Part shown: positions 1 through 64,000 of the stretch, piece after piece
How the letters are laid out: every line of letters begins with the position of its first letter
How positions within the stretch are numbered: position 1 is the first letter of the stretch
NCBI RefSeq assembly: GCF_030814815.1
Contig: NZ_JAUSVR010000016.1
Coordinates: 1-64,000, forward strand
DNA length: 64,000 nucleotides
Source: Ancylobacter amanitiformis
GTDB lineage: Bacteria > Pseudomonadota > Alphaproteobacteria > Rhizobiales > Xanthobacteraceae
Direction: 5' to 3'
Position numbers and translations under genes: made by a program
Notes under the pieces: model-generated
The model's input: only the letters and a program-made list of their open reading frames with translations
Told to the model about the DNA's origin: nothing
The model's database searches: none

Positions 1-30
1 ACGCTCGCTCAGCAGGAACAAATCACCCAT
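1..30 (-). CDS. IS5-family transposase, N-terminal fragment (cut by window edge)
   Basis: ATG at 30-28 on the minus strand is preceded by AGGAGG at good spacing and opens the reading frame MGDLFLLSER, which continues out of the window. This resembles the N-terminus of IS5-family DDE transposases. The gene reads away from the interrupted portal gene, in the same direction as the GTA cluster. Confidence 0.6.
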   Translation of the reverse strand, partial: MGDLFLLSER

Positions 31-91
31 GCCAGCCTCCTCAAGGGAGACTGTGAATCACAACTCAAGGCAGATTAATAGGTCCTGAGCC
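1..91 (-). mobile_element. End of an IS5-family insertion sequence (partial, runs off window)
   Basis: The minus strand from 91 downward reads GGCTCAGGACC, then an untranslated leader with a strong AGGAGG ribosome site, then the first ten codons of a transposase beginning MGDLFLLSER. I recognise that N-terminus as an IS5-family transposase start. Portal-gene coding sequence stops abruptly at the junction, where the bases CTAG (91-94) contain the short TA-type target expected of this family. Only one end is visible; the other end and the rest of the transposase lie outside the window. The family call rests on remembered sequence, not a search. Confidence 0.7.
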
Positions 92-754
92 TAGCGCCCC
101 TGAGGGGCGTGCCGCGTTGTCGAGCAGCGCCTTGTTCCAGGCACCCGCGGCATTGTGCAGGTCCAGCGCCATCTGTGCCGCCTCCAGCGGCGGGGCGCCG
201 TAATGGTCATCAAGCGGGTTGAACAGCGCCACGTGAAGGATCGGCGCGATCCCGCCAGCCCCCGCGCCGTCCTGCACGAAGCGCACCGAGCGCCCGCCGA
301 CGCTGTATTCATAGGCCTCCGCCCAGCCATCCGCGCCGGGCACCACGCGCATGCGGTCGGGGCGCAGCACGTGCAGTTCGCGCAGTTCTCCCCCGAGCGC
401 CACCGCCTCGACATAGGCATTGCCGGCGATCATCAGATGCGCCGCCAGCGCCTCCAGCAGTCCGGCGCCGCCGAGGCGCGCATTGGGCCGGGCGAGAAGA
501 TCGATCAGCGGATGGGCGGCGATCTCGCGCCCGCCCTCCAGCAGGGTGAAGCTCACCTGCCCCACCGCCTCGGCGACCAGCCGCACGCAGCGATGCGCCA
601 CGGCATTGCGCTGGTAGCCTTCGCGCGCCAGCGCCGCATAGTCGCGCGGCGTCCATTGCGGCCGATGCCCGCCGATCAGCGCGATGAGCGACTGCGTGCG
701 CGAGGCTTTGGCCTCCGGCGGCACTGCCGGGCGGCGGAAGGGAAAGAGCTTCAT
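92..754 (-). pseudogene. GTA/HK97-type phage portal protein, interrupted by an IS element
   Basis: The frame opens at ATG 754 with GGAG seven bases upstream and encodes about 220 residues of a portal protein of the HK97/gene-transfer-agent type (segments YQRNAVAHRCV, LLARPNA, AGNAYVEA, DNAARPSGAL). Family members are about 390-400 residues, so roughly the C-terminal 40 percent is missing. The coding sequence ends at the IS junction near 92, and the last residues GSGPINLP are IS-encoded. It lies downstream of the large terminase on the same strand, in GTA gene order. The rest may survive beyond the IS, outside the window. Without an intact portal, DNA packaging into particles should fail. Confidence 0.85.
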
Positions 755-803
755 GAAGGGCTCCGTGTGAAGAGGATCGCCCCCATCCTGGGGACCGATT
801 GAT

Positions 804-911
804 CGCCCTCATCCTGAGGTGCAAGCGCAGCGAGCCTCAAAGGATGGGTTTCAAGTGCGCCCGACGAGCACCCTTCGAGGCCGCCTGCGGCGGCACCTCA
901 GGATGAGGGCG
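804..911. repeat. REP-like palindromic intergenic repeat (CCCTCATCCTGAGG type)
   Basis: The outer arms CGCCCTCATCCTGAGGTGC (804-822) and its exact reverse complement (893-911) enclose a partly palindromic core containing AGCCTCAAAGGATGG and ACCCTTCGAGG. It has the form of intergenic mosaic palindromes that I recall as dispersed in Bradyrhizobium/Xanthobacteraceae genomes. It sits in the 400 bp between the large terminase and portal genes, where a compact GTA operon normally has almost no spacer. Confidence 0.7.
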
Positions 912-990
912 TATTCGGGGGTTCTTGCCGGGTGATGCCCTCACTCGGCAAAGCGGCCCTATGGCAGGTCTTGTGCCTTCGGCAGATTCT

Positions 991-1104
991 TGCGCTGGGT
1001 CCCGGATCGGCACCGCACTGCGTGCAGTTGGTCCGGGAAACGGAATTCTCTGTGTCCCGGACAAGTGACGCCGCAGGCGAAACGGCGATCCGGGACCCAG
1101 CGCA
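991..1104. repeat. Second palindromic repeat (GCGCTGGGTCCCGGATCG type)
   Basis: The arms TGCGCTGGGTCCCGGATCG (991-1009) and its perfect reverse complement (1086-1104) flank an 80 bp centre that carries further short inverted pieces (GGTCCGGGAAA, TCCCGGACAAG). It is a different family from the repeat at 804-911. Both lie between the large terminase and portal genes, and together they account for most of the 755-1154 gap. Confidence 0.65.
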
Positions 1105-1154
1105 GGACTCTTCGGCCGAATCCCCGCCCGGCCATGACGGCCATCTGTTTCACG

Positions 1155-2531
1155 TCACACCCGCCGCACCCGCGGCGCCGCCTCACGCGGGCCGAGCGCC
1201 AGCGCGGTGATCGCCCAGACCAGCGCGTCGAGCCGGTCGGGCGAGCGGCCGTTCGACAGGCCGTCCGGGCCGAAATCGCATAATTCGTCCTCCAGCGCCG
1301 GGAAGGCGCCGGCATGGCGCACGCGGCCCTGCTCATAGAGCGCGGCCACGGGCTCGGCGCGGAGCCATTTTCCGCGCGTGGCGCGCACTTCCGTAACCGG
1401 CACGGCGGGGTCGATGCCGGCGAGGATGGTCCGCACCATGTCCCCGCCCTGGTTGACCTCGACCACCACCCGGTCCGCCTCCAGCCGGTGGAACAGGCCG
1501 AGCGCCCGACCGCCCCAGCCATTCGGGGTGAGGCCCTGCGCACTCTCGTCGGCCAGCACATGCACGAGGCCGTCGCGGTCGATCCCGGCCGCGACAATGC
1601 CGCAGGCATCGGCATGGCGCTGCGAGGAGGCCGGCGGATCGACAGCCACCACCAGCCGCACCAGCGGCGGTGCCACGGTGACCCGCGCCGCCTCGATCGC
1701 GGCGCGGTTCCACAAGGCATCGTCGCGGTCCTCAATCAGTTCGCCGTCGAGCTCCTGCCGTCCCAGCCGGGTGCCGGCATAGCGGCCGACTACGGTTTCG
1801 AGAAAGGTCGGCGCGAGATGGGCGGCATTCTGCGCCGTGCCCATCCGCGTCACCGCCGTGCGCGGATCCGCCAGCAGGGCGCGGATCAGGCTGGTCGGCC
1901 GCGGCGTGGTCGTCACCATCTGGCGCGGGCGACGGCCGAGGCGCAGCCCGAATTGCAGCATGTCGAAGCTCGCCTGCGCATAGCGCCATTTGGCCAGTTC
2001 GTCGCACCAGGCGGCATCGAACTGCGGTCCGCGCAGGCTCTCGGGATCATCGGCGGAAAAGCCCTGCGCCACCGCGCCGTTCGGCCATTCCAGACGCCGG
2101 CGCGTCGGCTCCCAATTGGGCCGTTCGCGGCGCGGATGCACGGCGAGGATGCCCGACACACCCTCCACCATCACTTCGCGCAGATCGGCGAGGCTCTCCG
2201 CCACCAGGGCGATGCGCCCGGCCGGCGGGCCCATGAGCGGGCCGCCCAGTCCCAGCGCGAGCGCCCGCACCCATTCGGAGCCGGCGCGGGTCTTGCCGGC
2301 GCCGCGCCCGCCCAGCACCAGCCAGGTGAGCCAGTCGCCGCCGCCCTGCGCCGCGAGAGGGGGATGCTGCGCCGGCCGGCCGATCAGCGGCCAGTGGTGC
2401 AGCAGCCATTCCGCCGTGTCGGCCTCCAGCGCGGCGAGCAGATCAGGCAGGCTTCCCTGCTGCCAGCACGCGCTCAAGTGTTTCGCCAAGCTCGCGTCGG
2501 AAGGCGTCGGCATCGCGCAGCTCGGCGTCAT
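1155..2531 (-). CDS. GTA/phage large terminase (DNA-packaging ATPase-nuclease)
   Basis: About 458 residues. The Walker A motif GGRGAGKT is at residues 74-81, followed by a Walker B-like segment FDAAWCDELAKW and a C-terminal nuclease region beginning VVAVDPPAS. This is the Terminase_6/GTA gene-2 type of motor that cuts and pumps DNA into a procapsid. I chose ATG 2531 because AGGGAG lies just upstream; it overlaps the 3' end of the small-terminase gene, and a longer frame extends to 2600. The gene is intact, unlike the portal gene after it. GTA origin rather than prophage is inferred from gene order and the absence of integrase or lysis genes. Confidence 0.85.
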   Translation of the reverse strand: MTPSCAMPTPSDASLAKHLSACWQQGSLPDLLAALEADTAEWLLHHWPLIGRPAQHPPLAAQGGGDWLTWLVLGGRGAGKTRAGSEWVRALALGLGGPLMGPPAGRIALVAESLADLREVMVEGVSGILAVHPRRERPNWEPTRRRLEWPNGAVAQGFSADDPESLRGPQFDAAWCDELAKWRYAQASFDMLQFGLRLGRRPRQMVTTTPRPTSLIRALLADPRTAVTRMGTAQNAAHLAPTFLETVVGRYAGTRLGRQELDGELIEDRDDALWNRAAIEAARVTVAPPLVRLVVAVDPPASSQRHADACGIVAAGIDRDGLVHVLADESAQGLTPNGWGGRALGLFHRLEADRVVVEVNQGGDMVRTILAGIDPAVPVTEVRATRGKWLRAEPVAALYEQGRVRHAGAFPALEDELCDFGPDGLSNGRSPDRLDALVWAITALALGPREAAPRVRRV

Positions 2532-2997
2532 CCTCGTCTCCCTGAGGCTCGGCGCGTTCCAGCGCCGCGAGTTCGCGCAACGAGCGCACGAGAATGGCAA
2601 GGGTGCGCGCCGCCCGCTCGGTCTCGGCGACGCCGTCCGACGGGCGCTCGCGTCCCACCCGGGCGATCAGCCGCTCCACGGCGGCGATCTCCTTCTCGAT
2701 CCGCTTGACCAGCCGGGCGATCAGCTGGCCGCGCGGCACGGCCCGGTGGCGCCGGGTGCGGGCCGTGCGGGCCGCCGGGGCGGCGGGCGTGCGCGAGGCA
2801 GGACGGGCGGGCGGAACGGCCGTCGCCCGCGCGGGCCGCCGGCGCTTCCAGCCGCGGCGGCTGGCCTGGCGATAGACGCCCGGCCCGGTGACGCCGAGCA
2901 GCTTGGCAATCTCCGCCACCGGCGCGTCGGTCTCTTCATAAAGACGCCGCGCCTCGCTGAGCGCGGCCGGCGAGATGGCCGGTTCATCCTGAGCCAT
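2443..2997 (-). CDS. GTA small terminase-like DNA-binding protein (gene 1-like)
   Basis: About 184 residues starting MAQDEPAISPA. The N-terminal third has a homeodomain-like helix-turn-helix (EARRLYEETDAPVAEIAKLLGVTGPGVYR), followed by a basic Arg/Ala/Pro-rich linker and a C-terminal helical, probably coiled-coil, segment. A small HTH protein immediately upstream of the large terminase matches the GTA small terminase, which recognises DNA for packaging. Start at ATG 2997 has a GGGGG-rich site upstream; an in-frame extension to 3135 runs through the leader terminator and is unlikely to be coding. It overlaps the large-terminase start. Confidence 0.7.
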   Translation of the reverse strand: MAQDEPAISPAALSEARRLYEETDAPVAEIAKLLGVTGPGVYRQASRRGWKRRRPARATAVPPARPASRTPAAPAARTARTRRHRAVPRGQLIARLVKRIEKEIAAVERLIARVGRERPSDGVAETERAARTLAILVRSLRELAALERAEPQGDEDDAELRDADAFRRELGETLERVLAAGKPA

Positions 2998-3026
2998 GCC
3001 ACCCCCGCCGCACGCTGCAAGCCAAT

Positions 3027-3051
3027 AAAAAAGCCGGCCCAAAGGCCGGCT
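3027..3051 (-). terminator. Rho-independent terminator in the GTA leader
   Basis: On the minus strand AGCCGGCC-TTTG-GGCCGGCT forms a perfect 8 bp stem followed by TTTTT. It ends about 30 bases before the start codon of the small-terminase gene, so it would stop transcription entering the GTA genes unless antiterminated, or it ends a separate small RNA. Confidence 0.8.
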
Positions 3052-3146
3052 GTCGAAAGAAGATCGGGGCGCCCTGTTCCGGCCGCCCATCGCCCACGCA
3101 ACCTGACGGGTCAGCAACCCGCCCCATCGACGCAACTGTGGAGCAT
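3032..3146 (-). ncRNA. Candidate small RNA or attenuator leader upstream of the GTA genes
   Basis: A sigma70-like promoter (TTGACA-17-TAGCTT) and a strong terminator bracket about 115-120 bases with no convincing ORF. The stretch holds internal hairpins: GGGTTGCTGACCC, and GGGCG pairing with CGCCC around GATGGGCGGCCGGAACA. I do not recognise an Rfam family. It is either a free small RNA or a 5' leader that attenuates GTA expression. Expression is inferred from promoter-terminator geometry only. Confidence 0.5.
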
Positions 3147-3152
3147 GACCTG

Positions 3153-3181
3153 AAGCTACCCGGCCAGCGTTGCGCTGTCAA
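3153..3181 (-). promoter_or_regulatory. Sigma70-type promoter for the GTA leader or small RNA
   Basis: TTGACA at 3181-3176, a 17 bp spacer, and TAGCTT at 3158-3153 on the minus strand. The -35 is perfect and the -10 weaker. Predicted start is near 3146. Confidence 0.6.
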
Positions 3182-3350
3182 GGACTATTTTCCTAGATTA
3201 GGAATAATCATCAGGCGGCGCGGCATGGTGCGTTGGTTGGGCGCCGAGTGCGATCGCGCGAACCGTCGCCTTGCGATCCCCGTGAAAACATGGCCCAGCC
3301 TCCCTCCATGAGGCACCGCCCCTTCCCGCAGACCGCGACGACGCCCGGGG

Positions 3351-3533
3351 CCGCAACGCATTCCCGGCACCGTTCTCGCGGTCATCAAGGGCGCCCCCCT
3401 GTGCGCCTCGACGTCGTGGGCGGGCAGATGCTCACCTCCTGCATCGCCAACGAGACGGCGGAGCCCTGGCCGAAGGAGGGCAGCAAAGCCTCTGCCGTGG
3501 TGACGGCCTCCCGCATCATCATCGCGCTGGATG
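3351..3533 (+). pseudogene. Mop/TOBE molybdate-binding protein remnant with a frameshift
   Basis: One frame reads RIPGTVLAVIKGAP, and after a run of six C (3394-3399) the next frame continues VRLDVVGGQMLTSCIANETA through [20 protein letters not shown]. Together these make one Mop domain (about 65 residues), which binds molybdate or tungstate oxyanions in ModE, ModC C-termini and small molbindins. The two halves are out of frame at the C run, and no good start codon precedes the first half. It could be a true pseudogene or a single-base sequencing error in the homopolymer. Confidence 0.55.
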
Positions 3534-3662
3534 GAGGAGGCGCGCCATCGCGTGCCCACCGCGCTCGAACCGGACAGCGTCCCGCGGGTGCGCGGCCTCG
3601 ATGGCCTCGACGGCACGCCGCTGATCGACCTCAAGCCCGACCACGGCCCGTTCACCCCCATC
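3534..3662 (+). pseudogene. TsaA/TrmO-like C-terminal fragment
   Basis: The frame beginning near 3534 reads [19 protein letters not shown] followed by [16 protein letters not shown], which matches the C-terminal signature (GLDxxDGTPxxDxKP) of TsaA/TrmO-type SAM-dependent proteins. TrmO methylates t6A37 in tRNA, and related proteins occur near metal-cofactor genes. The N-terminal SAM-binding part is absent, so this is a fragment directly abutting the Mop remnant. The frame runs on into antisense of the next gene without a stop. Confidence 0.5.
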
Positions 3663-3710
3663 GCCCCCGCGCAGCCGGGCGGCTCCGCCGGAATGGCGAT
3701 GGAACGGGGC

Positions 3711-5246
3711 TCACTCGCGCGCCAGCGTGCCCAGCCCGAACCCGTCGAGATCCTCGATCGTCACCGCGCTCGCCCGCCCATCCGGGCCGAGCGCGAAGCT
3801 CACCGACTCCGGCAGGTCGGGCAGTTCCGGCGCCGGCCGATAGGTGAAGATGTCGCGGTTGAGCGGGGTGAGCGGGAAACGTGCCCGCCCCTCCGGGCCC
3901 AGCCGCAGTTCCAGACGGTCGCCCTGCGCCACCACCTCGGCCGTACCGACATAGGCATTGCGATAGCGCCCCGCATAGGCCGCGAGCGGCGCCGGCGGCA
4001 GCACCCCGCCCGATGGCGTGACGGACGCGGCGAGCGGCGGCGCGAACATGCCGGCATAGGCGGCGTTCCACGGCGTGACCCAGTCCTTGCCCGGCCTGCC
4101 GTCGAAGGCGAGGTCGAAGAAATCATCGGCCAGCCCCTCGGGCACGCCGGTCGGAAAGGCATTGGTCAGCACCACGATGGCGATGCCGCTTTCGGGATAG
4201 ATCGTCACCAGCGTGCGTGCGCCCACGCTGAAGGCGCCGGCATGACCCCAGCTCAGCCCATGGCGACCGAATTCGACATTCCAGCCCAGCCCATAGAAGG
4301 AGGCCGCGCCGCTCACCGGGTTGTTGCCGCGTGCCATAAGCGGCTGATGCGTAGCGGCCAGCGCCTCGGCGGCGATCAGCCGCTCGCCCTTGTACATGCC
4401 GCCGCCGAGTTCCAGCCGCAGCCATTGCGCGAGGTCCCGCGCCGTCGAGGACACGCCGCCGGCGGGTGCCTGCGCATCGGGGTCGCGCGTGATCTTCGCC
4501 GCCCAGCTGCCCGGCCCGCCCAGATGCAGCTCGGCGCGGTTCTCATGGCGGATGAAATCGGCGTGGCGCGAGGAGGTCGAGGCCATGCCGAGCGGCGCAT
4601 AGAGTTCCTCCTGCGCCACCTGCTCCCACGGCTTGCCGGTCGGCTTCACCGCCGCCACCGCGCCCGCGGTGAGGCCGAAATTGGAATAGGAATAGCCGGC
4701 GCGGAAGCTGGAGGATGGCGGCACGAGACGCAGCCTCGCCAGGATCGTCGCGCGGTCATAGCCGAGCGATTCGAGCTCGTTGCCCGCATCCCCCGGCAGG
4801 CAGGAGCGGTGCGAGAACAGGTCGCGCACCGTCAATTGCTGCGTCGGATAGGCGTCGTGCAGCTGGAAGGACGGATCGAGCGAGGCGATCGTGCTGTCCC
4901 AGCCGAGCACGCCCTTGCCGACCAGCCGCGCCACCACCGTGGCCGACAGGGGCTTGGAGAACGACGCTAGCTGGAACACCGTGTCGGCATCGACCGCCCC
5001 GGGCTTGCCCGCCTCGCGCAGGCCATAGCCCTTGAGGAAGACCACCTCGTTATCCTGCACGACCGCGATGGCAAGGCCGGGCACCTGCCCGTCCGCCACC
5101 GCCTTCGCGGCCAGCCGGTCGAGCCCGGCCAGCGCCGGGTCGACGCGCGCGCGCGGGATCGGCTCGGCGATGGCCGCCGCACCGCCCGCCAGAAGCGCCG
5201 CACCGAGCAGGGTCAGCCGGTGGAAAAGAGGCAGATAGCGCGGCAT
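3711..5246 (-). CDS. Secreted serine hydrolase, class C beta-lactamase/CubicO family
   Basis: 511 residues with an N-terminal signal peptide (hydrophobic [17 protein letters not shown], cleavage near residue 27). The beta-lactamase-fold catalytic motifs are present: SFSK at 95-98, the Tyr motif YSN in GYSYSNFG, and GHAGAF in place of KTG. The C-terminal 120 residues form a separate lipocalin-like/DUF3471-type beta region. Members include esterases, D-aminopeptidases and beta-lactamase-like proteins, and the substrate cannot be told from sequence. Start ATG 5246 has GGGAGG upstream. It stands alone, with Mop/TsaA relics downstream. Confidence 0.85.
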
Positions 5247-5339
5247 GGTTGCCTCCCGGCATGACGGACGGGCCCATACTGGCCGATCCGCCATGCTTCT
5301 CAAGAGGCCGGCGCGGAAAGAGCCGGCCGCATGTCGGCC

Positions 5340-5909
5340 TCAGCCCGCCTTGTGCAGTGCGAGGAGGCGGATTTCCGTCAGCAGCGCGTCGACGCCGCCG
5401 AGCAGGAAGCCGGCGGTCTTCTCGTCGACGAACACCCCATCCTTGATCTTGTCGGCGACACCGGGAATGGCGAGGTGGGGATAATCCACCACGCGCCCGC
5501 CGGCGGCGGCGAGCGATTCACGCACCTGCGCCTGCGCGCGGATACCGCCGGTGGAACCGGGCGAGGAGGTGACGACCAGCACCGGCCGGCCGCGCAGAGC
5601 GCCCTTGCCAAAGGGGCGCGAGCCCCAGTCGATGGCGTTCTTCAGCGCGCCGGATGTGCCGTAATTATATTCCGGCGAGGTGAAGATGACGCCATCCGCC
5701 GCCGCGATGGCCGCGCGCAACGCCGCAGCGCCCGCCGGCGGGGTCTGCGTGTCCTCGTCCTGATTGTAGAGCGGCACGTCGTTGAGCGTGAAGACGTCAA
5801 GATCGGCCTTGGGCGCGAGCGCGGCCTTCAGGGCCAACAGCACGGCCGTGCTGTGGGCGCCGGCGCGCAGGCTGCCGGAAATGCCGAGAAGCTTGGGGCG
5901 GGTCGTCAT
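5340..5909 (-). CDS. NADPH-dependent FMN reductase (flavodoxin-like fold)
   Basis: 189 residues. The N-terminal phosphate-binding loop GISGSLRAGAHST binds FMN phosphate, and the conserved SPEYNYGTSGALKNAIDW segment forms the flavin-ring site typical of the FMN_red family (ArsH/ChrR/azoreductase relatives). It probably reduces quinones, azo compounds or metals at the expense of NADPH; substrate unknown. I use ATG 5909 (MTTRPKLL) because the longer frame to 6110 adds low-complexity residues unlike the family. Confidence 0.85.
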   Translation of the reverse strand: MTTRPKLLGISGSLRAGAHSTAVLLALKAALAPKADLDVFTLNDVPLYNQDEDTQTPPAGAAALRAAIAAADGVIFTSPEYNYGTSGALKNAIDWGSRPFGKGALRGRPVLVVTSSPGSTGGIRAQAQVRESLAAAGGRVVDYPHLAIPGVADKIKDGVFVDEKTAGFLLGGVDALLTEIRLLALHKAG

Positions 5910-6157
5910 GTCGCGAAACTCCAGATCATCAGGCGCGCGCCGGGGGGCGCCGCGCGTCACGCTAAATCTCCGCTGTTCAGGCCCGCCGCTCAAGCGCCGG
6001 GACGTGCATTCCTGCAATCTTCCCCATGCATGACTGAAACCAAACAGTCCATCATGCAATCCTGCACTACAGGCGGCCCCGCCCGCATCCGCCGTTTCGC
6101 ATTGCGGCAAAGCGTGTTACCGATTGAAGGCGTTGCGTAGCAGGAGGGCCGTCGCCC

Positions 6158-6715
6158 TTGATCTTGACCGACCGCGACATTCTCGACGCGCTCAAGGACG
6201 GGGCGCTGAGCATCGATCCGGTTCCGCCGGCGGATTTCTACGCGCCGAACGGCGTGGATCTGCGGCTCGATAGCCGCCTCACGCTCTACCGCGCCGTGGC
6301 CGCGGGCGAGGACCCGGTGATCGACCCGGCGCGACCGGGCTACAGCTTCCGCGAGGCCATCACCCGGATGGCCGACGATATCGAGATCGGCGGGGAAGGC
6401 TTCGTGCTCGATCCCGGCCGGCTGGTGCTGGCCTGGACGCTGGAGCGGGTGGACCTGCATCCCGGCGCACGGCTCGCCGCGCGCGTCGAGGGCAAGAGTT
6501 CGCTGGCCCGAATCGGGCTCATCGTCCATCTGACCGCGCCCACCATCCATGCCGGATCCACCGGTCGCATCCAGCTTGAGATCATCAATCTGGGTCCCCG
6601 TCCCATCCGCCTGCGGACCGGGATGAAGGTGTGCCAGTTGATTCTCGAGCAGACGCTGGGCGTGCCGCAGCGTGGCTATGGCGGGCAATTCGCCGGCCAA
6701 CGCGCGGCGGAGTGA
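6158..6715 (+). CDS. dcd: dCTP deaminase
   Basis: 185 residues, full length for the family. It deaminates dCTP to dUTP in pyrimidine deoxynucleotide synthesis. The signature VEGKSSLARIGL is followed by TAPTIHAGSTGRIQLEIINLG, which carries the conserved glutamate, and the C-terminal lid QRGYGGQF is present. The start is TTG at 6158, with AGGAGGG 11 bases upstream and the canonical N-terminus MILTDRDIL; no ATG lies nearby. The preceding 250 bp hold no gene. Confidence 0.92.
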   Translation: MILTDRDILDALKDGALSIDPVPPADFYAPNGVDLRLDSRLTLYRAVAAGEDPVIDPARPGYSFREAITRMADDIEIGGEGFVLDPGRLVLAWTLERVDLHPGARLAARVEGKSSLARIGLIVHLTAPTIHAGSTGRIQLEIINLGPRPIRLRTGMKVCQLILEQTLGVPQRGYGGQFAGQRAAE

Positions 6716-6731
6716 GAGCGGGCGTGCGCTC

Positions 6732-7112
6732 TCAGCGCCCGCCGGCCCGCATCTTGCGCGCGGCGTAACGCTCGTCGCGCTTGGCCTTCTGCGCGGCGGC
6801 CTCGGCGGTGGCGCGCTCGGCCTCGGCAGCGGCGTGAGCAATGGCGGCCTCGCGGGCGGCGATCTCGGCAGCCGCGTCCGCGGCGGCCTTGGCGGCGGCG
6901 GCCTCGCGGGCGGCGATCTCGGCGGCGGCGGCGGCTTCCGCGCGCGCGATGCGGCGCGCCTCGCGGGCCTCTTCCACGGCCTTGCGCTCGGCCATGCGGG
7001 CGAGGACGGCCGGATCGTCCTTGCTCGGCCGGGCCTTCAGGCGGTCAAGCAGACGTGCCTTGGCAGCGGCGGAGTTCTGGCGGCGGTCTTCGAAGCTATC
7101 AATCGTTTTCAT
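6732..7112 (-). CDS. DUF6481 family Ala-rich coiled-coil protein
   Basis: 126 residues starting MKTIDSFEDRRQNSAAAKARLLDRL, typical of DUF6481 in Hyphomicrobiales. After the conserved N-terminus the rest is an Ala/Glu/Arg-rich helix with an internal duplication (AEIAAREAAAAKAA and AEIAAREAAIAHAA, visible as a repeated 26 bp block at 6843 and 6899). Function unknown. It converges with dcd, 16 bp from its stop. Confidence 0.75.
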   Translation of the reverse strand: MKTIDSFEDRRQNSAAAKARLLDRLKARPSKDDPAVLARMAERKAVEEAREARRIARAEAAAAAEIAAREAAAAKAAADAAAEIAAREAAIAHAAAEAERATAEAAAQKAKRDERYAARKMRAGGR

Positions 7113-7268
7113 GGCCGTTCTTTAACCCGAGAGCGCGCCGACGGCAATAACCAGCCTGCAAAACCGTGCATTGACAGGCGCGGGCAGCGACGTCGTTTCG
7201 CGCCGCGATCCGGCCGTTCGGGGCTGCGCTTTCGCGTTCCCGCTGGTGTCGCGTCAAGAGCCGCGGAG

Positions 7269-7313
7269 ACCTCAATCCCGGACACCTCAATCCCGGACAC
7301 CTCAATCCCGGAG
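7269..7313. repeat. 15 bp tandem repeat, 3 copies
   Basis: The unit ACCTCAATCCCGGAC is repeated three times (7269, 7284, 7299), with one C to G change in the last base of the third copy. It lies immediately before the surviving part of the EamA pseudogene. Confidence 0.9.
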
Positions 7314-7923
7314 ACCTCGCAAGCTATGTATTCCTGTCCGTCGCCTGGGGGGCCTCCTTTCTCGCGGCCAGCCGGGTGGTGCCCGCCTTCGGCTGGGCCG
7401 GCGCGGTCTCCTTCCGCGCGCTCATCGCCTCCGCCACGTTGTTCCTCGTGGCAAGGGCGATCGGGCGCCGGCTGGACTTCAGCTTCGGCATCGTGCCGCT
7501 CATCATGGCCGGCGTCACGGCCGTGGCGGGGCAACTTGCGCTTCTGTCCTACAGCCTGCCGCTGATCGGCACCGCCATGTCGGCCAGACTGGTCGCCATG
7601 ATCCCGCTGTTTTCCATGCTCATCGCCCGCCTCCGGGGGTGGAGCGCCCCGGTCCGGCCGATCACGCCGGACGTCATCACCACGATCGGCCCGACACGGC
7701 GATCAGCGTCGAATTCGCGGTGACGGGCGTCGCGGTGCTCATCGGCACGCTGCTGCTGGGCGAGCATCTGACGCCCGTGCAGATGGCCGGCGGGGCGGCC
7801 ATCGCCTTCGGCTGCGCGCGGGTGCTCGGGTTGGTGCTCGGGCTGGTGCCCGGCCGGCGCGGACGCGTACCGGCTCGGGCGTTTTCGGGCGAGGCGGATT
7901 CCGCGTCAGCGGAGGTGCGCTAG
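7314..7923 (+). pseudogene. EamA/DMT-family transporter, truncated and internally deleted
   Basis: One frame encodes YVFLSVAWGASFLAASRVVP through GTAMSARLVAMIPLFSMLIARL, the first EamA domain with about four membrane helices. It then degenerates. A second frame picks up AISVEFAVTGVAVLIGTLLLGEHLTPVQMAGGAA, the last two helices of the second domain, ending at 7923. About 100 residues in between are missing and the frame has shifted. No ATG precedes the first part; only GTG codons inside the second helix are available. Intact members are about 290 residues with ten helices. Confidence 0.75.
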
Positions 7924-8684
7924 CTCCCGAGCAGGGTCGAGCGGTTGAGCCGGCGCAGCGCGAGGTCCGCCCGCTCGGCGTCGCGGCGCGTCTTCTCCAC
8001 GCTGTCGCCGGTGAACTTGAGGTGGCGGTGCGCCGCCTCCTCGGCGGCCGCCGCCTCGGCGTTGATCACCGCGAGGCCCAGCGCCTTGTGCTGGGCCAGG
8101 AGGTCATCGCGGAAGGCGGGATGCGCGAACAGGCTGGTGCGGTTGAAGAAGATGTCCCGCCGCAGCATCTCCGAGAAGGCCCGCATCACATGCAGGATGA
8201 CAAGGTTGTGCGAGGCGGCGTAGATCAGCCGGTGCAGCACGAGATCGGCCTCGGCCTCGCGGGTGGGGTCCTCGGCGCGGTGGGCTGTCTCCATCTCGGC
8301 GAGGCAGTCGCGGATGGCCTCGCGCTCCGGCTCGGTGGCGCGGATCGCGGCGAGCCCGCTGGCCGTCGTCTCCACCGCCGCGCGGTACTCGAAATAGTCC
8401 GCCGTCACCGCCTCATTGGATTGCAGCAGCCCGGCCAGCGGATCGGTGAGGCCGGCGAGAAACTGCGTGACCCGCGTGCCCTCGCGGCCGGTCGACAGCA
8501 GCCCGCGCGTCTCCAGTATCGCGAGCGCGTCGCGCAGCGAGGGGCGGGAGACATCGAGCCGCTCGGCGAGGTCGCGCTCGCTGGCGAGTTTCTCGCCCGG
8601 CCGCAGCACGCCCTCCAGAATGAGCCGCTCGAGGTGCCCGGCAATGGCCTCCGCCAGCTTCGGAGTCTTGAGCCGCTCAACCAT
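7920..8684 (-). CDS. FadR-subfamily GntR regulator, likely LldR-type lactate regulator
   Basis: 254 residues: an N-terminal winged HTH (LRPGEKLASERDLAERLDVSR, then PSLRDALAILE) and a C-terminal all-helical FCD ligand domain with metal-binding histidines (LVLHRLIYAA, AHPAF, HRHL). Divergent placement beside lldD, and a palindrome of FadR/LldR type in the shared intergenic region, suggest it controls lldD in response to lactate. Start ATG 8684 has GGGGAGG upstream. PdhR-like or other hydroxyacid sensing cannot be excluded. Confidence 0.8.
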   Translation of the reverse strand: MVERLKTPKLAEAIAGHLERLILEGVLRPGEKLASERDLAERLDVSRPSLRDALAILETRGLLSTGREGTRVTQFLAGLTDPLAGLLQSNEAVTADYFEYRAAVETTASGLAAIRATEPEREAIRDCLAEMETAHRAEDPTREAEADLVLHRLIYAASHNLVILHVMRAFSEMLRRDIFFNRTSLFAHPAFRDDLLAQHKALGLAVINAEAAAAEEAAHRHLKFTGDSVEKTRRDAERADLALRRLNRSTLLGS

Positions 8685-8801
8685 GGTGTCCTCCCCTGCC
8701 CCTCCCTGCCCCTTGTTCCTACGCCATTTTTCCGCGCCGCGCACATCGCGCATTGTTGGCACCGTGCGACCAAAGCCCAAGGCACAGACCGATTGACTTG
8801 A

Positions 8802-8822
8802 CTGGTAAAACGAATTTACCAG
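8802..8822. promoter_or_regulatory. Palindromic operator for the FadR/LldR-type regulator
   Basis: CTGGTAAA-ACGAA-TTTACCAG is a perfect 8 bp inverted repeat with a 5 bp centre. It contains the TGGT...ACCA core bound by FadR-subfamily GntR proteins such as LldR and PdhR. It lies between the divergent regulator and lldD genes. Confidence 0.65.
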
Positions 8823-8919
8823 ACTGGATGTTCACAACCGCAAGCTCCCACCCTCGCCGGGGCCACCTGCCGGGAGCGCGAACGGAGAGGCACGCTGCCC
8901 CACCCGTCCCGCAGGCGCC

Positions 8920-8959
8920 GCCCCTCGCCGGGAGCGGCGCCCCGTGATCGGCGAGGGGC
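8920..8959. repeat. 11 bp perfect inverted repeat in the lldR-lldD spacer
   Basis: GCCCCTCGCCG (8920-8930) pairs with CGGCGAGGGGC (8949-8959). It may form a hairpin in the divergent promoter region; no T-tract follows, so it is not an obvious terminator. The rest of 8685-9053 holds the operator and a promoter but no ORF I can support. Confidence 0.5.
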
Positions 8960-8990
8960 ACCCCGCGCAAGGGCCGTGGGGCATCCATCA

Positions 8991-9018
8991 TTGACGTCCG
9001 ATGGGGGAGGCGTATGAG
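8991..9018 (+). promoter_or_regulatory. Possible sigma70-type promoter of lldD
   Basis: TTGACG (8991-8996), a 16 bp spacer, and TATGAG (9013-9018). The predicted start is about 30 bases before the lldD ATG. Confidence 0.4.
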
Positions 9019-9053
9019 CCTGCCCCAAAAGCCTGCGCAGGGGAAAGCGACCC

Positions 9054-10190
9054 ATGGCCACCGTCACCAATATCCAGGACCTCCGGCAGATCGCGATGCG
9101 CAAGGTGCCGCGCGCCATCTTCCATTATGCCGACCGCGGCTCCTATGACGAGGTGACGCTGAAGGCCAACAAGGCCGACCTCGCCGCCATCCCGCTGCGC
9201 CAGCGGGTGATGATCGACGTGTCCGACCGTTCCACCGCCACCACGATGATCGGCGAGAGCGTGGCGTTGCCGCTTGCCATCGCGCCCACCGGGCTCACCG
9301 GCCTGTTCCACGGCGACGGCGAGATTCACGGCTGCCGTGCCGCCCATGCCGCCGGCATCCCCTTCACCCTCTCCACCATGTCGATCTGCTCGATCGAGGA
9401 CGTGGCGGCGGCGGTGTCGAAGCCGTTCTGGTTCCAGCTCTATGTGATGCGGGACCGCAAGTTCTCCGAATCGCTGATCGAGCGCGCCAAGGCGGCGAAG
9501 TGCTCGGCGCTGGTGCTGACGCTCGACCTGCAGATCCAGGGCCAGCGGCACATGGACATAAAGAACGGGCTCGCCGTTCCGCCCAAGCTGACGCTGGCCA
9601 ACGCCATCGACATCGCCACCAAGCCGGCCTGGGCGCTCAGCGTGCTGATGGGCAAGCGCCATTCCTTCGGCAATCTCGCGGTGCGCAAGGAGAGCGACAG
9701 CCTCACCACGCTGTCGCAGTGGATCGCCGGCCAGTTCGACCCCTCGCTGTCCTGGAAGGACGTGGAATGGGTGCGCTCGCTGTGGCCGGGCAAGCTCATT
9801 CTCAAGGGCGTGCTGGACGTCGAGGACGCGAAGATCGCGGCGCAGGCCGGCGCCGATGCCATCGTGGTGTCGAACCATGGCGGGCGCCAGCTCGACGGGG
9901 CGGTCTCGTCCATCTCGGCGCTGCCGAAGATCGTCGACGCCATCGGCGGCGGCAAGAGCGAGATCTGGTTCGACGGCGGCGTCACCTCGGGTCAGGACAT
10001 CCTCAAGGCCCGCGCGCTGGGCGCGCAGGGCTGCATGATGGGCAAGGCCTTCCTGTGGTCGCTGGCGGCGGGCGGCGAGGCGGGCGTCGCCAAGGCGATC
10101 GAAATCATGCGCCGGGAACTCGACGTCTCCATGGCGCTCACCGGCACCCGGGACATCAACCAGGTCGACAAAAGCGTGCTCGCGCTCTGA
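9054..10190 (+). CDS. lldD: L-lactate dehydrogenase (FMN-dependent, quinone-linked)
   Basis: 378 residues, full-length member of the FMN-dependent alpha-hydroxy-acid dehydrogenase family. It oxidises L-lactate to pyruvate at the membrane face, feeding the quinone pool. Seen: PTGLTGLFHGDGE, the FMN-binding lysine region KLILKG, catalytic His in SNHGGRQLDG, and EIWFDGGVTSGQDILKARALGA binding FMN phosphate. ATG 9054 has GGGGAAAG upstream. It is divergent from a FadR-type regulator, consistent with lactate induction. Glycolate or mandelate oxidation is a less likely alternative. Confidence 0.9.
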   Translation: MATVTNIQDLRQIAMRKVPRAIFHYADRGSYDEVTLKANKADLAAIPLRQRVMIDVSDRSTATTMIGESVALPLAIAPTGLTGLFHGDGEIHGCRAAHAAGIPFTLSTMSICSIEDVAAAVSKPFWFQLYVMRDRKFSESLIERAKAAKCSALVLTLDLQIQGQRHMDIKNGLAVPPKLTLANAIDIATKPAWALSVLMGKRHSFGNLAVRKESDSLTTLSQWIAGQFDPSLSWKDVEWVRSLWPGKLILKGVLDVEDAKIAAQAGADAIVVSNHGGRQLDGAVSSISALPKIVDAIGGGKSEIWFDGGVTSGQDILKARALGAQGCMMGKAFLWSLAAGGEAGVAKAIEIMRRELDVSMALTGTRDINQVDKSVLAL

Positions 10191-10244
10191 GGCCGGTACG
10201 GACGGCCCCATGGCGAGACTGGCCCTGTATCCGCCCGGCCGTTG

Positions 10245-10790
10245 TCAGCGCTTGCGCGGTGATGCGGCCGACGGCGCCGCCTCTGCCTTGACGGGCGGGG
10301 CCTTCGGCGTCCGCCGTGTCGCCCCGCGCGGCAGGCGCAGCGGCCAGCGCACCATGTGATCGACGAAATCCTGCAGCGGCAGGTCGTCTTCCAGCACGGC
10401 GACCTTGCCACGCACCGAGACCCCGACCTGGTGCACCGTGTCGCGGTCACCCGAGACCAGATGGTGCCACCAGTAGAGATCGCGCCCCTCCTCCACCAGC
10501 CGGTAGGCACAGGAGGTCGGCAGCCAGTCGATGGCCCGCACGGTCTGCGGCGTCAGGCGCACGCAATCGGGCACGACCGCCTGCCGATTGGGGTAATCGC
10601 GGCAGCGGCAGCCATCCTCGTCGAGCAGCTTGCAGCCGATATCGGTATAGGCGATCGCCTCGGTGTCCTCGTCCTGCAGCTTCACAAGGCAGCAGCGCCC
10701 GCACCCGTCGCACAGGCTCTCCCATTCGGCGGAATCCAGTTCCTCCAGCGACTTGGTGCGCCAGAACGGCTCGGCAATATCGGACGTCAT
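10245..10790 (-). CDS. YcgN-family cysteine cluster protein (UPF0260)
   Basis: 181 residues with the CxxCGRCC motif ([12 protein letters not shown]) and further cysteines ([30 protein letters not shown]) that define the YkgJ/YcgN cluster. These are predicted to bind zinc or an iron-sulfur centre; physiological role unknown. Start ATG 10790 ([10 protein letters not shown]) matches the family N-terminus. The last 25 residues are a Lys/Ala/Pro-rich tail. Confidence 0.85.
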
Positions 10791-11010
10791 GCGACCTTCG
10801 CAGGAGAAGCGGACCAAAACGCCGGCGGCTTCATCAACCGGCAATCAAACCTTAGATAGCGTCGGGCTTCCATTGAAGCGAGCCCTCACGCGCCACTCGT
10901 CGCCGCGCGAGGGCTCGGCTATAAGGCAGTCATACCCGGATCGACGCCGACGGGCACCCGGGCATGGCCGGGCGCGTATCCGGCTTTCGAGTGCCGGGCC
11001 TTTGGGGCCG

Positions 11011-11068
11011 GCCAGTTGACGACCGGCCAGTTGACGACCGGCCCTGGAGTATCGGCCTTGGAGTATCG
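11011..11068. repeat. Two adjacent short tandem repeats (15 bp x2, then 14 bp x2)
   Basis: GCCAGTTGACGACCG occurs twice head to tail (11011-11025, 11026-11040). It is followed by GCCCTGGAGTATCG and GCCTTGGAGTATCG (11041-11054, 11055-11068). Both sit directly upstream of, or within, the first codons of the penicillin-binding protein gene. Confidence 0.9.
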
Positions 11069-11071
11069 GGC

Positions 11072-13318
11072 TTGAGCGACACGCCGCAGGATGTTTCCCC
11101 CGACCCGCCGCCGGCCGGGCCGACACCGCCGCGCGCTCCGCGCCCGCGCGGCAACCGGCGGCTGCGGAACTTCCTGCTCGCGCTCGATTCCTGGATCGAT
11201 TCGACCATCTATGCCAGCGGCATCGGCCTGCGCGCGTTCTGGGATGCGTTCGTCGCCTTCACCGAGCGCTTCAACGTGCAGGGCCCGGTGCGCCTCGCCA
11301 TCTCCCTCGCCTCGACCGGCATGAGCTGGGGGGCGATCGGCGCCGTGCTCATGCTGGCGCTGGCCGTGCCCGCCTTCCACGAGACCTCGGACGACTGGCT
11401 GAAGCGGGCCGAGCTGTCCGTCACTTTCCAGGACCGCTACGGCAACATCATCGGCGAGCGCGGCATCCGCCACAATGACACGGTGCCGCTGGAGGAATTT
11501 CCCGATCACCTCATCAAGGCGGTGCTGGCCACCGAGGACCGGCGCTTCTACGACCATTTCGGCATCGACATTCCCGGCACCTTCCGCGCGGTGCTGTCCA
11601 ATGCGCGCGCCGGCGGCGTGGTGCAGGGCGGCTCCTCGCTGACCCAGCAGCTCGCCAAGAACCTGTTCCTCTCCAACGAGCGCACGCTGGAGCGCAAGAT
11701 CAAGGAAGCGTTCCTGGCGCTGTGGCTGGAATTCCATCTCACCAAGAACCAGATCCTGAAACTGTATCTCGACCGCGCCTATATGGGCGGCGGCACTTTC
11801 GGCGTGGACGCGGCGGCGCAGTATTATTTCGGCAAGTCCGCCCGCGACGTGAACCTCGCGGAGGCCGCCATGCTGGCCGGCCTGTTCAAGGCGCCGTCGA
11901 AATTCGCGCCCCATGTCAACCTGCCGGCCGCGCGCTGGCGCGCTTCCGTCGTGCTCGACAACCTCGTCGATGCCGGCTTCATGACCGAAGGCCAGGTGTT
12001 CGGCGCCCGCCGCAACCCGGCAACGCCGGTCGACCGCAAGCAGGACGACGTGCCGGAATATTATCTCGACTTCGCCTTCGACCAGGTGAAGCAGATCGTC
12101 GACAAGCTGCCGCGCAGCTATGCCGAGCGCTCCTTCCTGGTGCGCACCGCGCTCGACCCCAATATCCAGAAGGCCGCCGACCTCGCGATCCGCGACAGCC
12201 TCAAGCAGTTCGGCAAGGATTACGGCGCCAAGCAGTCCGCCATGGTGGTGATGGAGCCGAACGGCGCGGTGCGCGCCATGGTGGGCGGGCGCGACTATGG
12301 CGAGAGCCAGTTCAACCGCGCCACCGATGCGCTGCGCCAGCCCGGCTCGTCCTTCAAGCCCTATGTCTATACCGCCGCGCTGATGACCGGCAAATACACG
12401 CCCGACACCATCGTGGTCGACGGGCCCATCTGCATCGGCAACTGGTGCCCGCAGAATTACGGCCGCTCCTATGCCGGCCGCATTCCGCTCATCACCGCCC
12501 TCACCCGCTCGCTGAACACCGTGGCGGTGAAGCTGGCGGAGGCGATCGGGCGCGGGCGCATCGTCGATCTCGCCCATGCCATGGGCGTGAAGAGCGAATT
12601 GAAGATCACCCGCGCGCTGCCGCTGGGCGCCGCCGAAGTGACAGTGCTGGACCAGACGACCGGCTATGCCGTGTTCGCCAATAACGGCATGTCGGTCGAC
12701 CCGCACACGATCATCGACATGCGCACCCCCGCCGGCGAGCCGGTGTGGAACTTCGACCGCGACGGCCCCAAGCCGCACCGGATCATCCCCGAAAACATCA
12801 TCGGCATGATCAACCCGATGCTGAACAGCGTGGTGGAGAACGGCACCGGCCGGCGCGCCCGGCTGCCGGGGGTGAAGGTGGCCGGCAAGACCGGCACCAC
12901 CAACGCCTATCGCGATGCCTGGTTCGTCGGCTTCACCGGCAATTATGTCGGCGCCATCTGGTTCGGCAATGACGATTACGCCCCGACCCGCAAGATGACC
13001 GGCGGCACCCTGCCCGCCATGACCTGGCAGAAGGTGATGGCCTTCGCCCATCAGGGCATCGAACTGAAGCCCCCGCCGAGCCTGGAGGGCCTGCCGGTGC
13101 CCAAGCTCGACGGCGCGGTGGCGAATGCCGAGGCGCTGCAGGTCGACGGCGTGCAGCGCCCCGTCACGCTGTCCCCGGCTGCCGCCCGGCAATTGATGAC
13201 GCTCTCCAGCCGCATGCGCGAGGCGGCGGGACAGCCGATCCGCCGGCCCACCGCCGCCGCCGATCCCGGCCAGATTCCGGCCCCCGTGCCCAGTGCGGGG
13301 GCGAGCGGCAGCAATTGA
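11072..13318 (+). CDS. PBP1A-type bifunctional peptidoglycan synthase
   Basis: About 748 residues. A cytoplasmic Pro/Arg-rich N-terminus is followed by a membrane helix (AIGAVLMLALAVPAF). Then comes a GT51 glycosyltransferase domain with catalytic Glu in ATEDRRFYDHFGID and the QGGSSLTQQLAKN motif, and a transpeptidase domain with SSFK, SLN and KTGT motifs. It polymerises lipid II and crosslinks stems in the periplasm. I take TTG 11072 (GGAG nine bases upstream) as start because the upstream 36 codons are made of tandem repeats; ATG 10964 is the alternative. Confidence 0.88.
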   Translation: MSDTPQDVSPDPPPAGPTPPRAPRPRGNRRLRNFLLALDSWIDSTIYASGIGLRAFWDAFVAFTERFNVQGPVRLAISLASTGMSWGAIGAVLMLALAVPAFHETSDDWLKRAELSVTFQDRYGNIIGERGIRHNDTVPLEEFPDHLIKAVLATEDRRFYDHFGIDIPGTFRAVLSNARAGGVVQGGSSLTQQLAKNLFLSNERTLERKIKEAFLALWLEFHLTKNQILKLYLDRAYMGGGTFGVDAAAQYYFGKSARDVNLAEAAMLAGLFKAPSKFAPHVNLPAARWRASVVLDNLVDAGFMTEGQVFGARRNPATPVDRKQDDVPEYYLDFAFDQVKQIVDKLPRSYAERSFLVRTALDPNIQKAADLAIRDSLKQFGKDYGAKQSAMVVMEPNGAVRAMVGGRDYGESQFNRATDALRQPGSSFKPYVYTAALMTGKYTPDTIVVDGPICIGNWCPQNYGRSYAGRIPLITALTRSLNTVAVKLAEAIGRGRIVDLAHAMGVKSELKITRALPLGAAEVTVLDQTTGYAVFANNGMSVDPHTIIDMRTPAGEPVWNFDRDGPKPHRIIPENIIGMINPMLNSVVENGTGRRARLPGVKVAGKTGTTNAYRDAWFVGFTGNYVGAIWFGNDDYAPTRKMTGGTLPAMTWQKVMAFAHQGIELKPPPSLEGLPVPKLDGAVANAEALQVDGVQRPVTLSPAAARQLMTLSSRMREAAGQPIRRPTAAADPGQIPAPVPSAGASGSN

Positions 13319-13451
13319 GACGATGTCGCGAACACGGCCCCGCCGAGGAAGACGGCCGTGCCGATCCGGATGGCGGAGCGATCGCGAGACCTTGCCGATT
13401 GACCTTCCCGCTTCCAGTGCCCATGCATGAGCGTTCCCGCGTTCCATCGGA

Positions 13452-14039
13452 TTGCCCGAAACCGTGCGTTCCCTCCTCTTCATCCTGACGCTCGCCATCG
13501 GCGCCGCCGTCGGCCTCGGCCTGACCTGGTTCACCACGGTCAAGGGCTATGGTCCGGCGTCGATCCGCTCCGGCGCCTGGGAGGCCTGGCCCAAGGCGGG
13601 GGCGGAGGATGCCGATCCCTATGCGCGGGCCGCGCTCGCCCGCGCCGGCGAACTGCCGCTGGAACTGGCCGACGGCCTCGCCTTCGTCGCCAGCACGGAC
13701 GATGCCGGCATGCCGCTGGACGGGCGCTGCGACATCCGCCTTACCGGCAGCCTGCCGCAGGCGCGCTTCTGGACGCTCACCGTCACCGACCCGCGCGGCC
13801 GGCTGATCGACAACCCGGCCAAGCGCAGCGGCTTCACCAGCCCGGAAGTGGTGTGGAACCGGGATGGCACGCTCGACCTGCTGCTGGGCCCGCGCGCCCG
13901 GCCGGGCAACTGGCTGCCGACCGGCGCGCGCGAGCGCATCGTGCTGACGCTGCGGCTCTACGATACGCCGGTCGGCCTTGCCCGCCGCACCAGCGACGCA
14001 CCGGCCATGCCGCGCCTGGTGACGGAGCGCTGCCCATGA
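13452..14039 (+). CDS. DUF1214 domain membrane-anchored protein
   Basis: 195 residues: an N-terminal membrane helix (LLFILTLAIGAAVGLGLTWF) followed by a beta-rich DUF1214 domain with the conserved core FWTLTVTDPRGRLIDNP and a C-terminal VLTLRLYD strand. Function unknown. It is followed after 52 bp by a DUF1254 protein, the usual partner domain, here as a separate short gene. Start is TTG 13452 or GTG 13464; neither has a strong ribosome site. Confidence 0.8.
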   Translation: MPETVRSLLFILTLAIGAAVGLGLTWFTTVKGYGPASIRSGAWEAWPKAGAEDADPYARAALARAGELPLELADGLAFVASTDDAGMPLDGRCDIRLTGSLPQARFWTLTVTDPRGRLIDNPAKRSGFTSPEVVWNRDGTLDLLLGPRARPGNWLPTGARERIVLTLRLYDTPVGLARRTSDAPAMPRLVTERCP

Positions 14040-14091
14040 GCGAATACGCAATGCGCCCCGTCCCCCGCCTTGCAACGGGGGGAAGGTCTTG

Positions 14092-14637
14092 ATGAAAAGG
14101 CTGATCGTGCCGATCCTCGCCGGCCTCGTGCTGGGCGGCATCGTGCATCTGGTGGGGGTGCTGATCCTGCCCTATCTCGCGGAGAAGGACGCCTATTCCC
14201 GCCTCTCGGCCATCGGCGACGTGAACACCGTCACCCCCATCGACGACCCGTCCTCGGAGGGCGCCGTGCTGCCGGCGAGCGATCCCGCCTTCGTCTCGGC
14301 CGTGTGCCTTTACGATCTCGGCGACGGGCCCCTGAAGATCCGCGTGCCGACGACCGAGGACTACACTTCCATCTCCTTCTATACGCGCTACGGAATGCCG
14401 TTCTACGCCATCAACGACCGCTCGGCCGGCCGCAGCGTCATCGAACTCGACTTGATGAACGCCAAGCAGAAAGCCGCGCTGCCGGAGAATGACGAAGTCA
14501 CGGTGGCCGACCGTCTGGTGGTCGAATCACCCAGCGACGAGGGCGTCGTGCTCATTCGCGGACTGGTTCGCGAGCGTAGCGCCCGCGAGGCGATCAAGGC
14601 GCTGGTGGATGCCGCCGGCTGCGACAGCCCGTCATAG
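14092..14637 (+). CDS. DUF1254 domain membrane-anchored protein
   Basis: 181 residues with an N-terminal membrane helix (LIVPILAGLVLGGIVHLVGVLIL) and a DUF1254-like domain (SDPAFVSAVCLYDLGDGPLKI, TSISFYTRYGMPFYAIND). Function unknown. DUF1254 and DUF1214 often form one roughly 450-residue protein; here each is shorter, membrane-anchored and separately encoded. ATG 14092 has GGGGGGAAGG upstream; the previous codon TTG is also in frame. Probably co-transcribed with the DUF1214 gene. Confidence 0.8.
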   Translation: MKRLIVPILAGLVLGGIVHLVGVLILPYLAEKDAYSRLSAIGDVNTVTPIDDPSSEGAVLPASDPAFVSAVCLYDLGDGPLKIRVPTTEDYTSISFYTRYGMPFYAINDRSAGRSVIELDLMNAKQKAALPENDEVTVADRLVVESPSDEGVVLIRGLVRERSAREAIKALVDAAGCDSPS

Positions 14638-15070
14638 GCTGCCGCTGGTCGGGGCCGGTCCGTGGCTACCGCCGGACGGCCGTTCGGGCACCTGCGCGCG
14701 CACGCGCTGGATCACCTGCAGGATCACGATTTCGCCGGTCGCTGCCTCACCGGTGACGGCGCCACCCGTCTCGCCCTCCCCCGCGCGCGGGGCGGCTTGC
14801 GGACGCGCGAGGCGTCGCCCGGCGTTCGAGGCATGGCAAACGGCACGATCACGCCCATCTCGCCCTCCGCGGGGTTGCACGGATTCACGCCAGCCGATCC
14901 CGCCGTCACGGGGGCGGATCGGCGGGGAAGGCACGTTTTTCCGCAGGGTTAACCCAATTGGTCCCGTAACGGACGTTCATGGTTAACGCCTTTCTAACGT
15001 TCCACGCCTAGCTTGGTTTCGCGGAACGGCGCGCGACGCCGGAATCATTTCATCAGACAATTTCATCCCT
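14638..15070. other. 433 bp spacer without a supported gene
   Basis: A 100-codon minus-strand frame (14632-14934) has low-complexity composition and no family resemblance, so I do not call it. The last 120 bp are AT-richer and hold a CtrA-like box and probably the promoter of the DUF2336 gene. Confidence 0.5.
14983..14998 (+). promoter_or_regulatory. Possible CtrA box upstream of the DUF2336 gene
   Basis: TTAA, seven bases, then CTAAC (14983-14998) is one mismatch from the alphaproteobacterial CtrA site TTAA-N7-TTAAC. A second TTAACC lies at 14949. It sits 75 bp before the start codon. Confidence 0.35.
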
Positions 15071-16234
15071 ATGCCCCCTGCGACCGGTTCCGGCCTCAAA
15101 CTCCTGATCGAGGAAGCACGTCGCCGGCACGAGGACACCCGGCCGGACATGCTGCGCGCGCTTGTCGGGCTGTATCTGCGCCAGCCGTCGCACAATGCCG
15201 ACGAGCAGACCCGTTTCGCCACGCTCGCCCGTCACCTGATCGCCGCGGTGGATGCACCCGCCGCCGCCCGCGCGCTGCGCGAGATGGCACCTCGCCGCGA
15301 TCTGCCGCGCGATTTCGTGCTCGACCTCATCGACGGGCCGATCGCGCTGGCCGGCCCGATGCTGCGCCTGTCACCGGTTCTGGACGAGGAAGACCTTGCC
15401 GCGCTGGTGGACCGGGCGAGCCCGGATCAACTGGCCGCCATCAGCGCCCGTCGCGAGGTCTCGCCGGCGCTCGCCAAGCGGCTGGCGGCGCGCATGCACC
15501 GGGCCGGGGCGCCGGCGCGAGAGCCGCACCCGGCTGTCGCGACGGCGCTCGATACGGCCGCCTTGACCGCCGAGATTGTCGCCGGCATCGCCTCGGAACT
15601 CGCCGCCGCGTTTCCCGAACGCCCCGCCGCGCCCGACCAGGGTGAACCGCGCGATACGGCCGCGCCCGACGGCGACCCGCGCATCGCCCCTCCCCCGGCA
15701 GTTTCGCGGCTCGACTATCTCGCCGCCTCGCCGGAAGAGCGCGCAGCGCTGGTCGCCCGCCTCGTCACCCTGCCGCCTCTCTCGCTGGCCGAGCGGGTGG
15801 CGGCGGCCGACGGCACTTTCACCGACGCGCTGCTCGATCTGGCGAAAGCCGCCGAACCCGCCGGCATCGCCGCCCTGATGGAGGCGGCGCTGGGCGTGAC
15901 GCGGGAGAACGCGGCGCGCATCGTCGCCGACGAGACGGGGCAGGCCCTCGCGGTCGCCGCGCGCGCGCTGGGTCTCTCCTTCGCCGTGCTGTCGCGCGTG
16001 CTGTTCCGCCTGCACCCGGCCACCGGTCGCTCGGCGGCGGAAATGAGCCGGCTGGCCGACATGTTCGACGGGTTGCCGCTGGCCAGCGCGCAACATCTGG
16101 TCGCGAGCTGGCGCGGCGGCCGGCGGATGGCGCGCGAGCGGGGGGAGGACGCCCCGTCCATGCGCAGCTATGGCCACGCCCGCGCCACCCCCGTTACCGC
16201 CTCCGATTCGGGCGAGGCGCGCCAGCAGGGTTGA
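15071..16234 (+). CDS. DUF2336 domain protein
   Basis: 387 residues, soluble and helical, with HEAT-like repeated Ala/Leu helices characteristic of alphaproteobacterial DUF2336 proteins (LKLLIEEARRRHED, DMLRALVGLYLRQ, RHLIAAVDAP). Its role is not established. The middle (about 145-215) is a Pro/Ala-rich linker. Start is ATG 15071. It converges with the DUF1491 gene 25 bp downstream. A CtrA-like site upstream would put it under cell-cycle or motility control, which is inference. Confidence 0.75.
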   Translation: MPPATGSGLKLLIEEARRRHEDTRPDMLRALVGLYLRQPSHNADEQTRFATLARHLIAAVDAPAAARALREMAPRRDLPRDFVLDLIDGPIALAGPMLRLSPVLDEEDLAALVDRASPDQLAAISARREVSPALAKRLAARMHRAGAPAREPHPAVATALDTAALTAEIVAGIASELAAAFPERPAAPDQGEPRDTAAPDGDPRIAPPPAVSRLDYLAASPEERAALVARLVTLPPLSLAERVAAADGTFTDALLDLAKAAEPAGIAALMEAALGVTRENAARIVADETGQALAVAARALGLSFAVLSRVLFRLHPATGRSAAEMSRLADMFDGLPLASAQHLVASWRGGRRMARERGEDAPSMRSYGHARATPVTASDSGEARQQG

Positions 16235-16259
16235 TCGCGCGCTCACCGACGTCGGTGGA

Positions 16260-16604
16260 TCAGTCGCGCGCGAGTTCGAGGAAATGCCGCCCCTCGCGAT
16301 CCTCGATCTCGACGAACCACAGGTCGGGATCGAAGCGGATCTCCTTCGCCATGCGCTCCTCGGCCGCGCTCTCGGGCGAACCGGGCGGCACCAGCGGCGC
16401 GAAAAGCCGCTCGCCGGGCACCGCCACCTCGGCGAGCGAGGGCAGCGCGGGCCCGAACAATCCGGCCTTGCCGTCGAGCGTCGCGATCTTCACGAAGATG
16501 GCGCCGGCATCCTCGGCGCCACGCCGGCGCACGGCGGCGAAGGCGCCCACGCCATGAGCCCGGCGGATCAGCGCGGAAACCCAGATGCCGCTTTTCAGAC
16601 GCAT
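16260..16604 (-). CDS. DUF1491 family protein
   Basis: 114 residues starting MRLKSGIWVSALIRRAHGVGAFAAVRRRGAEDAGAIF, the highly conserved N-terminus of DUF1491, a small soluble alphaproteobacterial family without known function. It ends with WFVEIEDREGRHFLELARD. It follows the peptidoglycan-binding protein gene by 27 bp on the same strand and is likely its operon partner. Confidence 0.85.
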   Translation of the reverse strand: MRLKSGIWVSALIRRAHGVGAFAAVRRRGAEDAGAIFVKIATLDGKAGLFGPALPSLAEVAVPGERLFAPLVPPGSPESAAEERMAKEIRFDPDLWFVEIEDREGRHFLELARD

Positions 16605-16631
16605 GGCGTCCCCCTCGCGGTCAACCGCCGC

Positions 16632-17372
16632 CTATTGAATCTGCAGGCCGGCAATGGCGTTCAGCTCGCGCACCACGCGGTCGGAAATCTCGCCGGTCAC
16701 CGGCAGGCGGCGGTCGCGTTCGAAACGCTGGATCGCCTCGCGCGTCGCCTCGCCCGGGCGGCCATCGACGCGAATCGGGCCGTAGCCGAGCCGGGCGAGC
16801 GCCTTCTGCACCTCCATCACGCGCGGCGAGGCCCCGACCTCGGCCGGGGGCACGACCGCGGCGGCAGGCGCTGCGGCGGCGACATTGGCGGGCGGCAGCA
16901 GCGGCGCGGCGCCAGCCGGGGCTGGCGCAGGCGCAACCGCGGCAGCCGGCGCGCGCGGCGGCTGGGTGGGCCTGGCCGGCGGCAATGGCGCGGCAGCGGG
17001 TGCGGGCGTGAGGTTCATCGGCGCCGCGACGGCCGGCGCATCGGAATGGCTGGCGGGCGCCTGCGGCTGGGCGGGCGGCGGCGCGGCCGGCGCGGGGGTC
17101 GGCAGCGGGGTGGAATCGCCCGCCACGGCTGCCGCGGCGGCGGCCAGAAGATCGGTCGGGAGGGAGCCGGTGACGGAGGCGGGGGCCGCGCGCCGCGCGC
17201 CATGTATCACCAGCGCATTGCCGAGAATCGCCGCGCTGGCGAGAGCCGCAAGGAACAGCATGATCGTATCGGACGTGCGCCGCCCCGGCCGGCTGGGCTG
17301 GTGGGCCACGACGCGCTCGCCGTCGAGGTCGATCTCGTCGACCAGCAGATCGCTTGCGTAGGACCTCGGCAT
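16632..17372 (-). CDS. Membrane-anchored peptidoglycan-binding domain protein
   Basis: 246 residues. A short cytoplasmic start (MPRSYASDLLVDEIDLDGER) is followed by one membrane helix (TIMLFLAALASAAILGNALVI), a roughly 115-residue Ala/Pro-rich periplasmic stalk, and a C-terminal PG_binding_1 domain (VMEVQKALARLGYGPIRVDG, ATREAIQRFERDRRLPVTG). It probably tethers the inner membrane to the wall. ATG 17372 was preferred over a frame to 17507 because homologous proteins begin close to the RSY...DEID segment. Confidence 0.8.
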   Translation of the reverse strand: MPRSYASDLLVDEIDLDGERVVAHQPSRPGRRTSDTIMLFLAALASAAILGNALVIHGARRAAPASVTGSLPTDLLAAAAAAVAGDSTPLPTPAPAAPPPAQPQAPASHSDAPAVAAPMNLTPAPAAAPLPPARPTQPPRAPAAAVAPAPAPAGAAPLLPPANVAAAAPAAAVVPPAEVGASPRVMEVQKALARLGYGPIRVDGRPGEATREAIQRFERDRRLPVTGEISDRVVRELNAIAGLQIQ

Positions 17373-17574
17373 GGCATCCCGAACCGACGCGCCCCCCTGG
17401 CGCGGTGTCGTCCGACACTGCCACGAGAGGCTTAAGCGAACCCTAAGGCCGGAATTTTGCTTAACAAGCGCTTGCCTCAATCGCGCAATTTCACGCGTTG
17501 CCGACATCGGTTGGGCAACCTGATGCCGTTATCCTGTGGCCTTGAGGATCCTCCGCGAGGCCGCGGGAAGCGCC

Positions 17575-18060
17575 ATGTTCTTTTTGTTACGCGTCGCATT
17601 CTGGTTGACCATCGTCCTGCTGCTCCTGCCCAGCATTCCGGGCGGGCCCCTGCATGACGCCGCCGCCCCGAAGGACCAGCCGGTGGGCGCCATGGAGGCG
17701 CTGTCGGCCGCCACCTCGGCCATGGCGGATGCGAGTGGGTTTTGTGCCCGCCAGCCGCAGGCCTGCGCCATCGGCGCCGGGGTGATCCAGATGATCAGCG
17801 AGCGGGCGGAAGCCGGAGCGCGCTTCGCTATCTCCTATATTGCCGAGCAGATCGGCGAGGAAAAGCGCCGCGCCGCCGCCCGCGCCACCGGGACGCCGAG
17901 CGGCGACACGCTGACCACGCGCGATCTCAGCCCGGAATGGCAGGGCCCGATCGCCCCGGGCGGGCTGCCGAACGAGACATCGGCATCCGTGCCGGCCGGC
18001 AGCCCAGGACCGGCCTCCTCCCCGCCCGCCGTGCCGCTGCCGCCCAAGCGACCGGCCTGA
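17575..18060 (+). CDS. DUF5330 domain protein
   Basis: 161 residues with an N-terminal membrane segment (FFLLRVAFWLTIVLLLLPS) and the DUF5330 core (AMEALSAATSAMADASGFCARQPQACAIG). Two cysteines, FCARQPQAC, are likely disulfide-bonded in the periplasm, and the tail is Pro/Ser-rich. Function unknown; common in Hyphomicrobiales. Start ATG 17575 follows GGGAAG. The stop codon lies inside a 17 bp tandem repeat. Confidence 0.75.
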   Translation: MFFLLRVAFWLTIVLLLLPSIPGGPLHDAAAPKDQPVGAMEALSAATSAMADASGFCARQPQACAIGAGVIQMISERAEAGARFAISYIAEQIGEEKRRAAARATGTPSGDTLTTRDLSPEWQGPIAPGGLPNETSASVPAGSPGPASSPPAVPLPPKRPA

Positions 18061-18102
18061 CCACGCGTCCGGCCTGACCACGCCTCCGGCCAGACCGCGC
18101 GC
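18052..18102. repeat. 17 bp tandem repeat spanning the DUF5330 stop codon, about 3 copies
   Basis: CCGGCCTGACCACGCGT (18052), CCGGCCTGACCACGCCT (18069) and a degenerate third copy from 18086. The stop codon TGA at 18058-18060 is in the first copy. Confidence 0.85.
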
Positions 18103-18188
18103 CGGAGCGCGGCCCCGGCGCACCGGGCGAAGGCCCCACCATTGCACTCGCCCCCCCGCCGCCCCTATATGCGTCCGGCGAGGCGCAC

Positions 18189-18626
18189 ATGACGACATCG
18201 AGCATTGACCGCATCATCGAGGATTTCGAGCTTCTCGATAATTGGGACGACCGCTACCGCTATCTCATCGAGCTGGGGCGCACGCTGGCGCCCTTTCCCG
18301 AGGCGGAGCGCAGCGATGCCAGCAAGGTGCAGGGCTGCGCCAGCCAGGTGTGGCTGGTGAGCCGCGCGACCCCTGACGACGCGGGAACCCGCCTCGCTTT
18401 TCTCGGCGATTCCGATGCGCATATCGTGCGCGGTCTCATCGCCATTCTGATGGCGCTCTATTCGGACCGCACGGCGCCGGAAATCCTCGCCGCCGATCCC
18501 GCCACCGTCTTCTCCCGCATCGGCCTCAAGGACCATCTGACGCCGCAGCGCTCCAATGGCCTGCGCTCGATGGTCGAGCGCATCCGGGCCGACGCGCGCC
18601 GCGCGCTCGCCACCCCGGCGCACTGA
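18189..18626 (+). CDS. sufE: SufE-family cysteine desulfurase activator
   Basis: 145 residues, full length. SufE accepts persulfide sulfur from SufS and passes it to the SufBCD iron-sulfur scaffold. The acceptor cysteine is Cys50 in KVQGCASQVW, matching E. coli Cys51. DNWDDRYRYLIELGR and a helical C-terminus are typical. No other suf gene is nearby, as is common in rhizobia. ATG 18189. Confidence 0.92.
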   Translation: MTTSSIDRIIEDFELLDNWDDRYRYLIELGRTLAPFPEAERSDASKVQGCASQVWLVSRATPDDAGTRLAFLGDSDAHIVRGLIAILMALYSDRTAPEILAADPATVFSRIGLKDHLTPQRSNGLRSMVERIRADARRALATPAH

Positions 18627-18639
18627 ACTTTCCGCTCGG

Positions 18640-19182
18640 CTACAGCGACGGGCGGCCCTCCGCGCTCCAGGCCCGAATGGGCCCGGCACGCTCGGGGCCC
18701 CGCGCGGCGACGGCGAGGCCATAATGGCGTGCCAGCCGGTCGAGGCCGAGACCGAGCACCACCTTGGCGGTGCGCGCCGGCCAGCCGCGATCCTGCTCCA
18801 CCTGCTCCAGCCCTTTCAGGAAGCAGCACACATCGGTGAGCAGGCCGGCAAATTCCGGGCCGGCGGCCTCCAGTGCCGCGCTCACCCGCTGACGCGCCGC
18901 CAGCGCCGCCTCTGACGGCGTGAGACCGGCGGACGGCCCGCGCCTTCCGCTGCGCCCCACCGCCTCCCAATCCGCCGTCAGGCGCGGCATCATCTGCGCG
19001 CGGGTGAAATCGGCCCGCAGCCGCTCCCCCGCCACCAGCTGGGCCGCGCCGACCAGCGCGCTGCCATTGCGTCCGCGCCGGCGGGCGAGCCAGCCGAGCG
19101 GGCTTTCCTCCAGATCGACCAGTACCTGCGTGGCGACACCGTCGACCGCCACCTCCACTCGCTCCAGCCGACGCTCAGCCAT
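18640..19182 (-). CDS. DUF6456 domain protein
   Basis: 180 residues starting MAERRLERVEVAVDG. It shows the DUF6456 features SPLGWLARRR, GERLRADFTRAQMMPRLTADWE and LTDVCCFLKGLEQVEQDRGWPARTAKVVLGLGLDRLARHYG. Function unknown. Its ATG overlaps the end of the upstream DnaA domain IV-like gene by 8 nt (ATGGCTGA), so the two are translationally coupled and probably work together. The tail is Gly/Arg-rich. Confidence 0.8.
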   Translation of the reverse strand: MAERRLERVEVAVDGVATQVLVDLEESPLGWLARRRGRNGSALVGAAQLVAGERLRADFTRAQMMPRLTADWEAVGRSGRRGPSAGLTPSEAALAARQRVSAALEAAGPEFAGLLTDVCCFLKGLEQVEQDRGWPARTAKVVLGLGLDRLARHYGLAVAARGPERAGPIRAWSAEGRPSL

Positions 19183-19582
19183 GGCGGAGATCCTCCCGGC
19201 GGGCGGCCTCGCGGGTGATGATGTCTTCCAGGCGGGCGATCCGCTGGTCCCAGACCGCCTGCTCGCGCCGCTCCTCCACCCGCCGGCAGGCATGGGCGAC
19301 GGTCGAGGGGTGGCGCGCAAACCCCGCGGCCACCCGGCGGAGCGACAGCCCGAGCGCGACATGGGCGAGATACATGGCGAGGGCGCGCACGGCGGCGATG
19401 GAGCGCCCGCCGGCCCGGCCGAGGACGGCATCCGCCGGGTGGTCGGCGTCGGCGGCGGCAAGGTCAGCCGCCAGCCGGCAAAGCGCGCGGCACCGCGCGC
19501 GTGCGGCTTCTCCGGTTGCCGGAGGCGGCGGCAACGTTGCCCGCATGGTGGGAGCGGAGGAAGGGATCGCGATGTTGCCCAT
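19175..19582 (-). CDS. DnaA domain IV-like helix-turn-helix protein
   Basis: 135 residues with no AAA+ module. The C-terminal half resembles the DNA-binding domain IV of the replication initiator DnaA: LRRVAAGFARHPSTVAHACR followed by RVEERRE, compared with DnaA HTTV-HAV-KIE. It could recognise DnaA-box-like sites as a regulator or replication modulator, which is inference. Start ATG 19582 (MGNIAIPSS) has GGAGT upstream; ATG 19546 is an alternative. It forms a coupled pair with the DUF6456 gene. Confidence 0.7.
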   Translation of the reverse strand: MGNIAIPSSAPTMRATLPPPPATGEAARARCRALCRLAADLAAADADHPADAVLGRAGGRSIAAVRALAMYLAHVALGLSLRRVAAGFARHPSTVAHACRRVEERREQAVWDQRIARLEDIITREAARREDLRHG

Positions 19583-19779
19583 GAAGTCGAACTCCGTACC
19601 TAGGAATTTCAACCTACAACCTAGAGAGGTATTATTCAAGTGCAAGCGTCTAAAGTTGCATCGTTACCGCGACATCCGGATCCGCCGACCCCCGGCGACA
19701 CAACCCACGGTATAGGAAAATTATCCGACACCTGTCGCCACGCACCCATACTGGCGGGCGTAGGCGGCGAGGTGGAACC

Positions 19780-20100
19780 ATGACATTGACGCGCGGCAGG
19801 CGAGCGATCCGATCCATGCGGAGCGAGGAGCCGGAGGTTGCCATCGCGGCGCGGGCGGCGGCGCTGCGTCCGTTTATCGGAATCACGGTGGAGGAGCGGC
19901 GCACCGCCCTGCTCCGGCTGCTGCGGCAGGAGCGCCGGGCCTCGCGCAGCGGACATGGCTACGATGCCTCGCGCCACGCGGCGCTGCGCCGGCTCATGGC
20001 GGAAATGCAGGCTGCACCGGACCGGCTTCGCGGCCCGGGCGCGACAGCGCATAACGAAAAGGCCGCCCGGGCGGCCGGGCGGCCTCGTCAACTTCGTTAG
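19780..20100 (+). CDS. Hypothetical basic protein
   Basis: 106 residues, Arg-rich, with no recognised domain. The central helices (IAARAAALRPFIGITVEERR, TALLRLLRQERR) look soluble. ATG 19780 has GAGGTGGAA upstream. The last 15 codons overlap a terminator hairpin reading the other way, which serves the convergent mucR gene. Existence is moderately supported by length, start and codon use. Confidence 0.5.
   Translation: MTLTRGRRAIRSMRSEEPEVAIAARAAALRPFIGITVEERRTALLRLLRQERRASRSGHGYDASRHAALRRLMAEMQAAPDRLRGPGATAHNEKAARAAGRPRQLR
20057..20084 (-). terminator. Terminator for the mucR transcript
   Basis: On the minus strand GGCCGCCCG and CGGGCGGCC form a 9 bp stem with a 6-base loop, followed by TTTT. 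It lies 160 bp past the mucR stop, inside the 3' end of the convergent ORF. Confidence 0.65.
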
Positions 20101-20247
20101 GGCGCAGGCGAGCGCGGCGGATTCGCGATCCCGCAGGGATACCGTATCGGCATCGGCATCTGGCTCATTTCCGACGAACGCAGGTTCACGCGGATGAGCC
20201 AGGCCAGCATGCGGTGGCGATCCCTTCGACGAGGCGGACGCCTTGGC

Positions 20248-20670
20248 TCAGGTCCGAACGGTGCGGCGACGCTGCTGCCCGAGGCCCATTTCCTTGGCCA
20301 GGGCGGAGCGGGCGGCGGCGTAGTTCGGAGCCACCATCGGATAGTCGGCCGGAAGGCCCCACTTCTCGCGATACTGCTCGGGCGTGAGGTTGTACTGCGT
20401 GCGCAGGTGCCGCTTGAGCGACTTGAACTTCTTGCCGTCCTCCAGGCAAATGATGAAGTCCGGTGCAACCGACTTCTTCACGGGAACGGCGGGCTTGAGC
20501 GGCTCAGGCGTCAGCTCGACCTCGCCGGTCGTCACGCGCTGCAGTGCAATGTGCACTTCCGTCAAGAGAGCAGGCAGGTCACTGGCCAGGACCACATTAT
20601 TGCTTACGTAAGCGGAGACGATATCGGCGGCCAGCTCGATATAGGTTGCGGCGTCCGTGGTGTCGCTCAT
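20248..20670 (-). CDS. mucR: Ros/MucR family transcriptional regulator
   Basis: 140 residues. The MucR zinc-finger core is [20 protein letters not shown] followed by [15 protein letters not shown], with one cysteine and histidine ligands and the usual Asp in place of the second Cys. MucR proteins are global regulators (exopolysaccharide, motility, cell cycle, virulence) that bind AT-rich, T-A-step sites in a H-NS-like way. The N-terminal helical part mediates oligomerisation. The upstream 200 bp are unusually AT-rich, fitting autoregulation. ATG 20670. Confidence 0.92.
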
Positions 20671-20870
20671 GGCTCATTCTTCAAAGGATGTTGGTATACC
20701 GGAACGCCGATTGACGGCATCCACATGTACGCGTCTATTTCCACGACAATACGCTCAGTGCCAGCGCATACAATTTGTCGTTTGGATACGTATGGATAGA
20801 TAGACTTCCGCGTGAGAACCCGCAAGGTATTTCACGCGCCGTTCGCATATTTTGTTCGTGACATCACCTG
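20671..20870. promoter_or_regulatory. AT-rich upstream region of mucR, possible autoregulatory sites
   Basis: This stretch is much less GC-rich than its surroundings and contains TA-step and T-tract motifs (TTGGTATACC, GCATACAATTTG, ATACGTATGG, GCATATTTTG). It is the kind of sequence MucR/Ros proteins bind, and mucR genes are often autorepressed. No ORF is supported between 20671 and 21018. Confidence 0.4.
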
Positions 20871-20965
20871 TTGCTGAACGCACAGTCGGCACGGTACCAA
20901 GCTCAACTGGATCCCGGCTATGCTTTTCACTCGGGGCAGCACGGCTTCGTGAGGCCGTCCCCGAC

Positions 20966-20994
20966 TTGCCGCGCGGGGCAAGGCTTATTATCTC
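20966..20994 (+). promoter_or_regulatory. Possible promoter of msrB-ptrB
   Basis: TTGCCG (20966-20971), a 17 bp spacer, and TATCTC (20989-20994), giving a short leader before ATG 21019. Confidence 0.35.
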
Positions 20995-21018
20995 AATGGA
21001 AAACCGCCGGGGAATCCC

Positions 21019-21450
21019 ATGAACGAGACCTTTCGCCGACCCAAAGTCGTGAAGACGGATGCCGAGTGGCGCGCCCTTCTGACGCCGGAGCAATACCGCG
21101 TCACCCGCGGCCACGGCACGGAATGCGCCTTCAGCGGCCCCTATCTGTCGCAGAAGGAAACGGGCACCTATAGTTGCGTGTGCTGCGGCGAGCCGCTGTT
21201 CCGCTCCGACACCAAGTTCGAATCAGGCACCGGCTGGCCCAGTTTCTTCCGCCCGATCGACGCCGGCGCCGTTACGGAAGTGCATGACCATTCCTATGGC
21301 ATGCACCGCATCGAGGTGCGCTGCGCCACATGCGACGCTCATCTCGGCCACGTCTTCCCGGATGGTCCTCGCCCCACCGGAATGCGCTACTGCATGAACG
21401 GCGTCGCCCTCTCCTTCAAGGCGGACGCCGTGCAGGACGCCGCCTCGTGA
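21019..21450 (+). CDS. msrB: Peptide-methionine (R)-S-oxide reductase
   Basis: 143 residues. Repairs methionine-R-sulfoxide in oxidised proteins. Zinc-binding pairs are Cys53/Cys56 (CVCC) and Cys102/Cys105 (CATC), and the catalytic cysteine is Cys125 in [14 protein letters not shown] and [10 protein letters not shown] are present. The stop overlaps the GTG start of the oligopeptidase gene by 4 nt, so oxidised-protein repair and peptide degradation are translationally coupled. Confidence 0.95.
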
Positions 21451-23579
21451 GCAACGGCCAGCCGATGCCGGCCCCGCTGGTCCGCCATTTCCACGGCGAG
21501 ACGCTTGTCGACCCCCATGCCTGGCTGCGCGCCGAGAACTGGCGCGAGGTGATGCGTGACCCAGCCGTGCTGGACGGCGGGATTCGCGCCTGGCTGGAGG
21601 CGGAAAATGAAGCCGCCGAGCGGTGGTTCGCCCCCCATGCCGGGCTGCGCCGCGCGCTGGTCGCGGAAATGCGCGCCCGCATCAAGGAAGATGATTCCTC
21701 GGTGCCGGCGGCGGACGGGCCGTTCGCCTATTTCACCCGCTTTCGCGAGGGCGGGCAGCATCCGTTGATCTGCCGCCGCCCGGCCGGCGCCATCGCCGGC
21801 GAGACCATCCTGCTGGATGGCGACGCCCTCGCCGAAGGCAAGGCCTATTTCCAGTTCGGCGACGCCCGCCAGTCGCCGGACCACGCGCTCTATGCCTGGA
21901 CCGCCGACGAGGCCGGCTCGGAATATTACACGCTGCGCGTGCGCGACGTGACGGCGGGAACCGACCTTGCCGATGTGGTGGACGAGACCACCGGCGACGT
22001 GCTGTGGAGCGCCGACGGCGCCTATCTCTATTATATCCGCCGCGACGCCGAGCACCGGCCGAGCTTCGTCTATCGCCACCGGCTCGGGGCCGATCCGGCC
22101 GAGGACACGCTGATCTACGAGGAGCCGGACAAGGGCTTCTTCGTCTCGCTCGGACGTACGCAATCGGGTCGCTTCGGCCTTATTTCCTGCGGCGATCACG
22201 ACACCAGCGAGATCTGGCTGCTCGACCTCGCGGCCCCGCTCGACGCGCCGCGGCGGGTGGAGCCGCGCGAGCCGGGCCTTCGCTATGGGGTGGAGCACCA
22301 TCCCTCCCTCGGCGGCGTCGACAGCCTGATCATCGAGACCAATGCCGACGGGGCCGAGGACTTCAAGATCGTCGCCGCCCCGCTCGCCAGCCCCTCGCGC
22401 GCCCACTGGCGCGACCTCGTGCCGCATGTGCCGGGGCGGCTGCTGCTCTCCGTCAGCGTGCTGCGCGGCCATCTCGTGCGGCTGGAGCGCGAGGACGGGC
22501 TGCCGCGCATCGTCGTGCGCGCGCTGGGCGATGGCGCGGACCCTGCCGGCGCGGAACATGCGATCGCCTTTGCCGAGGAAGCCTATTCGCTCGGTTTCGA
22601 TCCCGGCTACGGCTTCGACAAGACCGAGATCCGCTTCACCTACTCGTCCATGACCACGCCGTCCGAAGTGTGGGACTATGACGTGGCGAGCCGCGCGCGC
22701 GTGCTGCGCAAGCGGCAGGAAGTGCCCTCCGGCCACGATCCGGACCGCTACGTCACCCGCCGCCTGATGGCGCCGGCCAAAGACGGCGAACTCATTCCGG
22801 TGTCGCTGCTCTTCGCCAAGGACACCCCGCTCGACGGCTCGGCCCCGTGCCTGCTCTATGGCTACGGCGCCTATGGCATCTCGATTCCCGCGAGTTTCTC
22901 GACCTCGCGCCTCTCGCTGGTCGATCGCGGCTTCGTCTATGCCATCGCCCATATTCGCGGCGGCACGGAAAAGGGCTGGCGCTGGTACCGTGAAGGCAAG
23001 CTGTCGAAGAAGCCCAACACGTTCAGCGATTTCATCGCGGCCGCCGATCACCTCGTCGCGCAGGCCATCATCGCGCCGGACCGCATCATCGCCCATGGCG
23101 GATCGGCCGGCGGCATGCTGATGGGCGCGGTGGCCAATATGCGGCCGGAGCTTTTTGCCGGGCTCATTGCGGAAGTGCCATTCGTCGATGTGCTCAACAC
23201 CATGCTCGACGACACGCTGCCGCTCACCCCGCCGGAATGGCCCGAATGGGGCAACCCGATCGCCGACCGCGCGGCCTTCGACACGATCCGCGCCTATTCG
23301 CCCTATGACAATGTCACGCCGCGGAACTACCCCGCCATCTTCGCGCTGGCAGGGCTTACCGACCCGCGCGTGACCTATTGGGAGCCGGCCAAGTGGGTGG
23401 CGAAGCTGCGCGCGACCCGCACGAACCGCGCGCCGCTGCTGCTGCGCACCAATATGGAAGCCGGCCATGGCGGCGCCGCCGGGCGCTTCGACCGGCTGGA
23501 GGAGACGGCGCAGGTCTATGCCTTCGCGCTGGAAATCGCCGAACAGCCTGAACCGGCAGGCCTGCACCCGCTGGCCTGA
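21447..23579 (+). CDS. ptrB: Oligopeptidase B-like S9A peptidase
   Basis: 710 residues. An N-terminal seven-bladed beta-propeller ([18 protein letters not shown] and following) is joined to a C-terminal alpha/beta hydrolase with nucleophile Ser in HGGSAGGML, Asp in [10 protein letters not shown] and His in [11 protein letters not shown]. It cleaves short peptides after basic residues in the cytoplasm. GTG 21447 overlaps the msrB stop (GTGA); the open frame extends upstream but only as antisense-like sequence within msrB. Length matches the family (about 690-720). Confidence 0.92.
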
Positions 23580-23604
23580 GGCAGAAGACCCGCGTTCGCG
23601 GCAT

Positions 23605-23634
23605 AAAAAAGGGGCGCCGCACGGCGCCCCTTTT
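23605..23634. terminator. Bidirectional rho-independent terminator
   Basis: AAAAAA-GGGGCGCC-GCAC-GGCGCCCC-TTTT, an 8 bp perfect stem with A/T runs on both sides. It separates the convergent ptrB and proline-rich membrane-protein genes. Confidence 0.85.
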
Positions 23635-23654
23635 CGCATCCAGCATCCGAGGCT

Positions 23655-25169
23655 TCAGGCGTCGCTGCGGGCGGCGGCGCCGGAGACGTGATCGCGCAGT
23701 TGCTGCAGCGAGGCGAAGCGCACGGTTCCATCCGGCAGATCGGCCTCGATCGAGCCGTCGGAATAGAGCTTGTAGTTCATGCCGGCGATGGTGCCGGCCT
23801 TGAGCACCTTCACGTCCGGCGCCAGCGGCTCGTCGTCGGCCAGCAGATCGACGTCGCTGAGGAAGGACGGCGCGGCCGCCGGCGGGGCGGCGAATTCCGG
23901 CCGGGGGCCGGGCTCGCGTGCCGGCGCCAGCGGGGCGGGCTCCGGAACCGGCGGCTCGGGCTGGCGCGGTTCATCGAAGAACAGCGGGGCCAGTACCGGC
24001 GCGGGGGCCGGCGATTCCGGGATGCGCGGCGGCTCAGACGGGCGGTGCTCCATCGGCCGGGCCTCGGCCGCCGGGATATCGATCGGGCGGGCCTCGACCG
24101 ATCGGGTCTCGGTGAGCCAGGAATCCGGCAGGCGCGGCTCCGGCGCCTTTGCCTCCGGCATGCGGTGCTCCGGGATGCGGGGCTCACCCATGCGAGGCTC
24201 GGCCATGCGGGGCTCCGGGATGCGGGGCTCGGTCATGCGGGGCTCGGCCCGTCCGTCGTCGAAGCCCATCGGCGCGGGGGGCGCGCGCTCCGCGGCCACG
24301 CCGTGCAGGGTGCGCAGGAAGCCCGGCAATTCGCGCGGCGCCTCCGCGGCGGGACGGGGCGCCGGCTCGGCGACGGGCCGCGGCACGGGCTCTGGCACGA
24401 ATTCCGGCTCCGGCGCGAATTCCGGCTCGGCGATGAAATCGGGCTCCCGCGCGGGCTCCTCGACCCGTTCCGGCTCCGGTACGATATCGGTTTCCGCCTC
24501 GCGCTTGCGACGGAACCAGGAGGGCAGGATGCTGCGCGGCTGGGCCGTCTTGCGCTCCGCCGGCTCGGTCGTCCGCTCCGCAGGCTCCTCGTATTCAGGC
24601 TCCTCGTAGCGCGGCTCGGGCTCCGCCGGCATGTCGAAGGCCCGCGACGGGACGGGCTTCGCCACGGGCGCCGGCGGGGGAGCCGGCATCGGGGCCGGCG
24701 GCCGCGCGGCCACAGGCTCGTGACCGGCGGCGCGGGTCTCATGCGCCGCCACATGCGCCGCAAGCCGCGTCTCCGGCGGCAGAGGGCGCGCGTCCGGCGC
24801 GCTCGAGCGCGCCTCGGGCGCCGGGGCGCGGGCGCTGGAACGCGGCGGCACCATTTCCGGCGCGGGCGCAGACGGCGCGAAGACCGGATCGAGGTCCGTC
24901 GCCATCAAGTCCAGTTCCTCGTCCACGACGGGGTGCATCTCGTCCTCGGGCTCGAAATGAACGACGCCATCGAGCCTGTGGGCGATCTCCACCAGGGCCC
25001 GATGCACGTAGCCGAGGGCGACGAGCAGCAGGCCGCCGACAAAGCCGAAGCTTCCCGCCGTCAGAATTGCCGCGCCCGACGCCGTCTTCGATGCGTCGAA
25101 CCCGAGCGCCCCGAGCAGAAAACCGATCACGGCAATTGCTGCGCCGATGCCGATGAAAATTGCACTCAT
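23655..25169 (-). CDS. Proline-rich membrane protein with EPR-repeat linker and conserved C-terminal domain
   Basis: 504 residues. Two N-terminal membrane helices (FIGIGAAIAVIGFLLGALGF and ILTAGSFGFVGGLLLVALGY) are followed by a conserved helix HRALVEIAHRLDGVV, then about 340 residues of Pro/Glu/Arg-rich disordered linker with a 5-residue EPRM/EPRI repeat. The compact C-terminal domain (VLKAGTIAGMNYKLYSDGSI, then EADLPDGTVRFASLQQLRDHV) resembles short beta domains at the C-termini of Hyphomicrobiales membrane proteins. Function unknown; the architecture suggests a scaffold. ATG 25169 has GGAG upstream. Confidence 0.7.
   Translation of the reverse strand: MSAIFIGIGAAIAVIGFLLGALGFDASKTASGAAILTAGSFGFVGGLLLVALGYVHRALVEIAHRLDGVVHFEPEDEMHPVVDEELDLMATDLDPVFAPSAPAPEMVPPRSSARAPAPEARSSAPDARPLPPETRLAAHVAAHETRAAGHEPVAARPPAPMPAPPPAPVAKPVPSRAFDMPAEPEPRYEEPEYEEPAERTTEPAERKTAQPRSILPSWFRRKREAETDIVPEPERVEEPAREPDFIAEPEFAPEPEFVPEPVPRPVAEPAPRPAAEAPRELPGFLRTLHGVAAERAPPAPMGFDDGRAEPRMTEPRIPEPRMAEPRMGEPRIPEHRMPEAKAPEPRLPDSWLTETRSVEARPIDIPAAEARPMEHRPSEPPRIPESPAPAPVLAPLFFDEPRQPEPPVPEPAPLAPAREPGPRPEFAAPPAAAPSFLSDVDLLADDEPLAPDVKVLKAGTIAGMNYKLYSDGSIEADLPDGTVRFASLQQLRDHVSGAAARSDA
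24160..24249. repeat. 15 bp coding tandem repeat, 6 copies (EPR motif)
   Basis: Six units of the form ATGCGGGGCTCnnnn start at 24160, 24175, 24190, 24205, 24220 and 24235. They encode EPRM/EPRI pentapeptides in the disordered linker of the minus-strand gene. Confidence 0.85.
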
Positions 25170-25354
25170 CACTCACTCCGCCCCTCGACCGATTCGTCTT
25201 CGGCCCCCGTGCTGACGAACTTTATGTACGAACAGCGTTTACCAAAGATTTCCAGGCGATTGCACCCTTTGGAGTCGACTTGCGACGATAACGACGCCTC
25301 ATCGGCATCGGCGCGTGCCGATGCCAAGATTTTCGGCGTGCGCGATGCTTTCGG

Positions 25355-25383
25355 TTGTCGACCGTCACGGACGGCCCTATCTA
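25355..25383 (+). promoter_or_regulatory. Probable sodB promoter
   Basis: TTGTCG (25355-25360), a 17 bp spacer, and TATCTA (25378-25383), about 85 bp before the sodB ATG. The remaining 25170-25469 spacer holds no supported ORF. Confidence 0.5.
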
Positions 25384-25469
25384 GACATGGCCGATCCTCC
25401 TCGGTGCCAGCGCACCCGTGGAAGGCGCCGTCGCGGCGCGGCCGGTTTCATTTTGCGGAGACAGATTCC

Positions 25470-26066
25470 ATGTCCTTCACGCTTCCCGAGCTTCCCTATT
25501 CCTACGACGCACTCGCGCCCTACATGTCGCGCGAGACACTCGAATACCACCACGACAAGCACCATCTTGCCTATGTCACCAATGGCAACAATCTGCTGAA
25601 GGGCACGGAATTCGAGGGCAAGTCGCTCGAGGAGATCGTCAAGGGCTCCTACGGCAAGATCCCCGGCCTCTTCAACAATGCCGGCCAGCACTATAATCAC
25701 CTGCACTTCTGGAACTGGCTGAAGCCCAATGGCGGCGGCGCCATTCCCGGCGAGCTTGAAAAGAAGATCGTAGAGGATCTTGGCTCGGTCGAGAAGTTCA
25801 AGGAAGACTTCATTCAGGCCGGCGTCACGCAATTCGGTTCGGGCTGGGCCTGGCTGGCGCTGAAGGACGGCAAGCTCGTCATCGACAAGACCCCGAACGG
25901 CGAAAGCCCGCTGATCAAGGGCGCGACCCCGCTGCTCGGCGTCGACGTGTGGGAACACTCCTACTATATCGACTACCGCAACCGTCGCCCGGACTACCTC
26001 AAGGCGTTCGTCGAGAATCTGGTGAACTGGGACTACGTGGCCGAGCTTTATTCCAAGGCGGTCTGA
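25470..26066 (+). CDS. sodB: Iron-type superoxide dismutase
   Basis: 198 residues. Dismutates superoxide in the cytoplasm. Metal ligands are visible: His27 (EYHHDKHH), His77 (HYNHLHFW), and Asp/His in LLGVDVWEHSYYIDY. The AGQHYNH and PNGGG segments fit the Fe/Mn SOD family, with an iron-type sequence like other alphaproteobacterial SodB. Start ATG 25470 follows GCGGAGA. It is followed by a strong terminator, so it is monocistronic. Confidence 0.93.
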   Translation: MSFTLPELPYSYDALAPYMSRETLEYHHDKHHLAYVTNGNNLLKGTEFEGKSLEEIVKGSYGKIPGLFNNAGQHYNHLHFWNWLKPNGGGAIPGELEKKIVEDLGSVEKFKEDFIQAGVTQFGSGWAWLALKDGKLVIDKTPNGESPLIKGATPLLGVDVWEHSYYIDYRNRRPDYLKAFVENLVNWDYVAELYSKAV

Positions 26067-26085
26067 CAGCCCTGCCGGGGATCGC

Positions 26086-26124
26086 GGGCCGTCGGCACGA
26101 TCAGCGTGCCGACGGCCCCTTTCT
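26086..26124 (+). terminator. sodB terminator
   Basis: GGGCCGTCGGCAC and GTGCCGACGGCCC form a 13 bp perfect stem with a 7-base loop, followed by a T-rich run (CCTTTCT). Confidence 0.8.
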
Positions 26125-26148
26125 ATGTCGCCCGGGCGGGCGGAAGCG

Positions 26149-26502
26149 TCAGCCGAGAATGTCGTATTTTCGCGGAACATAGCCCTTCACGCAGAAATCC
26201 ATCCGGTAGTTCAGCGAATATTCCGAGCGCCACTGGTAGAGCCAGTTCTCGCACGCGTCCCGGGTCTTGAAGCAGCCCACGGCTGTGCGCCATTCATAGC
26301 GGTACATTCCGCCAAAGGCGTCGCGCTGGCCGGTGAAATGGCCGTACCACAGATCGGCGGCGGGAATGCTGGCCGCCATCGCCTTGCAGTCGCCGCCCTG
26401 AAACGTGCCGGTGAATTCATAGGCCCCGGCCGGCGCGGCCCCGAGCGCGGCCCCCGCCGCCAGCCCGGTGACGGCGACGATGATGCGCAATGAGCGTCTC
26501 AT
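26149..26502 (-). CDS. Secreted four-cysteine hypothetical protein
   Basis: 117 residues with a signal peptide (MRRSLRIIVAVTGLAAGAALGAAPAGA). The mature part is small and aromatic-rich, with four cysteines (GDCKAM, AVGCFKTRDACENW, DFCVKGY), so two disulfides are likely. No family recognised. It lies 43 bp upstream of, and in the same direction as, the ZntB-like gene's 3' side, so it is not obviously in an operon with it. Confidence 0.65.
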   Translation of the reverse strand: MRRSLRIIVAVTGLAAGAALGAAPAGAYEFTGTFQGGDCKAMAASIPAADLWYGHFTGQRDAFGGMYRYEWRTAVGCFKTRDACENWLYQWRSEYSLNYRMDFCVKGYVPRKYDILG

Positions 26503-26545
26503 TGGCAGGCTCCTTTCTGCTGCGGCGCCGCACGGGATCGCCCGC

Positions 26546-27532
26546 TCAGAGCCAGCGAATCATCCGCAACAATGCAACCAGCCCCGCGCCGAGCAAACCG
26601 GCGATCAGCGTCACCGCCCAGAAGCCGTTCGGGTCCTGCGCGCCGGGAATGCCCTCCACATTCATGCCCATGAGGCCGGTGATGAGCGTCATCGGCGCGA
26701 ACACCACCGTCACCGCGGCGAGGATCAGCATGGAATGGTTCATTTGCTCGGCGCGCCGCTCCACCATCTGGTCATAGATGACGGCGGCGCGGTCGCGCAC
26801 CGAATCCAGTTCCTCGGCAAAGCGCGTCACCCGGTCCGCCGCCTCGCGCAGCCGGTTGCGGTCGCGCGGGGAGAGCCATTCGGCATCCTCCAGCGAGAAA
26901 TGGTTCAGCGCCTCGCGCTGCGGTGCGATGTAGCGGCGCAGGATGATGGCGACGCGCCGCACCTCCGAGACCTTCACGCTGAGATTGGACAGCGTGGCGC
27001 TGAGCACCAGTTCTTCCAGTTCGTCCGCCTGTTCGGCCAGCGCGGTGATGACCGTGTCCATGCGGTCGACAAGGCGCATGGACAGGTCGGCGACGAACTC
27101 GCCCGGCGAGCGCGGCGCCCGGCCCCGCTGGATCGCATCCTCGAAATCGCCCACCGCCGACAGGGTGCGCTTGCGCACCGAGACGATGCGGTTGGGTTCC
27201 ACCCAGAAGCGGATGGAATGCATCTCGTCCGGCAGCGAATAGGGCATCAGGTTGATGCCGCGCAGGTTCAGGAAGGCGCCGTTGTCGAACAGCGCGCAAC
27301 GCGGGCGCGTCTCGGCCGCGGTCAGCGATTCAATGATGGACGGATCGATCAGGCTCTCGTCGTTCAGCCAGTTCTTCCCATAGCGGTGATCGAGCTGCTG
27401 CAGGTTGATCCAGTCGAAGCCGCGTCCGGAGGGAGCGCCGCGCCGTATCTCGTCCCAGCCGATGCGGCGGCCCGTGCCGGCGCCGTCGAAGGACCATGCC
27501 GAGATCAGGCCCTCACTATCGTAGTCGACCAC
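26546..27532 (-). CDS. zntB: CorA-family divalent cation transporter, ZntB-like
   Basis: 328 residues. A large N-terminal cytoplasmic alpha/beta domain is followed by a long helix and two C-terminal membrane helices (MNHSMLILAAVTVVFAPMTL and FWAVTLIAGLLGAGLVALL). The pore motif GMN is in LMGMNVEGIPGAQ; the GMNxxGIP sequence favours ZntB (zinc) over CorA (magnesium). It probably forms a pentamer in the inner membrane. Start GTG 27532 has GGAGGG at good spacing; the frame is open to 27616. Confidence 0.85.
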   Translation of the reverse strand: MVDYDSEGLISAWSFDGAGTGRRIGWDEIRRGAPSGRGFDWINLQQLDHRYGKNWLNDESLIDPSIIESLTAAETRPRCALFDNGAFLNLRGINLMPYSLPDEMHSIRFWVEPNRIVSVRKRTLSAVGDFEDAIQRGRAPRSPGEFVADLSMRLVDRMDTVITALAEQADELEELVLSATLSNLSVKVSEVRRVAIILRRYIAPQREALNHFSLEDAEWLSPRDRNRLREAADRVTRFAEELDSVRDRAAVIYDQMVERRAEQMNHSMLILAAVTVVFAPMTLITGLMGMNVEGIPGAQDPNGFWAVTLIAGLLGAGLVALLRMIRWL

Positions 27533-27712
27533 GCGCTGCCCTCCGTGCCCGCGACATGAATGCGCGGTGAATGAGATAGATGGAATGCGTTCAGTTTGAT
27601 GAACCTTTCGCAACAAACGGTTCAGTTCACCGTAAGCCGCCGGGGACTAGCTTTCCCAGCATGAACGGCCGATCCCGGCCGCGGGCGATTAGCAGAGTTC
27701 ATCGAGGCCATC

Positions 27713-28102
27713 ATGTTCAGCTTTGCCAGGTTCCGCTTTGCCACCACCACCAAGCTGGCCGCGCTCGCGCTGGCCGGCCTCACCCTCGCCTCCACCGTTC
27801 CCGCCGCCGCGGGCGGCTGGGATGGCGGCCCCGGCCCCCGCCATGGCTGGGGCGGGCCGGGCCCGCGCCACGGCTGGGGCGGCGGCGGCCCCGGCTGGGG
27901 ACGTGGCCCCGGCTATTATTACGGCCCGCGCAACAATGGCGGCGCCGTGGCGGCCGGCATCATCGGCGGACTGGTGGTCGGCGGCATCGCCGCCGCGGCC
28001 GCCAACAACTACTATAACCAGCCGCGCTGCTGGACCGAGACCCAGACGGTCTATGATAATTGGGGCCGGCCTTTCTACCGCGACGTGCGGATGTGCCGCT
28101 GA
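27713..28102 (+). CDS. Secreted Gly-rich protein with glycine-zipper segment
   Basis: 129 residues: signal peptide (LAALALAGLTLASTVPAAA), a Gly/Trp/His/Pro-rich stretch with the repeat GPRHGWGG, a glycine-zipper segment (AAGIIGGLVVGGIAAAAANN), and a C-terminal YNQPRCWTETQTVYDNWGRP, then FYRDVRMCR with two cysteines. Proteins of this layout are common surface or periplasmic proteins in Hyphomicrobiales; function unknown. ATG 27713. Confidence 0.7.
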   Translation: MFSFARFRFATTTKLAALALAGLTLASTVPAAAGGWDGGPGPRHGWGGPGPRHGWGGGGPGWGRGPGYYYGPRNNGGAVAAGIIGGLVVGGIAAAAANNYYNQPRCWTETQTVYDNWGRPFYRDVRMCR

Positions 28103-28180
28103 GGCTTCTCTCCTTCCACGTAGCGTGACCCTGCCTGGGGGCGGAGCGATCCGCCCCTTTCGCGCAGGCACCCGTGTCGC

Positions 28181-28225
28181 CTTTACCCGCTTGGCCTTTC
28201 CCAGCTTGGCCTTTACCCGCTTGGC
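28181..28225. repeat. 15 bp tandem repeat at the 3' end of folK, 3 copies
   Basis: CTTTACCCGCTTGGC (28181), CTTTCCCAGCTTGGC (28196) and CTTTACCCGCTTGGC (28211). The array covers the folK stop region (gene ends at 28213 on the minus strand). Confidence 0.9.
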
Positions 28226-28761
28226 GGCGGATCGACCTTGACGATGCCGGCGCGGTCGAGCCCCGCCAGCGCCGCGCGGATCGGCATGCCGAGCACGATG
28301 AGATCGGGCGCCAGTTCGGCGAGCGGAATGAGCGCGAAGGCCCGCTGCATCATGCGCGGATGGGGAATCTCCAGGTCCGGCTCGTCGATCACCTCCTCGC
28401 CATAGAGCAGGATGTCGATATCGATGGTGCGCGGCCCGAAGCGCACCTCGCGCGTGCGGTCCCGCCCGAAAGCGTGCTCCACCCCGAGCAGCAGGTTGAG
28501 CAGCTCGCGGGCGGAAAGCTCGGTCTCCACCGCCACCACCATGTTGAGATAGGGGCCCTGCGGCACCGGGCCCCAGGGCGGCGTCTCGTAAAGCGAGGAG
28601 CGGGCGATGATCGTCAGCCCGGCGCGGGCGATGAGGCCCACCGCCTTGGCCATGGTGCCGGCGCGCTCGCCCAGATTGGAGCCGAGGCAGAGATAGGCGA
28701 CGCGCTTCTCGACCTTGCGCGGCCGCCGGATGAAGAAGTCCGGCGCGGTGCTACGCGGCAT
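28213..28761 (-). CDS. folK: 2-amino-4-hydroxy-6-hydroxymethyldihydropteridine pyrophosphokinase
   Basis: 182 residues. Transfers pyrophosphate from ATP to hydroxymethyldihydropterin, the step before dihydropteroate synthase in folate synthesis. Motifs: YLCLGSNLGERAG, SLYETPPWGPVPQ, VRFGPRTIDIDILLYGE and IPHPRMMQRAFALIPL. ATG 28761 overlaps the folP stop by 11 nt. The last codons lie within a 15 bp tandem repeat. folB is not adjacent. Confidence 0.93.
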   Translation of the reverse strand: MPRSTAPDFFIRRPRKVEKRVAYLCLGSNLGERAGTMAKAVGLIARAGLTIIARSSLYETPPWGPVPQGPYLNMVVAVETELSARELLNLLLGVEHAFGRDRTREVRFGPRTIDIDILLYGEEVIDEPDLEIPHPRMMQRAFALIPLAELAPDLIVLGMPIRAALAGLDRAGIVKVDPPPSG

Positions 28762-29593
28762 GGAGGATCGCCTCCGTCACCCGCGCCGCCTGCACATGGG
28801 CGCCCACGTCATGCACGCGGATCATCGCGCAGCCGGCCATGATGCCGATGACGTTGGAGGCGATGGTGCCCGGCAGCCGCTCGGCCGGCGTGGTCTCGAT
28901 CACCTTGCCGATCAGCGATTTGCGCGAGGTGCCGAGCAGCACGGGAAAGCCGAGCGCCACGAACCGGCCAAGCGCGGCGAGCGCGGCGAGATTCTGCTCG
29001 AAGGTCTTGCCGAAGCCGATGCCGGGATCGAGGCTGATGCGCGCGGGGGCAATGCCGGCGCGCGCCGCCCGCTCCAGCGACTGCTCGAAGAAGGCAAGTA
29101 TGTCCGGGACGATGTCGATGCTCGCATCGACCGTGCTGCGGTTGTGCATGGCGACGACCCCCGCGTCATGGGCGGCGGCCACGCGCGCCATGTCGGGATC
29201 GCCCATCAGGCCCCAGATGTCGTTCACGATCGCGGCACCCTTCTTGAGGGCCGCTTCGGCGACCACCGCCTTCTGGGTGTCGATGGAGAGCGGCACCGGC
29301 AGCCCGGCCAGCGCCTCCACCACGGGAAGCACGCGGCGAAGCTCCTCCTCCACCGGCACCGGCATATGGCCGGGCCGGGTCGATTCCCCGCCAATGTCGA
29401 GAATATCGGCGCCTTCCGCCACCAGCCGGCGGGCATTGGCGAGCGCGTCGTCGAGCGCGGCGCTGCGACCGCCATCGGAGAAGGAGTCCGGCGTGACGTT
29501 GAGAATGCCCATCACCAGCGTCCGCCCGGCATAGTCGAGCCGGCGGCCGCGCGCGTCGAAACGGCGTTGGGTGGGCGGGGCGAGAGCGGCCAT
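28751..29593 (-). CDS. folP: Dihydropteroate synthase
   Basis: 280 residues, TIM-barrel. Condenses p-aminobenzoate with dihydropterin pyrophosphate; target of sulfonamides. Signatures: MGILNVTPDSFSDGG, DIGGESTRPG, SIDTQKAVVAEAAL, NDIWGL, DPGIGFGKTFEQN and LGTSRKSLIG. ATG 29593 has GGGAAG upstream; ATG 29608 is also possible. It leads the folP-folK operon. Confidence 0.93.
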   Translation of the reverse strand: MAALAPPTQRRFDARGRRLDYAGRTLVMGILNVTPDSFSDGGRSAALDDALANARRLVAEGADILDIGGESTRPGHMPVPVEEELRRVLPVVEALAGLPVPLSIDTQKAVVAEAALKKGAAIVNDIWGLMGDPDMARVAAAHDAGVVAMHNRSTVDASIDIVPDILAFFEQSLERAARAGIAPARISLDPGIGFGKTFEQNLAALAALGRFVALGFPVLLGTSRKSLIGKVIETTPAERLPGTIASNVIGIMAGCAMIRVHDVGAHVQAARVTEAILHAA

Positions 29594-29669
29594 GGTCTTC
29601 CCGGTCATGCGTTTGTCATCCTCCCCATCGCGCGCCACGGGGCGGAAGGCAAGCGCCTCGCACGTCGAA

Positions 29670-29770
29670 CGTCATCCCGGACGCGCCACGGGCGCGCGCC
29701 GGGATCGCGCGCCGTTCCTTCACCTTCCGGCGATCCCGGCTCGACGGCGGCGCCTTCGGCCGGGATGACG
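29670..29770. repeat. REP-like palindromic intergenic repeat (CGTCATCCCGG type)
   Basis: CGTCATCCCGG (29670-29680) and CCGGGATGACG (29760-29770) bound a GC-rich core with further inverted pieces (GCCGGGATCGCG, GGCGATCCCGGC). It lies between the divergent folP and HerA-like genes, and is a third repeat type distinct from those at 804 and 991. Confidence 0.65.
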
Positions 29771-29845
29771 GACAGGCCCGGCTTGCCGAACCGCCCCCGC
29801 CTGCGCTCTAAAGGTGGACCTTGAGTGCGCTCGCGGGAGGCGATC

Positions 29846-31522
29846 ATGTCGACAGGCATTGACGGCAAGATATTCGTCGACGGCAAGATATTCGTCGGCA
29901 AAAGCGAGAAGCCGGAATACCTGACCTTGAAGCTCGCCAACCGCCACGGGCTCGCCACCGGCGCCACCGGCACCGGCAAGACGGTGACGCTGCAGACGCT
30001 GGCGGAAGGCTTTTCCCGGGCCGGCGTGCCGGTCTTCGCCGCCGATATCAAGGGCGACCTGTCCGGCGTCGCCATGCCCGGCGAGGGCCAGGACTGGATC
30101 CTCAAGCGCTGCGCCGAGATCGGCCTCGATTATGTGCCCGATGAATTCCCGGTGATCTTCTGGGACCTGTTCGGCGAGCAGGGCCATCCCGTGCGGGCCA
30201 CCATTTCCGAGATGGGCCCGCTGCTGCTGGCGCGGCTGATGAACCTCAACGAGGTGCAGGAAGGCGTGCTCAACGTCGTCTTCCGCATCGCCGACGAGCA
30301 GGGGCTGCTGCTGCTCGACCTCAAGGACCTCCGGGCGATGCTGGCCTTCGTGGCCGAGAATGCCGCCCGGCTCACCACAACCTACGGCAACGTCTCCGCG
30401 GCCACCGTGGGCGCCATCCAGCGCGCGCTGCTGGTGCTGGAGAACCAGGGCGCCGATCGGTTCTTCGGCGAGCCGGCGCTCGCGATCGCCGATCTGATGC
30501 GGATCGACCCGCGCTCGGGCTATGGCACGATCAGCATCCTCGCCGCCGACAAGCTGATGGGCTCGCCCCAGCTCTACGCCTCCTTCCTGCTATGGCTCTT
30601 GTCCGAGCTGTTCGAGGAACTGCCCGAGCTGGGCGACCCCGACAAGCCGAAGATCGTGTTCTTCTTCGACGAGGCGCATCTGCTGTTCGACGATGCCCCC
30701 AAGGCGCTGCTGCAGAAGATCGAGCAGGTCGTCCGCCTCATCCGCTCCAAGGGCGTGGGCGTGTATTTCGTCACGCAGAACCCGCTCGACGTGCCCGAGA
30801 GCGTGCTCGCCCAGCTGGGCAACCGCGTGCAGCACGCGCTGCGCGCCTTCACCCCGCGCGACCAGAAGGCGGTGAAGGCGGCAGCCGACACATTCCGCCC
30901 CAACCCGAAGCTCGATACCGCCCAGGTCATCACCGAACTCGGCAAAGGCGAGGCGCTGGTCTCCATGCTGGAAGGCAACGGCACGCCCTCCATCGTCGAG
31001 CGCACGCTCATCGCCCCGCCCGCCGGCCGCGTCGGCCCGATCACGCCGGAACTGCGCAAGGTGGCGATCGCCAGCAGCCCGGTACGCGGGCGCTATGATG
31101 AGACGCTCGACCGCGAGTCGGCCTATGAAATGCTGGCCAAGCGCGCGGCGGGCGATGCACCGGAAGAAGCCCCGCCCGCGCCGGGCCGTGGCGACGCCGC
31201 CGCTCCCGCGCCGACGCAAGCCGATGCCGCGGGCGGCGGCTGGATCTCCGACGTGCTGGGCGGCCTGTTCGGTGGCGGACGGACGCGCGGGCGCATGACC
31301 ATTGGCGAGCAGGTCGCCCGCCAGGTGACGCGCGAAGTGGTCAACCAGGCGACCAAGGCGATCCTGCGCAACGTGCTGGGCGGGCGCGCGCGCGCCACCG
31401 GCGCGGTCTCCGCCCCGCGCGCCACCCGGGCCTCCAGCTCGTCCAGCGCGGCGCCATCCGACGATTTCGCGCAGATCTTCAACGACTTCACGGGCAACAC
31501 GCCCACCAACCGCCGCAAGTGA
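29846..31522 (+). CDS. HerA/VirB4-like ATPase, DUF853 family
   Basis: 558 residues. Walker A GATGTGKT is at 39-46 and Walker B at IVFFFDEAHLLFDD. An arginine-finger region is likely in FVTQNPLDVPESVLAQLGNR. This is the DUF853 (YjgR) branch of hexameric HerA-type P-loop ATPases, related to DNA translocases, whose cellular role is unsettled. The C-terminus has a Pro/Ala linker, a Gly-rich segment and an amphipathic helix. The N-terminus carries an exact duplication, DGKIFVDGKIFV. Start ATG 29846 follows GGGAGG. Confidence 0.85.
   Translation: MSTGIDGKIFVDGKIFVGKSEKPEYLTLKLANRHGLATGATGTGKTVTLQTLAEGFSRAGVPVFAADIKGDLSGVAMPGEGQDWILKRCAEIGLDYVPDEFPVIFWDLFGEQGHPVRATISEMGPLLLARLMNLNEVQEGVLNVVFRIADEQGLLLLDLKDLRAMLAFVAENAARLTTTYGNVSAATVGAIQRALLVLENQGADRFFGEPALAIADLMRIDPRSGYGTISILAADKLMGSPQLYASFLLWLLSELFEELPELGDPDKPKIVFFFDEAHLLFDDAPKALLQKIEQVVRLIRSKGVGVYFVTQNPLDVPESVLAQLGNRVQHALRAFTPRDQKAVKAAADTFRPNPKLDTAQVITELGKGEALVSMLEGNGTPSIVERTLIAPPAGRVGPITPELRKVAIASSPVRGRYDETLDRESAYEMLAKRAAGDAPEEAPPAPGRGDAAAPAPTQADAAGGGWISDVLGGLFGGGRTRGRMTIGEQVARQVTREVVNQATKAILRNVLGGRARATGAVSAPRATRASSSSSAAPSDDFAQIFNDFTGNTPTNRRK
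29861..29896. repeat. 18 bp perfect tandem duplication in the HerA-like gene
   Basis: GACGGCAAGATATTCGTC occurs twice head to tail, duplicating the hexapeptide DGKIFV at residues 6-17, just before the P-loop domain. Confidence 0.95.
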
Positions 31523-31530
31523 GCCATACC

Positions 31531-32913
31531 ATGTCCGATCTCGACCGCGTCCTCGCCGCGGTGGATGCCGACCTCGACGCTGCCATCGCGCGCCTGTTCG
31601 ACTTCCTGCGCATCCCCTCCATCTCGACCGACCGCGCCTATGCGGCCGACTGCCGGCGCGCCGGGCAGTGGCTGGTGGACGATCTCGCCGGCCTCGGGCT
31701 CACGGCGACGCTGAACGACACGCCGGGCCACCCCGTCGTCACCGCCCGCTCGGATGGCGGCGCGGGCAAGCGCGTGCTGTTCTACGGCCATTATGACGTG
31801 CAGCCGGTGGACCCGCTGAACCTGTGGGACAACCCGCCCTTCGAGCCGACCCTCATCGAGGGGCCGAACGGCGAACGGCGCATCGTCGCGCGCGGCTCGT
31901 CGGACGACAAGGGTCAGGTCATGACCTTCGTGGAGGCCTGCCGCGCCTATCTCAAGGTCACGGGCGCGCTGCCGGTGGATGTCACCTTCCTCGTGGAAGG
32001 CGAGGAAGAGAGCGGCTCGGGCAACCTGCCGCCCTTCCTCGCCGCCAACCGCGAGCCGCTCAAGGCCGATATCGCCCTGGTCTGCGACACCAGCATGTGG
32101 GACCGGCACACACCGGCCATCACCATCTCGCTGCGTGGGCTGATGCATGACGAGATCGTCATCACCTGCGCCAATCGCGACCTGCATTCGGGCTATTATG
32201 GTGGCGCCGCGGCCAACCCGCTGCACGTCCTCTCGAAGATCATCGCCAGCGTGCATGGCGCGGATGGCCACATCACCATTCCCGGCTTTTATGATGGCGT
32301 GAGCGAGCCGCCGGACGCGGTAAAGGCGCAGTGGGCCAGCCTCGGCCTCACGCCGGAGAGCTTCCTCGGGCCGATCGGCCTCACCACCCCGATCGGCGAG
32401 GCCGGACGCTCGCTGATCGAGATGACCACCTCGCGCCCAACCTTCGAGGTCAACGGCATGTGGGGCGGCTATATCGGCGAGGGGGGCAAGACGGTGATCC
32501 CCTCCATCGCCACCGCCAAGATCACCTGCCGCCTCGTCGCCGGGCAGGACCCTCGCCATGTGCGGGACGCGGTGCGCGCCTTTATCCGCGCGCAGCTGCC
32601 GCCCGACGCGACCGTCGACTTCCTCAGCGGCGACGGCTCGCCAGCGGTGGCGGTGTCGCACGACAACCCCAACCTTGCCCGGGCGGCGGCGGCGCTGGAG
32701 GACGAGTGGGGCCGGCCTGCGGTCACCATCGGCGGCGGCGGTTCGATTCCCATCGTCGGACACTTCAAGAAGACGCTGGATCAGGACACGCTGCTGATCG
32801 GCTTCGCGCTCGACGACGACCGCATCCATTCGCCGAACGAGAAATACGACCTCGCCTCGTTCCACAAGGGCATTCGCAGCTGGGTCCGCGTGCTCGCGGC
32901 GCTGGCGGATTGA
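31531..32913 (+). CDS. M20-family metallopeptidase (dipeptidase-like)
   Basis: 460 residues, M20 with metal site residues visible: GHYDVQPVDP, ARGSSDDKGQVM, FLVEGEEESGSGN, CDTSMW and C-terminal IPIVGHFKK. A dimerisation/lid domain (about 190-330) interrupts the catalytic fold. It hydrolyses dipeptides or N-acyl amino acids in the cytoplasm; exact substrate unknown. GTG 31519 overlaps the upstream stop as GTGA, and ATG 31531 is four codons later; I list the ATG. Probably co-transcribed with the HerA-like gene. Confidence 0.87.
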   Translation: MSDLDRVLAAVDADLDAAIARLFDFLRIPSISTDRAYAADCRRAGQWLVDDLAGLGLTATLNDTPGHPVVTARSDGGAGKRVLFYGHYDVQPVDPLNLWDNPPFEPTLIEGPNGERRIVARGSSDDKGQVMTFVEACRAYLKVTGALPVDVTFLVEGEEESGSGNLPPFLAANREPLKADIALVCDTSMWDRHTPAITISLRGLMHDEIVITCANRDLHSGYYGGAAANPLHVLSKIIASVHGADGHITIPGFYDGVSEPPDAVKAQWASLGLTPESFLGPIGLTTPIGEAGRSLIEMTTSRPTFEVNGMWGGYIGEGGKTVIPSIATAKITCRLVAGQDPRHVRDAVRAFIRAQLPPDATVDFLSGDGSPAVAVSHDNPNLARAAAALEDEWGRPAVTIGGGGSIPIVGHFKKTLDQDTLLIGFALDDDRIHSPNEKYDLASFHKGIRSWVRVLAALAD

Positions 32914-32923
32914 GGGGAACGGC

Positions 32924-33784
32924 ATGTCGCATCATTGGACGCAGACCTGGACATTCTTCGAAGGGCAATGGCACGAGGGCAACCTGCCGATCATGGGTGT
33001 GCGCACCCATGCGGCCTGGCTTGGCAGCTCGGTGTTCGACGGCGCTCGCGCCTTTGAAGGCGTGACGCCGGATCTCGAGCTGCATTGCGCGCGGGTCAAC
33101 TGCTCGGCGGTGGCGATGGGCCTCAAGCCGGTCGTATCCATCGGGAAATGGGTGGAGCTGACCCATCAGGGCCTCAAGCGCTTCGCACCCGACGCCGCGC
33201 TCTACATCCGCCCGATGTACTGGGCCGAGTTCCCCGGCCCGCGCACCGTGGACGCCGACCCGGAATCCACCCGGTGGTGCCTGACCATCTTCGAGGCCGG
33301 CATGCCTGATACGGCGCGCGGCCTGGCGGTGACGCTCTCGCCGTTCCGCCGCCCGAGCATCGAATGCGCGGTGACGGACGCCAAGGCCGGCGCACTCTAC
33401 CCCAACGGTAGCCGCGCGCTGGCGGAGGCGTATAAGCGCGGCTTCGACAATGCAGTGCTGTGCGACATGCTCGGCAACGTCGCCGAACTGGCCACCGCCA
33501 ACATCTTCCTGGCCAAGGACGGCGTCGCGTTCACCCCGGCGCCCAACGGCACCTTCCTGTCCGGCATCACCCGCACCCGCGCGATCGGGCTGCTGCGCGA
33601 GGCCGGGGTGGAGGTTGTGGAAACCGCACTGCGCTGGGACGATTTCAAGAGTGCCGACGAGGTATTCACGACCGGAAATTACTCCAAGGTCGCGCCCATC
33701 ACCCGCGTCGAGGAGCGCGAATTGCAGCCCGGCCCGGTGTTCCGCAAGGCGCGCAAACTCTACTGGGACTTCGCGCATGGCTGA
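32924..33784 (+). CDS. Branched-chain aminotransferase-like class IV PLP enzyme
   Basis: 286 residues. PLP-binding lysine K154 lies in TDAKAGALYPN. GSSVFDGARAFEG, CDMLGNVAELATANIF and SGITRTRAIGLLREAG are fold-type IV aminotransferase features, and EVFTTGNYSKVAPITRVEER matches BCAT-like enzymes. It likely transaminates branched-chain or related amino acids, but D-amino-acid or amino-deoxychorismate activity is possible in this superfamily. It starts 11 bp after the M20 peptidase gene, so it is the same operon. Confidence 0.85.
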   Translation: MSHHWTQTWTFFEGQWHEGNLPIMGVRTHAAWLGSSVFDGARAFEGVTPDLELHCARVNCSAVAMGLKPVVSIGKWVELTHQGLKRFAPDAALYIRPMYWAEFPGPRTVDADPESTRWCLTIFEAGMPDTARGLAVTLSPFRRPSIECAVTDAKAGALYPNGSRALAEAYKRGFDNAVLCDMLGNVAELATANIFLAKDGVAFTPAPNGTFLSGITRTRAIGLLREAGVEVVETALRWDDFKSADEVFTTGNYSKVAPITRVEERELQPGPVFRKARKLYWDFAHG

Positions 33785-33828
33785 AGCCGCCCGTGCCGCG
33801 AGCCGCTGAGCCGGCCATCGGCCGGCCG

Positions 33829-33857
33829 AAAAACGCCCCCGCCGGCCGGCGGGGGCG
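33829..33857 (-). terminator. Terminator downstream of the CsbD gene
   Basis: CGCCCCCGCCGG and CCGGCGGGGGCG make a long perfect palindrome (33834-33857), followed on the minus strand by TTTTT. It also serves as a boundary for the convergent aminotransferase gene. Confidence 0.8.
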
Positions 33858-33892
33858 GCAACACGCCATGCTGTGCAGGGCCGGCGGCGCGG

Positions 33893-34096
33893 CTACATCT
33901 TGAAGCGGCGGCTCCAGTCGTCGATCTGGCGATTGGCTTCGTCCTTCGCCAGGCCATAGCGCTCCTGCAACACGCCTTCGAGTTGCTCGCGCTTGCCGTG
34001 CAGGCGGTCGATATCATCGTCGGTCAGCTTGCCCCATTGCTGGCGCACCTGACCCTTGAGCTGTTTCCAGTTGCCTTCGATACGATCCCAATTCAT
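33893..34096 (-). CDS. CsbD-family stress protein
   Basis: 67 residues: MNWDRIEGNWKQLKGQVRQQ followed by WGKLTDDDIDRLHGKREQLEG, a classic CsbD domain. Small hydrophilic helical proteins of this family are general-stress induced; molecular role unknown. ATG 34096 has GGGAG upstream. It is divergent from meaB. Confidence 0.9.
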   Translation of the reverse strand: MNWDRIEGNWKQLKGQVRQQWGKLTDDDIDRLHGKREQLEGVLQERYGLAKDEANRQIDDWSRRFKM

Positions 34097-34228
34097 CGGG
34101 GCTCTCCCATGTTGCAAAGGGTGCCTCGCCTCGTCAGGCAAGGGGCGCGCCGGCCCGCAGCTGTCGAGCGACCTATCCGCGTCGCCGCCGCATGGGGTTG
34201 CCGGCACGGGCTCGGCTGCTAGCATCGT

Positions 34229-35245
34229 GTGAACAACGCACAGGTCGCCGTTTTGATCCACGCCGCTCCCCTTCCCTCGCTTGAGGCCCTGGTCGACGGT
34301 GTGCGCGCCGGGCGCCGGGCGATGCTCGCCCGTGCCATCACGCTGGTGGAATCGCGCAAGGCCGCGCACCGCACGCTGGCCGAGGCACTGCTGCAGGCGC
34401 TGCTGCCGCAGACCGGGCGAGCGGTGCGGGTGGGCATTACCGGCGTGCCGGGCGTAGGCAAGTCGACCACCATAGACGCGCTCGGCACGCATCTTCTGGC
34501 CCAGGGCCACCGCGTCGCCGTGCTGGCGGTCGATCCCTCCTCGACCCGCACCGGCGGCTCGATCCTCGGCGACAAGACCCGCATGGCGCGCCTGTCGATG
34601 GACGAGCGCGCCTTCGTGCGCCCCTCGCCTTCCGCCGGCACGCTGGGCGGGGTGGCGGCGCGCACCCGCGAGACCATGCTGCTGTGCGAGGCGGCCGGCT
34701 ATGACGTGGTGCTGGTCGAGACGGTCGGCGTCGGCCAGTCGGAGACGGCGGTGGCGGACATGACCGACACCTTCCTCGTGCTCATGCTGCCCGGAGCGGG
34801 CGACGAGTTGCAGGGCATCAAGAAAGGCATCCTCGAACTGGCCGACATCGTCGCGGTGAACAAGGCGGATGGCGAGAACCTCCCGCGCGCCCGTGCGGCG
34901 GCCGGCGAATACCGCGCCGCGCTTCACGTTCTCGGCGGCCGCGAGGCGCATTGGGCGCCGCCGGTGCTCACCTATTCCGGCCTCACCGGCGCGGGCATCG
35001 AGGATGTGTGGAGCCAGGTGCTGCTGCATCGCGAGCGTTCCCGTCTCGCCGGCGCGTTCGCGGCCAAGCGCAGCGCGCAGCAGGTCAAGTGGATGTGGAC
35101 GCTGTTCGACGACCGGCTGCGCGGGCGCATGCGCGCGGACCCCGTGCTGCGGGCCGAGGTGCCGGCCATCGAGCGCGCGGTGGCCGATGGCCGCCTCGCC
35201 CCCACGCTTGGCGCCTCACGCGTCGCCGCGCTGCTGGGTGTGTGA
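34229..35245 (+). CDS. meaB: Methylmalonyl-CoA mutase-associated GTPase
   Basis: 338 residues, G3E-family P-loop GTPase. It has [12 protein letters not shown] (69-80), [36 protein letters not shown] and NKADG. MeaB protects and gates cobalamin loading of methylmalonyl-CoA or related acyl-CoA mutases. No mutase gene is in the window. Start is GTG 34229. Length is typical (about 330). Confidence 0.93.
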
Positions 35246-35367
35246 GGCCCGCTCGCGGCCATCAAAGCAGTGGACAGGCGCGCGCGCAGGACCGACACTC
35301 CCGCCGCGTGAGCAGGCGTGCAATCGAAACAAGGCGTCGTCATCAACGGCGCGCAGGGAGGCACGAC

Positions 35368-35751
35368 ATGACCAAGCAGGATCTCGCGGGACGCCGGGTG
35401 TTCCTGGTCGAGGACGAATCACTGGTCGCCATGATGATCGAGGAGATGATCGAGGAGCTTGGCGGCACGGTCGTCGGCACGGAATCGGGCATTAACGGCG
35501 CGCTCGACTTCATCGCCTCGCGACATTCGGAGATCGATGTCGCGCTGCTCGACGTCAACCTCAATGGCAATCGCAGCTACCCGATCGCGCAGGCCGTGTC
35601 CGGCCACGGCATCCCTCTGGTGTTCGCGACCGGCTATGCCGATAATGACCTGCTCGCCGAATGGCGTGACCGGCCGACCCTTGCCAAGCCATTCCAACTG
35701 GCCGAACTCGAAGGCGCTCTGGCGCTGGCGCTCAAGCCGGGTCCCGGCTGA
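35368..35751 (+). CDS. Single-domain response regulator
   Basis: 127 residues, receiver domain only. Phospho-acceptor Asp62 in ALLDVNLNG, acidic pair Glu15/Asp16 (FLVEDES), and Lys in TLAKPFQ. There is no output domain, so it probably works as a phosphorelay shuttle or inhibitor. FATGYADNDLL is like receivers in rhizobial CckA/HWE-kinase systems. No kinase gene is adjacent. ATG 35368 follows GGGAGG. Confidence 0.88.
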   Translation: MTKQDLAGRRVFLVEDESLVAMMIEEMIEELGGTVVGTESGINGALDFIASRHSEIDVALLDVNLNGNRSYPIAQAVSGHGIPLVFATGYADNDLLAEWRDRPTLAKPFQLAELEGALALALKPGPG

Positions 35752-35812
35752 CGCCGCGCCCGCGCATCGAGGCGGCGTGCCCATCCCGCCCCATCCCGGC
35801 AGCGCTCCATCG

Positions 35813-36514
35813 TTGACACACCCCCTCGCGTCTCCACGATTGCTGATCACCGGTTTCGGCCGCTTCCCCGGCGCGCCGGCCAATCCCTCCGGCACGCTGG
35901 CGCGCGCCCTCGCCCGCTCGCGCCGTCTCGGCAGGCTCGCTGTCGAATTTCGGGTACTGCCGACGGCGTGGGAGGAGGCACAGGCCTTTCCCGCGCTGCT
36001 GCAGCGGCTTTCCCCCGACATCGTGCTGATGCTCGGCCTCGCCGGGCGACGGCGCGCTATCTGCGTGGAGCGGATCGCCCGGCGGGCGAGCGGCGGGTTT
36101 CCCGATGTCCGCCGCCGCCGCCCCGCCGCGCGCCCAGTGGAAAGCCCGGTGGGGGGCCAAGTGGGGGGCCAGGTGGAAAGCCCGATAAAAACGAGCGCCG
36201 CCCTGCGGCGCTGCGCGGCGGATGCGGTCGATCTCGTGCACGCCCTGCGGGCCGCGCATGCGCCTGCCCGGGTGTCGCGCGATGCGGGGCGCTATATCTG
36301 CAATGCTCTCGCCTATGGCGCCTATGGCTGGGCCCGCGCGGCGGAACCGGCGCGACGGGCGGTGTTCGTGCACATTCCCTATCCCCGCGCCGGCCTGACG
36401 GGCCAGGCCCTGCTGCGGGCGCTGGAAGCGCTGGTACTACGCCTCGTCGCGCAGCACCGGCAAGCTCACCTCAACCGGCCGCACCTCATGGCGATGGTGG
36501 CATCTCCACCGTGA
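35813..36514 (+). CDS. C15-family (pyroglutamyl-peptidase-like) peptidase
   Basis: About 233 residues. LLITGFGRFPGAPANPSG is the conserved N-terminus, with catalytic Glu probably in ICVERIARR, Cys in GRYICNALAYGAYGW and His in AVFVHIPYP, so the catalytic triad looks complete. It would remove N-terminal pyroglutamate. A 12 bp tandem array encodes an inserted VESPVGGQVGGQVESP stretch in place of the usual surface loop. Start is uncertain: TTG 35813 or GTG 35777. Confidence 0.75.
   Translation: MTHPLASPRLLITGFGRFPGAPANPSGTLARALARSRRLGRLAVEFRVLPTAWEEAQAFPALLQRLSPDIVLMLGLAGRRRAICVERIARRASGGFPDVRRRRPAARPVESPVGGQVGGQVESPIKTSAALRRCAADAVDLVHALRAAHAPARVSRDAGRYICNALAYGAYGWARAAEPARRAVFVHIPYPRAGLTGQALLRALEALVLRLVAQHRQAHLNRPHLMAMVASPP
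36137..36184. repeat. 12 bp tandem repeat, 4 copies, inside the C15 peptidase gene
   Basis: GTGGAAAGCCCG, GTGGGGGGCCAA, GTGGGGGGCCAG, GTGGAAAGCCCG in an A-B-B-A pattern from 36137 to 36184, in frame. Confidence 0.85.
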
Positions 36515-36821
36515 TCCGGATCGACGCGTACCAGGCGGCGAGGTTGGCGATGTCGGCATCGGACAGTCCCTTGGCGACCACGGTCATCATCTCGTTTTCG
36601 CGGCGACCGGCGCGGAAATCCTCCAGCGCCTTCGCGAGATAGATGTCGACCTGTCCGGCGAGGTTGGGCGCCGTGGGCAATTGCGACATGCCGTTGCTGC
36701 CGTGGCAGACCGCGCATTGCGCGGATGCCTTGGCGCGCCCGGCCTTGGCATCCTGCGCCATGGCCGGCGCGCATAGCAGCATCGATGCCGCGAGGAGCGG
36801 CACGCAGAAGACGACTTTCAT
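36486..36821 (-). CDS. Periplasmic class I cytochrome c
   Basis: 111 residues with a signal peptide (VVFCVPLLAASMLLCAPAMA) and one heme c site, CAVCH (Cys36, Cys39, His40). NLAGQ and an EMM methionine are the likely sixth-ligand region, as in the c553/c4-like group. It follows the sorbosone-dehydrogenase-like gene by 69 bp on the same strand and could accept electrons from it. The 3' end overlaps the convergent C15 peptidase gene by 29 bp. Confidence 0.87.
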   Translation of the reverse strand: MKVVFCVPLLAASMLLCAPAMAQDAKAGRAKASAQCAVCHGSNGMSQLPTAPNLAGQVDIYLAKALEDFRAGRRENEMMTVVAKGLSDADIANLAAWYASIRITVEMPPSP

Positions 36822-36890
36822 CTGGTAATCCCGGACCTGGAGATAAGACCCCCGCGACCGTGACGGCCGCGGGGATGCGCATGCGAGGGC

Positions 36891-38186
36891 TCAATTGTCG
36901 CCGTACGAAATGCGGTAGATCGCGCCGGCCGTGTCGTCCGAGACCAGCAGCGAACCGTCATTGAGCTGCGCCACCGACGCAGGCCGGCCCAGATATTCCC
37001 CGTTCGGCGTCAGCCAGCCCGAGGCGAACACCTCGGTCTTATCGGCGGTGCCGTCCTCCTTCAGCGTGGTGAACATCACCCGCGCCCCGACCGGCGTGGT
37101 GCGGTTCCACGAGCCGTGCTGCACCGAGAAGATGCCGCCGCGATAGGCTTGCGGGAACTGCTGGCCGGAATAGAAGGTCATGCCGAGATCGGCCGCGTGC
37201 GCCGCCATCTCCACTTCCGGCTTCACCGCATCGGCGGGCGGCGTCTGGTCCTTGTATTCGACCGTGCGCACCGAGCCGCCGCCGAAATAGGGGAAGCCGA
37301 AATTCTCGCCTTCCTTGGTGGCGCGGTTCAGTTCGCCGGGCGGGATGTCGTCACCCATGCCGTCGACCTGATTGTCGGTGAACCACAGGGTCTTGTCCCT
37401 AGGGTTGAAGTCCATGCCCACCGAGTTGCGCACCCCGGTCGCATAGACCTCGCGGTTCTTGCCGTCGCGATCCATGCGCACGATGCCGCTCATGCCGACC
37501 TTCTTGTAGAGGTCCATCTTCTCCTTGGGGAAGACGTTGAAGGGCTGGCCGAGCGTTATGTAGAGCTTGTCATCGGGCCCGATACGGCAGACGCGGGCGG
37601 TGTGGTTGAAGGATTCCTCCGTCACCGGGATCAGGTCACCCTGCTTGACCACCTGAAAGGCGGCGACATCGGGCCCCTCGTAGAAGAACTCCGCCGCCGG
37701 GAACAGCAGCACGCGGTTCTGCTCGCTGACGAAGAGGAAGCCGTCCTTGGAAAAGCATACGCCGTTGGGCAGCTTGAACTGGATGGAGGGCGCGAAGACT
37801 TTCACCTCGTCGGCGACGCGGTCCTTGTCGCGGTCCGTCACCGCCCAGACCTTGGACTTGCGGGTGCCGACAAAGACCACGCCGGCGGAGGGGCCGACCG
37901 CCATCTCGCGGGCGTCCGGCACGATGGCGTAGAGCGAAATCTTGAAGCCTTCCGGCAGCTTGATCCCCGCCAGCGTCTTGTTGAACGCGGCGACGCGCGG
38001 CCCGGTCTGCGGCACCGTCTCCATCTCCATGGAGGCGCCGGTGGACTGGAAGTTGGACAGTTTATCGAGATTGTCGGTCGACTGGGCGAGAGCGCCGGAA
38101 ACGCCGGCCGACAGCACCATGGCACCGGCCAGTATCGTCGACGCCATCAGAGCGCCGGCCCGCTGGCCGCGCGGGTTCTTGGTCAT
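36891..38186 (-). CDS. Secreted PQQ-type beta-propeller dehydrogenase, L-sorbosone dehydrogenase-like
   Basis: 431 residues with a signal peptide (ALMASTILAGAMVLSAGVSG). The blades carry motifs of the soluble sugar/sorbosone dehydrogenase (GDH-type) beta-propeller: LPNGVCFSKDGFLFVSEQ, FNVFPKEK, ATGVRNSVGMDFNPRDKTLW, and FGFPYFGGG, with SVQHGSWNRTTPVGARV near the end. It would oxidise aldoses or aldehydes in the periplasm using PQQ, if PQQ is made. The cytochrome c gene follows it. ATG 38186 has AGGAGG. Confidence 0.82.
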   Translation of the reverse strand: MTKNPRGQRAGALMASTILAGAMVLSAGVSGALAQSTDNLDKLSNFQSTGASMEMETVPQTGPRVAAFNKTLAGIKLPEGFKISLYAIVPDAREMAVGPSAGVVFVGTRKSKVWAVTDRDKDRVADEVKVFAPSIQFKLPNGVCFSKDGFLFVSEQNRVLLFPAAEFFYEGPDVAAFQVVKQGDLIPVTEESFNHTARVCRIGPDDKLYITLGQPFNVFPKEKMDLYKKVGMSGIVRMDRDGKNREVYATGVRNSVGMDFNPRDKTLWFTDNQVDGMGDDIPPGELNRATKEGENFGFPYFGGGSVRTVEYKDQTPPADAVKPEVEMAAHAADLGMTFYSGQQFPQAYRGGIFSVQHGSWNRTTPVGARVMFTTLKEDGTADKTEVFASGWLTPNGEYLGRPASVAQLNDGSLLVSDDTAGAIYRISYGDN

Positions 38187-38535
38187 GGGGTTCCTCCTAG
38201 GAATGCCGAACCTCGAGCGGGTCCGTTGCGCGGGCACGCTAGCATGGCAAATGCAGGCGATAAGTCAGCACTGATGCCGCTTATGGCAAAAAACTGGACA
38301 ATTTTGCTTACCAGAGATCGGCTTCATCAAAATGTGGCATGCCAATACTACATCGACACTGCGGCACGCATAAAATATATTCATTATAATTCATGCCGTG
38401 AGCACCTGCCGTGAGCACCTGCCGCGGGAGACCCATGGCCAAGGCGGGCGACCCGCGACGATCGCAGGCATTTTCCGGCGCGCGAATTCTGCTAAGGCGG
38501 AGAGTGGAATTCTCCCCGGTGGCGAGGCGCGTCCT
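38187..38535. other. 349 bp AT-richer divergent spacer
   Basis: It lies between the divergent sorbosone-dehydrogenase-like and tauE genes. The stretch 38280-38395 is notably AT-rich, includes TATAAT at 38385-38390 without a clear -35, and ends in a 13 bp duplication (GCCGTGAGCACCT at 38395 and 38408). No ORF is supported. Confidence 0.5.
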
Positions 38536-39462
38536 GTGACCATCTACCTGCCGATCGCGGAACTGCCGGTGAATGTCTTCACCCTTCTCGCCATGGGCGT
38601 GGCGGTGGGGTTCATATCGGGCATGTTCGGTGTCGGCGGCGGCTTCCTGATGACGCCGCTGCTCATCTTCCTGGGCGTGTCGCCCGCGGTGGCGGTGGCG
38701 AGCGTGAGCACCCACATGGCCGCCTCGTCCTTCTCCGGCGCGCTCACCTACTGGCGCCGCGGGCAGGTCGACCTGCAACTGGGGGCCGTGCTGCTGGCGG
38801 GAGGGCTCGCCGGCACGCTGGCGGGTGTCATCACCTTCAAGATCCTGCGCAGCTTCGGCCAGCTCGATCTGGTCATCGCCGTCGCCTATATCGTGCTGCT
38901 CGGCACGATCGGCTCGCTGATGGTGGTGGAGGGGCTCGGGGCGGTCATCCGCCGGCGGCGCGGCGTGAAGGCGCCGGTGGCGCGGCCCGGCGCGCATCCC
39001 TTGTTCCTGCGCCTGCCATTCAAGATGCGCTTCCGGCAATCGCACATTTATGTCTCGGTCATCCCGGTGGTCACGATCAGCTTCGCGATCGGCTTCCTCG
39101 GCGCGCTGATGGGCATTGGCGGCGGCTTCATCCTCGTGCCGGCGCTGATCTACCTGCTGCGCGTGCCCACCGTGACCTCGGTGGGCACGTCGCTGCTGCT
39201 GACGCTCTTCACCATGTTCGCGGCCATCATCATGCATGCCGTGCTGAACCAGACGGTGGATGCCGTGCTGGGCCTCGTTCTGATGATCGGCGGCACGGTC
39301 GGCGCGCAGTTTGGCGCGCGGGCGGGCCAGACGCTGAAGGCGGAGAACCTGCGGCTGCTGCTGGGGCTGCTGGTGCTGGCGGTCGGCCTGCGTGTCGCGT
39401 GGGACCAGATCGCGCGGCCCGCCGACCTCTATTCCGTCATCATCGACGAGCGGACGCCATGA
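38536..39462 (+). CDS. TauE/SafE-family sulfite exporter-like permease
   Basis: 308 residues, about eight membrane helices in two repeats. The family glycine motifs occur once per half: ISGMFGVGGGFLMTPLL and LGALMGIGGGFILVPAL. The TauE/SafE family exports sulfite, sulfoacetate or other organosulfur anions. It overlaps the TIGR02186 gene by 4 nt (ATGA), a conserved pairing. Start GTG 38536; the in-frame upstream codons to 38398 are unlike the family. Confidence 0.88.
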   Translation: MTIYLPIAELPVNVFTLLAMGVAVGFISGMFGVGGGFLMTPLLIFLGVSPAVAVASVSTHMAASSFSGALTYWRRGQVDLQLGAVLLAGGLAGTLAGVITFKILRSFGQLDLVIAVAYIVLLGTIGSLMVVEGLGAVIRRRRGVKAPVARPGAHPLFLRLPFKMRFRQSHIYVSVIPVVTISFAIGFLGALMGIGGGFILVPALIYLLRVPTVTSVGTSLLLTLFTMFAAIIMHAVLNQTVDAVLGLVLMIGGTVGAQFGARAGQTLKAENLRLLLGLLVLAVGLRVAWDQIARPADLYSVIIDERTP

Positions 39463-40283
39463 GCGCCGCCCGTCGCGCCCGCGCCCGGTGGGACGCCCTG
39501 CGGCTCCTGCTGCTCGCCGCCGCGCTCGCGGCGTTTCCCGGCGTTGCCCGCGCGGACGGGCTGGTGCTGTCGCTGTCGAAAGCGCGCGTCACCATCACCT
39601 CCAGCTTCGCCGGCGAGAATATCGTGCTGTTCGGCGTCATCGAACCCGGCGCAGGCGCGGCGGCGACCGGCGCCTCCCCCGGCGCCTCCCCGGCCCCTGA
39701 CGTCGTCGTCACGGTGCGCGGGCCCAACCAGAGCTTTCTCGCCCGTCGCAAGGAGCGCCGGCTCGGCCTGTGGATCAATGTCGACAGCCGCAGCTTCCTC
39801 GCCGCTCCCTCCTACCTCGCCGTACTGAGCAACCGCGACCCCGCGCTGATGAGCGATGCCGACACGCTCCGGCAGGAACAGGCCGGCTTCGCCAATAACC
39901 GGCTGCTGCAGCGCATCGGGTCGGACTATGCCGACGTGGTGGCGCAGGACCCGTTCCGGCAGGCCTTCCTGCGGGTGAAGCAGGCGCAGGGGCTCTATGT
40001 CGAGGACCACACGGGAGTGGAGTTCATCGCCCCGCACATCTTCCGCGCGGTGTTCCCCATCCCCGGGCGGGCGCCGATCGGCACCTATGACGTCGTGGTC
40101 AAGGTCTTCGCCGACCGCACCCTGACGCAGCAGGCCGCGCTGCGGCTCGATGTCGCCAAGGTCGATTTCGAGCAGGCCGTGGCCGGCGCGGCGCAGGACC
40201 ACCCGTGGCTTTACGGCTTCATCTGCGCCTTCGGGGCGATCGCCGTCGGCTTCTGCGCCAATATCGTGTTCCGCCGCGACTGA
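39459..40283 (+). CDS. TIGR02186 family transmembrane protein
   Basis: 274 residues: signal peptide (LLLLAAALAAFPGVARA), a periplasmic beta-rich domain (LVLSLSKARVTITSSFAGEN, GPNQSFLARRKERRLGLWIN, PIGTYDVVVKVF), and one C-terminal membrane helix (GFICAFGAIAVGFCANIVF). TIGR02186 proteins are consistently encoded beside TauE/SafE permeases and may be an accessory domain for export; function unproven. Coupled to the TauE gene by ATGA overlap. Confidence 0.85.
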   Translation: MSAARRARARWDALRLLLLAAALAAFPGVARADGLVLSLSKARVTITSSFAGENIVLFGVIEPGAGAAATGASPGASPAPDVVVTVRGPNQSFLARRKERRLGLWINVDSRSFLAAPSYLAVLSNRDPALMSDADTLRQEQAGFANNRLLQRIGSDYADVVAQDPFRQAFLRVKQAQGLYVEDHTGVEFIAPHIFRAVFPIPGRAPIGTYDVVVKVFADRTLTQQAALRLDVAKVDFEQAVAGAAQDHPWLYGFICAFGAIAVGFCANIVFRRD

Positions 40284-40299
40284 TCGCCCGCTCTGCCGC

Positions 40300-41724
40300 T
40301 CACATCTTGGGCTCCGGCGCCACCGCGATGCCCGCGCGCTCCAGCACCCGCGCCGCGCGCAGCGCCGCCTCCTCCCTCCACGGCGCGGCGATCAGCTGCA
40401 CCGCGATGGGCAGCGGGTTGTCGGTGGCGATCGGCGCCGCCACCACCGGCAGGCCGACGAAGGAAATGGGCTGCGTGTAGATGCCGATATTGGGCCGCAC
40501 CAGCATCTCGCGCCCGTCGAGCACGAAGGTCGCCTGCCCGCTGCGCGGCGCGGGCACCGGCGTGGCGGGCGCGATCAGCACGTCCCAGTCGGCGAACAGT
40601 TCCACCGCCCGGTCGCGGAACCAGCGGCGGAAATTCTGCGCGCGGGCGATCCAGGCCGCCGGCAGCACGGCGCCGGCCAGCAGGCGCTCGCGCACGGCCG
40701 GGTCGAACTCGCCCGGCCGCTCGCGCAGCCGGTCAAGGTGCAGCGCCGCGCCTTCCGCCATGGTGATGAGATAGGCACTGGCCCGCGCCCGCTCGACCTC
40801 CGGCAGTTCCACGATCGTCGTGGCATCGAGCGCCCGCGCCGCGCGGGCCACGGCGTCATAGGCCTGCGGCGTGCCCGCGCGCGCGAACCAGCCGCCCAGC
40901 ACCGCGACACGCAGATGGCCCGGCTCATCAAGGCCGGGCAGCGTCGGCGCGGTCGGCCTGTCCGCCAGCGCGGCATCGTCCGGATCCGGACCGAGCAGGG
41001 CGTCATAGGTGGCGGCGAGATCGGCGACGTGGCGCGCGAACGGGCCGAGATGATCGAGGCTGGCGACGAAGGGAAAGCTGCGGGCGCGCGACAGCCGCCC
41101 ATAGGTCGGCTTCAGCCCGAAAATGCCGCAGAACGAGGAGGGCACGCGGATCGAGCCATTGGTGTCGGAGCCGAGCGAGAGCGGCACCAGCTTGCCCCCC
41201 ACCGCCGAGCCCGAGCCGCCGGAGGAGCCGCCCGACATGTGGCCGGTGTCGTGGGGATTGCGCGAATTGCCGTCATGCAGGTTCTCGCCGGTGAAGTCAT
41301 AGGCATATTCGCCCATGTTCAGGCCGCCCAGGCACACGGCCCCCGCCGCGGTCAACCGCTCCACCAGCGTGGCGTCGCGCGGGGCCGGCGGCCGGTCGCG
41401 GTTGATCCGCGAGCCCGCCCGGGTCGGCAGATCCCGAAGGTCGAACAGGTTCTTCACCGCGAAGGGCACGCCCGCCAGCGGGCCGAGCACCGCGCCGGCC
41501 GCCCGCCGGGCATCGATCGCTGCGGCCTCCGCCCGTGCCCGCGCGCTCGTGACATCGGTGAAGGCATTCAGCACCGGGTCGACCTGCGCGATGCGCGCCA
41601 GCGCCGCCTCGGTGACGGCGCGCGCGCTCACCTGCCCGGCGCTCACCGCGTTCGCCAGCGCGAGGGCGGGACCGGCCAGCAGGCGGGCGGCTTGCGTGTT
41701 CTCATTCATGACGGGCTCGCTCAC
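40300..41724 (-). CDS. AtzE-family amidohydrolase (amidase signature)
   Basis: 474 residues. The amidase-signature triad is visible: Lys in GVPFAVKNLFDL, cis-Ser and nucleophile Ser in MSGGSSGGSGSAVG, then LGSDTNGSIRVPSSFCGIFG. The AtzE branch hydrolyses 1-carboxybiuret or related carboxylated amides and needs a small AtzG partner. The preceding gene is AtzG-like and overlaps by GTGA, which supports the family call. Start is GTG 41724, or ATG 41709. Confidence 0.87.
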   Translation of the reverse strand: MSEPVMNENTQAARLLAGPALALANAVSAGQVSARAVTEAALARIAQVDPVLNAFTDVTSARARAEAAAIDARRAAGAVLGPLAGVPFAVKNLFDLRDLPTRAGSRINRDRPPAPRDATLVERLTAAGAVCLGGLNMGEYAYDFTGENLHDGNSRNPHDTGHMSGGSSGGSGSAVGGKLVPLSLGSDTNGSIRVPSSFCGIFGLKPTYGRLSRARSFPFVASLDHLGPFARHVADLAATYDALLGPDPDDAALADRPTAPTLPGLDEPGHLRVAVLGGWFARAGTPQAYDAVARAARALDATTIVELPEVERARASAYLITMAEGAALHLDRLRERPGEFDPAVRERLLAGAVLPAAWIARAQNFRRWFRDRAVELFADWDVLIAPATPVPAPRSGQATFVLDGREMLVRPNIGIYTQPISFVGLPVVAAPIATDNPLPIAVQLIAAPWREEAALRAARVLERAGIAVAPEPKM

Positions 41725-42011
41725 GGCACGTAGACCGGGGCGGGCTCGGCGTCGTCGGGCAGCGCAAAGGAGGTGACGAGCCGGGCCATGGCGATCGCCG
41801 TCGCCAGATGCATCACCACGCGCGGTCGCAGTTCCGGCTCCAGCGGCAGCCCCTCGATCGCCAGTCCGGCATCCAGCAGCGCGCCCGCCCCGCTGCCCGC
41901 CCCGCCGCCGCCCGCGCCCGTGTCACCCTGCCCGCTCATGCCTTGCCCGCTCATGCCCTGCCCGCTCATGCCCTGCCCCGTCATGCCTTGCCCGTGCCGA
42001 TCGCGGAACAT
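41721..42011 (-). CDS. AtzG-like (DUF4089) small subunit with N-terminal repeat extension
   Basis: About 96 residues. The C-terminal 60 residues (LDAGLAIEGLPLEPELRPRV, then VMHLATAIAMARLVTSFALP) match AtzG/DUF4089, the structural partner of AtzE. The N-terminal 35 residues are an unusual GQGMSGQGMSGQG low-complexity extension encoded by a 15 bp tandem array, not found in typical 65-70 residue AtzG proteins. Start ATG 42011 has GAGG upstream; ATG 42032 is alternative. Confidence 0.75.
   Translation of the reverse strand: MFRDRHGQGMTGQGMSGQGMSGQGMSGQGDTGAGGGGAGSGAGALLDAGLAIEGLPLEPELRPRVVMHLATAIAMARLVTSFALPDDAEPAPVYVP
41926..41985. repeat. 15 bp tandem repeat in the AtzG-like gene, 4 copies
   Basis: CCCTGCCCGCTCATG (41926), CCTTGCCCGCTCATG (41941), CCCTGCCCGCTCATG (41956), CCCTGCCCCGTCATG (41971), and a partial fifth copy. 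It encodes (S/T)GQGM units on the minus strand. Confidence 0.9.
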
Positions 42012-42184
42012 CGCCCGCCTCACCCGAGGCATACAGAAACCATGCCACGAAAGGCGCCATCACGCGTGCCGAGAGTGGATCGGCAGGGGATGGAGGGGCT
42101 GTTGTCCCCGATTGCAGCAGAAGGAGGCATATGCGGCCTTGCCAAGCGGCTGCCGCTTAATTAGGTTCCGCGCCGTTCTGGCAC

Positions 42185-42261
42185 GCAGCTGTAGCTCAGT
42201 TGGTTAGAGCGCCGGTCTGTGGAACCGGAGGTCGGTGGTTCGAGCCCACCCAGCTGTACCA
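42185..42261 (+). tRNA. tRNA-His (anticodon GUG)
   Basis: 77 nt with encoded CCA. Acceptor 5' GCAGCTG pairs with CAGCTGT, giving a terminal G-U pair, and the discriminator is A73. The D arm (GCTC...GAGC), the anticodon stem CCGGT/ACCGG with loop CTGTGGA (anticodon GTG), and the T arm GGTGG/CCACC with loop TTCGAGC are all present. There is no G-1 and no C73, as known for tRNA-His in this group of alphaproteobacteria. Confidence 0.95.
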
Positions 42262-42430
42262 GAGAATCACCCCCGACTCTCAATGCGTTGATGGCGGGTG
42301 GCGCCCTCGTCGCGGGTGAAGATGGCCTCACCGCCCTTCCAATCCCGGCCTCGTTGAACCATATGACGTCGTCGGCACCGATTCCGGCGCCGCACAACCC
42401 GCAGCCGAGCTGCAGACGATTGGATAGGCA

Positions 42431-42715
42431 TTGCACGTACTGGTCAGGGATAACAACGTCGATCAGGCCCTTCGGGTCCTCAAGAAGAAGATGCAGCGCG
42501 AAGGCGTCTTCCGCGAGATGAAGGCCCGGCGCTCCTATGAGAAGCCCTCCGAGCGCCGCAACCGCGAGGCCGCCGAGGCGGTTCGTCGCGCGCGCAAGGC
42601 GGCTCGCAAGCAGGCCGTTCGCGAAGGGCTGATTGCCGCGCCGAAGAAGAAGGAAATGGTCCGCCGCCCGTCCGCCCCGGGCATGGCCGGCCCCTCCGAA
42701 AGCAAGGCGACATAA
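42431..42715 (+). CDS. rpsU: 30S ribosomal protein S21
   Basis: 94 residues: [40 protein letters not shown] and [20 protein letters not shown]21 is a late-assembly small-subunit protein with a role in initiation. The start is TTG 42431; an in-frame TAG lies two codons upstream and no ATG or GTG is available, so the TTG is real. The C-terminal 25 residues are a longer tail than in enterobacteria, usual for alphaproteobacteria. Confidence 0.95.
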
Positions 42716-42720
42716 CGCTT

Positions 42721-42790
42721 GCCGCCGAACTTTCGTTCGGGCATCCTTGATGCATCGATCTTGCATGTTGAACGTTGCCGGCGGCTTTTT
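42721..42790 (+). terminator. Probable rpsU terminator
   Basis: GCCGCCG (42721-42727) can pair with CGGCGGC (42779-42785), followed by TTTTT. A competing inner hairpin CCGAAC-TTTC-GTTCGG (42725-42740) is present. The long loop makes the exact terminator form uncertain. Confidence 0.4.
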
Positions 42791-42882
42791 GCCGTTTCGA
42801 ACTTCCGCTCAAATCGATGTCATCACGACCAGCGCAATGAGGCGCGCGGTCAACTATCTATGCTGTCTCTAGGGATTTCGTC

Positions 42883-43092
42883 ATGGCGACGGGTACTGTG
42901 AAGTGGTTCAACACCCAGAAGGGTTATGGGTTCATTCAGCCGGATCAGGGCGGGCCGGATGTGTTCGTGCACATCTCCGCGGTCGAGCGGGCGGGCCTCT
43001 CCGGCCTGAACGACGGCCAGAAGGTCTCGTATGAGCTCCAGTCGGACCGCCGCACCGGCAAGCAGTCGGCAGCCAACCTGCAGGCTGCGTGA
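42883..43092 (+). CDS. Cold-shock (CspA-type) RNA-binding protein
   Basis: 69 residues, one cold-shock domain: TGTVKWFNTQKGYGFIQPDQ with RNP1 KGYGFI and RNP2 DVFVHIS. It binds single-stranded RNA and DNA as an RNA chaperone. Whether it is cold-induced cannot be told. ATG 42883; followed by a clear terminator, so monocistronic. Confidence 0.93.
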   Translation: MATGTVKWFNTQKGYGFIQPDQGGPDVFVHISAVERAGLSGLNDGQKVSYELQSDRRTGKQSAANLQAA

Positions 43093-43152
43093 GACGAGCC
43101 TCGCGGCCATCCGGTCGCGGATGAACCCGCTGAGATCGTCCGATTCGTTGGA

Positions 43153-43176
43153 AAGGCCGGGGCAACCCGGCCTTTT
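43153..43176 (+). terminator. Terminator of the cold-shock gene
   Basis: AAGGCCGGG-GCAA-CCCGGCC-TTTTT: a 7-9 bp perfect stem with a GNNA-type loop and a T-tract. Confidence 0.85.
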
Positions 43177-43234
43177 TGCTGTCGGGACGCTTCCCACGAC
43201 GCCCCCTCGCCCGGGACGCCCCCTCGTCCGCACG

Positions 43235-43264
43235 AAAAAGGCCCGGCACCTGGCCGGGCCTTTT
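43235..43264. terminator. Bidirectional terminator before the universal stress protein gene
   Basis: AAAAA-GGCCCGGC-ACCTG-GCCGGGCC-TTTT. It can end the minus-strand universal stress protein transcript and any readthrough from the cold-shock gene. Confidence 0.8.
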
Positions 43265-43315
43265 GGCCGAGCCCTATGGCCGGGCCTTGGTCGCATCCGT
43301 TCCCGATGTGCCCGG

Positions 43316-44152
43316 TCAGTGCGCCAGGAACAGCGGCACCGTCATGCGCTCCAGCATGTCGCGCGTCACGCCGCCGAGCACGAATTCGCGCAGGCGCGAA
43401 TGGCCGTAGCCGCCCATCACGACGATATCGATGTCGCGCGCCGCCACTTCCCGCAGCAGCACGTCGACAATGCCTTCGCCGCTGGCCGGCACCAGGCGGC
43501 GGAGTTCCACCGTCTTCTCATGGCGGGCAAGATGGCGGGCAAGGTCGGCGCCCGGCAGCGCATCGGCCTTCTTCGATCGGCCGGTATCCACCACCACGGC
43601 TTCGACCAGGTCGGCATGGGCGAGCAGCGGACGGGCCTCGGCCACCGCGCGGGCCGAGGCGCGCCCGCCATCCCACGCCACCAGGATGCGCTTGGCGGAG
43701 AACGGCTTCTGCTGGTTCACCGGAATCAGCAGCACCGGGCGGCCGGAATCGAACAGCACCGCCTCGGCAATCACCTCCTCGGCGCCGGGACGGTCCGGAT
43801 CGGCCTGTCCGACGATGGTGAGGTCATAGAGGCGCGACAGGATGCCGACCTGCTCGGCGGCACCGCCCGGCGTGCCGTCAATCGAGCGGATCTCCGCGTT
43901 GACGCCGAGCGAGCGGGTCGCCTCGCCGAAATAGGACACGGCACGCTCCGCCAGTTTCTGGCCCTCGGCGCGCTGTGTCTCAAGGAAATCGGTCGAGAAC
44001 GCTTCCGTGTAGATGGGCGGAATGTCGATCTCGTAGCTGATCGCCACGCCCGTCAGATGCGCCTTGAGCGCGGCGGCCGCCGAAACGGCGTAGTCGACCG
44101 CCGTGTCCGCGCCCTCGCCGATGCGAAGACTTACAAGGATGTCCTTAATCAT
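43316..44152 (-). CDS. Universal stress protein, tandem UspA domains
   Basis: 278 residues, two UspA-like domains of about 140 each. The second carries the ATP-binding signature MGGYGHSRLREFVLGGVTRD, and the first has a degenerate version (VGQADPDRPGAEEVIAEAVL). Such proteins respond to starvation and respiratory stress. ATG 44152 has GGAG upstream; GTG 44164 is an in-frame alternative. It is divergent from the ABC permease, with a 10 bp palindrome between them. Confidence 0.9.
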   Translation of the reverse strand: MIKDILVSLRIGEGADTAVDYAVSAAAALKAHLTGVAISYEIDIPPIYTEAFSTDFLETQRAEGQKLAERAVSYFGEATRSLGVNAEIRSIDGTPGGAAEQVGILSRLYDLTIVGQADPDRPGAEEVIAEAVLFDSGRPVLLIPVNQQKPFSAKRILVAWDGGRASARAVAEARPLLAHADLVEAVVVDTGRSKKADALPGADLARHLARHEKTVELRRLVPASGEGIVDVLLREVAARDIDIVVMGGYGHSRLREFVLGGVTRDMLERMTVPLFLAH

Positions 44153-44237
44153 GGGCGTCTCCACTCCTTTTTCTGTCCAAGGCGCGCCGGATGCCGGGTT
44201 GCGCGGGCCGAGATCGGGCTTGGGGTATACACGGCCC

Positions 44238-44262
44238 GGCTACCGTCGCGCAGACGGTAGCC
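44238..44262. promoter_or_regulatory. Perfect 10 bp palindrome between divergent genes (possible operator)
   Basis: GGCTACCGTC-GCGCA-GACGGTAGCC. It lies 86 bp from the universal stress protein start and 41 bp from the permease start. No T-tract follows on either strand, so it looks more like a protein-binding site than a terminator. Confidence 0.45.
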
Positions 44263-44302
44263 CCCGACTATAAGTGTTGCACCTGATATAGGATTTTGCC
44301 GC

Positions 44303-45055
44303 ATGGCCGTCATCGGGCGAACGCTCGCGATCACGCTGATTCTGCTCGGCCTGTGGGAGGCCACCGTCCGGCTAATGGCGATTCCCGCCTATATCCTGCC
44401 CGGCCCGCTGCGAATCGCCGTGACCGCGTGGAACAACGCCGCCATCCTCGCCCACAACGCCGCGATCACGCTGGGCGAGATGCTGCTCGGCCTCGTCTGC
44501 GGCTCGGCGCTCGGCATCATATGCGCGCTCGCCATGGCGTCCTCGCCGCTGGCGCGGCGGGCGATGCGGCCGGTGCTGCTGGTGGCGCAGGCGCTGCCGG
44601 TCTTCGCCATCGCCCCGCTGCTGGTGATCTGGTTCGGCTTCGGCCTTGCCTCCAAGATCGTGATGGCCAGCCTGATCATCTTCTTTCCCGTCGCCTCCGC
44701 CTTCCATGACGGGCTGGCGCGCACCGAGCAGGGGCTCGTCGATCTCGCGCGGCTAGGCGGCGTCGGCACGTTCAAGACGCTGCGCTACATCCGCATCCCC
44801 GCCGCGCTGCCCGCCCTGGCCTCGGGGCTGCGCGTGGCCACCGCCGTCGCGCCGATCGGCGCCGTGGTCGGCGAATGGGTCGGTGCCTCGGCCGGGCTGG
44901 GCTATCTCATGATCTATTCCAATGCCCGCATGCAGACCGACATGGTGTTCGCCGCGCTCGCCATCCTGCTGGCGGTCGCGCTGACCCTGTTCACCCTGGT
45001 GGATCGCGGTCTCACCCGGCTGCTGCCCTGGGCGCCCGAGACGGCCGAAAGCTGA
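44303..45055 (+). CDS. ABC transporter permease, SsuC/TauC/ThiX-like
   Basis: 250 residues, about six membrane helices, with the BPD_transp_1 EAA loop DGLARTEQGLVDLARLGGVG before FKTLRYIRIPAALPALASGL. VGEWVGASAGLGYLMIYS is typical of nitrate/taurine/hydroxymethylpyrimidine permeases. No ATPase or binding protein is adjacent. A ThiY-like binding protein lies 1.8 kb downstream behind a TPP riboswitch, so this may be its permease (ThiX), separated by ycaQ. The assignment to thiamine precursors is inference. Confidence 0.8.
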   Translation: MAVIGRTLAITLILLGLWEATVRLMAIPAYILPGPLRIAVTAWNNAAILAHNAAITLGEMLLGLVCGSALGIICALAMASSPLARRAMRPVLLVAQALPVFAIAPLLVIWFGFGLASKIVMASLIIFFPVASAFHDGLARTEQGLVDLARLGGVGTFKTLRYIRIPAALPALASGLRVATAVAPIGAVVGEWVGASAGLGYLMIYSNARMQTDMVFAALAILLAVALTLFTLVDRGLTRLLPWAPETAES

Positions 45056-45137
45056 ATGGCGGAAAGCTCAAGCGCAACGGCGCCAATGGGCCGCATCCAG
45101 GCTTGGAACGAATCAAGAACCTGTTCACAATGCGCGG

Positions 45138-46328
45138 ATGACGCTGACCCTCTCCAATACCGATGCGCGCCGCATCTTCCTCGCCACGCAGGGCCTGAGC
45201 CGGCCGCGCGGCGCGCTCACCAAGGCCGGGCTGCTCGACCTCGTCCACGACATCGGCTTCGTGCAGGTGGACAGCATCGCCACCGTCGAGCGCGCCCATC
45301 ACCACATCCTGTTCGCGCGCAACCCGAGCTATCGGCGCGAGCACCTGACCGCGCTGCTGGAGAGCGACGGCGACCTGTTCGAGCACTGGACGCATGACGC
45401 GGCCATCATCCCCAGCGCCTTCTACCCCTACTGGAAGCACCGCTTCGCGCGCTCCCGCGCCCGGCTGGTGGAGCGCTGGCGCAGCTGGCACGAGAACGGT
45501 TTCGAGGGCTATATCGAGCACGTCCTGGAGCGGGTGACGCGCGAGGGCCGGCTGATGGCGCGCGACTTCGAAGCCGAGAAACGCCCGCCCGGCGGCTGGT
45601 GGAACTGGCACCCGGAAAAGACCGCGCTGGAATATCACTGGCGCACCGGCACTTTCGCCATTGCCGGCCGCGAGGGTTTTCAAAAGGTCTACGACCTCGC
45701 CACACGGGTCATACCCGCCCATCGTTTCGCCGGTGAGGTAAGCGAGCAGACCTTCATCGACTGGGCCTGCACAAGCGCGCTGGAACGGCTCGGCTTCGCC
45801 ACGTCGGGCGAGATTGCCGCCTTCTGGGACCTTGTGACGCCGGAGGAGGCGAAGCGCTGGGTGGAAGCCAATCGCGATCGTCTGGAACCCGTCGCCATCA
45901 CCCCGGCCGATGACGGCAAGCCGCGCGCCTCGCACGCGCTCGCCGGCAGCGCCGAGCGGTTCGACGCGCTGCCTTCGCCGCCGGCGCGGCTGCGCGTGCT
46001 GAGCCCGTTCGACCCGCTGCTGCGCGACCGCAACCGGGCGGAACGGCTGTTCGGCTTCACCTACCGCATCGAGGTGTTCGTGCCGGCGGAAAAGCGGGTC
46101 TGGGGCTATTACGTCTTCCCCATTCTGGAGGGCGACCGGCTGATCGGGCGCATCGACATGAAGGCCGACCGCAAGGCCGGCACGCTCGACGTGCGCCGCC
46201 TGTGGCTGGAGCCGGGCGTGCGGCCCTCCGCCGGGCGGCTGACCGCGCTCGACGCCGAACTGGCGCGCCTCGGCCGCTTCGCCGGGGTGGAGCGCACGGT
46301 CTATCTGGAGGGCTGGCGCGGGGAGTGA
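45138..46328 (+). CDS. YcaQ-family DNA glycosylase (winged-helix, HTH_42)
   Basis: 396 residues. The family motif QVD (Gln43-Asp45 in VQVDSIATVERAHHH) is the QxD catalytic site of the AlkX/YcaQ DNA glycosylases that unhook interstrand crosslinks from nitrogen mustards and related agents. Winged-helix repeats (LGFATSGEIAAFWDLVTPEE) and the C-terminal beta domain (PFDPLLRDRNRAERLFGFTY) are intact. ATG 45138. Its stop codon directly abuts a 14 bp tandem array. Confidence 0.85.
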   Translation: MTLTLSNTDARRIFLATQGLSRPRGALTKAGLLDLVHDIGFVQVDSIATVERAHHHILFARNPSYRREHLTALLESDGDLFEHWTHDAAIIPSAFYPYWKHRFARSRARLVERWRSWHENGFEGYIEHVLERVTREGRLMARDFEAEKRPPGGWWNWHPEKTALEYHWRTGTFAIAGREGFQKVYDLATRVIPAHRFAGEVSEQTFIDWACTSALERLGFATSGEIAAFWDLVTPEEAKRWVEANRDRLEPVAITPADDGKPRASHALAGSAERFDALPSPPARLRVLSPFDPLLRDRNRAERLFGFTYRIEVFVPAEKRVWGYYVFPILEGDRLIGRIDMKADRKAGTLDVRRLWLEPGVRPSAGRLTALDAELARLGRFAGVERTVYLEGWRGE

Positions 46329-46330
46329 AG

Positions 46331-46428
46331 GACCGGACGTGGAGGACCGGACGTGGAGGACCGGACGTGGAGGACCGGACGTGGAGGACCGGACGTGGAG
46401 GACCGGACGTGGAGGACCGGACGTGGAG
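46331..46428. repeat. 14 bp tandem repeat array, 7 perfect copies
   Basis: The unit GACCGGACGTGGAG is repeated seven times (46331 to 46428), beginning three bases after the ycaQ stop. Unit length is not a multiple of three, so it is not coding. There are no unique spacers, so it is not a CRISPR array. Confidence 0.97.
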
Positions 46429-46474
46429 GACAGCGCCAGGTCCGCCCCTGACGACGAGGCGTTCGCCCGCCTAA

Positions 46475-46585
46475 CCTCTCCCGCCGGGGAGAGGTCGACC
46501 GCGCCGGTCGTGTTCGGAGCCGGAGGGCGTAGGAATTGGAGCCCGCCCTACCCCTCACCCCACCCTCTCCGCGTCGGGGAGAGGG
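46475..46585. repeat. Palindromic GGGGAGAGG repeats upstream of the riboswitch
   Basis: Two related hairpins: CCTCTCCC-GCC-GGGGAGAGG (46475-46494) and CCCTCTCC-GCGTC-GGGGAGAGGG (46563-46585). The second, with the CCCTCACCCCA flank, resembles a common proteobacterial intergenic repeat. The rest of 46429-46680 carries no supported ORF. Confidence 0.6.
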
Positions 46586-46644
46586 AGTCAGCCGTGGCGG
46601 TTGCTCTTCGTCGCTCTTCGTTCCAACCCCTCCCGCCCACCCAT

Positions 46645-46673
46645 TTGCCCCGGCATACCGGCTCTGCTAACGT
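46645..46673 (+). promoter_or_regulatory. Probable promoter of the riboswitch-thiY unit
   Basis: TTGCCC (46645-46650), a 17 bp spacer, and TAACGT (46668-46673). Predicted start near 46680 coincides with the 5' side of the aptamer. Confidence 0.5.
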
Positions 46674-46681
46674 CCGCGTGT

Positions 46682-46780
46682 CCGAGGGGTGTCCCGCGAT
46701 CACAGGATCAAGGGGCTGAGATGGCATCCGCCAGACCCTTTGAACCTGATCCGGGTCATGCCGGCGAAGGGACGGAACGA
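46682..46780 (+). ncRNA. TPP riboswitch (THI element) aptamer
   Basis: The conserved THI-box blocks are present in order: GAGGGGTGTCCC, GGGGCTGAGATGG, ACCCTTTGAACCTGATCCGG and GTCATGCCGGCGAAGGGA. It binds thiamine pyrophosphate and switches off downstream genes. It precedes a ThiY-like binding-protein gene and is followed by an 8 bp hairpin over the ribosome site. Confidence 0.95.
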
Positions 46781-46834
46781 CGGCGGGGTCGCACGCGGGC
46801 GCCCGCGCCGGTTTCCCCCGAATGCTCATGCGCC

Positions 46835-46858
46835 GGATCTCCAACTGGGAGGAGATCC
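46835..46858 (+). promoter_or_regulatory. Shine-Dalgarno-sequestering hairpin of the TPP riboswitch
   Basis: GGATCTCC (46835-46842) pairs perfectly with GGAGATCC (46851-46858) across the loop AACTGGGA. The second arm contains the ribosome-binding site of the ATG at 46860. No T-tract follows, so control is probably translational. Confidence 0.75.
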
Positions 46859-46859
46859 A

Positions 46860-47810
46860 ATGTTGACGTCCATCACCCGCGCGCTCGCCGCCTCGGCCGT
46901 CGCGCTTACCCTGTCGCTCGCCCCCGCCAGCGCCGCCGACAAGCTGACCGTCCTGTTGGACTGGTATGTCAATCCCGACCACGCCCCGCTGATCGTGGCG
47001 CAGGAGAAGGGCTTCTTCAAAGCCCACGATCTCGACGTCGAACTGGTGGCGCCGGCCGATCCATCCGCGCCGCCGCGCCTGGTCGCCGCCGGACAGGCGG
47101 ATGTCGCGGTCAGCTACCAGCCCAACCTCTATCTCTCGGTGAAGGAAGGCCTGCCGCTGGTGCGCTTCGGCACGCTGGTCTCGACCCCGCTCACCGCGCT
47201 GGTCGTGCTGAAGGATGGCCCGATCAAGTCGATCGCCGATCTCAAGGGCAAGACGGTGGGTTATTCCGTGGCCGGGCTGGAGGACGCGCTGCTCGGCACC
47301 ATGCTCGCGAGCGCCGGGCTGAAGCCGACCGACGTCACCATGATCAACGTCAATTTCGCCCTCTCCCCCGCGCTGGTCGCCGGCAAGGTCGACGCCGTCA
47401 TCGGCGCCTACCGCAATTTCGAGCTCACCCAGATCAAGCTGGAGGGCAAGGAGGGCCTGGCCTTCTATCCCGAGGAGCATGGCGTGCCGGTCTTCGACGA
47501 GCTGATCTATGTCGCGCACAAGGACAAGATCGGCGATCCCCGCCTGAAGCGCTTCCTCGCGGCGGTGGAGGATGCCACGATCTATATTCTCAACCACCCG
47601 GACGAGGCGTGGAAGCTGTTCGTCGCCGCCAATCCCAAGCTCGACGACGAACTCAACCGCACCGCCTGGGCCGACACGCTGCGCCGCTTCGCCCATGCGC
47701 CGGCCGCGCTGGACAGCGGCCGTTATGAGCGGTTCGGCGAATTCATGAAGACGCACGGGCTGATCGACACGGTGGAGCCGGTGGCGACCTACGCGCCGAT
47801 GCTGCCGTAA
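46860..47810 (+). CDS. thiY: ThiY/NMT1-like substrate-binding protein of an ABC transporter
   Basis: 316 residues with a signal peptide (ALAASAVALTLSLAPASA). NMT1/THI5-like fold: KLTVLLDWYVNPDHAPLIVA, QEKGFFKAHDLDVELV, AGQADVAVSYQP and GKTVGYSVAG. TPP-riboswitch control points to binding of a thiamine precursor such as hydroxymethylpyrimidine or formyl-aminopyrimidine. Neither a ThiZ ATPase nor a permease follows it; a candidate permease is 1.8 kb upstream. The stop codon lies in a 17 bp duplication. Confidence 0.85.
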   Translation: MLTSITRALAASAVALTLSLAPASAADKLTVLLDWYVNPDHAPLIVAQEKGFFKAHDLDVELVAPADPSAPPRLVAAGQADVAVSYQPNLYLSVKEGLPLVRFGTLVSTPLTALVVLKDGPIKSIADLKGKTVGYSVAGLEDALLGTMLASAGLKPTDVTMINVNFALSPALVAGKVDAVIGAYRNFELTQIKLEGKEGLAFYPEEHGVPVFDELIYVAHKDKIGDPRLKRFLAAVEDATIYILNHPDEAWKLFVAANPKLDDELNRTAWADTLRRFAHAPAALDSGRYERFGEFMKTHGLIDTVEPVATYAPMLP

Positions 47811-47828
47811 GGCCGATGCTGCCGTAAG
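47795..47828. repeat. 17 bp perfect tandem duplication across the thiY stop codon
   Basis: GCCGATGCTGCCGTAAG at 47795-47811 and again at 47812-47828. The stop TAA is 47808-47810, so the duplication adds a second out-of-frame copy of the gene end after the stop. Confidence 0.95.
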
Positions 47829-48010
47829 GTCTGCCGCGATCGCCCCTTGCCCAGGCGCCCGCCGGGGGCCGATCCGGGATCGCCCGGCTCCCATTCGCAC
47901 GCCCAAGACGCGGCGGGCGGGGAGCGTTCGCGCGCACATCCCTTTCCGCTCCCGCGCGGCAATGCTAACCGAGACATCGGTTTCGGCGGGCGGCGTGGGA
48001 GGAGCGAAAC

Positions 48011-49384
48011 ATGGACAAGCGCAGCGGCAACGGGGTCTATCATGTCGTGGCGGCGCTGGTCGGCGCCACGGTCGGCGTTGTCGGCTCCGCGTTCCATGTC
48101 GGCGTGGAGCATCTCACCGCCGCCTGGCCCGCCTTTCTGCGCGACGGGCTGCAGCTGACCGGCCTCCCGCTCTATGTGGCGGCGGCGCTGGTCGGCGCGG
48201 CAATGACCCTGGTGTCGCTTTGGCTGGTGCGCCGCTTCGCGCCCGAGGCGAGCGGATCGGGCGTGCCGGAGATCGAGGGCGCCATGGAAGGACTGCGGCA
48301 GGTGCGCTGGCGCCGCGTGCTGCCGGTCAAGTTCGTCGCCGGACTGCTCTCGCTCTCGTCGGGCATGGTGCTCGGACGCGAGGGACCGACCATCCACATG
48401 GGCGCCTCCATCGCCAAGGCGGCCTCCGACCTGATGCGCTGGCCGACCGAGGACATGCGCGGGCTGCTCGCGGCGGGCGGCGCGGCCGGCCTCGCCGCGG
48501 CGTTCAACGCCCCGCTCGCCGCCGTGCTGTTCGTGATCGAGGAGACGCGGCGGCAGTTTCCCTACAGCCAGCGCAGCTATATCGGCGTGGTGCTGGCCTC
48601 GCTGGCCAGCGCCATCGTCACACAGTTTCTCACCGGCAACGTTCCCTACATGCTCATGAACGTGCCGGACATGCCCTATGGCATGCTGCCGGCCTTCGCG
48701 GTGCTGGGCGTCGTGCTGGGCGCGGTGGGCGTCGGGTTCAACGGCACGCTGGTCTGGGCGCTCGATCATGTCCGCAATCTCGGGCTGAGCACCTCGTTCT
48801 ACATTTTCCCGGCCGTGGTCGGCCTCGTCGTCGGCGTCCTCATGTTCGTCCTGCCCGAGGCGACGCAGGGCGGCGAATTGCTGGCCGTGCACCTCGCCGG
48901 GGAGCAGCTTCCGCTCGCCATGCTGGCGGTGATCGTGCTGCTGCGCTTCGTGATGACGATGGCGAGCTATTCCACCGGCGTGGCGGGCGGCATCTTCGCG
49001 CCGATCCTCGCGCTCGCCACCACGATCGGCCTCTGCTACGGCACCGCGCTGGGCACGATGCTGCCACTGCCCGACCACGCCCTCCCCGCTCTCGCCATCG
49101 CGGCCATGGGCGGCCTGTTCGCGGCCACGATCGGCGCGCCGCTGGTGGGCATGGTGCTGGTGATGGAACTGACCGGCGCCTATTCCATGCTGGTGCCGGT
49201 CATGGTCACCACGATCCTCTCCAACATGACCGCTCAGGCGCTCGGCGGACGGCCGATCTACGAGATCCTGCTGGAGCGCACGCTCGCCATCGAGGCGCAG
49301 GGCCAGCCGGCGCCCCGGCGGGGACGGTGGCGCCGGCCCGCGCACAAGGACATGAGCGGCATGCCGGCCGCCGAGGACCGGTAG
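48011..49384 (+). CDS. ClC-family chloride/proton exchanger
   Basis: 457 residues, about 18 intramembrane helices. Selectivity motifs: GSGVPE (82-87), GREGP (122-126, gating Glu124), GGIFAP and a late conserved Tyr in the GRPIYEILLER segment. The proton-glutamate pair corresponding to E. coli Glu203 is present in LFVIEET (177-178), so it should exchange Cl- for H+ rather than act as a channel. There is no C-terminal CBS pair. ATG 48011 has GGGAGGAG upstream. Confidence 0.92.
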   Translation: MDKRSGNGVYHVVAALVGATVGVVGSAFHVGVEHLTAAWPAFLRDGLQLTGLPLYVAAALVGAAMTLVSLWLVRRFAPEASGSGVPEIEGAMEGLRQVRWRRVLPVKFVAGLLSLSSGMVLGREGPTIHMGASIAKAASDLMRWPTEDMRGLLAAGGAAGLAAAFNAPLAAVLFVIEETRRQFPYSQRSYIGVVLASLASAIVTQFLTGNVPYMLMNVPDMPYGMLPAFAVLGVVLGAVGVGFNGTLVWALDHVRNLGLSTSFYIFPAVVGLVVGVLMFVLPEATQGGELLAVHLAGEQLPLAMLAVIVLLRFVMTMASYSTGVAGGIFAPILALATTIGLCYGTALGTMLPLPDHALPALAIAAMGGLFAATIGAPLVGMVLVMELTGAYSMLVPVMVTTILSNMTAQALGGRPIYEILLERTLAIEAQGQPAPRRGRWRRPAHKDMSGMPAAEDR

Positions 49385-49399
49385 CCCCACCCCGCCGGC

Positions 49400-51154
49400 T
49401 CACGCGGCGGGGGCGATCAACGTGCCGCGGCCGTCCAGCCGTGCCGGCGCGTCGGCCTCCCGGGTGATCTCGATATGCCGGCTGTGCAGCGGCTTCAGCG
49501 TCGAGCGATGGCCGATGGAGAGAATGGCGGTAGCCGGCAGACGGGCGCGCAGCGTGGTGTAGAGCGCCGCCTCGCCCGGCTCGTCCACGGCCGATGTCAC
49601 CTCGTCGAGCAGCAGCACGTCCGGCTTCACCAGCAGCGCGCGAGCGATGGACAGCCGCTGCTGCTCGCCGCCCGACATGATGGCCGGCCAGAGGGCTCGC
49701 TCGTCGAGGCGGTCGGTAAAGTCGTGGAGCCCCACCGCCTCCAGAACCTCGCGCAGCGCGGCGTCGTCATGCTCGGCCAGCGGATCGGGATAGGCCAGCG
49801 CGCCGCGCAGGCTGCCCACCGGCACATAAGGCCGCTGCGGCAGCACCAGCATGCGTGCTTCCGGCGCCAGCGCCACCGCGCCCGAGCCATAAGGCCAGAT
49901 GCCGGCAACCGCCCGCAGCAGCGTCGACTTGCCCGAGCCGGACGGGCCGGTGAGCAGCACCGCCTCGCCCCGGCTCACCGAGACGCCGTCCACCATCAGC
50001 ACGCTGCGCCCGCCCGGCAGGCGGACATCCATCTGGTCGATGGCCAGCATGGCGCCGTCGGTGGCCGGCACGCGGCGATAGGCGCTGACGGCAGCGGCGG
50101 CTCGGGCGGCGGCGATATTGTCCTCGAAGCCGATGAGACGGTCGACCACCGATTTCCAGTCCGCCAGCGTCGCGTAGGCATTGATGAAGAAGGAGAACGA
50201 GCCCTGCACCTGGCCGAAGGCGGAGGCGGTCTGCATCAATTGGCCCAGCGCGATGGAGCCGCCGAAATAGGCCGGCGCCACCACGATGAGCGGGAACACG
50301 TTCGACACCTGGCCATAGCCGGAGGTGAACCAGGTGAGCCGCTTCTGGGCGATCATGATGCCCCAGTAATTATGCACGATGTGCGAGAAACGATCGAGCA
50401 GCCGCCCCTGCTCCACGCTCTCGCCGCCGAGCAGCGCGATCTGCTCGCCATTCTCGCGCACGCGCACCAGATCGACGCGGTAATCCGCCTCGAAGCGCTG
50501 CTGGTCGTAATTGAGCTTCACCAGCACCCGGCCGATGAGATGGGCGATATAGGTGCCCACCGTGGCATAGGCGAAGGCCGCCCACACGAGATAGCCCGGA
50601 ATGTTCCACTGGCTGCCGAACAGGGTGAAGTGGAAATCGCCCGACAGGCCCCACAGGATCACCGCGAAGGAGGCCAGCGTCATCACCGCATTTAGCAGGC
50701 CGATGAAGATGCTGACGGTCTGGGCGATATAGGAGCGGATATCCTCGGCGATACGCTGGTCGGGATTGTCCGCCATGTCGCCCTTCAGCCGCAGCCGGTA
50801 ATGGGTCTGGTTGTCCAGCCAGGCGGCAAGATATTTTTCCGTCATCCAGTTTCGCCAGCGGATCTCCAGCCATTGCCGGAGATAGATCTGGTAGACCGCG
50901 ACGATGATCGCCCCCGCCGCATAGGCGGCGAACAGCCAGAGCTGGTGCGTGAAGGCGGCGTAGTCCTTTTCCTGGATGGCGTTGTAGAAGGCGTTGTTCC
51001 ACTCGTTGAGCAGCACGGTCGCGTAGACCCAGCCGACTTCCAGCGCGACCACGGCGGCGAGCAGGATGCCGCCCCGCCATTTGTCCTCGCCACGGAAATA
51101 GGGAACGGACAGCCGCCAGACATCGGCGAGCAGCGAGAGGATGGCGCGCAGCAA
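49400..51154 (-). CDS. ABC transporter, fused SbmA/BacA-type membrane domain and ATPase (YddA-like)
   Basis: 584 residues. The N-terminal six-helix SbmA_BacA-like domain has WRWRLTxW-type residues (EIRWRNWMTEKYLAAWLDNQ, THYRL, DNPDQRIAEDI), and the C-terminal ABC ATPase has Walker A TGPSGSGKST, signature SGGEQQR and Walker B LLLDEVTSAVD. BacA-like proteins import peptides and affect very-long-chain lipids in rhizobia; the exact cargo is unknown. Start TTG 51154 has GGAGA at good spacing; the frame is open to 51307. Confidence 0.87.
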   Translation of the reverse strand: MLRAILSLLADVWRLSVPYFRGEDKWRGGILLAAVVALEVGWVYATVLLNEWNNAFYNAIQEKDYAAFTHQLWLFAAYAAGAIIVAVYQIYLRQWLEIRWRNWMTEKYLAAWLDNQTHYRLRLKGDMADNPDQRIAEDIRSYIAQTVSIFIGLLNAVMTLASFAVILWGLSGDFHFTLFGSQWNIPGYLVWAAFAYATVGTYIAHLIGRVLVKLNYDQQRFEADYRVDLVRVRENGEQIALLGGESVEQGRLLDRFSHIVHNYWGIMIAQKRLTWFTSGYGQVSNVFPLIVVAPAYFGGSIALGQLMQTASAFGQVQGSFSFFINAYATLADWKSVVDRLIGFEDNIAAARAAAAVSAYRRVPATDGAMLAIDQMDVRLPGGRSVLMVDGVSVSRGEAVLLTGPSGSGKSTLLRAVAGIWPYGSGAVALAPEARMLVLPQRPYVPVGSLRGALAYPDPLAEHDDAALREVLEAVGLHDFTDRLDERALWPAIMSGGEQQRLSIARALLVKPDVLLLDEVTSAVDEPGEAALYTTLRARLPATAILSIGHRSTLKPLHSRHIEITREADAPARLDGRGTLIAPAA

Positions 51155-51308
51155 GGGGCTTCTCCGGATCGGGAAGGCAATCGATCCGCGACACTTGCTG
51201 ATCAATGCCAGCCAGAAGATGGCCGGCTCATTAAACTTTGGAAAGCGAGCTCGCAATGGCTGTGCAGGCCCGTGCCGGGCGATGCGTCCTGCCGGCGCCC
51301 GGCGCACG

Positions 51309-51338
51309 AAAAAGGCGCCGGGGGGAAGCCGGCGCCTT
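51309..51338 (-). terminator. Terminator of the 51390-51635 small-protein gene
   Basis: On the minus strand AAGGCGCCGGC-TTCCCC-CCGGCGCC-TTTTT. It stands between the small secreted protein gene and the ABC gene. Confidence 0.8.
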
Positions 51339-51389
51339 GTCGAATGGGCGGTCCGATCGATCCGCGCGGGATCGCCGGACCCGTCGCCG

Positions 51390-51635
51390 TCACTGCGCCG
51401 GTTTGGCCGCCGAGGGCGCCGTTGCGGCGGTGGTCGGCGCCTTGGTGACGCTGGCGGGCGCGGTTGCCGCGGCGGGCTGGGCGCCCACCGGGGCTTTAGC
51501 CGGGCGCCAGGGCTGCTTGCCTTCCTTCACGGTCTGCCAGAAGGCAGCGCGCTCGTCCTTGCTGCGACCGGAGGCGGACGCCGCCGAGACACCGAAAACC
51601 GCGATCAGCGTCGCGGCAATAACCATGCGGATCAT
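51390..51635 (-). CDS. Small secreted Ala/Pro-rich protein
   Basis: 81 residues: signal peptide (MIRMVIAATLIAVFGVSAASA), a short conserved-looking stretch GRSKDERAAFWQTVKEGKQPW, then an Ala/Thr/Pro-rich tail. No family recognised. ATG 51635 has GGAGAG upstream, and a terminator follows the stop, so this is a real monocistronic unit. Confidence 0.65.
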   Translation of the reverse strand: MIRMVIAATLIAVFGVSAASASGRSKDERAAFWQTVKEGKQPWRPAKAPVGAQPAAATAPASVTKAPTTAATAPSAAKPAQ

Positions 51636-51849
51636 CGTAAACTCTCCTCAAGCGGTGCGGCGCTGGGGGACGCCGCTCCCTGTTTGTGGGAGTTAGCTGG
51701 GAAGGCGGGAGGCCGCTCGCCAGCGACGCCGACGAAAGGCAGCCCTTGCAATAATGCAGGGCTCGCGGGCGGCTCCTGGCATGGCCTTCGCAGAAATGTC
51801 GCACACGAGAGACCGGGCCGGCAGCGGCGCGCCCGGCCCTTTCCATGCG

Positions 51850-52671
51850 TCAGATGAAGCGCTTGCGGATGTTTTGGCTGATCACGTCGAGCACGGAGAC
51901 GGTCACGATCACCAGGATGAGGATGGCCGCGGCCTGCGAATAGAGGAAGCCGCGCATGGTCTCGTTGAACACCATGCCGATGCCGCCGCCGCCGACAATG
52001 CCGAGCACGGTGGCCGAGCGGACATTGGATTCGAAACGGTAGAGCGCATAGGAAATCCACAGCGGCAGCACCTGCGGCAGCACGCCATAGATCACTTCCT
52101 GCAGCCAGCTGCCGCCGGTGCCGCGAATGCCCTCGACGGGCGCGGGATCGATCGCCTCGACCGCCTCGGAGAACAGCTTGGCGACCACGCCCGTGGTGTG
52201 GACGAACAGCGCCAGCACGCCGGCAAACGGGCCGAGGCCCACCGCGGCGATGAAGATCAGCGCGAAGACGAGTTCGTTGATGGCGCGGCAGCAGTCCATC
52301 ATCCGGCGCACCGGGAAGGCCACCCATTTCGGCACGACATTGTCGGCGCAGAGGATGCCGAAGGGAATGCCGACGATCACCGCGAGCAGCGTGCCCCAGA
52401 TGGCGATGGCCAGCGTCTCCAGCATGGCGCTGGAATAGACGTCCCAATCCGTGAAGTCGGGGCGCAGGAAATCGGCGCCCAGCGTCGCCATGTTGCCGGC
52501 ATCGCGCATCAGCTGCGCCGGGTTCATCTCCGCCTCGTGCCACGCGAAGACCAGCACCACGGCGCCAAGGGCGGCAAGGGCGAGACGAGCGAGGCGGGTC
52601 GCGAAGGGGGTCACGGGCGGCGGCGGCATGGTGCTCGTCGCGGCGCGGTGGATGGCGTCGGTTGAGAACAT
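51850..52671 (-). CDS. phnE: Phosphonate ABC transporter permease
   Basis: 273 residues, about six membrane helices. PhnE features: [60 protein letters not shown] and [17 protein letters not shown]. It forms the membrane channel for phosphonate, phosphite or phosphate-ester uptake with PhnC and PhnD. ATG 52671 has GGAG upstream. It is last in the phnC-phnD-phnE order, 167 bp after phnD. Confidence 0.93.
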
Positions 52672-52838
52672 GGTCGCTCCGCTGGTCTTCCGGGCCGCCC
52701 GCACGGGGTGCGCAGCGCGGCGGATATCTGTCGAGGATCTGTAGAGACGGATCCGGAGCGGCCTCGCAGCCGCCCCGGGAATAATCCGAGCCTGAAGGAA
52801 GCCCGCGCGGCGCGCAGCCGCACCGGCCTCCCGTGGCC

Positions 52839-53843
52839 TCACATGGCGGGCAGCTTCTTCTGCTGGTCTTCGAGGGCGGCGAGCTTGGCGTCGATCTCCT
52901 TGATCTTCGCGGCCTTCTCGTCAGCCGAGAGCTTGTCGTCGTTCTGCGCCTTGACCTTCGCCTTGAACAGTTCGAGCTGACGGATCGGGATCAGCTGGGC
53001 GTCGGAAGAGGCGAGGAAGGGGCCCCAGCCGTCCGAGGTCTTGGCCAGCACCGCGCGGGCATGCTCGATCTCTTCCGGGGTGCCGTTACGGCCATAGGTC
53101 ATGAAGAACGTGTAGATCTTCGCCTTGAGGTCGGCCGGCAGATCCTTGCGCCACACGATCGGGTCGCCGGCGATCATCGGCGAACGCCACACTTCCTTGA
53201 TCTTGGCCGCTTCCGCCGGGCGGGTCTGCTGCAGACGGGTCATGTTCTCGGTGTTGTTGGTGGCGAAATCCACCTGCTTATTGGCGACCGCGAGCAGGTT
53301 GCCTTCATGATTGCCGGATACCACGCGCTTGTAGCACTTCTGCGGGTCGACATTGTTCAGCGCGAACACGTAATAGCTGGGGACCAGGAAGCCCGAGGTC
53401 GAGTTCGGATCGCCGTTGCCGAAATTATAGCCCTTCGAGCAGTCGAGGATATCCTTGAGGCCATTGATGTCGCTGCGATCGACATTGGTGACGATCAGCG
53501 AATAATAGCCCGAGGAACCGTCCGGCTTGGCGGTCTTCACGAAGACTTCGCCGCCGGCGCGGTCCACCGCTTCCATGGCCGACTTGTTGCCGAACCACGC
53601 CACGTCGACCTTCTTGAAGCGCATGCCTTCGATCACGCCGGCATAGTCGCCGACGAAGAAGGGCTTCACGGGAATGCCGATGGCCTTCTCCATGTCCTTG
53701 AGCAGGGGCTCGAAGCTCTTGGCGAGATTGGCCGAGGACTCGGTGGAGATGAAGCCGAAGTTCAGCTCCTTGATGTCCTCGGCATGCGCCGGGGCGCTCG
53801 CGAGGGCGGCCAGCGCGAGGCCGGCGGCGATCAGGCTTTTCAT
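52839..53843 (-). CDS. phnD: Phosphonate-binding periplasmic protein
   Basis: 334 residues with a signal peptide ([18 protein letters not shown]). The PhnD fold is clear: [50 protein letters not shown] and [21 protein letters not shown] charged C-terminal helix ([20 protein letters not shown]) is longer than usual. It delivers ligand to PhnE. ATG 53843 follows AGGAG; it is 14 bp after phnC. Confidence 0.93.
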
Positions 53844-53857
53844 GAAAATCGCTCCTG

Positions 53858-54700
53858 TCAGGATACGGTCTGGGATTGCGAGATGGCGACCGGCGGCGCC
53901 GGCACCACGAACTGGCTCGGCAGGATCAGCTCCTCGGCGCTGGCGCCGTAGAGCTCGGTCAGGAAAGCGGCGTTGATCTGCGAGGCCGGGCCGTCGAACA
54001 CCACGCGCCCGGCATTCATCGCCACCACGCGGTCGAAATAGGCGGTGGCGTAATCGACCTGGTGCAGCGAGACGCACAGCGCGATGCCGTGGTCGCGGCT
54101 CATCGTCACCAGCGTATCCATCACCCGCTTGGCGGATTTCGGGTCCAGCGAGGCAATCGGCTCGTCGGCGAGCACCAGACGCGCGCCCTGCACCAGCGCA
54201 CGGGCAATGGCCACGCGCTGCTGCTGCCCGCCGGAGAGTTCGCGGGCGCGCTTGGCGGCATGCTGGGCGATGCCGACCTCGGCGAGCGCGGCATAGGCGG
54301 TGCGGCGCTCGTCCTCGTTGAACAGGCCGAACGTGCCGCGCAGCGCGTTCATCCGCCCCAGCGCGCCAACCAGCACATTGGTCATGACAGAGAGGCGGCC
54401 GGAAAGCGCGAATTGCTGGAATACGAGGCCGATATTGCGCCGCGCGGCGCGCACATCGGCGGCGAGGCGTCCGCCTTCCTGCACCTTGATGCCGAATGCG
54501 TGCACGGCCCCGGTGCCGGCGCCCTGCGCATCCGCCAGTATCAGGCCGGAGGCGAGGCGGATGAGGGTGGATTTGCCCGAACCCGAGGCCCCGATCAGCG
54601 CCACCCGCTCCCCCTCCCGGATGGTCAGGGACACATTCTCGACGGCACGCATGGCGCCGTAGGTCTTGCTGACGCGGTCGAGTTGCAGCGCTGCCGCCAT
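53858..54700 (-). CDS. phnC: Phosphonate ABC transporter ATP-binding protein
   Basis: 280 residues. Walker A GASGSGKST (37-45), Q-loop FQQFAL, signature ELSGGQQQRVAIARAL, Walker B VLADEPIASLDP, and H-loop CVSLHQVDYA. IGLVFQQFALSGRLSVMTNV and the DYA...YFDRVVAMNAGRVVFDG tail are PhnC-like. First gene of the phnCDE operon; no C-P lyase genes follow. ATG 54700 has AGGGAAA upstream; the frame is open to 54826. Confidence 0.92.
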   Translation of the reverse strand: MAAALQLDRVSKTYGAMRAVENVSLTIREGERVALIGASGSGKSTLIRLASGLILADAQGAGTGAVHAFGIKVQEGGRLAADVRAARRNIGLVFQQFALSGRLSVMTNVLVGALGRMNALRGTFGLFNEDERRTAYAALAEVGIAQHAAKRARELSGGQQQRVAIARALVQGARLVLADEPIASLDPKSAKRVMDTLVTMSRDHGIALCVSLHQVDYATAYFDRVVAMNAGRVVFDGPASQINAAFLTELYGASAEELILPSQFVVPAPPVAISQSQTVS

Positions 54701-55082
54701 GGGTTTCCCTGCCGGGCCGTTGAAGACAGGCTTGGGGGTATCGGGGCGGGGTGACGCGTGGATGAAGGTTGCATTACGTTTCGATGACGCCCGCAAACGC
54801 GCCCGGCCCTTCGCTTCCGCCTGCAAGCGATAGATCGGACAGGTTTTTCACCCGCCGACCCGGTGTTCGCCCCGAGCGGTGGATGACCGCCCGGCGCCGC
54901 TCCCGGCGGCCGCATATTCCCTTACGTAATATACATGAAGCCGGCTTTTCTCCGGCCCGGCGAACCTGTGTTGATGTGCCTGCGTTGACTTGACCGCGCC
55001 CGCGCTCACAGATGAGTGAACGGGCGATCATCGGCAGTGCCGGCCGGTATCGCGCCCCACGGCCACGTCACGAGGAGAGCCC
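54701..55082. other. 382 bp divergent spacer upstream of phnC
   Basis: It presumably holds the phn promoter. On the minus strand around 54793-54774 GTCATCGAAACGTAATG weakly resembles a PhoB box (CTGTCAT-type direct repeat), which would fit phosphate control, but the match is poor. TTACGTAATATACATG near 54921 is an AT-rich island. No ORF is supported. Confidence 0.35.
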
Positions 55083-55544
55083 ATGTATTACGCGATCGTC
55101 CTGCTCACCATGGTGGTTCTGCCCATTGCCAGCATCGCCGCCGAATTATCGACCACGACCGGCATTGCGAGCTTCGTGCTGGTGTCGATCAAATGGTTCG
55201 CCTTCTGGGCGGTGGGCGTGCGGCTGCTGCTGGCGGGACTGTCGCAGATCCTGCGGCCAGCCTTCACCGTGAAGGGAATACTGGGCATCGACGAACCGCG
55301 CGCCCATGTGCTCGCGCAGGAACTCGGCTTCGCCAACACCGCCATCGGCCTCGCCGGCCTGTTCTCGATGATGTTCGCCGGCTGGGTGGCGCCGATCGCT
55401 TTCACCGGCGGCATATTCCTCGGCCTCGCCGGCCTCAACCATCTGCGCCGGCCCGGCCGCAACCTGCGCGAGACCGTGGCCATGGTCACGGACCTCTGGG
55501 CCGCGTTCGTGCTGCTGCTCACCTTCGTGCTGAGCCTGTTCTAG
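55083..55544 (+). CDS. DUF6790 family integral membrane protein
   Basis: 153 residues with four predicted membrane helices (YAIVLLTMVVLPIASIA, FAFWAVGVRLLLAGL, AIGLAGLFSMMFAGW, DLWAAFVLLLTFVLSLF) and the conserved loop GIDEPRAHVLAQELGFANTA. DUF6790 has no known role. ATG 55083 follows GAGGAG. Confidence 0.75.
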   Translation: MYYAIVLLTMVVLPIASIAAELSTTTGIASFVLVSIKWFAFWAVGVRLLLAGLSQILRPAFTVKGILGIDEPRAHVLAQELGFANTAIGLAGLFSMMFAGWVAPIAFTGGIFLGLAGLNHLRRPGRNLRETVAMVTDLWAAFVLLLTFVLSLF

Positions 55545-55634
55545 GCCAGGACGCGCGTTTTCTGCGAAAGCCCTTGAAGAATGAATTCAACTTAAAGTAG
55601 CATTCGGCGTTCTTTGCACCGGAGATGCACGCCA

Positions 55635-55865
55635 ATGCCCTTCGCCAAGCTGACACGCCCCGACGGATCGCCTGTCTATGTCCGTGTGGAGGATGTCATT
55701 TCCTTCGCCCCTGCCGTGCCGACCGCCAGTCCGCCGGGTTCGGCCACGCGCCTTCTGCTGCGCACCGGCACGCCGCAGGACGTGGCCGAGACGGTCGACA
55801 AGGTGCTGCTTGTGCTGCAGGCCGTGGCCCCGGCCGCTGCGCCGGCCCCGGCCCCCGCGCCGTAA
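55635..55865 (+). CDS. Small FlbD-like hypothetical protein
   Basis: 76 residues: MPFAKLTRPDGSPVYVRVED, VISFAPAV, a variable loop, and GTPQDVAETVDKVLLVLQ, then an Ala/Pro tail. The layout is like FlbD-type small beta proteins, but no flagellar genes are near and the link is weak. ATG 55635 lies after GGAGATG. Confidence 0.5.
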   Translation: MPFAKLTRPDGSPVYVRVEDVISFAPAVPTASPPGSATRLLLRTGTPQDVAETVDKVLLVLQAVAPAAAPAPAPAP

Positions 55866-55878
55866 CGACCGCGGCTCC

Positions 55879-56901
55879 TCAGCGCGCCCGGAAGCCGACA
55901 TAGCCGCCGTCCGCGTCGAACAGCACGTCATAGCCGTTCAGCAGGTGGAAGCCGGTATTGACGAAGGCCCGGTCGGGGGCGACGCGCAGGTGGATGGCGC
56001 CCGGCGTCAGCGGGCCGCCGTCGCCCACCGTGAAGCTGTAGAGCGGGAAGGCCGCCTCCCCCGTGCCGACCGAGACCGCCATCTGCGTGCCGGCGGGCAG
56101 CGTGCCGGCGGCCCCCTGCGCCTGCTCCGCCGGCAGGGTCGTGTACATCACCCCGACGCCGGTATCGACCAGCACCGAGCCGCAGGCCGGCGGGCTCGCG
56201 CCGTTGAGGGCGATGCAGGCCGGAACGGGCTGCCAGTCCGAGCCGTCCGGCTTGCGGGCGAGCTTGAGATAGCGGAACGGACCTTGCGTGTTCGCGCGCG
56301 TCAGGCCGACATGCACACCTTCGCGCGTGAGGATGTAGCCCTGCCGGCGCGGGCCGTCGCCACCGGCGATGTGCAGCAGCGGGTTCTTGTCCGGCGTGCT
56401 CTGGCTCTGCAGGTCCGCCTCGCGGGCAAAGCCGACACCCACCATGGCGATGTGGCGCGGGCTCGGATCGGGCGTGCAATCGCGCGCATGGTCGAGGCAC
56501 TGCACGTCCGTCACCGCCAGCACCGGCAGCGGCTCGGTCGTCACGCTTGCCCCCTCGCGCCCCACCAGCGCCACCGGCGTCACCACCCACTGACCGACCA
56601 TGACACGGCCGGAGCTGGAATAGGTGAGCTTGCCGGGCCCCTGCGACGGCAATTGGTCGAAGCCGGGTATGTAGGCCGCCGCCACCACGATGCCGGTGGA
56701 GCCGGAATCAAGATCGGCGCTCAGCGGCTCCGCTCCGCCGAAGGACAGGCCGATGCGCGGCACGCGGGCGAGCACGCCCGGCCCGGCATCGAGATAGCGC
56801 AGGAACAGCCCCTCGCGGTAGCGCGCGTAATCGGGCGCTTCCTGCGCGACCGCCGCCGAACTGGCCGAGACCAGAAGCGCCGCCAGCAGCCCCTTCCGCA
56901 T
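55879..56901 (-). CDS. Secreted pepsin-like (A1 family) aspartic protease homologue
   Basis: 340 residues with a signal peptide (LLAALLVSASSAAVA). Two aspartic-protease halves are visible. First: ADLDSGSTGIVV with Asp65-Ser-Gly and a flap-like segment KLTYSSSGRVMVGQW with Tyr94. Second: VLVDTGVGVMYTTLP with Asp246-Thr-Gly. The C-terminus, GFHLLNGYDVLFDADGGYVGF, matches the end of pepsin (FL..YYVVFD....VGF). Size equals mature pepsin (about 326). Cys135/Cys142 and Cys229/Cys240 could form disulfides. Such proteins are rare in bacteria. Cleavage activity is inferred; the second motif lacks the usual Ser/Thr after DTG. Confidence 0.65.
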   Translation of the reverse strand: MRKGLLAALLVSASSAAVAQEAPDYARYREGLFLRYLDAGPGVLARVPRIGLSFGGAEPLSADLDSGSTGIVVAAAYIPGFDQLPSQGPGKLTYSSSGRVMVGQWVVTPVALVGREGASVTTEPLPVLAVTDVQCLDHARDCTPDPSPRHIAMVGVGFAREADLQSQSTPDKNPLLHIAGGDGPRRQGYILTREGVHVGLTRANTQGPFRYLKLARKPDGSDWQPVPACIALNGASPPACGSVLVDTGVGVMYTTLPAEQAQGAAGTLPAGTQMAVSVGTGEAAFPLYSFTVGDGGPLTPGAIHLRVAPDRAFVNTGFHLLNGYDVLFDADGGYVGFRAR

Positions 56902-56908
56902 CGCTCTC

Positions 56909-58570
56909 TCACATGTTCGGATAGTTCGGCCCGCCGCCGCCCTCGGGGGCGACCCAGGTGATGTTCTGGTTCGGATCCTTGATATCGCAGGTCTTGCAGT
57001 GCACGCAGTTCTGCGCGTTGATCACGAAGACCTCGTCGCCGTCCTTCTCGACCCACTCATAGACCCCGGCCGGGCAATAGCGGTTGGACGGGCCGGCATA
57101 GACGTCATGCTCGGACGCCTTCTGCAGGGCGAGGTTGGCCACCCGCAAATGGACCGGCTGGTCTTCCTCGTGATTGGTGTTGGACAGGAACACCGAGGAG
57201 AGCCGATCGAAGGACACCACGCCGTCGGGCTTGGGATAGTCGATCTTCTTCGACTGCGCGGCCGGTTTCAGCGAGGCGGAATCGGGCTTGCCGTGCCCCA
57301 GCGTGCCGAAGGGCGAGAAGCCGAGCAGCGTGTTCGCCCACATGTCCAGCCCGCCGAGGCCGATGCCGAGATAGGTGCCGAGCTTCGACCAGAGCGGCTT
57401 GACGTTGCGCACCGCGTGGAGATCGCGGCCGATCGCGGAGCCGCGCCACTTGGCCTCATACCCCTCCAGCACATCGTGCTGGCGCCCGGCCGCCAGCGCG
57501 GGGGCCAGTTCCTCGGCCGCCAGCATGCCGGAGAGCACCGCATTGTGGCTGCCCTTGATGCGCGGCACGTTGACGAAGCCGGCGGCGCAGCCGAGCAGCG
57601 CCCCGCCGGGAAAGACCAGCCTGGGCACCGACTGGTAGCCGCCCTCGGTGATGGCGCGCGCGCCATAGGCGATGCGCTTGCCGCCCTCCAGCGTCTCGCG
57701 CACCATCGGGTGCGTCTTGAAGCGCTGGAACTCCTCGAAGGGCGCGAGATAGGGGTTCGCGTAGTTCAGGTGGACCACGAAGCCCACCATCACCTGGTTG
57801 TCTTCCATGTGGTAGAGGAACGAGCCGCCGCCGGTCTTCGAATCCAGCGGCCAGCCGAAGGAATGCTGCACCAGCCCCGGGCGGTGCTGCGCGTCCGGCA
57901 CGGTCCACAATTCCTTGAGCCCGAGGCCGAATTTCTGCGGCTCGCGCCCCTCGCTCAGGCCGAAGCGGGCGATCAGCTCCTTGGAAAGCTGGCCGCGCGC
58001 GCCCTCGGCGAACAGCGTGTATTTCGCGCGCAGTTCCATGCCGCGGGTGTAGCGGTCGGTCATCTCGCCATTGCGCCCGATGCCCATGTCGCCGGTGGCG
58101 ATGCCGACCACCGCGCCAGCTTCGTCGAACAGCACCTCATTGGCGGCAAAGCCGGGGTAGATCTCCACGCCCAGCGCCTCGGCCCGGGTCGCCAGCCAGC
58201 GGGCGACATTGCCGAGGGAGCCGATGTAATTGCCGTGATTGTTCATCAGGGGCGGCATGAAGACATTGGGCAGGCGCACCCCGCCGGCGGGACCGAGCAG
58301 GTAGAAGCGGTCATCCGTGACCAGGGTCTTGAGCGGGGCGTCGGCATCCTCGCGCCAGTCCGGCAGCAGCCGATCGAGGCCGATGGGGTCGATCACCGCG
58401 CCGGACAGGATATGCGCGCCGACCTCCGAGCCCTTTTCCACCACGACGACCGACAGGTTCTCGTCCAGCTGCTTCAGCCGGATCGCCGCGCTGAGCCCCG
58501 AGGGACCCGCCCCGACGATCACCACGTCGAATTCCATGGCCTCGCGATCGGGCAACTCGTTCGCGTTCAT
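56909..58570 (-). CDS. Electron transfer flavoprotein-ubiquinone oxidoreductase
   Basis: 553 residues. N-terminal FAD Rossmann motif VVIVGAGPSGLSAAIRL, central ETF-QO quinone-binding region (GLKELWTVPDAQHRPGLVQH, FVHLNYANPYLAPFEEFQRF), and a C-terminal [4Fe-4S] domain with cysteines in YCPAGVYEW and NCVHCKTCDIKDPNQNITWV. It passes electrons from fatty-acid and amino-acid dehydrogenases via ETF to ubiquinone. ATG 58570. It is 7 bp upstream of the pepsin-like gene on the same strand, so the two may be co-transcribed. Confidence 0.95.
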   Translation of the reverse strand: MNANELPDREAMEFDVVIVGAGPSGLSAAIRLKQLDENLSVVVVEKGSEVGAHILSGAVIDPIGLDRLLPDWREDADAPLKTLVTDDRFYLLGPAGGVRLPNVFMPPLMNNHGNYIGSLGNVARWLATRAEALGVEIYPGFAANEVLFDEAGAVVGIATGDMGIGRNGEMTDRYTRGMELRAKYTLFAEGARGQLSKELIARFGLSEGREPQKFGLGLKELWTVPDAQHRPGLVQHSFGWPLDSKTGGGSFLYHMEDNQVMVGFVVHLNYANPYLAPFEEFQRFKTHPMVRETLEGGKRIAYGARAITEGGYQSVPRLVFPGGALLGCAAGFVNVPRIKGSHNAVLSGMLAAEELAPALAAGRQHDVLEGYEAKWRGSAIGRDLHAVRNVKPLWSKLGTYLGIGLGGLDMWANTLLGFSPFGTLGHGKPDSASLKPAAQSKKIDYPKPDGVVSFDRLSSVFLSNTNHEEDQPVHLRVANLALQKASEHDVYAGPSNRYCPAGVYEWVEKDGDEVFVINAQNCVHCKTCDIKDPNQNITWVAPEGGGGPNYPNM

Positions 58571-58693
58571 GCTAACCCCTCCGGCACTGCGACGTGCTTA
58601 TTGGATCATTTCCACGCTTGTTCCACGGCCCGCCGAACCTGACAACCGTCTCCGCGCCGGATAGGATCATCATTCCGACGGAAAGAAGGCCCG

Positions 58694-59626
58694 ATGCCGC
58701 CGACACTTAGCGATCGCGATCTCATCGCCGAGCTGCTCGCCTTCCATGTGGAGGCGGGGGTCGATATCGCGCTGGGCGAAGAACCCGTGGATCGCTTCGC
58801 CGAAAGCGCGTCCGAGCGGGCCACGGCGCGGCGGCGCGGCCCCATGGCCGCAGACGATTCGGCCCCCGCCGCCGCGGCGCCCCGCGCCTCCGCGCCGGAT
58901 GCACGCCCCGCCACCGCCCCAGCCTCCGCGCGCCCGGCCACCGCGCGTCCCGCCACCGCACGTGCGGCCCCGGCTGCCGTACCGCCCGCCGCCCCTCCCC
59001 CGCCCGACCAGGCCGCGCTGGAGGCGCGCGAGGCCGCGGCACATGCGCCCACGCTGGAAGCGTTGCGCCACTTGCTGGAGCGCTTCGAAGGCTGCCCGCT
59101 GAAGCATACCGCGACCCGCCTCGTCTTCGCCGATGGCAATCCCAAGGCCCGGCTCATGCTGGTGGGCGAGGCGCCGGGGCGCGAGGAGGATATCGAGGGC
59201 AAGCCCTTTGTCGGCCGCTCGGGCAAGCTGCTCGACCGCATGCTCGCCGCCATCGGCATTGACCGCGAGAGCGCCTACATCGCCAATGTCGTGCCCTGGC
59301 GCCCGCCGGGAAACCGCACGCCGACGCCGCAGGAAACCGCCATCTGCCTGCCCTTCATCCGCCGGCAGATCGAGCTTGCCGATCCCGATGTGCTGGTGTG
59401 CCTCGGCGGGCCCTCGGCGCAGACCCTGCTCGGCATCCGCGAGGGCATCACCAAGGCGCGCGGGCGCTGGATGGAGTATGACACCGGCACGCGCACCATT
59501 CCGGCCATGGCCACCTTCCATCCCGCCTACCTGCTGCGCACGCCGCTCGGCAAGCGCATGGCGTGGCGGGACCTGCTGGCGATCGAGAGCCGGCTCACGC
59601 AGCCGACGGCGCGAAGCTCCGGCTAA
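58694..59626 (+). CDS. Family 4-type uracil-DNA glycosylase
   Basis: 310 residues. The catalytic core starts near residue 115 with [19 protein letters not shown]. Motif 1 [20 protein letters not shown] and motif 2 HPAYLLRTP are present, plus [20 protein letters not shown] and VCLGGPSAQ. Cysteines for the 4Fe-4S cluster are seen in EGCPLK, AICLPF and VCLGG; the first CxxC pair appears as a single Cys, as in many alphaproteobacterial members. An N-terminal Ala/Pro-rich linker (45-110) follows a short helical domain. It removes uracil from DNA. Confidence 0.9.
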
Positions 59627-59771
59627 AGTCGCGGGCCGATCCGTCCCCCGCTCCGTCGAGAGCCGGGGAGACTTCAGCCTGTCATCATTTGAGACGTTCC
59701 ATCCTGGAGGATCTCGGGCATACTCGGGTGCCCGTCACCTATCGTCAGCGGTGATGAGATGGGGGAGCCTG

Positions 59772-61184
59772 ATGGAATTCGATCCTGAAATCCTGGCGCG
59801 AATCCAGTTCGCGTTCACCATCTCCTTTCACGTCATCTTTCCCGGGTTCACCATCGGTCTGGCCGCCTATATCGCCACACTGGAAGTGCTGTGGCTCGCC
59901 ACGGGGCACGAGCGCTACCACCGCATCGCGCGGTTCTTCACCAAGATCTTCGCCGTGTCCTTCGGCATGGGCGTGGTGTCGGGCATCGTGCTCTCCTACC
60001 AGTTCGGCACCAACTGGAGCCCCTTCGCGCGCCTCGCCGGCAATGTGATCGGCCCGCTGATCGGCTACGAGGTGCTGACCGCCTTCTTCCTGGAGGCGAC
60101 CTTCCTCGGCATCATGCTGTTCGGCTGGAACCGGGTGCCGCGCGGGCTGCACGTCTTCGCCTGCGTGATGGTGGCGGCGGGCACCTCGCTCTCGGCCTTC
60201 TGGATCCTCTCCGCCAATAGCTGGATGCAGACCCCGGCCGGCTACCAGATGATCGACGGCGTGGCGCACCCGGTGGACTGGCTCTCCATCATCTTCAACC
60301 CGAGCTTCCCCTTCCGTTTCGCGCATATGGTGACGGCCTGCTACCTCACCACCGCCTTCGTCGTGCTGGCGGTGGGCGCGCGCTATGTCTATGCCGGCCG
60401 CTATCATGAGGATGCGCGCACCATGATGCGCATGGCGATCGGGCTCATCGCCATCCTCGCGCCGGTGCAGGCCTTCATCGGCGACGCGCACGGCCAGAAC
60501 ACGCTGAAATACCAGCCGGAGAAGATCGCCGCGATCGAGGCGCACTGGGGCGAGACGGATGGCGTGACCGGCGGCGTGCCGCTGGTGCTGTTCGCCTGGC
60601 CGAACGAGACCACCGAGAGCAACGACTACCAGATCGCCATTCCCCATCTGGGCAGCCTCATCCTCACCCATAGCTGGGACGGCACGTTCAAGGGGCTGAA
60701 GGAATTCGCCCCGCAGGACCGCCCGCCGGTCGCCATTCCCTTCTTCGCCTTCCGAATCATGGTCGGCCTCGGGGTGCTGATGATCGCGATCGGCTGGCTC
60801 GGTGCCTATCTTCTGTGGCGCCGGCGCGTGTTCGAAACCGACTGGTATGTGCGCCCGCTGCAATATGTCTGGCCGATCGGCTTCGTCACCATCCTGTCGG
60901 GCTGGTTCGTCACCGAGGTCGGCCGGCAGCCCTGGGTGGTCTACAACGTGCTGCGCACGGCGGATGCCGTCTCGCCCGTCGCCGGCTGGGCGATGGCGAC
61001 CACGCTGGCGCTGTTCGTGCTGGTCTACGCCATCGTGTTCTCCGGCGGCGTCTACTACATCAACCGGTTGATCAACAAAGGCCCCGAGGGCCCGGCCGTG
61101 GAACCGCCCACGGGCGTGCCGAACCGTCCGCTCGCCTCCGCGCACGAGGCGACCCGCGCCGCCATCAACGCTCCGGGGGAGTGA
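59772..61184 (+). CDS. cydA: Cytochrome bd-type quinol oxidase subunit I
   Basis: 470 residues, nine membrane helices. Heme b595 ligand His20 (FTISFHVIFPG), heme b558 His in FRFAHMVTACYL, quinol-loop start DAHGQNTLKYQPEKIAAIEA, and GWFVTEVGRQPWVVYNVLRT. The short Q-loop is of the CIO (CydA-S) type. It reduces oxygen without proton pumping. ATG 59772 has GGGGGAG upstream; the frame upstream belongs to antisense-free spacer. Followed after 3 bp by cydB. Confidence 0.95.
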   Translation: MEFDPEILARIQFAFTISFHVIFPGFTIGLAAYIATLEVLWLATGHERYHRIARFFTKIFAVSFGMGVVSGIVLSYQFGTNWSPFARLAGNVIGPLIGYEVLTAFFLEATFLGIMLFGWNRVPRGLHVFACVMVAAGTSLSAFWILSANSWMQTPAGYQMIDGVAHPVDWLSIIFNPSFPFRFAHMVTACYLTTAFVVLAVGARYVYAGRYHEDARTMMRMAIGLIAILAPVQAFIGDAHGQNTLKYQPEKIAAIEAHWGETDGVTGGVPLVLFAWPNETTESNDYQIAIPHLGSLILTHSWDGTFKGLKEFAPQDRPPVAIPFFAFRIMVGLGVLMIAIGWLGAYLLWRRRVFETDWYVRPLQYVWPIGFVTILSGWFVTEVGRQPWVVYNVLRTADAVSPVAGWAMATTLALFVLVYAIVFSGGVYYINRLINKGPEGPAVEPPTGVPNRPLASAHEATRAAINAPGE

Positions 61185-61187
61185 GAC

Positions 61188-62210
61188 ATGGATATCAGCC
61201 TCGGCATGGACTGGTACCTGCCCGTCATCTGGTCGCTGCTGCTGGCGGTGGCGATCGCCATGTATGTGATCCTCGACGGGTTCGATCTCGGCATCGGCAT
61301 TCTCTTCCCCTTCGCGCGCAGCGAACTGGAAAAGGACCAGATGATGAACTCGGTCGCCCCGTTCTGGGATGGCAACGAGACCTGGCTGGTGCTGGGCGGG
61401 GGCGGGCTGCTGGTCGCCTTCCCGCTGGCCTATTCCATCGTCATGCCGGCGCTCTACCTGCCGGTCATCTTCATGCTGCTGGCGCTGGTGTTCCGCGGCG
61501 TGGCGTTCGAGTTCCGCCATGTCGCCGATGACAGCCGCTTCCTGTGGAACATCGCCTTCGCGGCGGGCTCGACGCTTGCCGCCTTCTTCCAGGGCGTGCT
61601 GCTCGGCGGCTTCGTGCAGGGCATCAAGGTCGAGAACAACGCCTTTGCCGGCGGCCCGCTGGACTGGGCGACGCCGTTCGCGGCGCTGTGCGGCGTGGCG
61701 GTGGTCGCGGGCTATGCGCTGATCGGCAGCGTGTGGCTGGTGATGAAGACCGACGGCGCGGCCGCCCGCCGCGCCCGCGCCCATGCCAAGCTGCTCCTGC
61801 CGGTGGTACTCGCCTTCATGGCCGTGGTCAGCCTGTGGACACCGATCGCCTTCCCCCGCATCGCCGAGCGCTGGTTCACCACGCCGAACCTGTTCTATCT
61901 CGCGCCCGTGCCGGTCGTGACGCTGCTCCTGGCCTGGTTCGTGCGGCGCTGGCTGGAAGAGGGCCACGAGAACCTGCCCTTCTTCGGCGTCATCGGCCTG
62001 TTTATCCTCGGCTATGTCGGAATCGGGATCTCGATCTTCCCCTACCTCATCCCGCCCAGCCTGACCGTGTGGGAAACCGCCGCCCCGCCCGCCAGCCAGG
62101 TCTTCATGCTGATCGGCACGGTCTTCATGCTACCGGTGATCCTCGGCTACATCGCCTTCGTGTACTGGCTGTTCCGCGGCAAGGTGCGCGAGGGAGAAGG
62201 GTATCATTGA
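61188..62210 (+). CDS. cydB: Cytochrome bd-type quinol oxidase subunit II
   Basis: 340 residues, about nine membrane helices. CydB signature: YVILDGFDLGIGILFPFARS, MMNSVAPFWDGNETWLVLGG, FRGVAFEFRHVADDSR and FFGVIGLFILGYVGIGISIF. Partner of CydA. No cydX/CioX-type small subunit and no cydDC assembly genes follow within the window. Confidence 0.95.
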   Translation: MDISLGMDWYLPVIWSLLLAVAIAMYVILDGFDLGIGILFPFARSELEKDQMMNSVAPFWDGNETWLVLGGGGLLVAFPLAYSIVMPALYLPVIFMLLALVFRGVAFEFRHVADDSRFLWNIAFAAGSTLAAFFQGVLLGGFVQGIKVENNAFAGGPLDWATPFAALCGVAVVAGYALIGSVWLVMKTDGAAARRARAHAKLLLPVVLAFMAVVSLWTPIAFPRIAERWFTTPNLFYLAPVPVVTLLLAWFVRRWLEEGHENLPFFGVIGLFILGYVGIGISIFPYLIPPSLTVWETAAPPASQVFMLIGTVFMLPVILGYIAFVYWLFRGKVREGEGYH

Positions 62211-62298
62211 GGAGGAGCAGGGAGGAACGTTCAGGATGCGCCAAATGTGGCATTCCGCTCTCCGCGGAGAACGGACATTCGATCCTCCCTGGAAATCC

Positions 62299-62733
62299 TC
62301 ACTTCAGCGACAAAGCCAATCCGCTCAAATCCAGGCTGACGATTACGCCCGTTTGCTCGCCGCTTAGCTCCAAAATGGCACCGTTCTGGTTCGTCAGGAT
62401 GACAGCTTGCGCGCCCTTTCCGACCGCGGCGCCGGCACCACCCTGGGCATAGACTCCAGAAACGTCAGACGGACGTTGGATATTTTTGACCGTTCCGTGA
62501 AATCGCGTCTCTGAAGCGCCGAAGGTGAAGCCATAGCTCAGCCCCCCGACCGAGAGCGGATATTTGCGGCCCTGAAATGTCAGAACGCCGTCTCCGGCCG
62601 ATCCGCCGACCACGAACCCGGCCTTCACGATACGGATGCTGATTGAGCCGTCAGCCGCGCTCGCCATCGATACGGCGCCGACAAGCGTTGCCAATGCGAG
62701 GAGCCCGACCCTTAGTACGGAAAAGACTTTCAT
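62299..62733 (-). CDS. Secreted beta-rich hypothetical protein
   Basis: 144 residues: signal peptide (VLRVGLLALATLVGAVSMASA) then a compact beta domain with VLTFQGRKYPLSVGGLSYGF, GASETRFHGTVKNI, VSGVYAQGGAGAAVGKGAQA and LSGEQTGVIVSLDLSGLALSL. The layout recalls periplasmic envelope proteins of the DUF1134/EipA type, but I do not claim membership. ATG 62733 has GGAAGG upstream. Two direct repeats spaced 30 bp lie upstream of the gene. Confidence 0.65.
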   Translation of the reverse strand: MKVFSVLRVGLLALATLVGAVSMASAADGSISIRIVKAGFVVGGSAGDGVLTFQGRKYPLSVGGLSYGFTFGASETRFHGTVKNIQRPSDVSGVYAQGGAGAAVGKGAQAVILTNQNGAILELSGEQTGVIVSLDLSGLALSLK

Positions 62734-62775
62734 CGACGGTACCTTCCAAACGAGAGCGATGTGCCATGTTGCCCA

Positions 62776-62828
62776 TTGTTCGACAACGCCGACTCTGGCG
62801 TTTCGTTGCTCGACAACAGCGAGACTGG
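62776..62828. promoter_or_regulatory. Two 23 bp imperfect direct repeats, 30 bp apart (possible binding sites)
   Basis: TTGTTCGACAACGCCGACTC and following GG at 62776-62798 resemble TTGCTCGACAACAGCGAGAC and following TGG at 62806-62828 (18 of 23 identical). The 30 bp spacing, near three helical turns, suggests a dimeric regulator. They sit upstream of the secreted-protein gene. Confidence 0.35.
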
Positions 62829-62969
62829 ATGCCTTTTCTCCTGCCAAGGTGATGTAGCGCGCACCTCCCACTCCGGCGGCTTGTCGGGGCATCTTAAGCC
62901 GGCATGCCGCGCACGCCAACCATGAGGGAGCGGACCTAGCCGACATCTGCGATGGCTCGACAGCCGGCC

Positions 62970-63623
62970 TTAACGCCAACAGCCCGTCTCATTCGTCATC
63001 CCCTCCCCCAGCCTCGCCCGCACCGGCGCGAAGCTCCTGCGGTGGTGCCGGCACACGCCCAGTGCGGCGAGCGCATTCTGATGCTCCGGCGTGCCGTACC
63101 CCATGTGGCGCTCGAAGCCGTAGCCGGGGTGGGCGAGGCCGAGGGAGGCCATCAGGCGGTCGCGGGTGACCTTGGCGACGATGGAGGCGGCGGCGATCGA
63201 GGCGACGCGGGCGTCGCCGCCGATGATGGTGCGCGCGGCGCAGGGCACGGGCGGCAGGTCGTTGCCATCCACCAGCAGCAGCTTGGGCGCGCGCGGCAGG
63301 CCGGCACAGGCGCGGGCCAGCGCCCACAGGGTGGCCTGGCGGATATTGTATCCGTCGATCCGCGCCGGCGGGGCGAAGGCCAGCGAGACCTCGGCGGTGG
63401 CACAGATGGCCTCGAACAGTGCCTCGCGCCGCGCGGCGCTCAGTTTCTTGGAATCATCCAGCCCCTCGGGCACGCGCGCGGGATCGAGCACCACGGCGCA
63501 GGCCACCACCGGGCCGGCCCAGGGGCCACGCCCCACCTCGTCGACTCCGGCCACCGGCACATCCCCCGCCGCCCAGGCCGCCCGCTCCACTGAAAAATCC
63601 GGCTTTTGCCGCGCCGTCACCAT
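62970..63623 (-). CDS. rnhB: Ribonuclease HII
   Basis: 217 residues. Removes RNA primers and misincorporated ribonucleotides from RNA-DNA hybrids. Catalytic carboxylates Asp28/Glu29 in [16 protein letters not shown], with further acids in [10 protein letters not shown] and [30 protein letters not shown] is present. ATG 63623. Confidence 0.93.
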
Positions 63624-63747
63624 GCGTCACAGTCCTTACGCGCGCCCGGGATCACTGTACCCTTGAGTCGCGGCGCCACCATGCCGGCCCCGCCGAGCCG
63701 GCGCAACGGCCGCCGACCGGGTCGCACGCGACAGCGAGGGGTGAGGG

Positions 63748-64000
63748 ATGAACTGGTCCGAGCATATTCAGGAATTCGTCACGCTGTGGGTCGTCGTCGA
63801 CCCGCTCGGCACGCTGCCGGTGTTCCTGGCCGTCACGGCGGCGCTCAGCGCGCCCGACCGGCGCAAGGCGGCGCTGCTCTCGGTGATGATCTCCTTCGGC
63901 GTGCTGGTGTTCTTCGCCATGGCCGGCCACTGGCTGCTACAGGCCATGGACGTGTCGATCGAGTCCTTCCAGATCGCCGGCGGCATCGTGCTGTTCCTGT
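63748..64000 (+). CDS. MarC family integral membrane protein, N-terminal part (cut by window end)
   Basis: The first 84 residues, MNWSEHIQEFVTLWVVVDPL followed by GTLPVFLAV, have the hallmark VDPLGTLPVFL of MarC/YhcE proteins. A second helix (ALLSVMISFGVLVFFAMAGHW) follows. The family has unknown transport function. ATG 63748 follows GAGGGGTGAGGG. Confidence 0.85.
   Translation, partial: MNWSEHIQEFVTLWVVVDPLGTLPVFLAVTAALSAPDRRKAALLSVMISFGVLVFFAMAGHWLLQAMDVSIESFQIAGGIVLFL

Follow-up and report, generated by a model that had tools for sequence, protein, structure and literature searches.

Whether a proteobacterium exports an aspartic protease built like pepsin, and if so to which family such a protein belongs and what it does, is the question raised by one gene in the window, the stretch of 64,000 nucleotides of Ancylobacter amanitiformis DNA analysed here. 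A preliminary description, made from the DNA letters, had placed a secreted pepsin-like protein of 340 residues at positions 55879-56901. We confirm this observation, and both position and length are exact, with the reading frame lying on the minus strand and starting at an ATG.

55879..56901 (including the stop codon), minus strand: coding sequence of a pepsin-fold aspartic peptidase homologue, 340 amino acids, on the grounds of fold, conservation and purifying selection.
56845..56901, minus strand: Sec signal peptide, residues 1-19 (MRKGLLAALLVSASSAAVA), with AVA before Q20, judged by eye.

The closest named orthologue is a protein of Ancylobacter tetraedralis, which is 94% identical over residues 20-340, though its signal peptide region differs. 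Because synonymous changes outnumber replacement changes among the Ancylobacter orthologues (dN/dS about 0.19-0.33, with 0.49 against the more distant L004), these genes evolve under purifying selection. That the protein is secreted, as the preliminary description held, is supported by an N-terminus that reads by eye as a Sec signal peptide and by hydrophobic N-termini with AxA-like ends in most of the relatives whose N-terminus is complete. The AlphaFold2 confidence is about 55 at residues 1-20 and above 90 from residue 21, and the signal peptide is presumably removed by cleavage.

For comparison we used an alignment of 41 members, the 340-residue protein and 40 relatives, which cover the full mature length at 29-94% identity and were gathered on overall similarity, without regard to catalytic or flap residues. 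AlphaFold2 run on this alignment gave a model with a pLDDT of 91.2 and a pTM of 0.88. Using Foldseek against the PDB, 547 chains matched the model at E <= 0.001, the top match being 4EHC (E 3.9e-12), the C-terminal domain of Mycobacterium tuberculosis Rv0977 (PE_PGRS16), followed by BACE, penicillopepsin, plasmepsin, chymosin and renin. Superimposed with VIA-align, the model matched 4EHC with Z 19.4 (253 aligned residues, 3.2 A, 17% identity) and pepstatin-bound plasmepsin II with Z 18.9 (263 aligned residues, 3.5 A); judged on the model these two are tied, as a Z difference of 0.5 gives no ranking. The structural matches span model residues 27-340, that is, the whole mature chain. The preliminary description had made its reading depend on the two lobes of a pepsin fold, and the model comparison bears it out on this point. 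Searches of the PDB with single sequences saw less of this, as the 340-residue protein returned chance antibody matches only and two of its relatives returned no match; a profile search brought up 4EHC (E 0.0015), followed by covalently linked HIV-1 protease dimers from E 0.022 upwards.

The motifs named in the preliminary description, D65-S-G-S-T-G, K91-L-T-Y94-S-S-S-G-R-V-M-V-G103, D246-T-G and the C-terminal YDVLFDADGGYVGF, are all present, and the features of the active site and its surroundings are as follows.

56692..56709, minus strand: N-lobe catalytic motif D65-S-G-S-T-G70 (D65, G67 and S68 in 41/41; position 66 is T in 34 and S in 7).
56593..56628, minus strand: flap hairpin L92-T-Y94-S-S-S-G98-R-V-M-V-G103 (Y94, S97 and G98 each in 40/41; G103 in 41/41).
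56476..56499, minus strand: C135 and C142 (40/41 and 41/41), a probable N-lobe disulphide with putative pairing.
56437..56445, minus strand: first psi-loop, M153-V154-G155, hydrophobic-hydrophobic-Gly (G155 in 41/41).
56182..56217, minus strand: C229 and C240 (34/41 and 33/41), a probable disulphide, with putative pairing, just before the second Asp.
56155..56166, minus strand: C-lobe catalytic motif D246-T-G-V249 (D246 and G248 in 41/41).
55954..55965, minus strand: second psi-loop, F313-V314-N315-T316 (N315 in 41/41; T or S at 316 in 41/41).

The residues invariant in all 41 members are D65, G67, S68, G103, C142, G155, G157, N173, Y189, G199, L214, W223, D246, G248, N315, D329 and G333. Since D65, G67, S68, D246, G248 and N315 are kept without exception in 40 relatives at 29-94% identity, the pepsin-like pattern goes beyond chance. 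The model places the flap as a beta hairpin (E86-94/E99-108). The C229 and C240 pair, which is absent from the autotransporter relatives described below, is positioned as Cys206-Cys210 is in pepsin. Position 249, which we take to be the Thr218 position of pepsin, holds V in 34 members, I in 4, S in 2 and L in 1, so that 39/41 have V, I or L. In nearly all members the second psi-loop reads hydrophobic-hydrophobic-Asn-[TS], where pepsin has hydrophobic-hydrophobic-Gly-Asp (a correspondence made by eye), and there is no equivalent of pepsin Trp39, Val72 standing there by eye. The active-site details that set this branch apart, as far as sequence can tell, are thus DTG-Val and the Asn of the second psi-loop.

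To which family, then, does the protein belong? Its sole Pfam match is PF20729 (PE-PGRS_C, the PecA/PE_PGRS16 aspartyl peptidase-like domain), with 31.3 bits and E 1.7e-7; because the gathering cut-off of PF20729 is 33 bits, the sequence places the protein close to this family but formally outside it. Among the 41 members, 35 match PF20729 at E <= 0.1 and 33 match the one-lobe family PF13650, and an NCBIfam search gave no family for the 340-residue protein. The preliminary description had spoken of an A1 peptidase, a label that we find unsupported, since the family nearest in sequence is PF20729 and PF00026 is matched by 0/41 members at E <= 0.1, nor by the 340-residue protein at E <= 10. PF00026 also found nothing across the whole genome of the host, but 14 control genomes gave no match either, so that absence from the genome is not proven.

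Measured against the characters of A1 enzymes, the protein has two lobes with one Asp each on the predicted fold, and Y94 of the predicted hairpin in the role of flap Tyr75. It lacks the second of the two hydrophobic-hydrophobic-Gly psi-loops (MVG155 in the first, FVN315 in the second, by eye), and has D-[ST]-G-[ST] in the N-lobe (DSGS) and not in the C-lobe (DTGV). It is also no family A2 retropepsin, a single lobe acting as a homodimer, as two motifs and two lobes lie in one chain. The bilobal fold is like that of 4EHC in PF20729 (Z 19.4), and a proteobacterial PF20729 member, L081 (39.8 bits), has the same psi-loop Asn, which may be a hint of shared descent with PF20729. A genuine MEROPS A1 pepsin that had come from a eukaryote and then diverged would share its bilobal fold with many eukaryotic A1 enzymes, as the model does with Z of about 18-19. 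We regard such an origin as very unlikely, as no member matches PF00026, the nearest sequence family is bacterial and shares the psi-loop Asn through L081, and the branch is spread through several Pseudomonadota lineages. The protein belongs, therefore, to a proteobacterial branch without a name, beside the mycobacterial PE-PGRS_C domain of PecA and PE_PGRS16; a search of the open-licence literature, which lacks most subscription papers, found no report of it.

Is the protein an enzyme? The nearest solved structure, PE_PGRS16, was without proteolytic activity in its original study, as cited in PMC6819658. This, together with the Asn that every member has in place of the psi-loop Gly and the existence of inactive members within A1 (PMC2761423), would suit a catalytically silent pepsin-fold protein that serves in binding or as a scaffold in the envelope. 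We consider this unlikely, although by no means negligible, because both Asp and D-[TS]-G are kept in 41/41 members, down to 29% identity and including the autotransporter fusions. Inactive relatives of pepsin typically lose an Asp. Moreover, a relative from the PF20729 family, PecA (PE_PGRS35), is an active surface protease and requires its Asp293 (PMC6819658).

A neutral pH optimum could be predicted from Val249, but we hold this prediction to be weak, since 6/7 bacterial A1 homologues have Ala at the Thr218 position (PMC2761423) and shewasin D is still acid-preferring (PMC4814920). Acid activity of the 340-residue protein is only one option among others.

The preliminary description had also remarked that the gene is nearly contiguous with that for ETF-QO.

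56909..58570, minus strand: ETF-QO, the upstream neighbour (PF05187, E 2.8e-48), 7-bp gap, judged incidental.

The 7-bp gap stands, and a GAGAG stretch resembling a ribosome-binding site lies between the ETF-QO end and the protease ATG. A functional meaning of the adjacency is not supported, as it is limited to one clade and interrupted within it. The idea that the protease is co-transcribed with ETF-QO as its partner, for example as a processing enzyme of the respiratory chain, would fit two genes on the same strand that stay adjacent in Ancylobacter loci and in the nearest relative, 'Bosea sp. 117'. However, in A. tetraedralis, whose protein is so nearly identical, a reversed glyoxalase-family gene (L001 4433-4915) separates the two, and ETF-QO is found within about 1.5 kb of the gene in none of the relatives outside the Ancylobacter clade. 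ETF-QO, moreover, faces the cytoplasm and the protease is exported, and we find the partnership scarcely credible; an operon with ETF-QO is likewise rejected on account of the reversed gene and the confinement to one clade. A neighbourhood conserved across genera was sought as a clue to function and none was found, the neighbours elsewhere including AIM24, histone-deacetylase-like and HxlR-like genes. Given these unrelated neighbours in other genera and the limited, interrupted adjacency, the link to ETF-QO and electron transfer is incidental. Two observations may be added: in the gene tree 'Bosea sp. 117' (L004) branches within Ancylobacter, whose gene order it shares, and the genus name on its record may be wrong; and one genome (G117) carries a tandem pair of protease-like genes between AIM24 and HxlR-like genes (L073 1753-4007).

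We think it probable that the protein is a monomeric, bilobal clan AA aspartic endopeptidase, exported by Sec and periplasmic. In such an enzyme the cleft would bring Asp65 of the N-lobe together with Asp246 of the C-lobe, and the pair would activate a water molecule. An extended segment of substrate would be covered by the Tyr94 flap, and once exported the protein would owe stability to two disulphides. Its mature chain would start at about Q20. Residues 27-30 are matched to the beginning of mature plasmepsin II, which leaves no more than a few residues between signal peptide and enzyme, so a classical propeptide appears to be missing, and with alignment to mature pepsins from residue 27 there would be no room for one; control would then be exerted through expression, localisation or access to substrate. 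Catalysis by the protein is what we infer, and its most likely job is the limited cleavage of envelope proteins, presumably in processing or quality control. Against this reading it may be said that Val249, Asn315 and the missing Trp39 equivalent differ from the active-site surroundings of A1 pepsins, that PE_PGRS16 is reported to be silent, and that the gap to ETF-QO would leave room for an electron-transfer link, against which the A. tetraedralis arrangement argues.

As to location, a search for secretins in the genome of the host (99.98% complete) found none, where the control search matched in 6/14 genomes; with Sec export, no detectable secretin and thus no type II system that could be recognised, the protein would stay in the periplasm. 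The family as a whole appears to lie outside the cytoplasm, given the signal-peptide-like N-termini, the SCGGGG of one relative from a different class (L076 4836-6002), which resembles a lipobox, and the autotransporter fusions. Relatives were found in 27/150 sampled genomes of the host's family and 7/289 of its class, its own genome being included in both, and in at least 10/398 genomes of the phylum sample, a lower bound since at most 5 candidates were scored per genome. Some lie on plasmids or second replicons, in Methylobacterium (55%) and in Azospirillum and Xanthomonas (28%), and carry either the annotation hypothetical or none. This patchy distribution, and relatives displayed by autotransporters that point to functions at the cell surface, might suggest an extracellular protease for nutrition or antagonism and not a periplasmic housekeeping enzyme. 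For the 340-residue protein we judge this unlikely, in view of the absence of a secretin and of any outer-membrane or adhesion module in the protein.

The autotransporter relatives are distant, and several of them occupy open frames 1,079 to 1,215 codons long.

L036 1217-4423, minus strand: Xanthobacteraceae autotransporter with an aspartic-protease-like passenger domain (PF03797 match).
L038 3446-6664, plus strand: Xanthobacteraceae autotransporter with an aspartic-protease-like passenger domain (PF03797 match).
L035 3504-6749, plus strand: Xanthobacteraceae autotransporter with an aspartic-protease-like passenger domain (aligns with L036/L038).

The PF03797 autotransporter beta-domain stands at the C-terminus of L036 (E 1.5e-58) and L038 (E 2.3e-59), as in type Va autotransporters, and a Pfam search did not find it in the 340-residue protein. 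L035, L037 and L039, likewise of Xanthobacteraceae, align over their length with these two. The protease-like domain forms the N-terminal part of the passenger, and L035-L038, those included in our alignment, retain both Asp and the flap Tyr. In the tree five autotransporter-labelled rows make up a single group (92/90); L040, which is among these, is cut by the contig end and labelled from its place in the tree alone. L045, with the domain and the beta-domain in two adjoining frames, has a plain relative as its neighbour in the tree, which requires the architecture to have changed at least twice. A model of full-length L036 is poor (pLDDT 61.2, pTM 0.44) and good only in the beta-helix stalk, so the claim of an autotransporter is one made from sequence. 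A glutamine synthetase family gene adjoins L035-L037. In L080 (4412-7639) the architecture is split, with the domain in 4412-5944 and the beta-domain in 5996-7639, which reflects either a broken gene or a fault of sequencing or assembly. To our knowledge the protease passengers of autotransporters are serine proteases, and the open-licence literature, lacking most subscription papers, gave nothing relevant on aspartic ones. We propose, tentatively, that the whole forms a separate branch, so far undescribed, of bilobal aspartic proteases that proteobacteria export, with periplasmic single-domain members and, in Alphaproteobacteria including Xanthobacteraceae, active passengers of outer-membrane autotransporters.

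Such a branch would offer an exported, tractable example from a non-pathogen that ties the PE-PGRS_C domain to proteobacteria; it bears on the timing of the two-lobe fusion and suggests that aspartic-protease autotransporters exist. If active, the 340-residue protein would let the effect of DTG-Val on pH optimum be tested simply.

The Gram-negative pepsin-like enzymes that we know to be described are either cytoplasmic, as the shewasins, or one-lobed retropepsins, and the exported bilobal ones known to us are mycobacterial. With PE_PGRS16 and PecA the 340-residue protein shares export, the bilobal pepsin fold and two D-[TS]-G motifs, but it has neither a PE/PGRS part nor type VII secretion, having instead a Sec signal peptide, two cysteine pairs and a C-lobe DTGV. 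Shewasins A and D and the other bacterial A1 homologues are likewise bacterial, bilobal, free of a propeptide and without Ser or Thr at the Thr218 position. However, they lack a signal peptide (PMC2761423) and shewasin D, which is active at acid pH and pepstatin-sensitive, is cytoplasmic (PMC4814920), whereas our protein is exported with probable disulphides; they were also found as A1 members, whereas its branch has no PF00026 match. The retropepsin-like (A2) proteins RloA, APRc and RimB belong to clan AA too, and RloA proteins are exported in Gram-negatives (PMC12239564), but these have a single lobe and a single DTG in each chain and act as dimers. The DUF3443 (PF11925) lipoproteins, which proteobacteria export, carry DTGSQG and DSGSNG in one chain, as in the lipoprotein-like L085 (1168-2505), but they form a separate Pfam family (L085, E 8e-136) with different motifs, one that looks, from its sequence, like another unnamed bacterial family of bilobal aspartic proteases. 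Set among these systems, the 340-residue protein would be pepsin-like in its mode of action and yet is not to be filed as an A1 pepsin.
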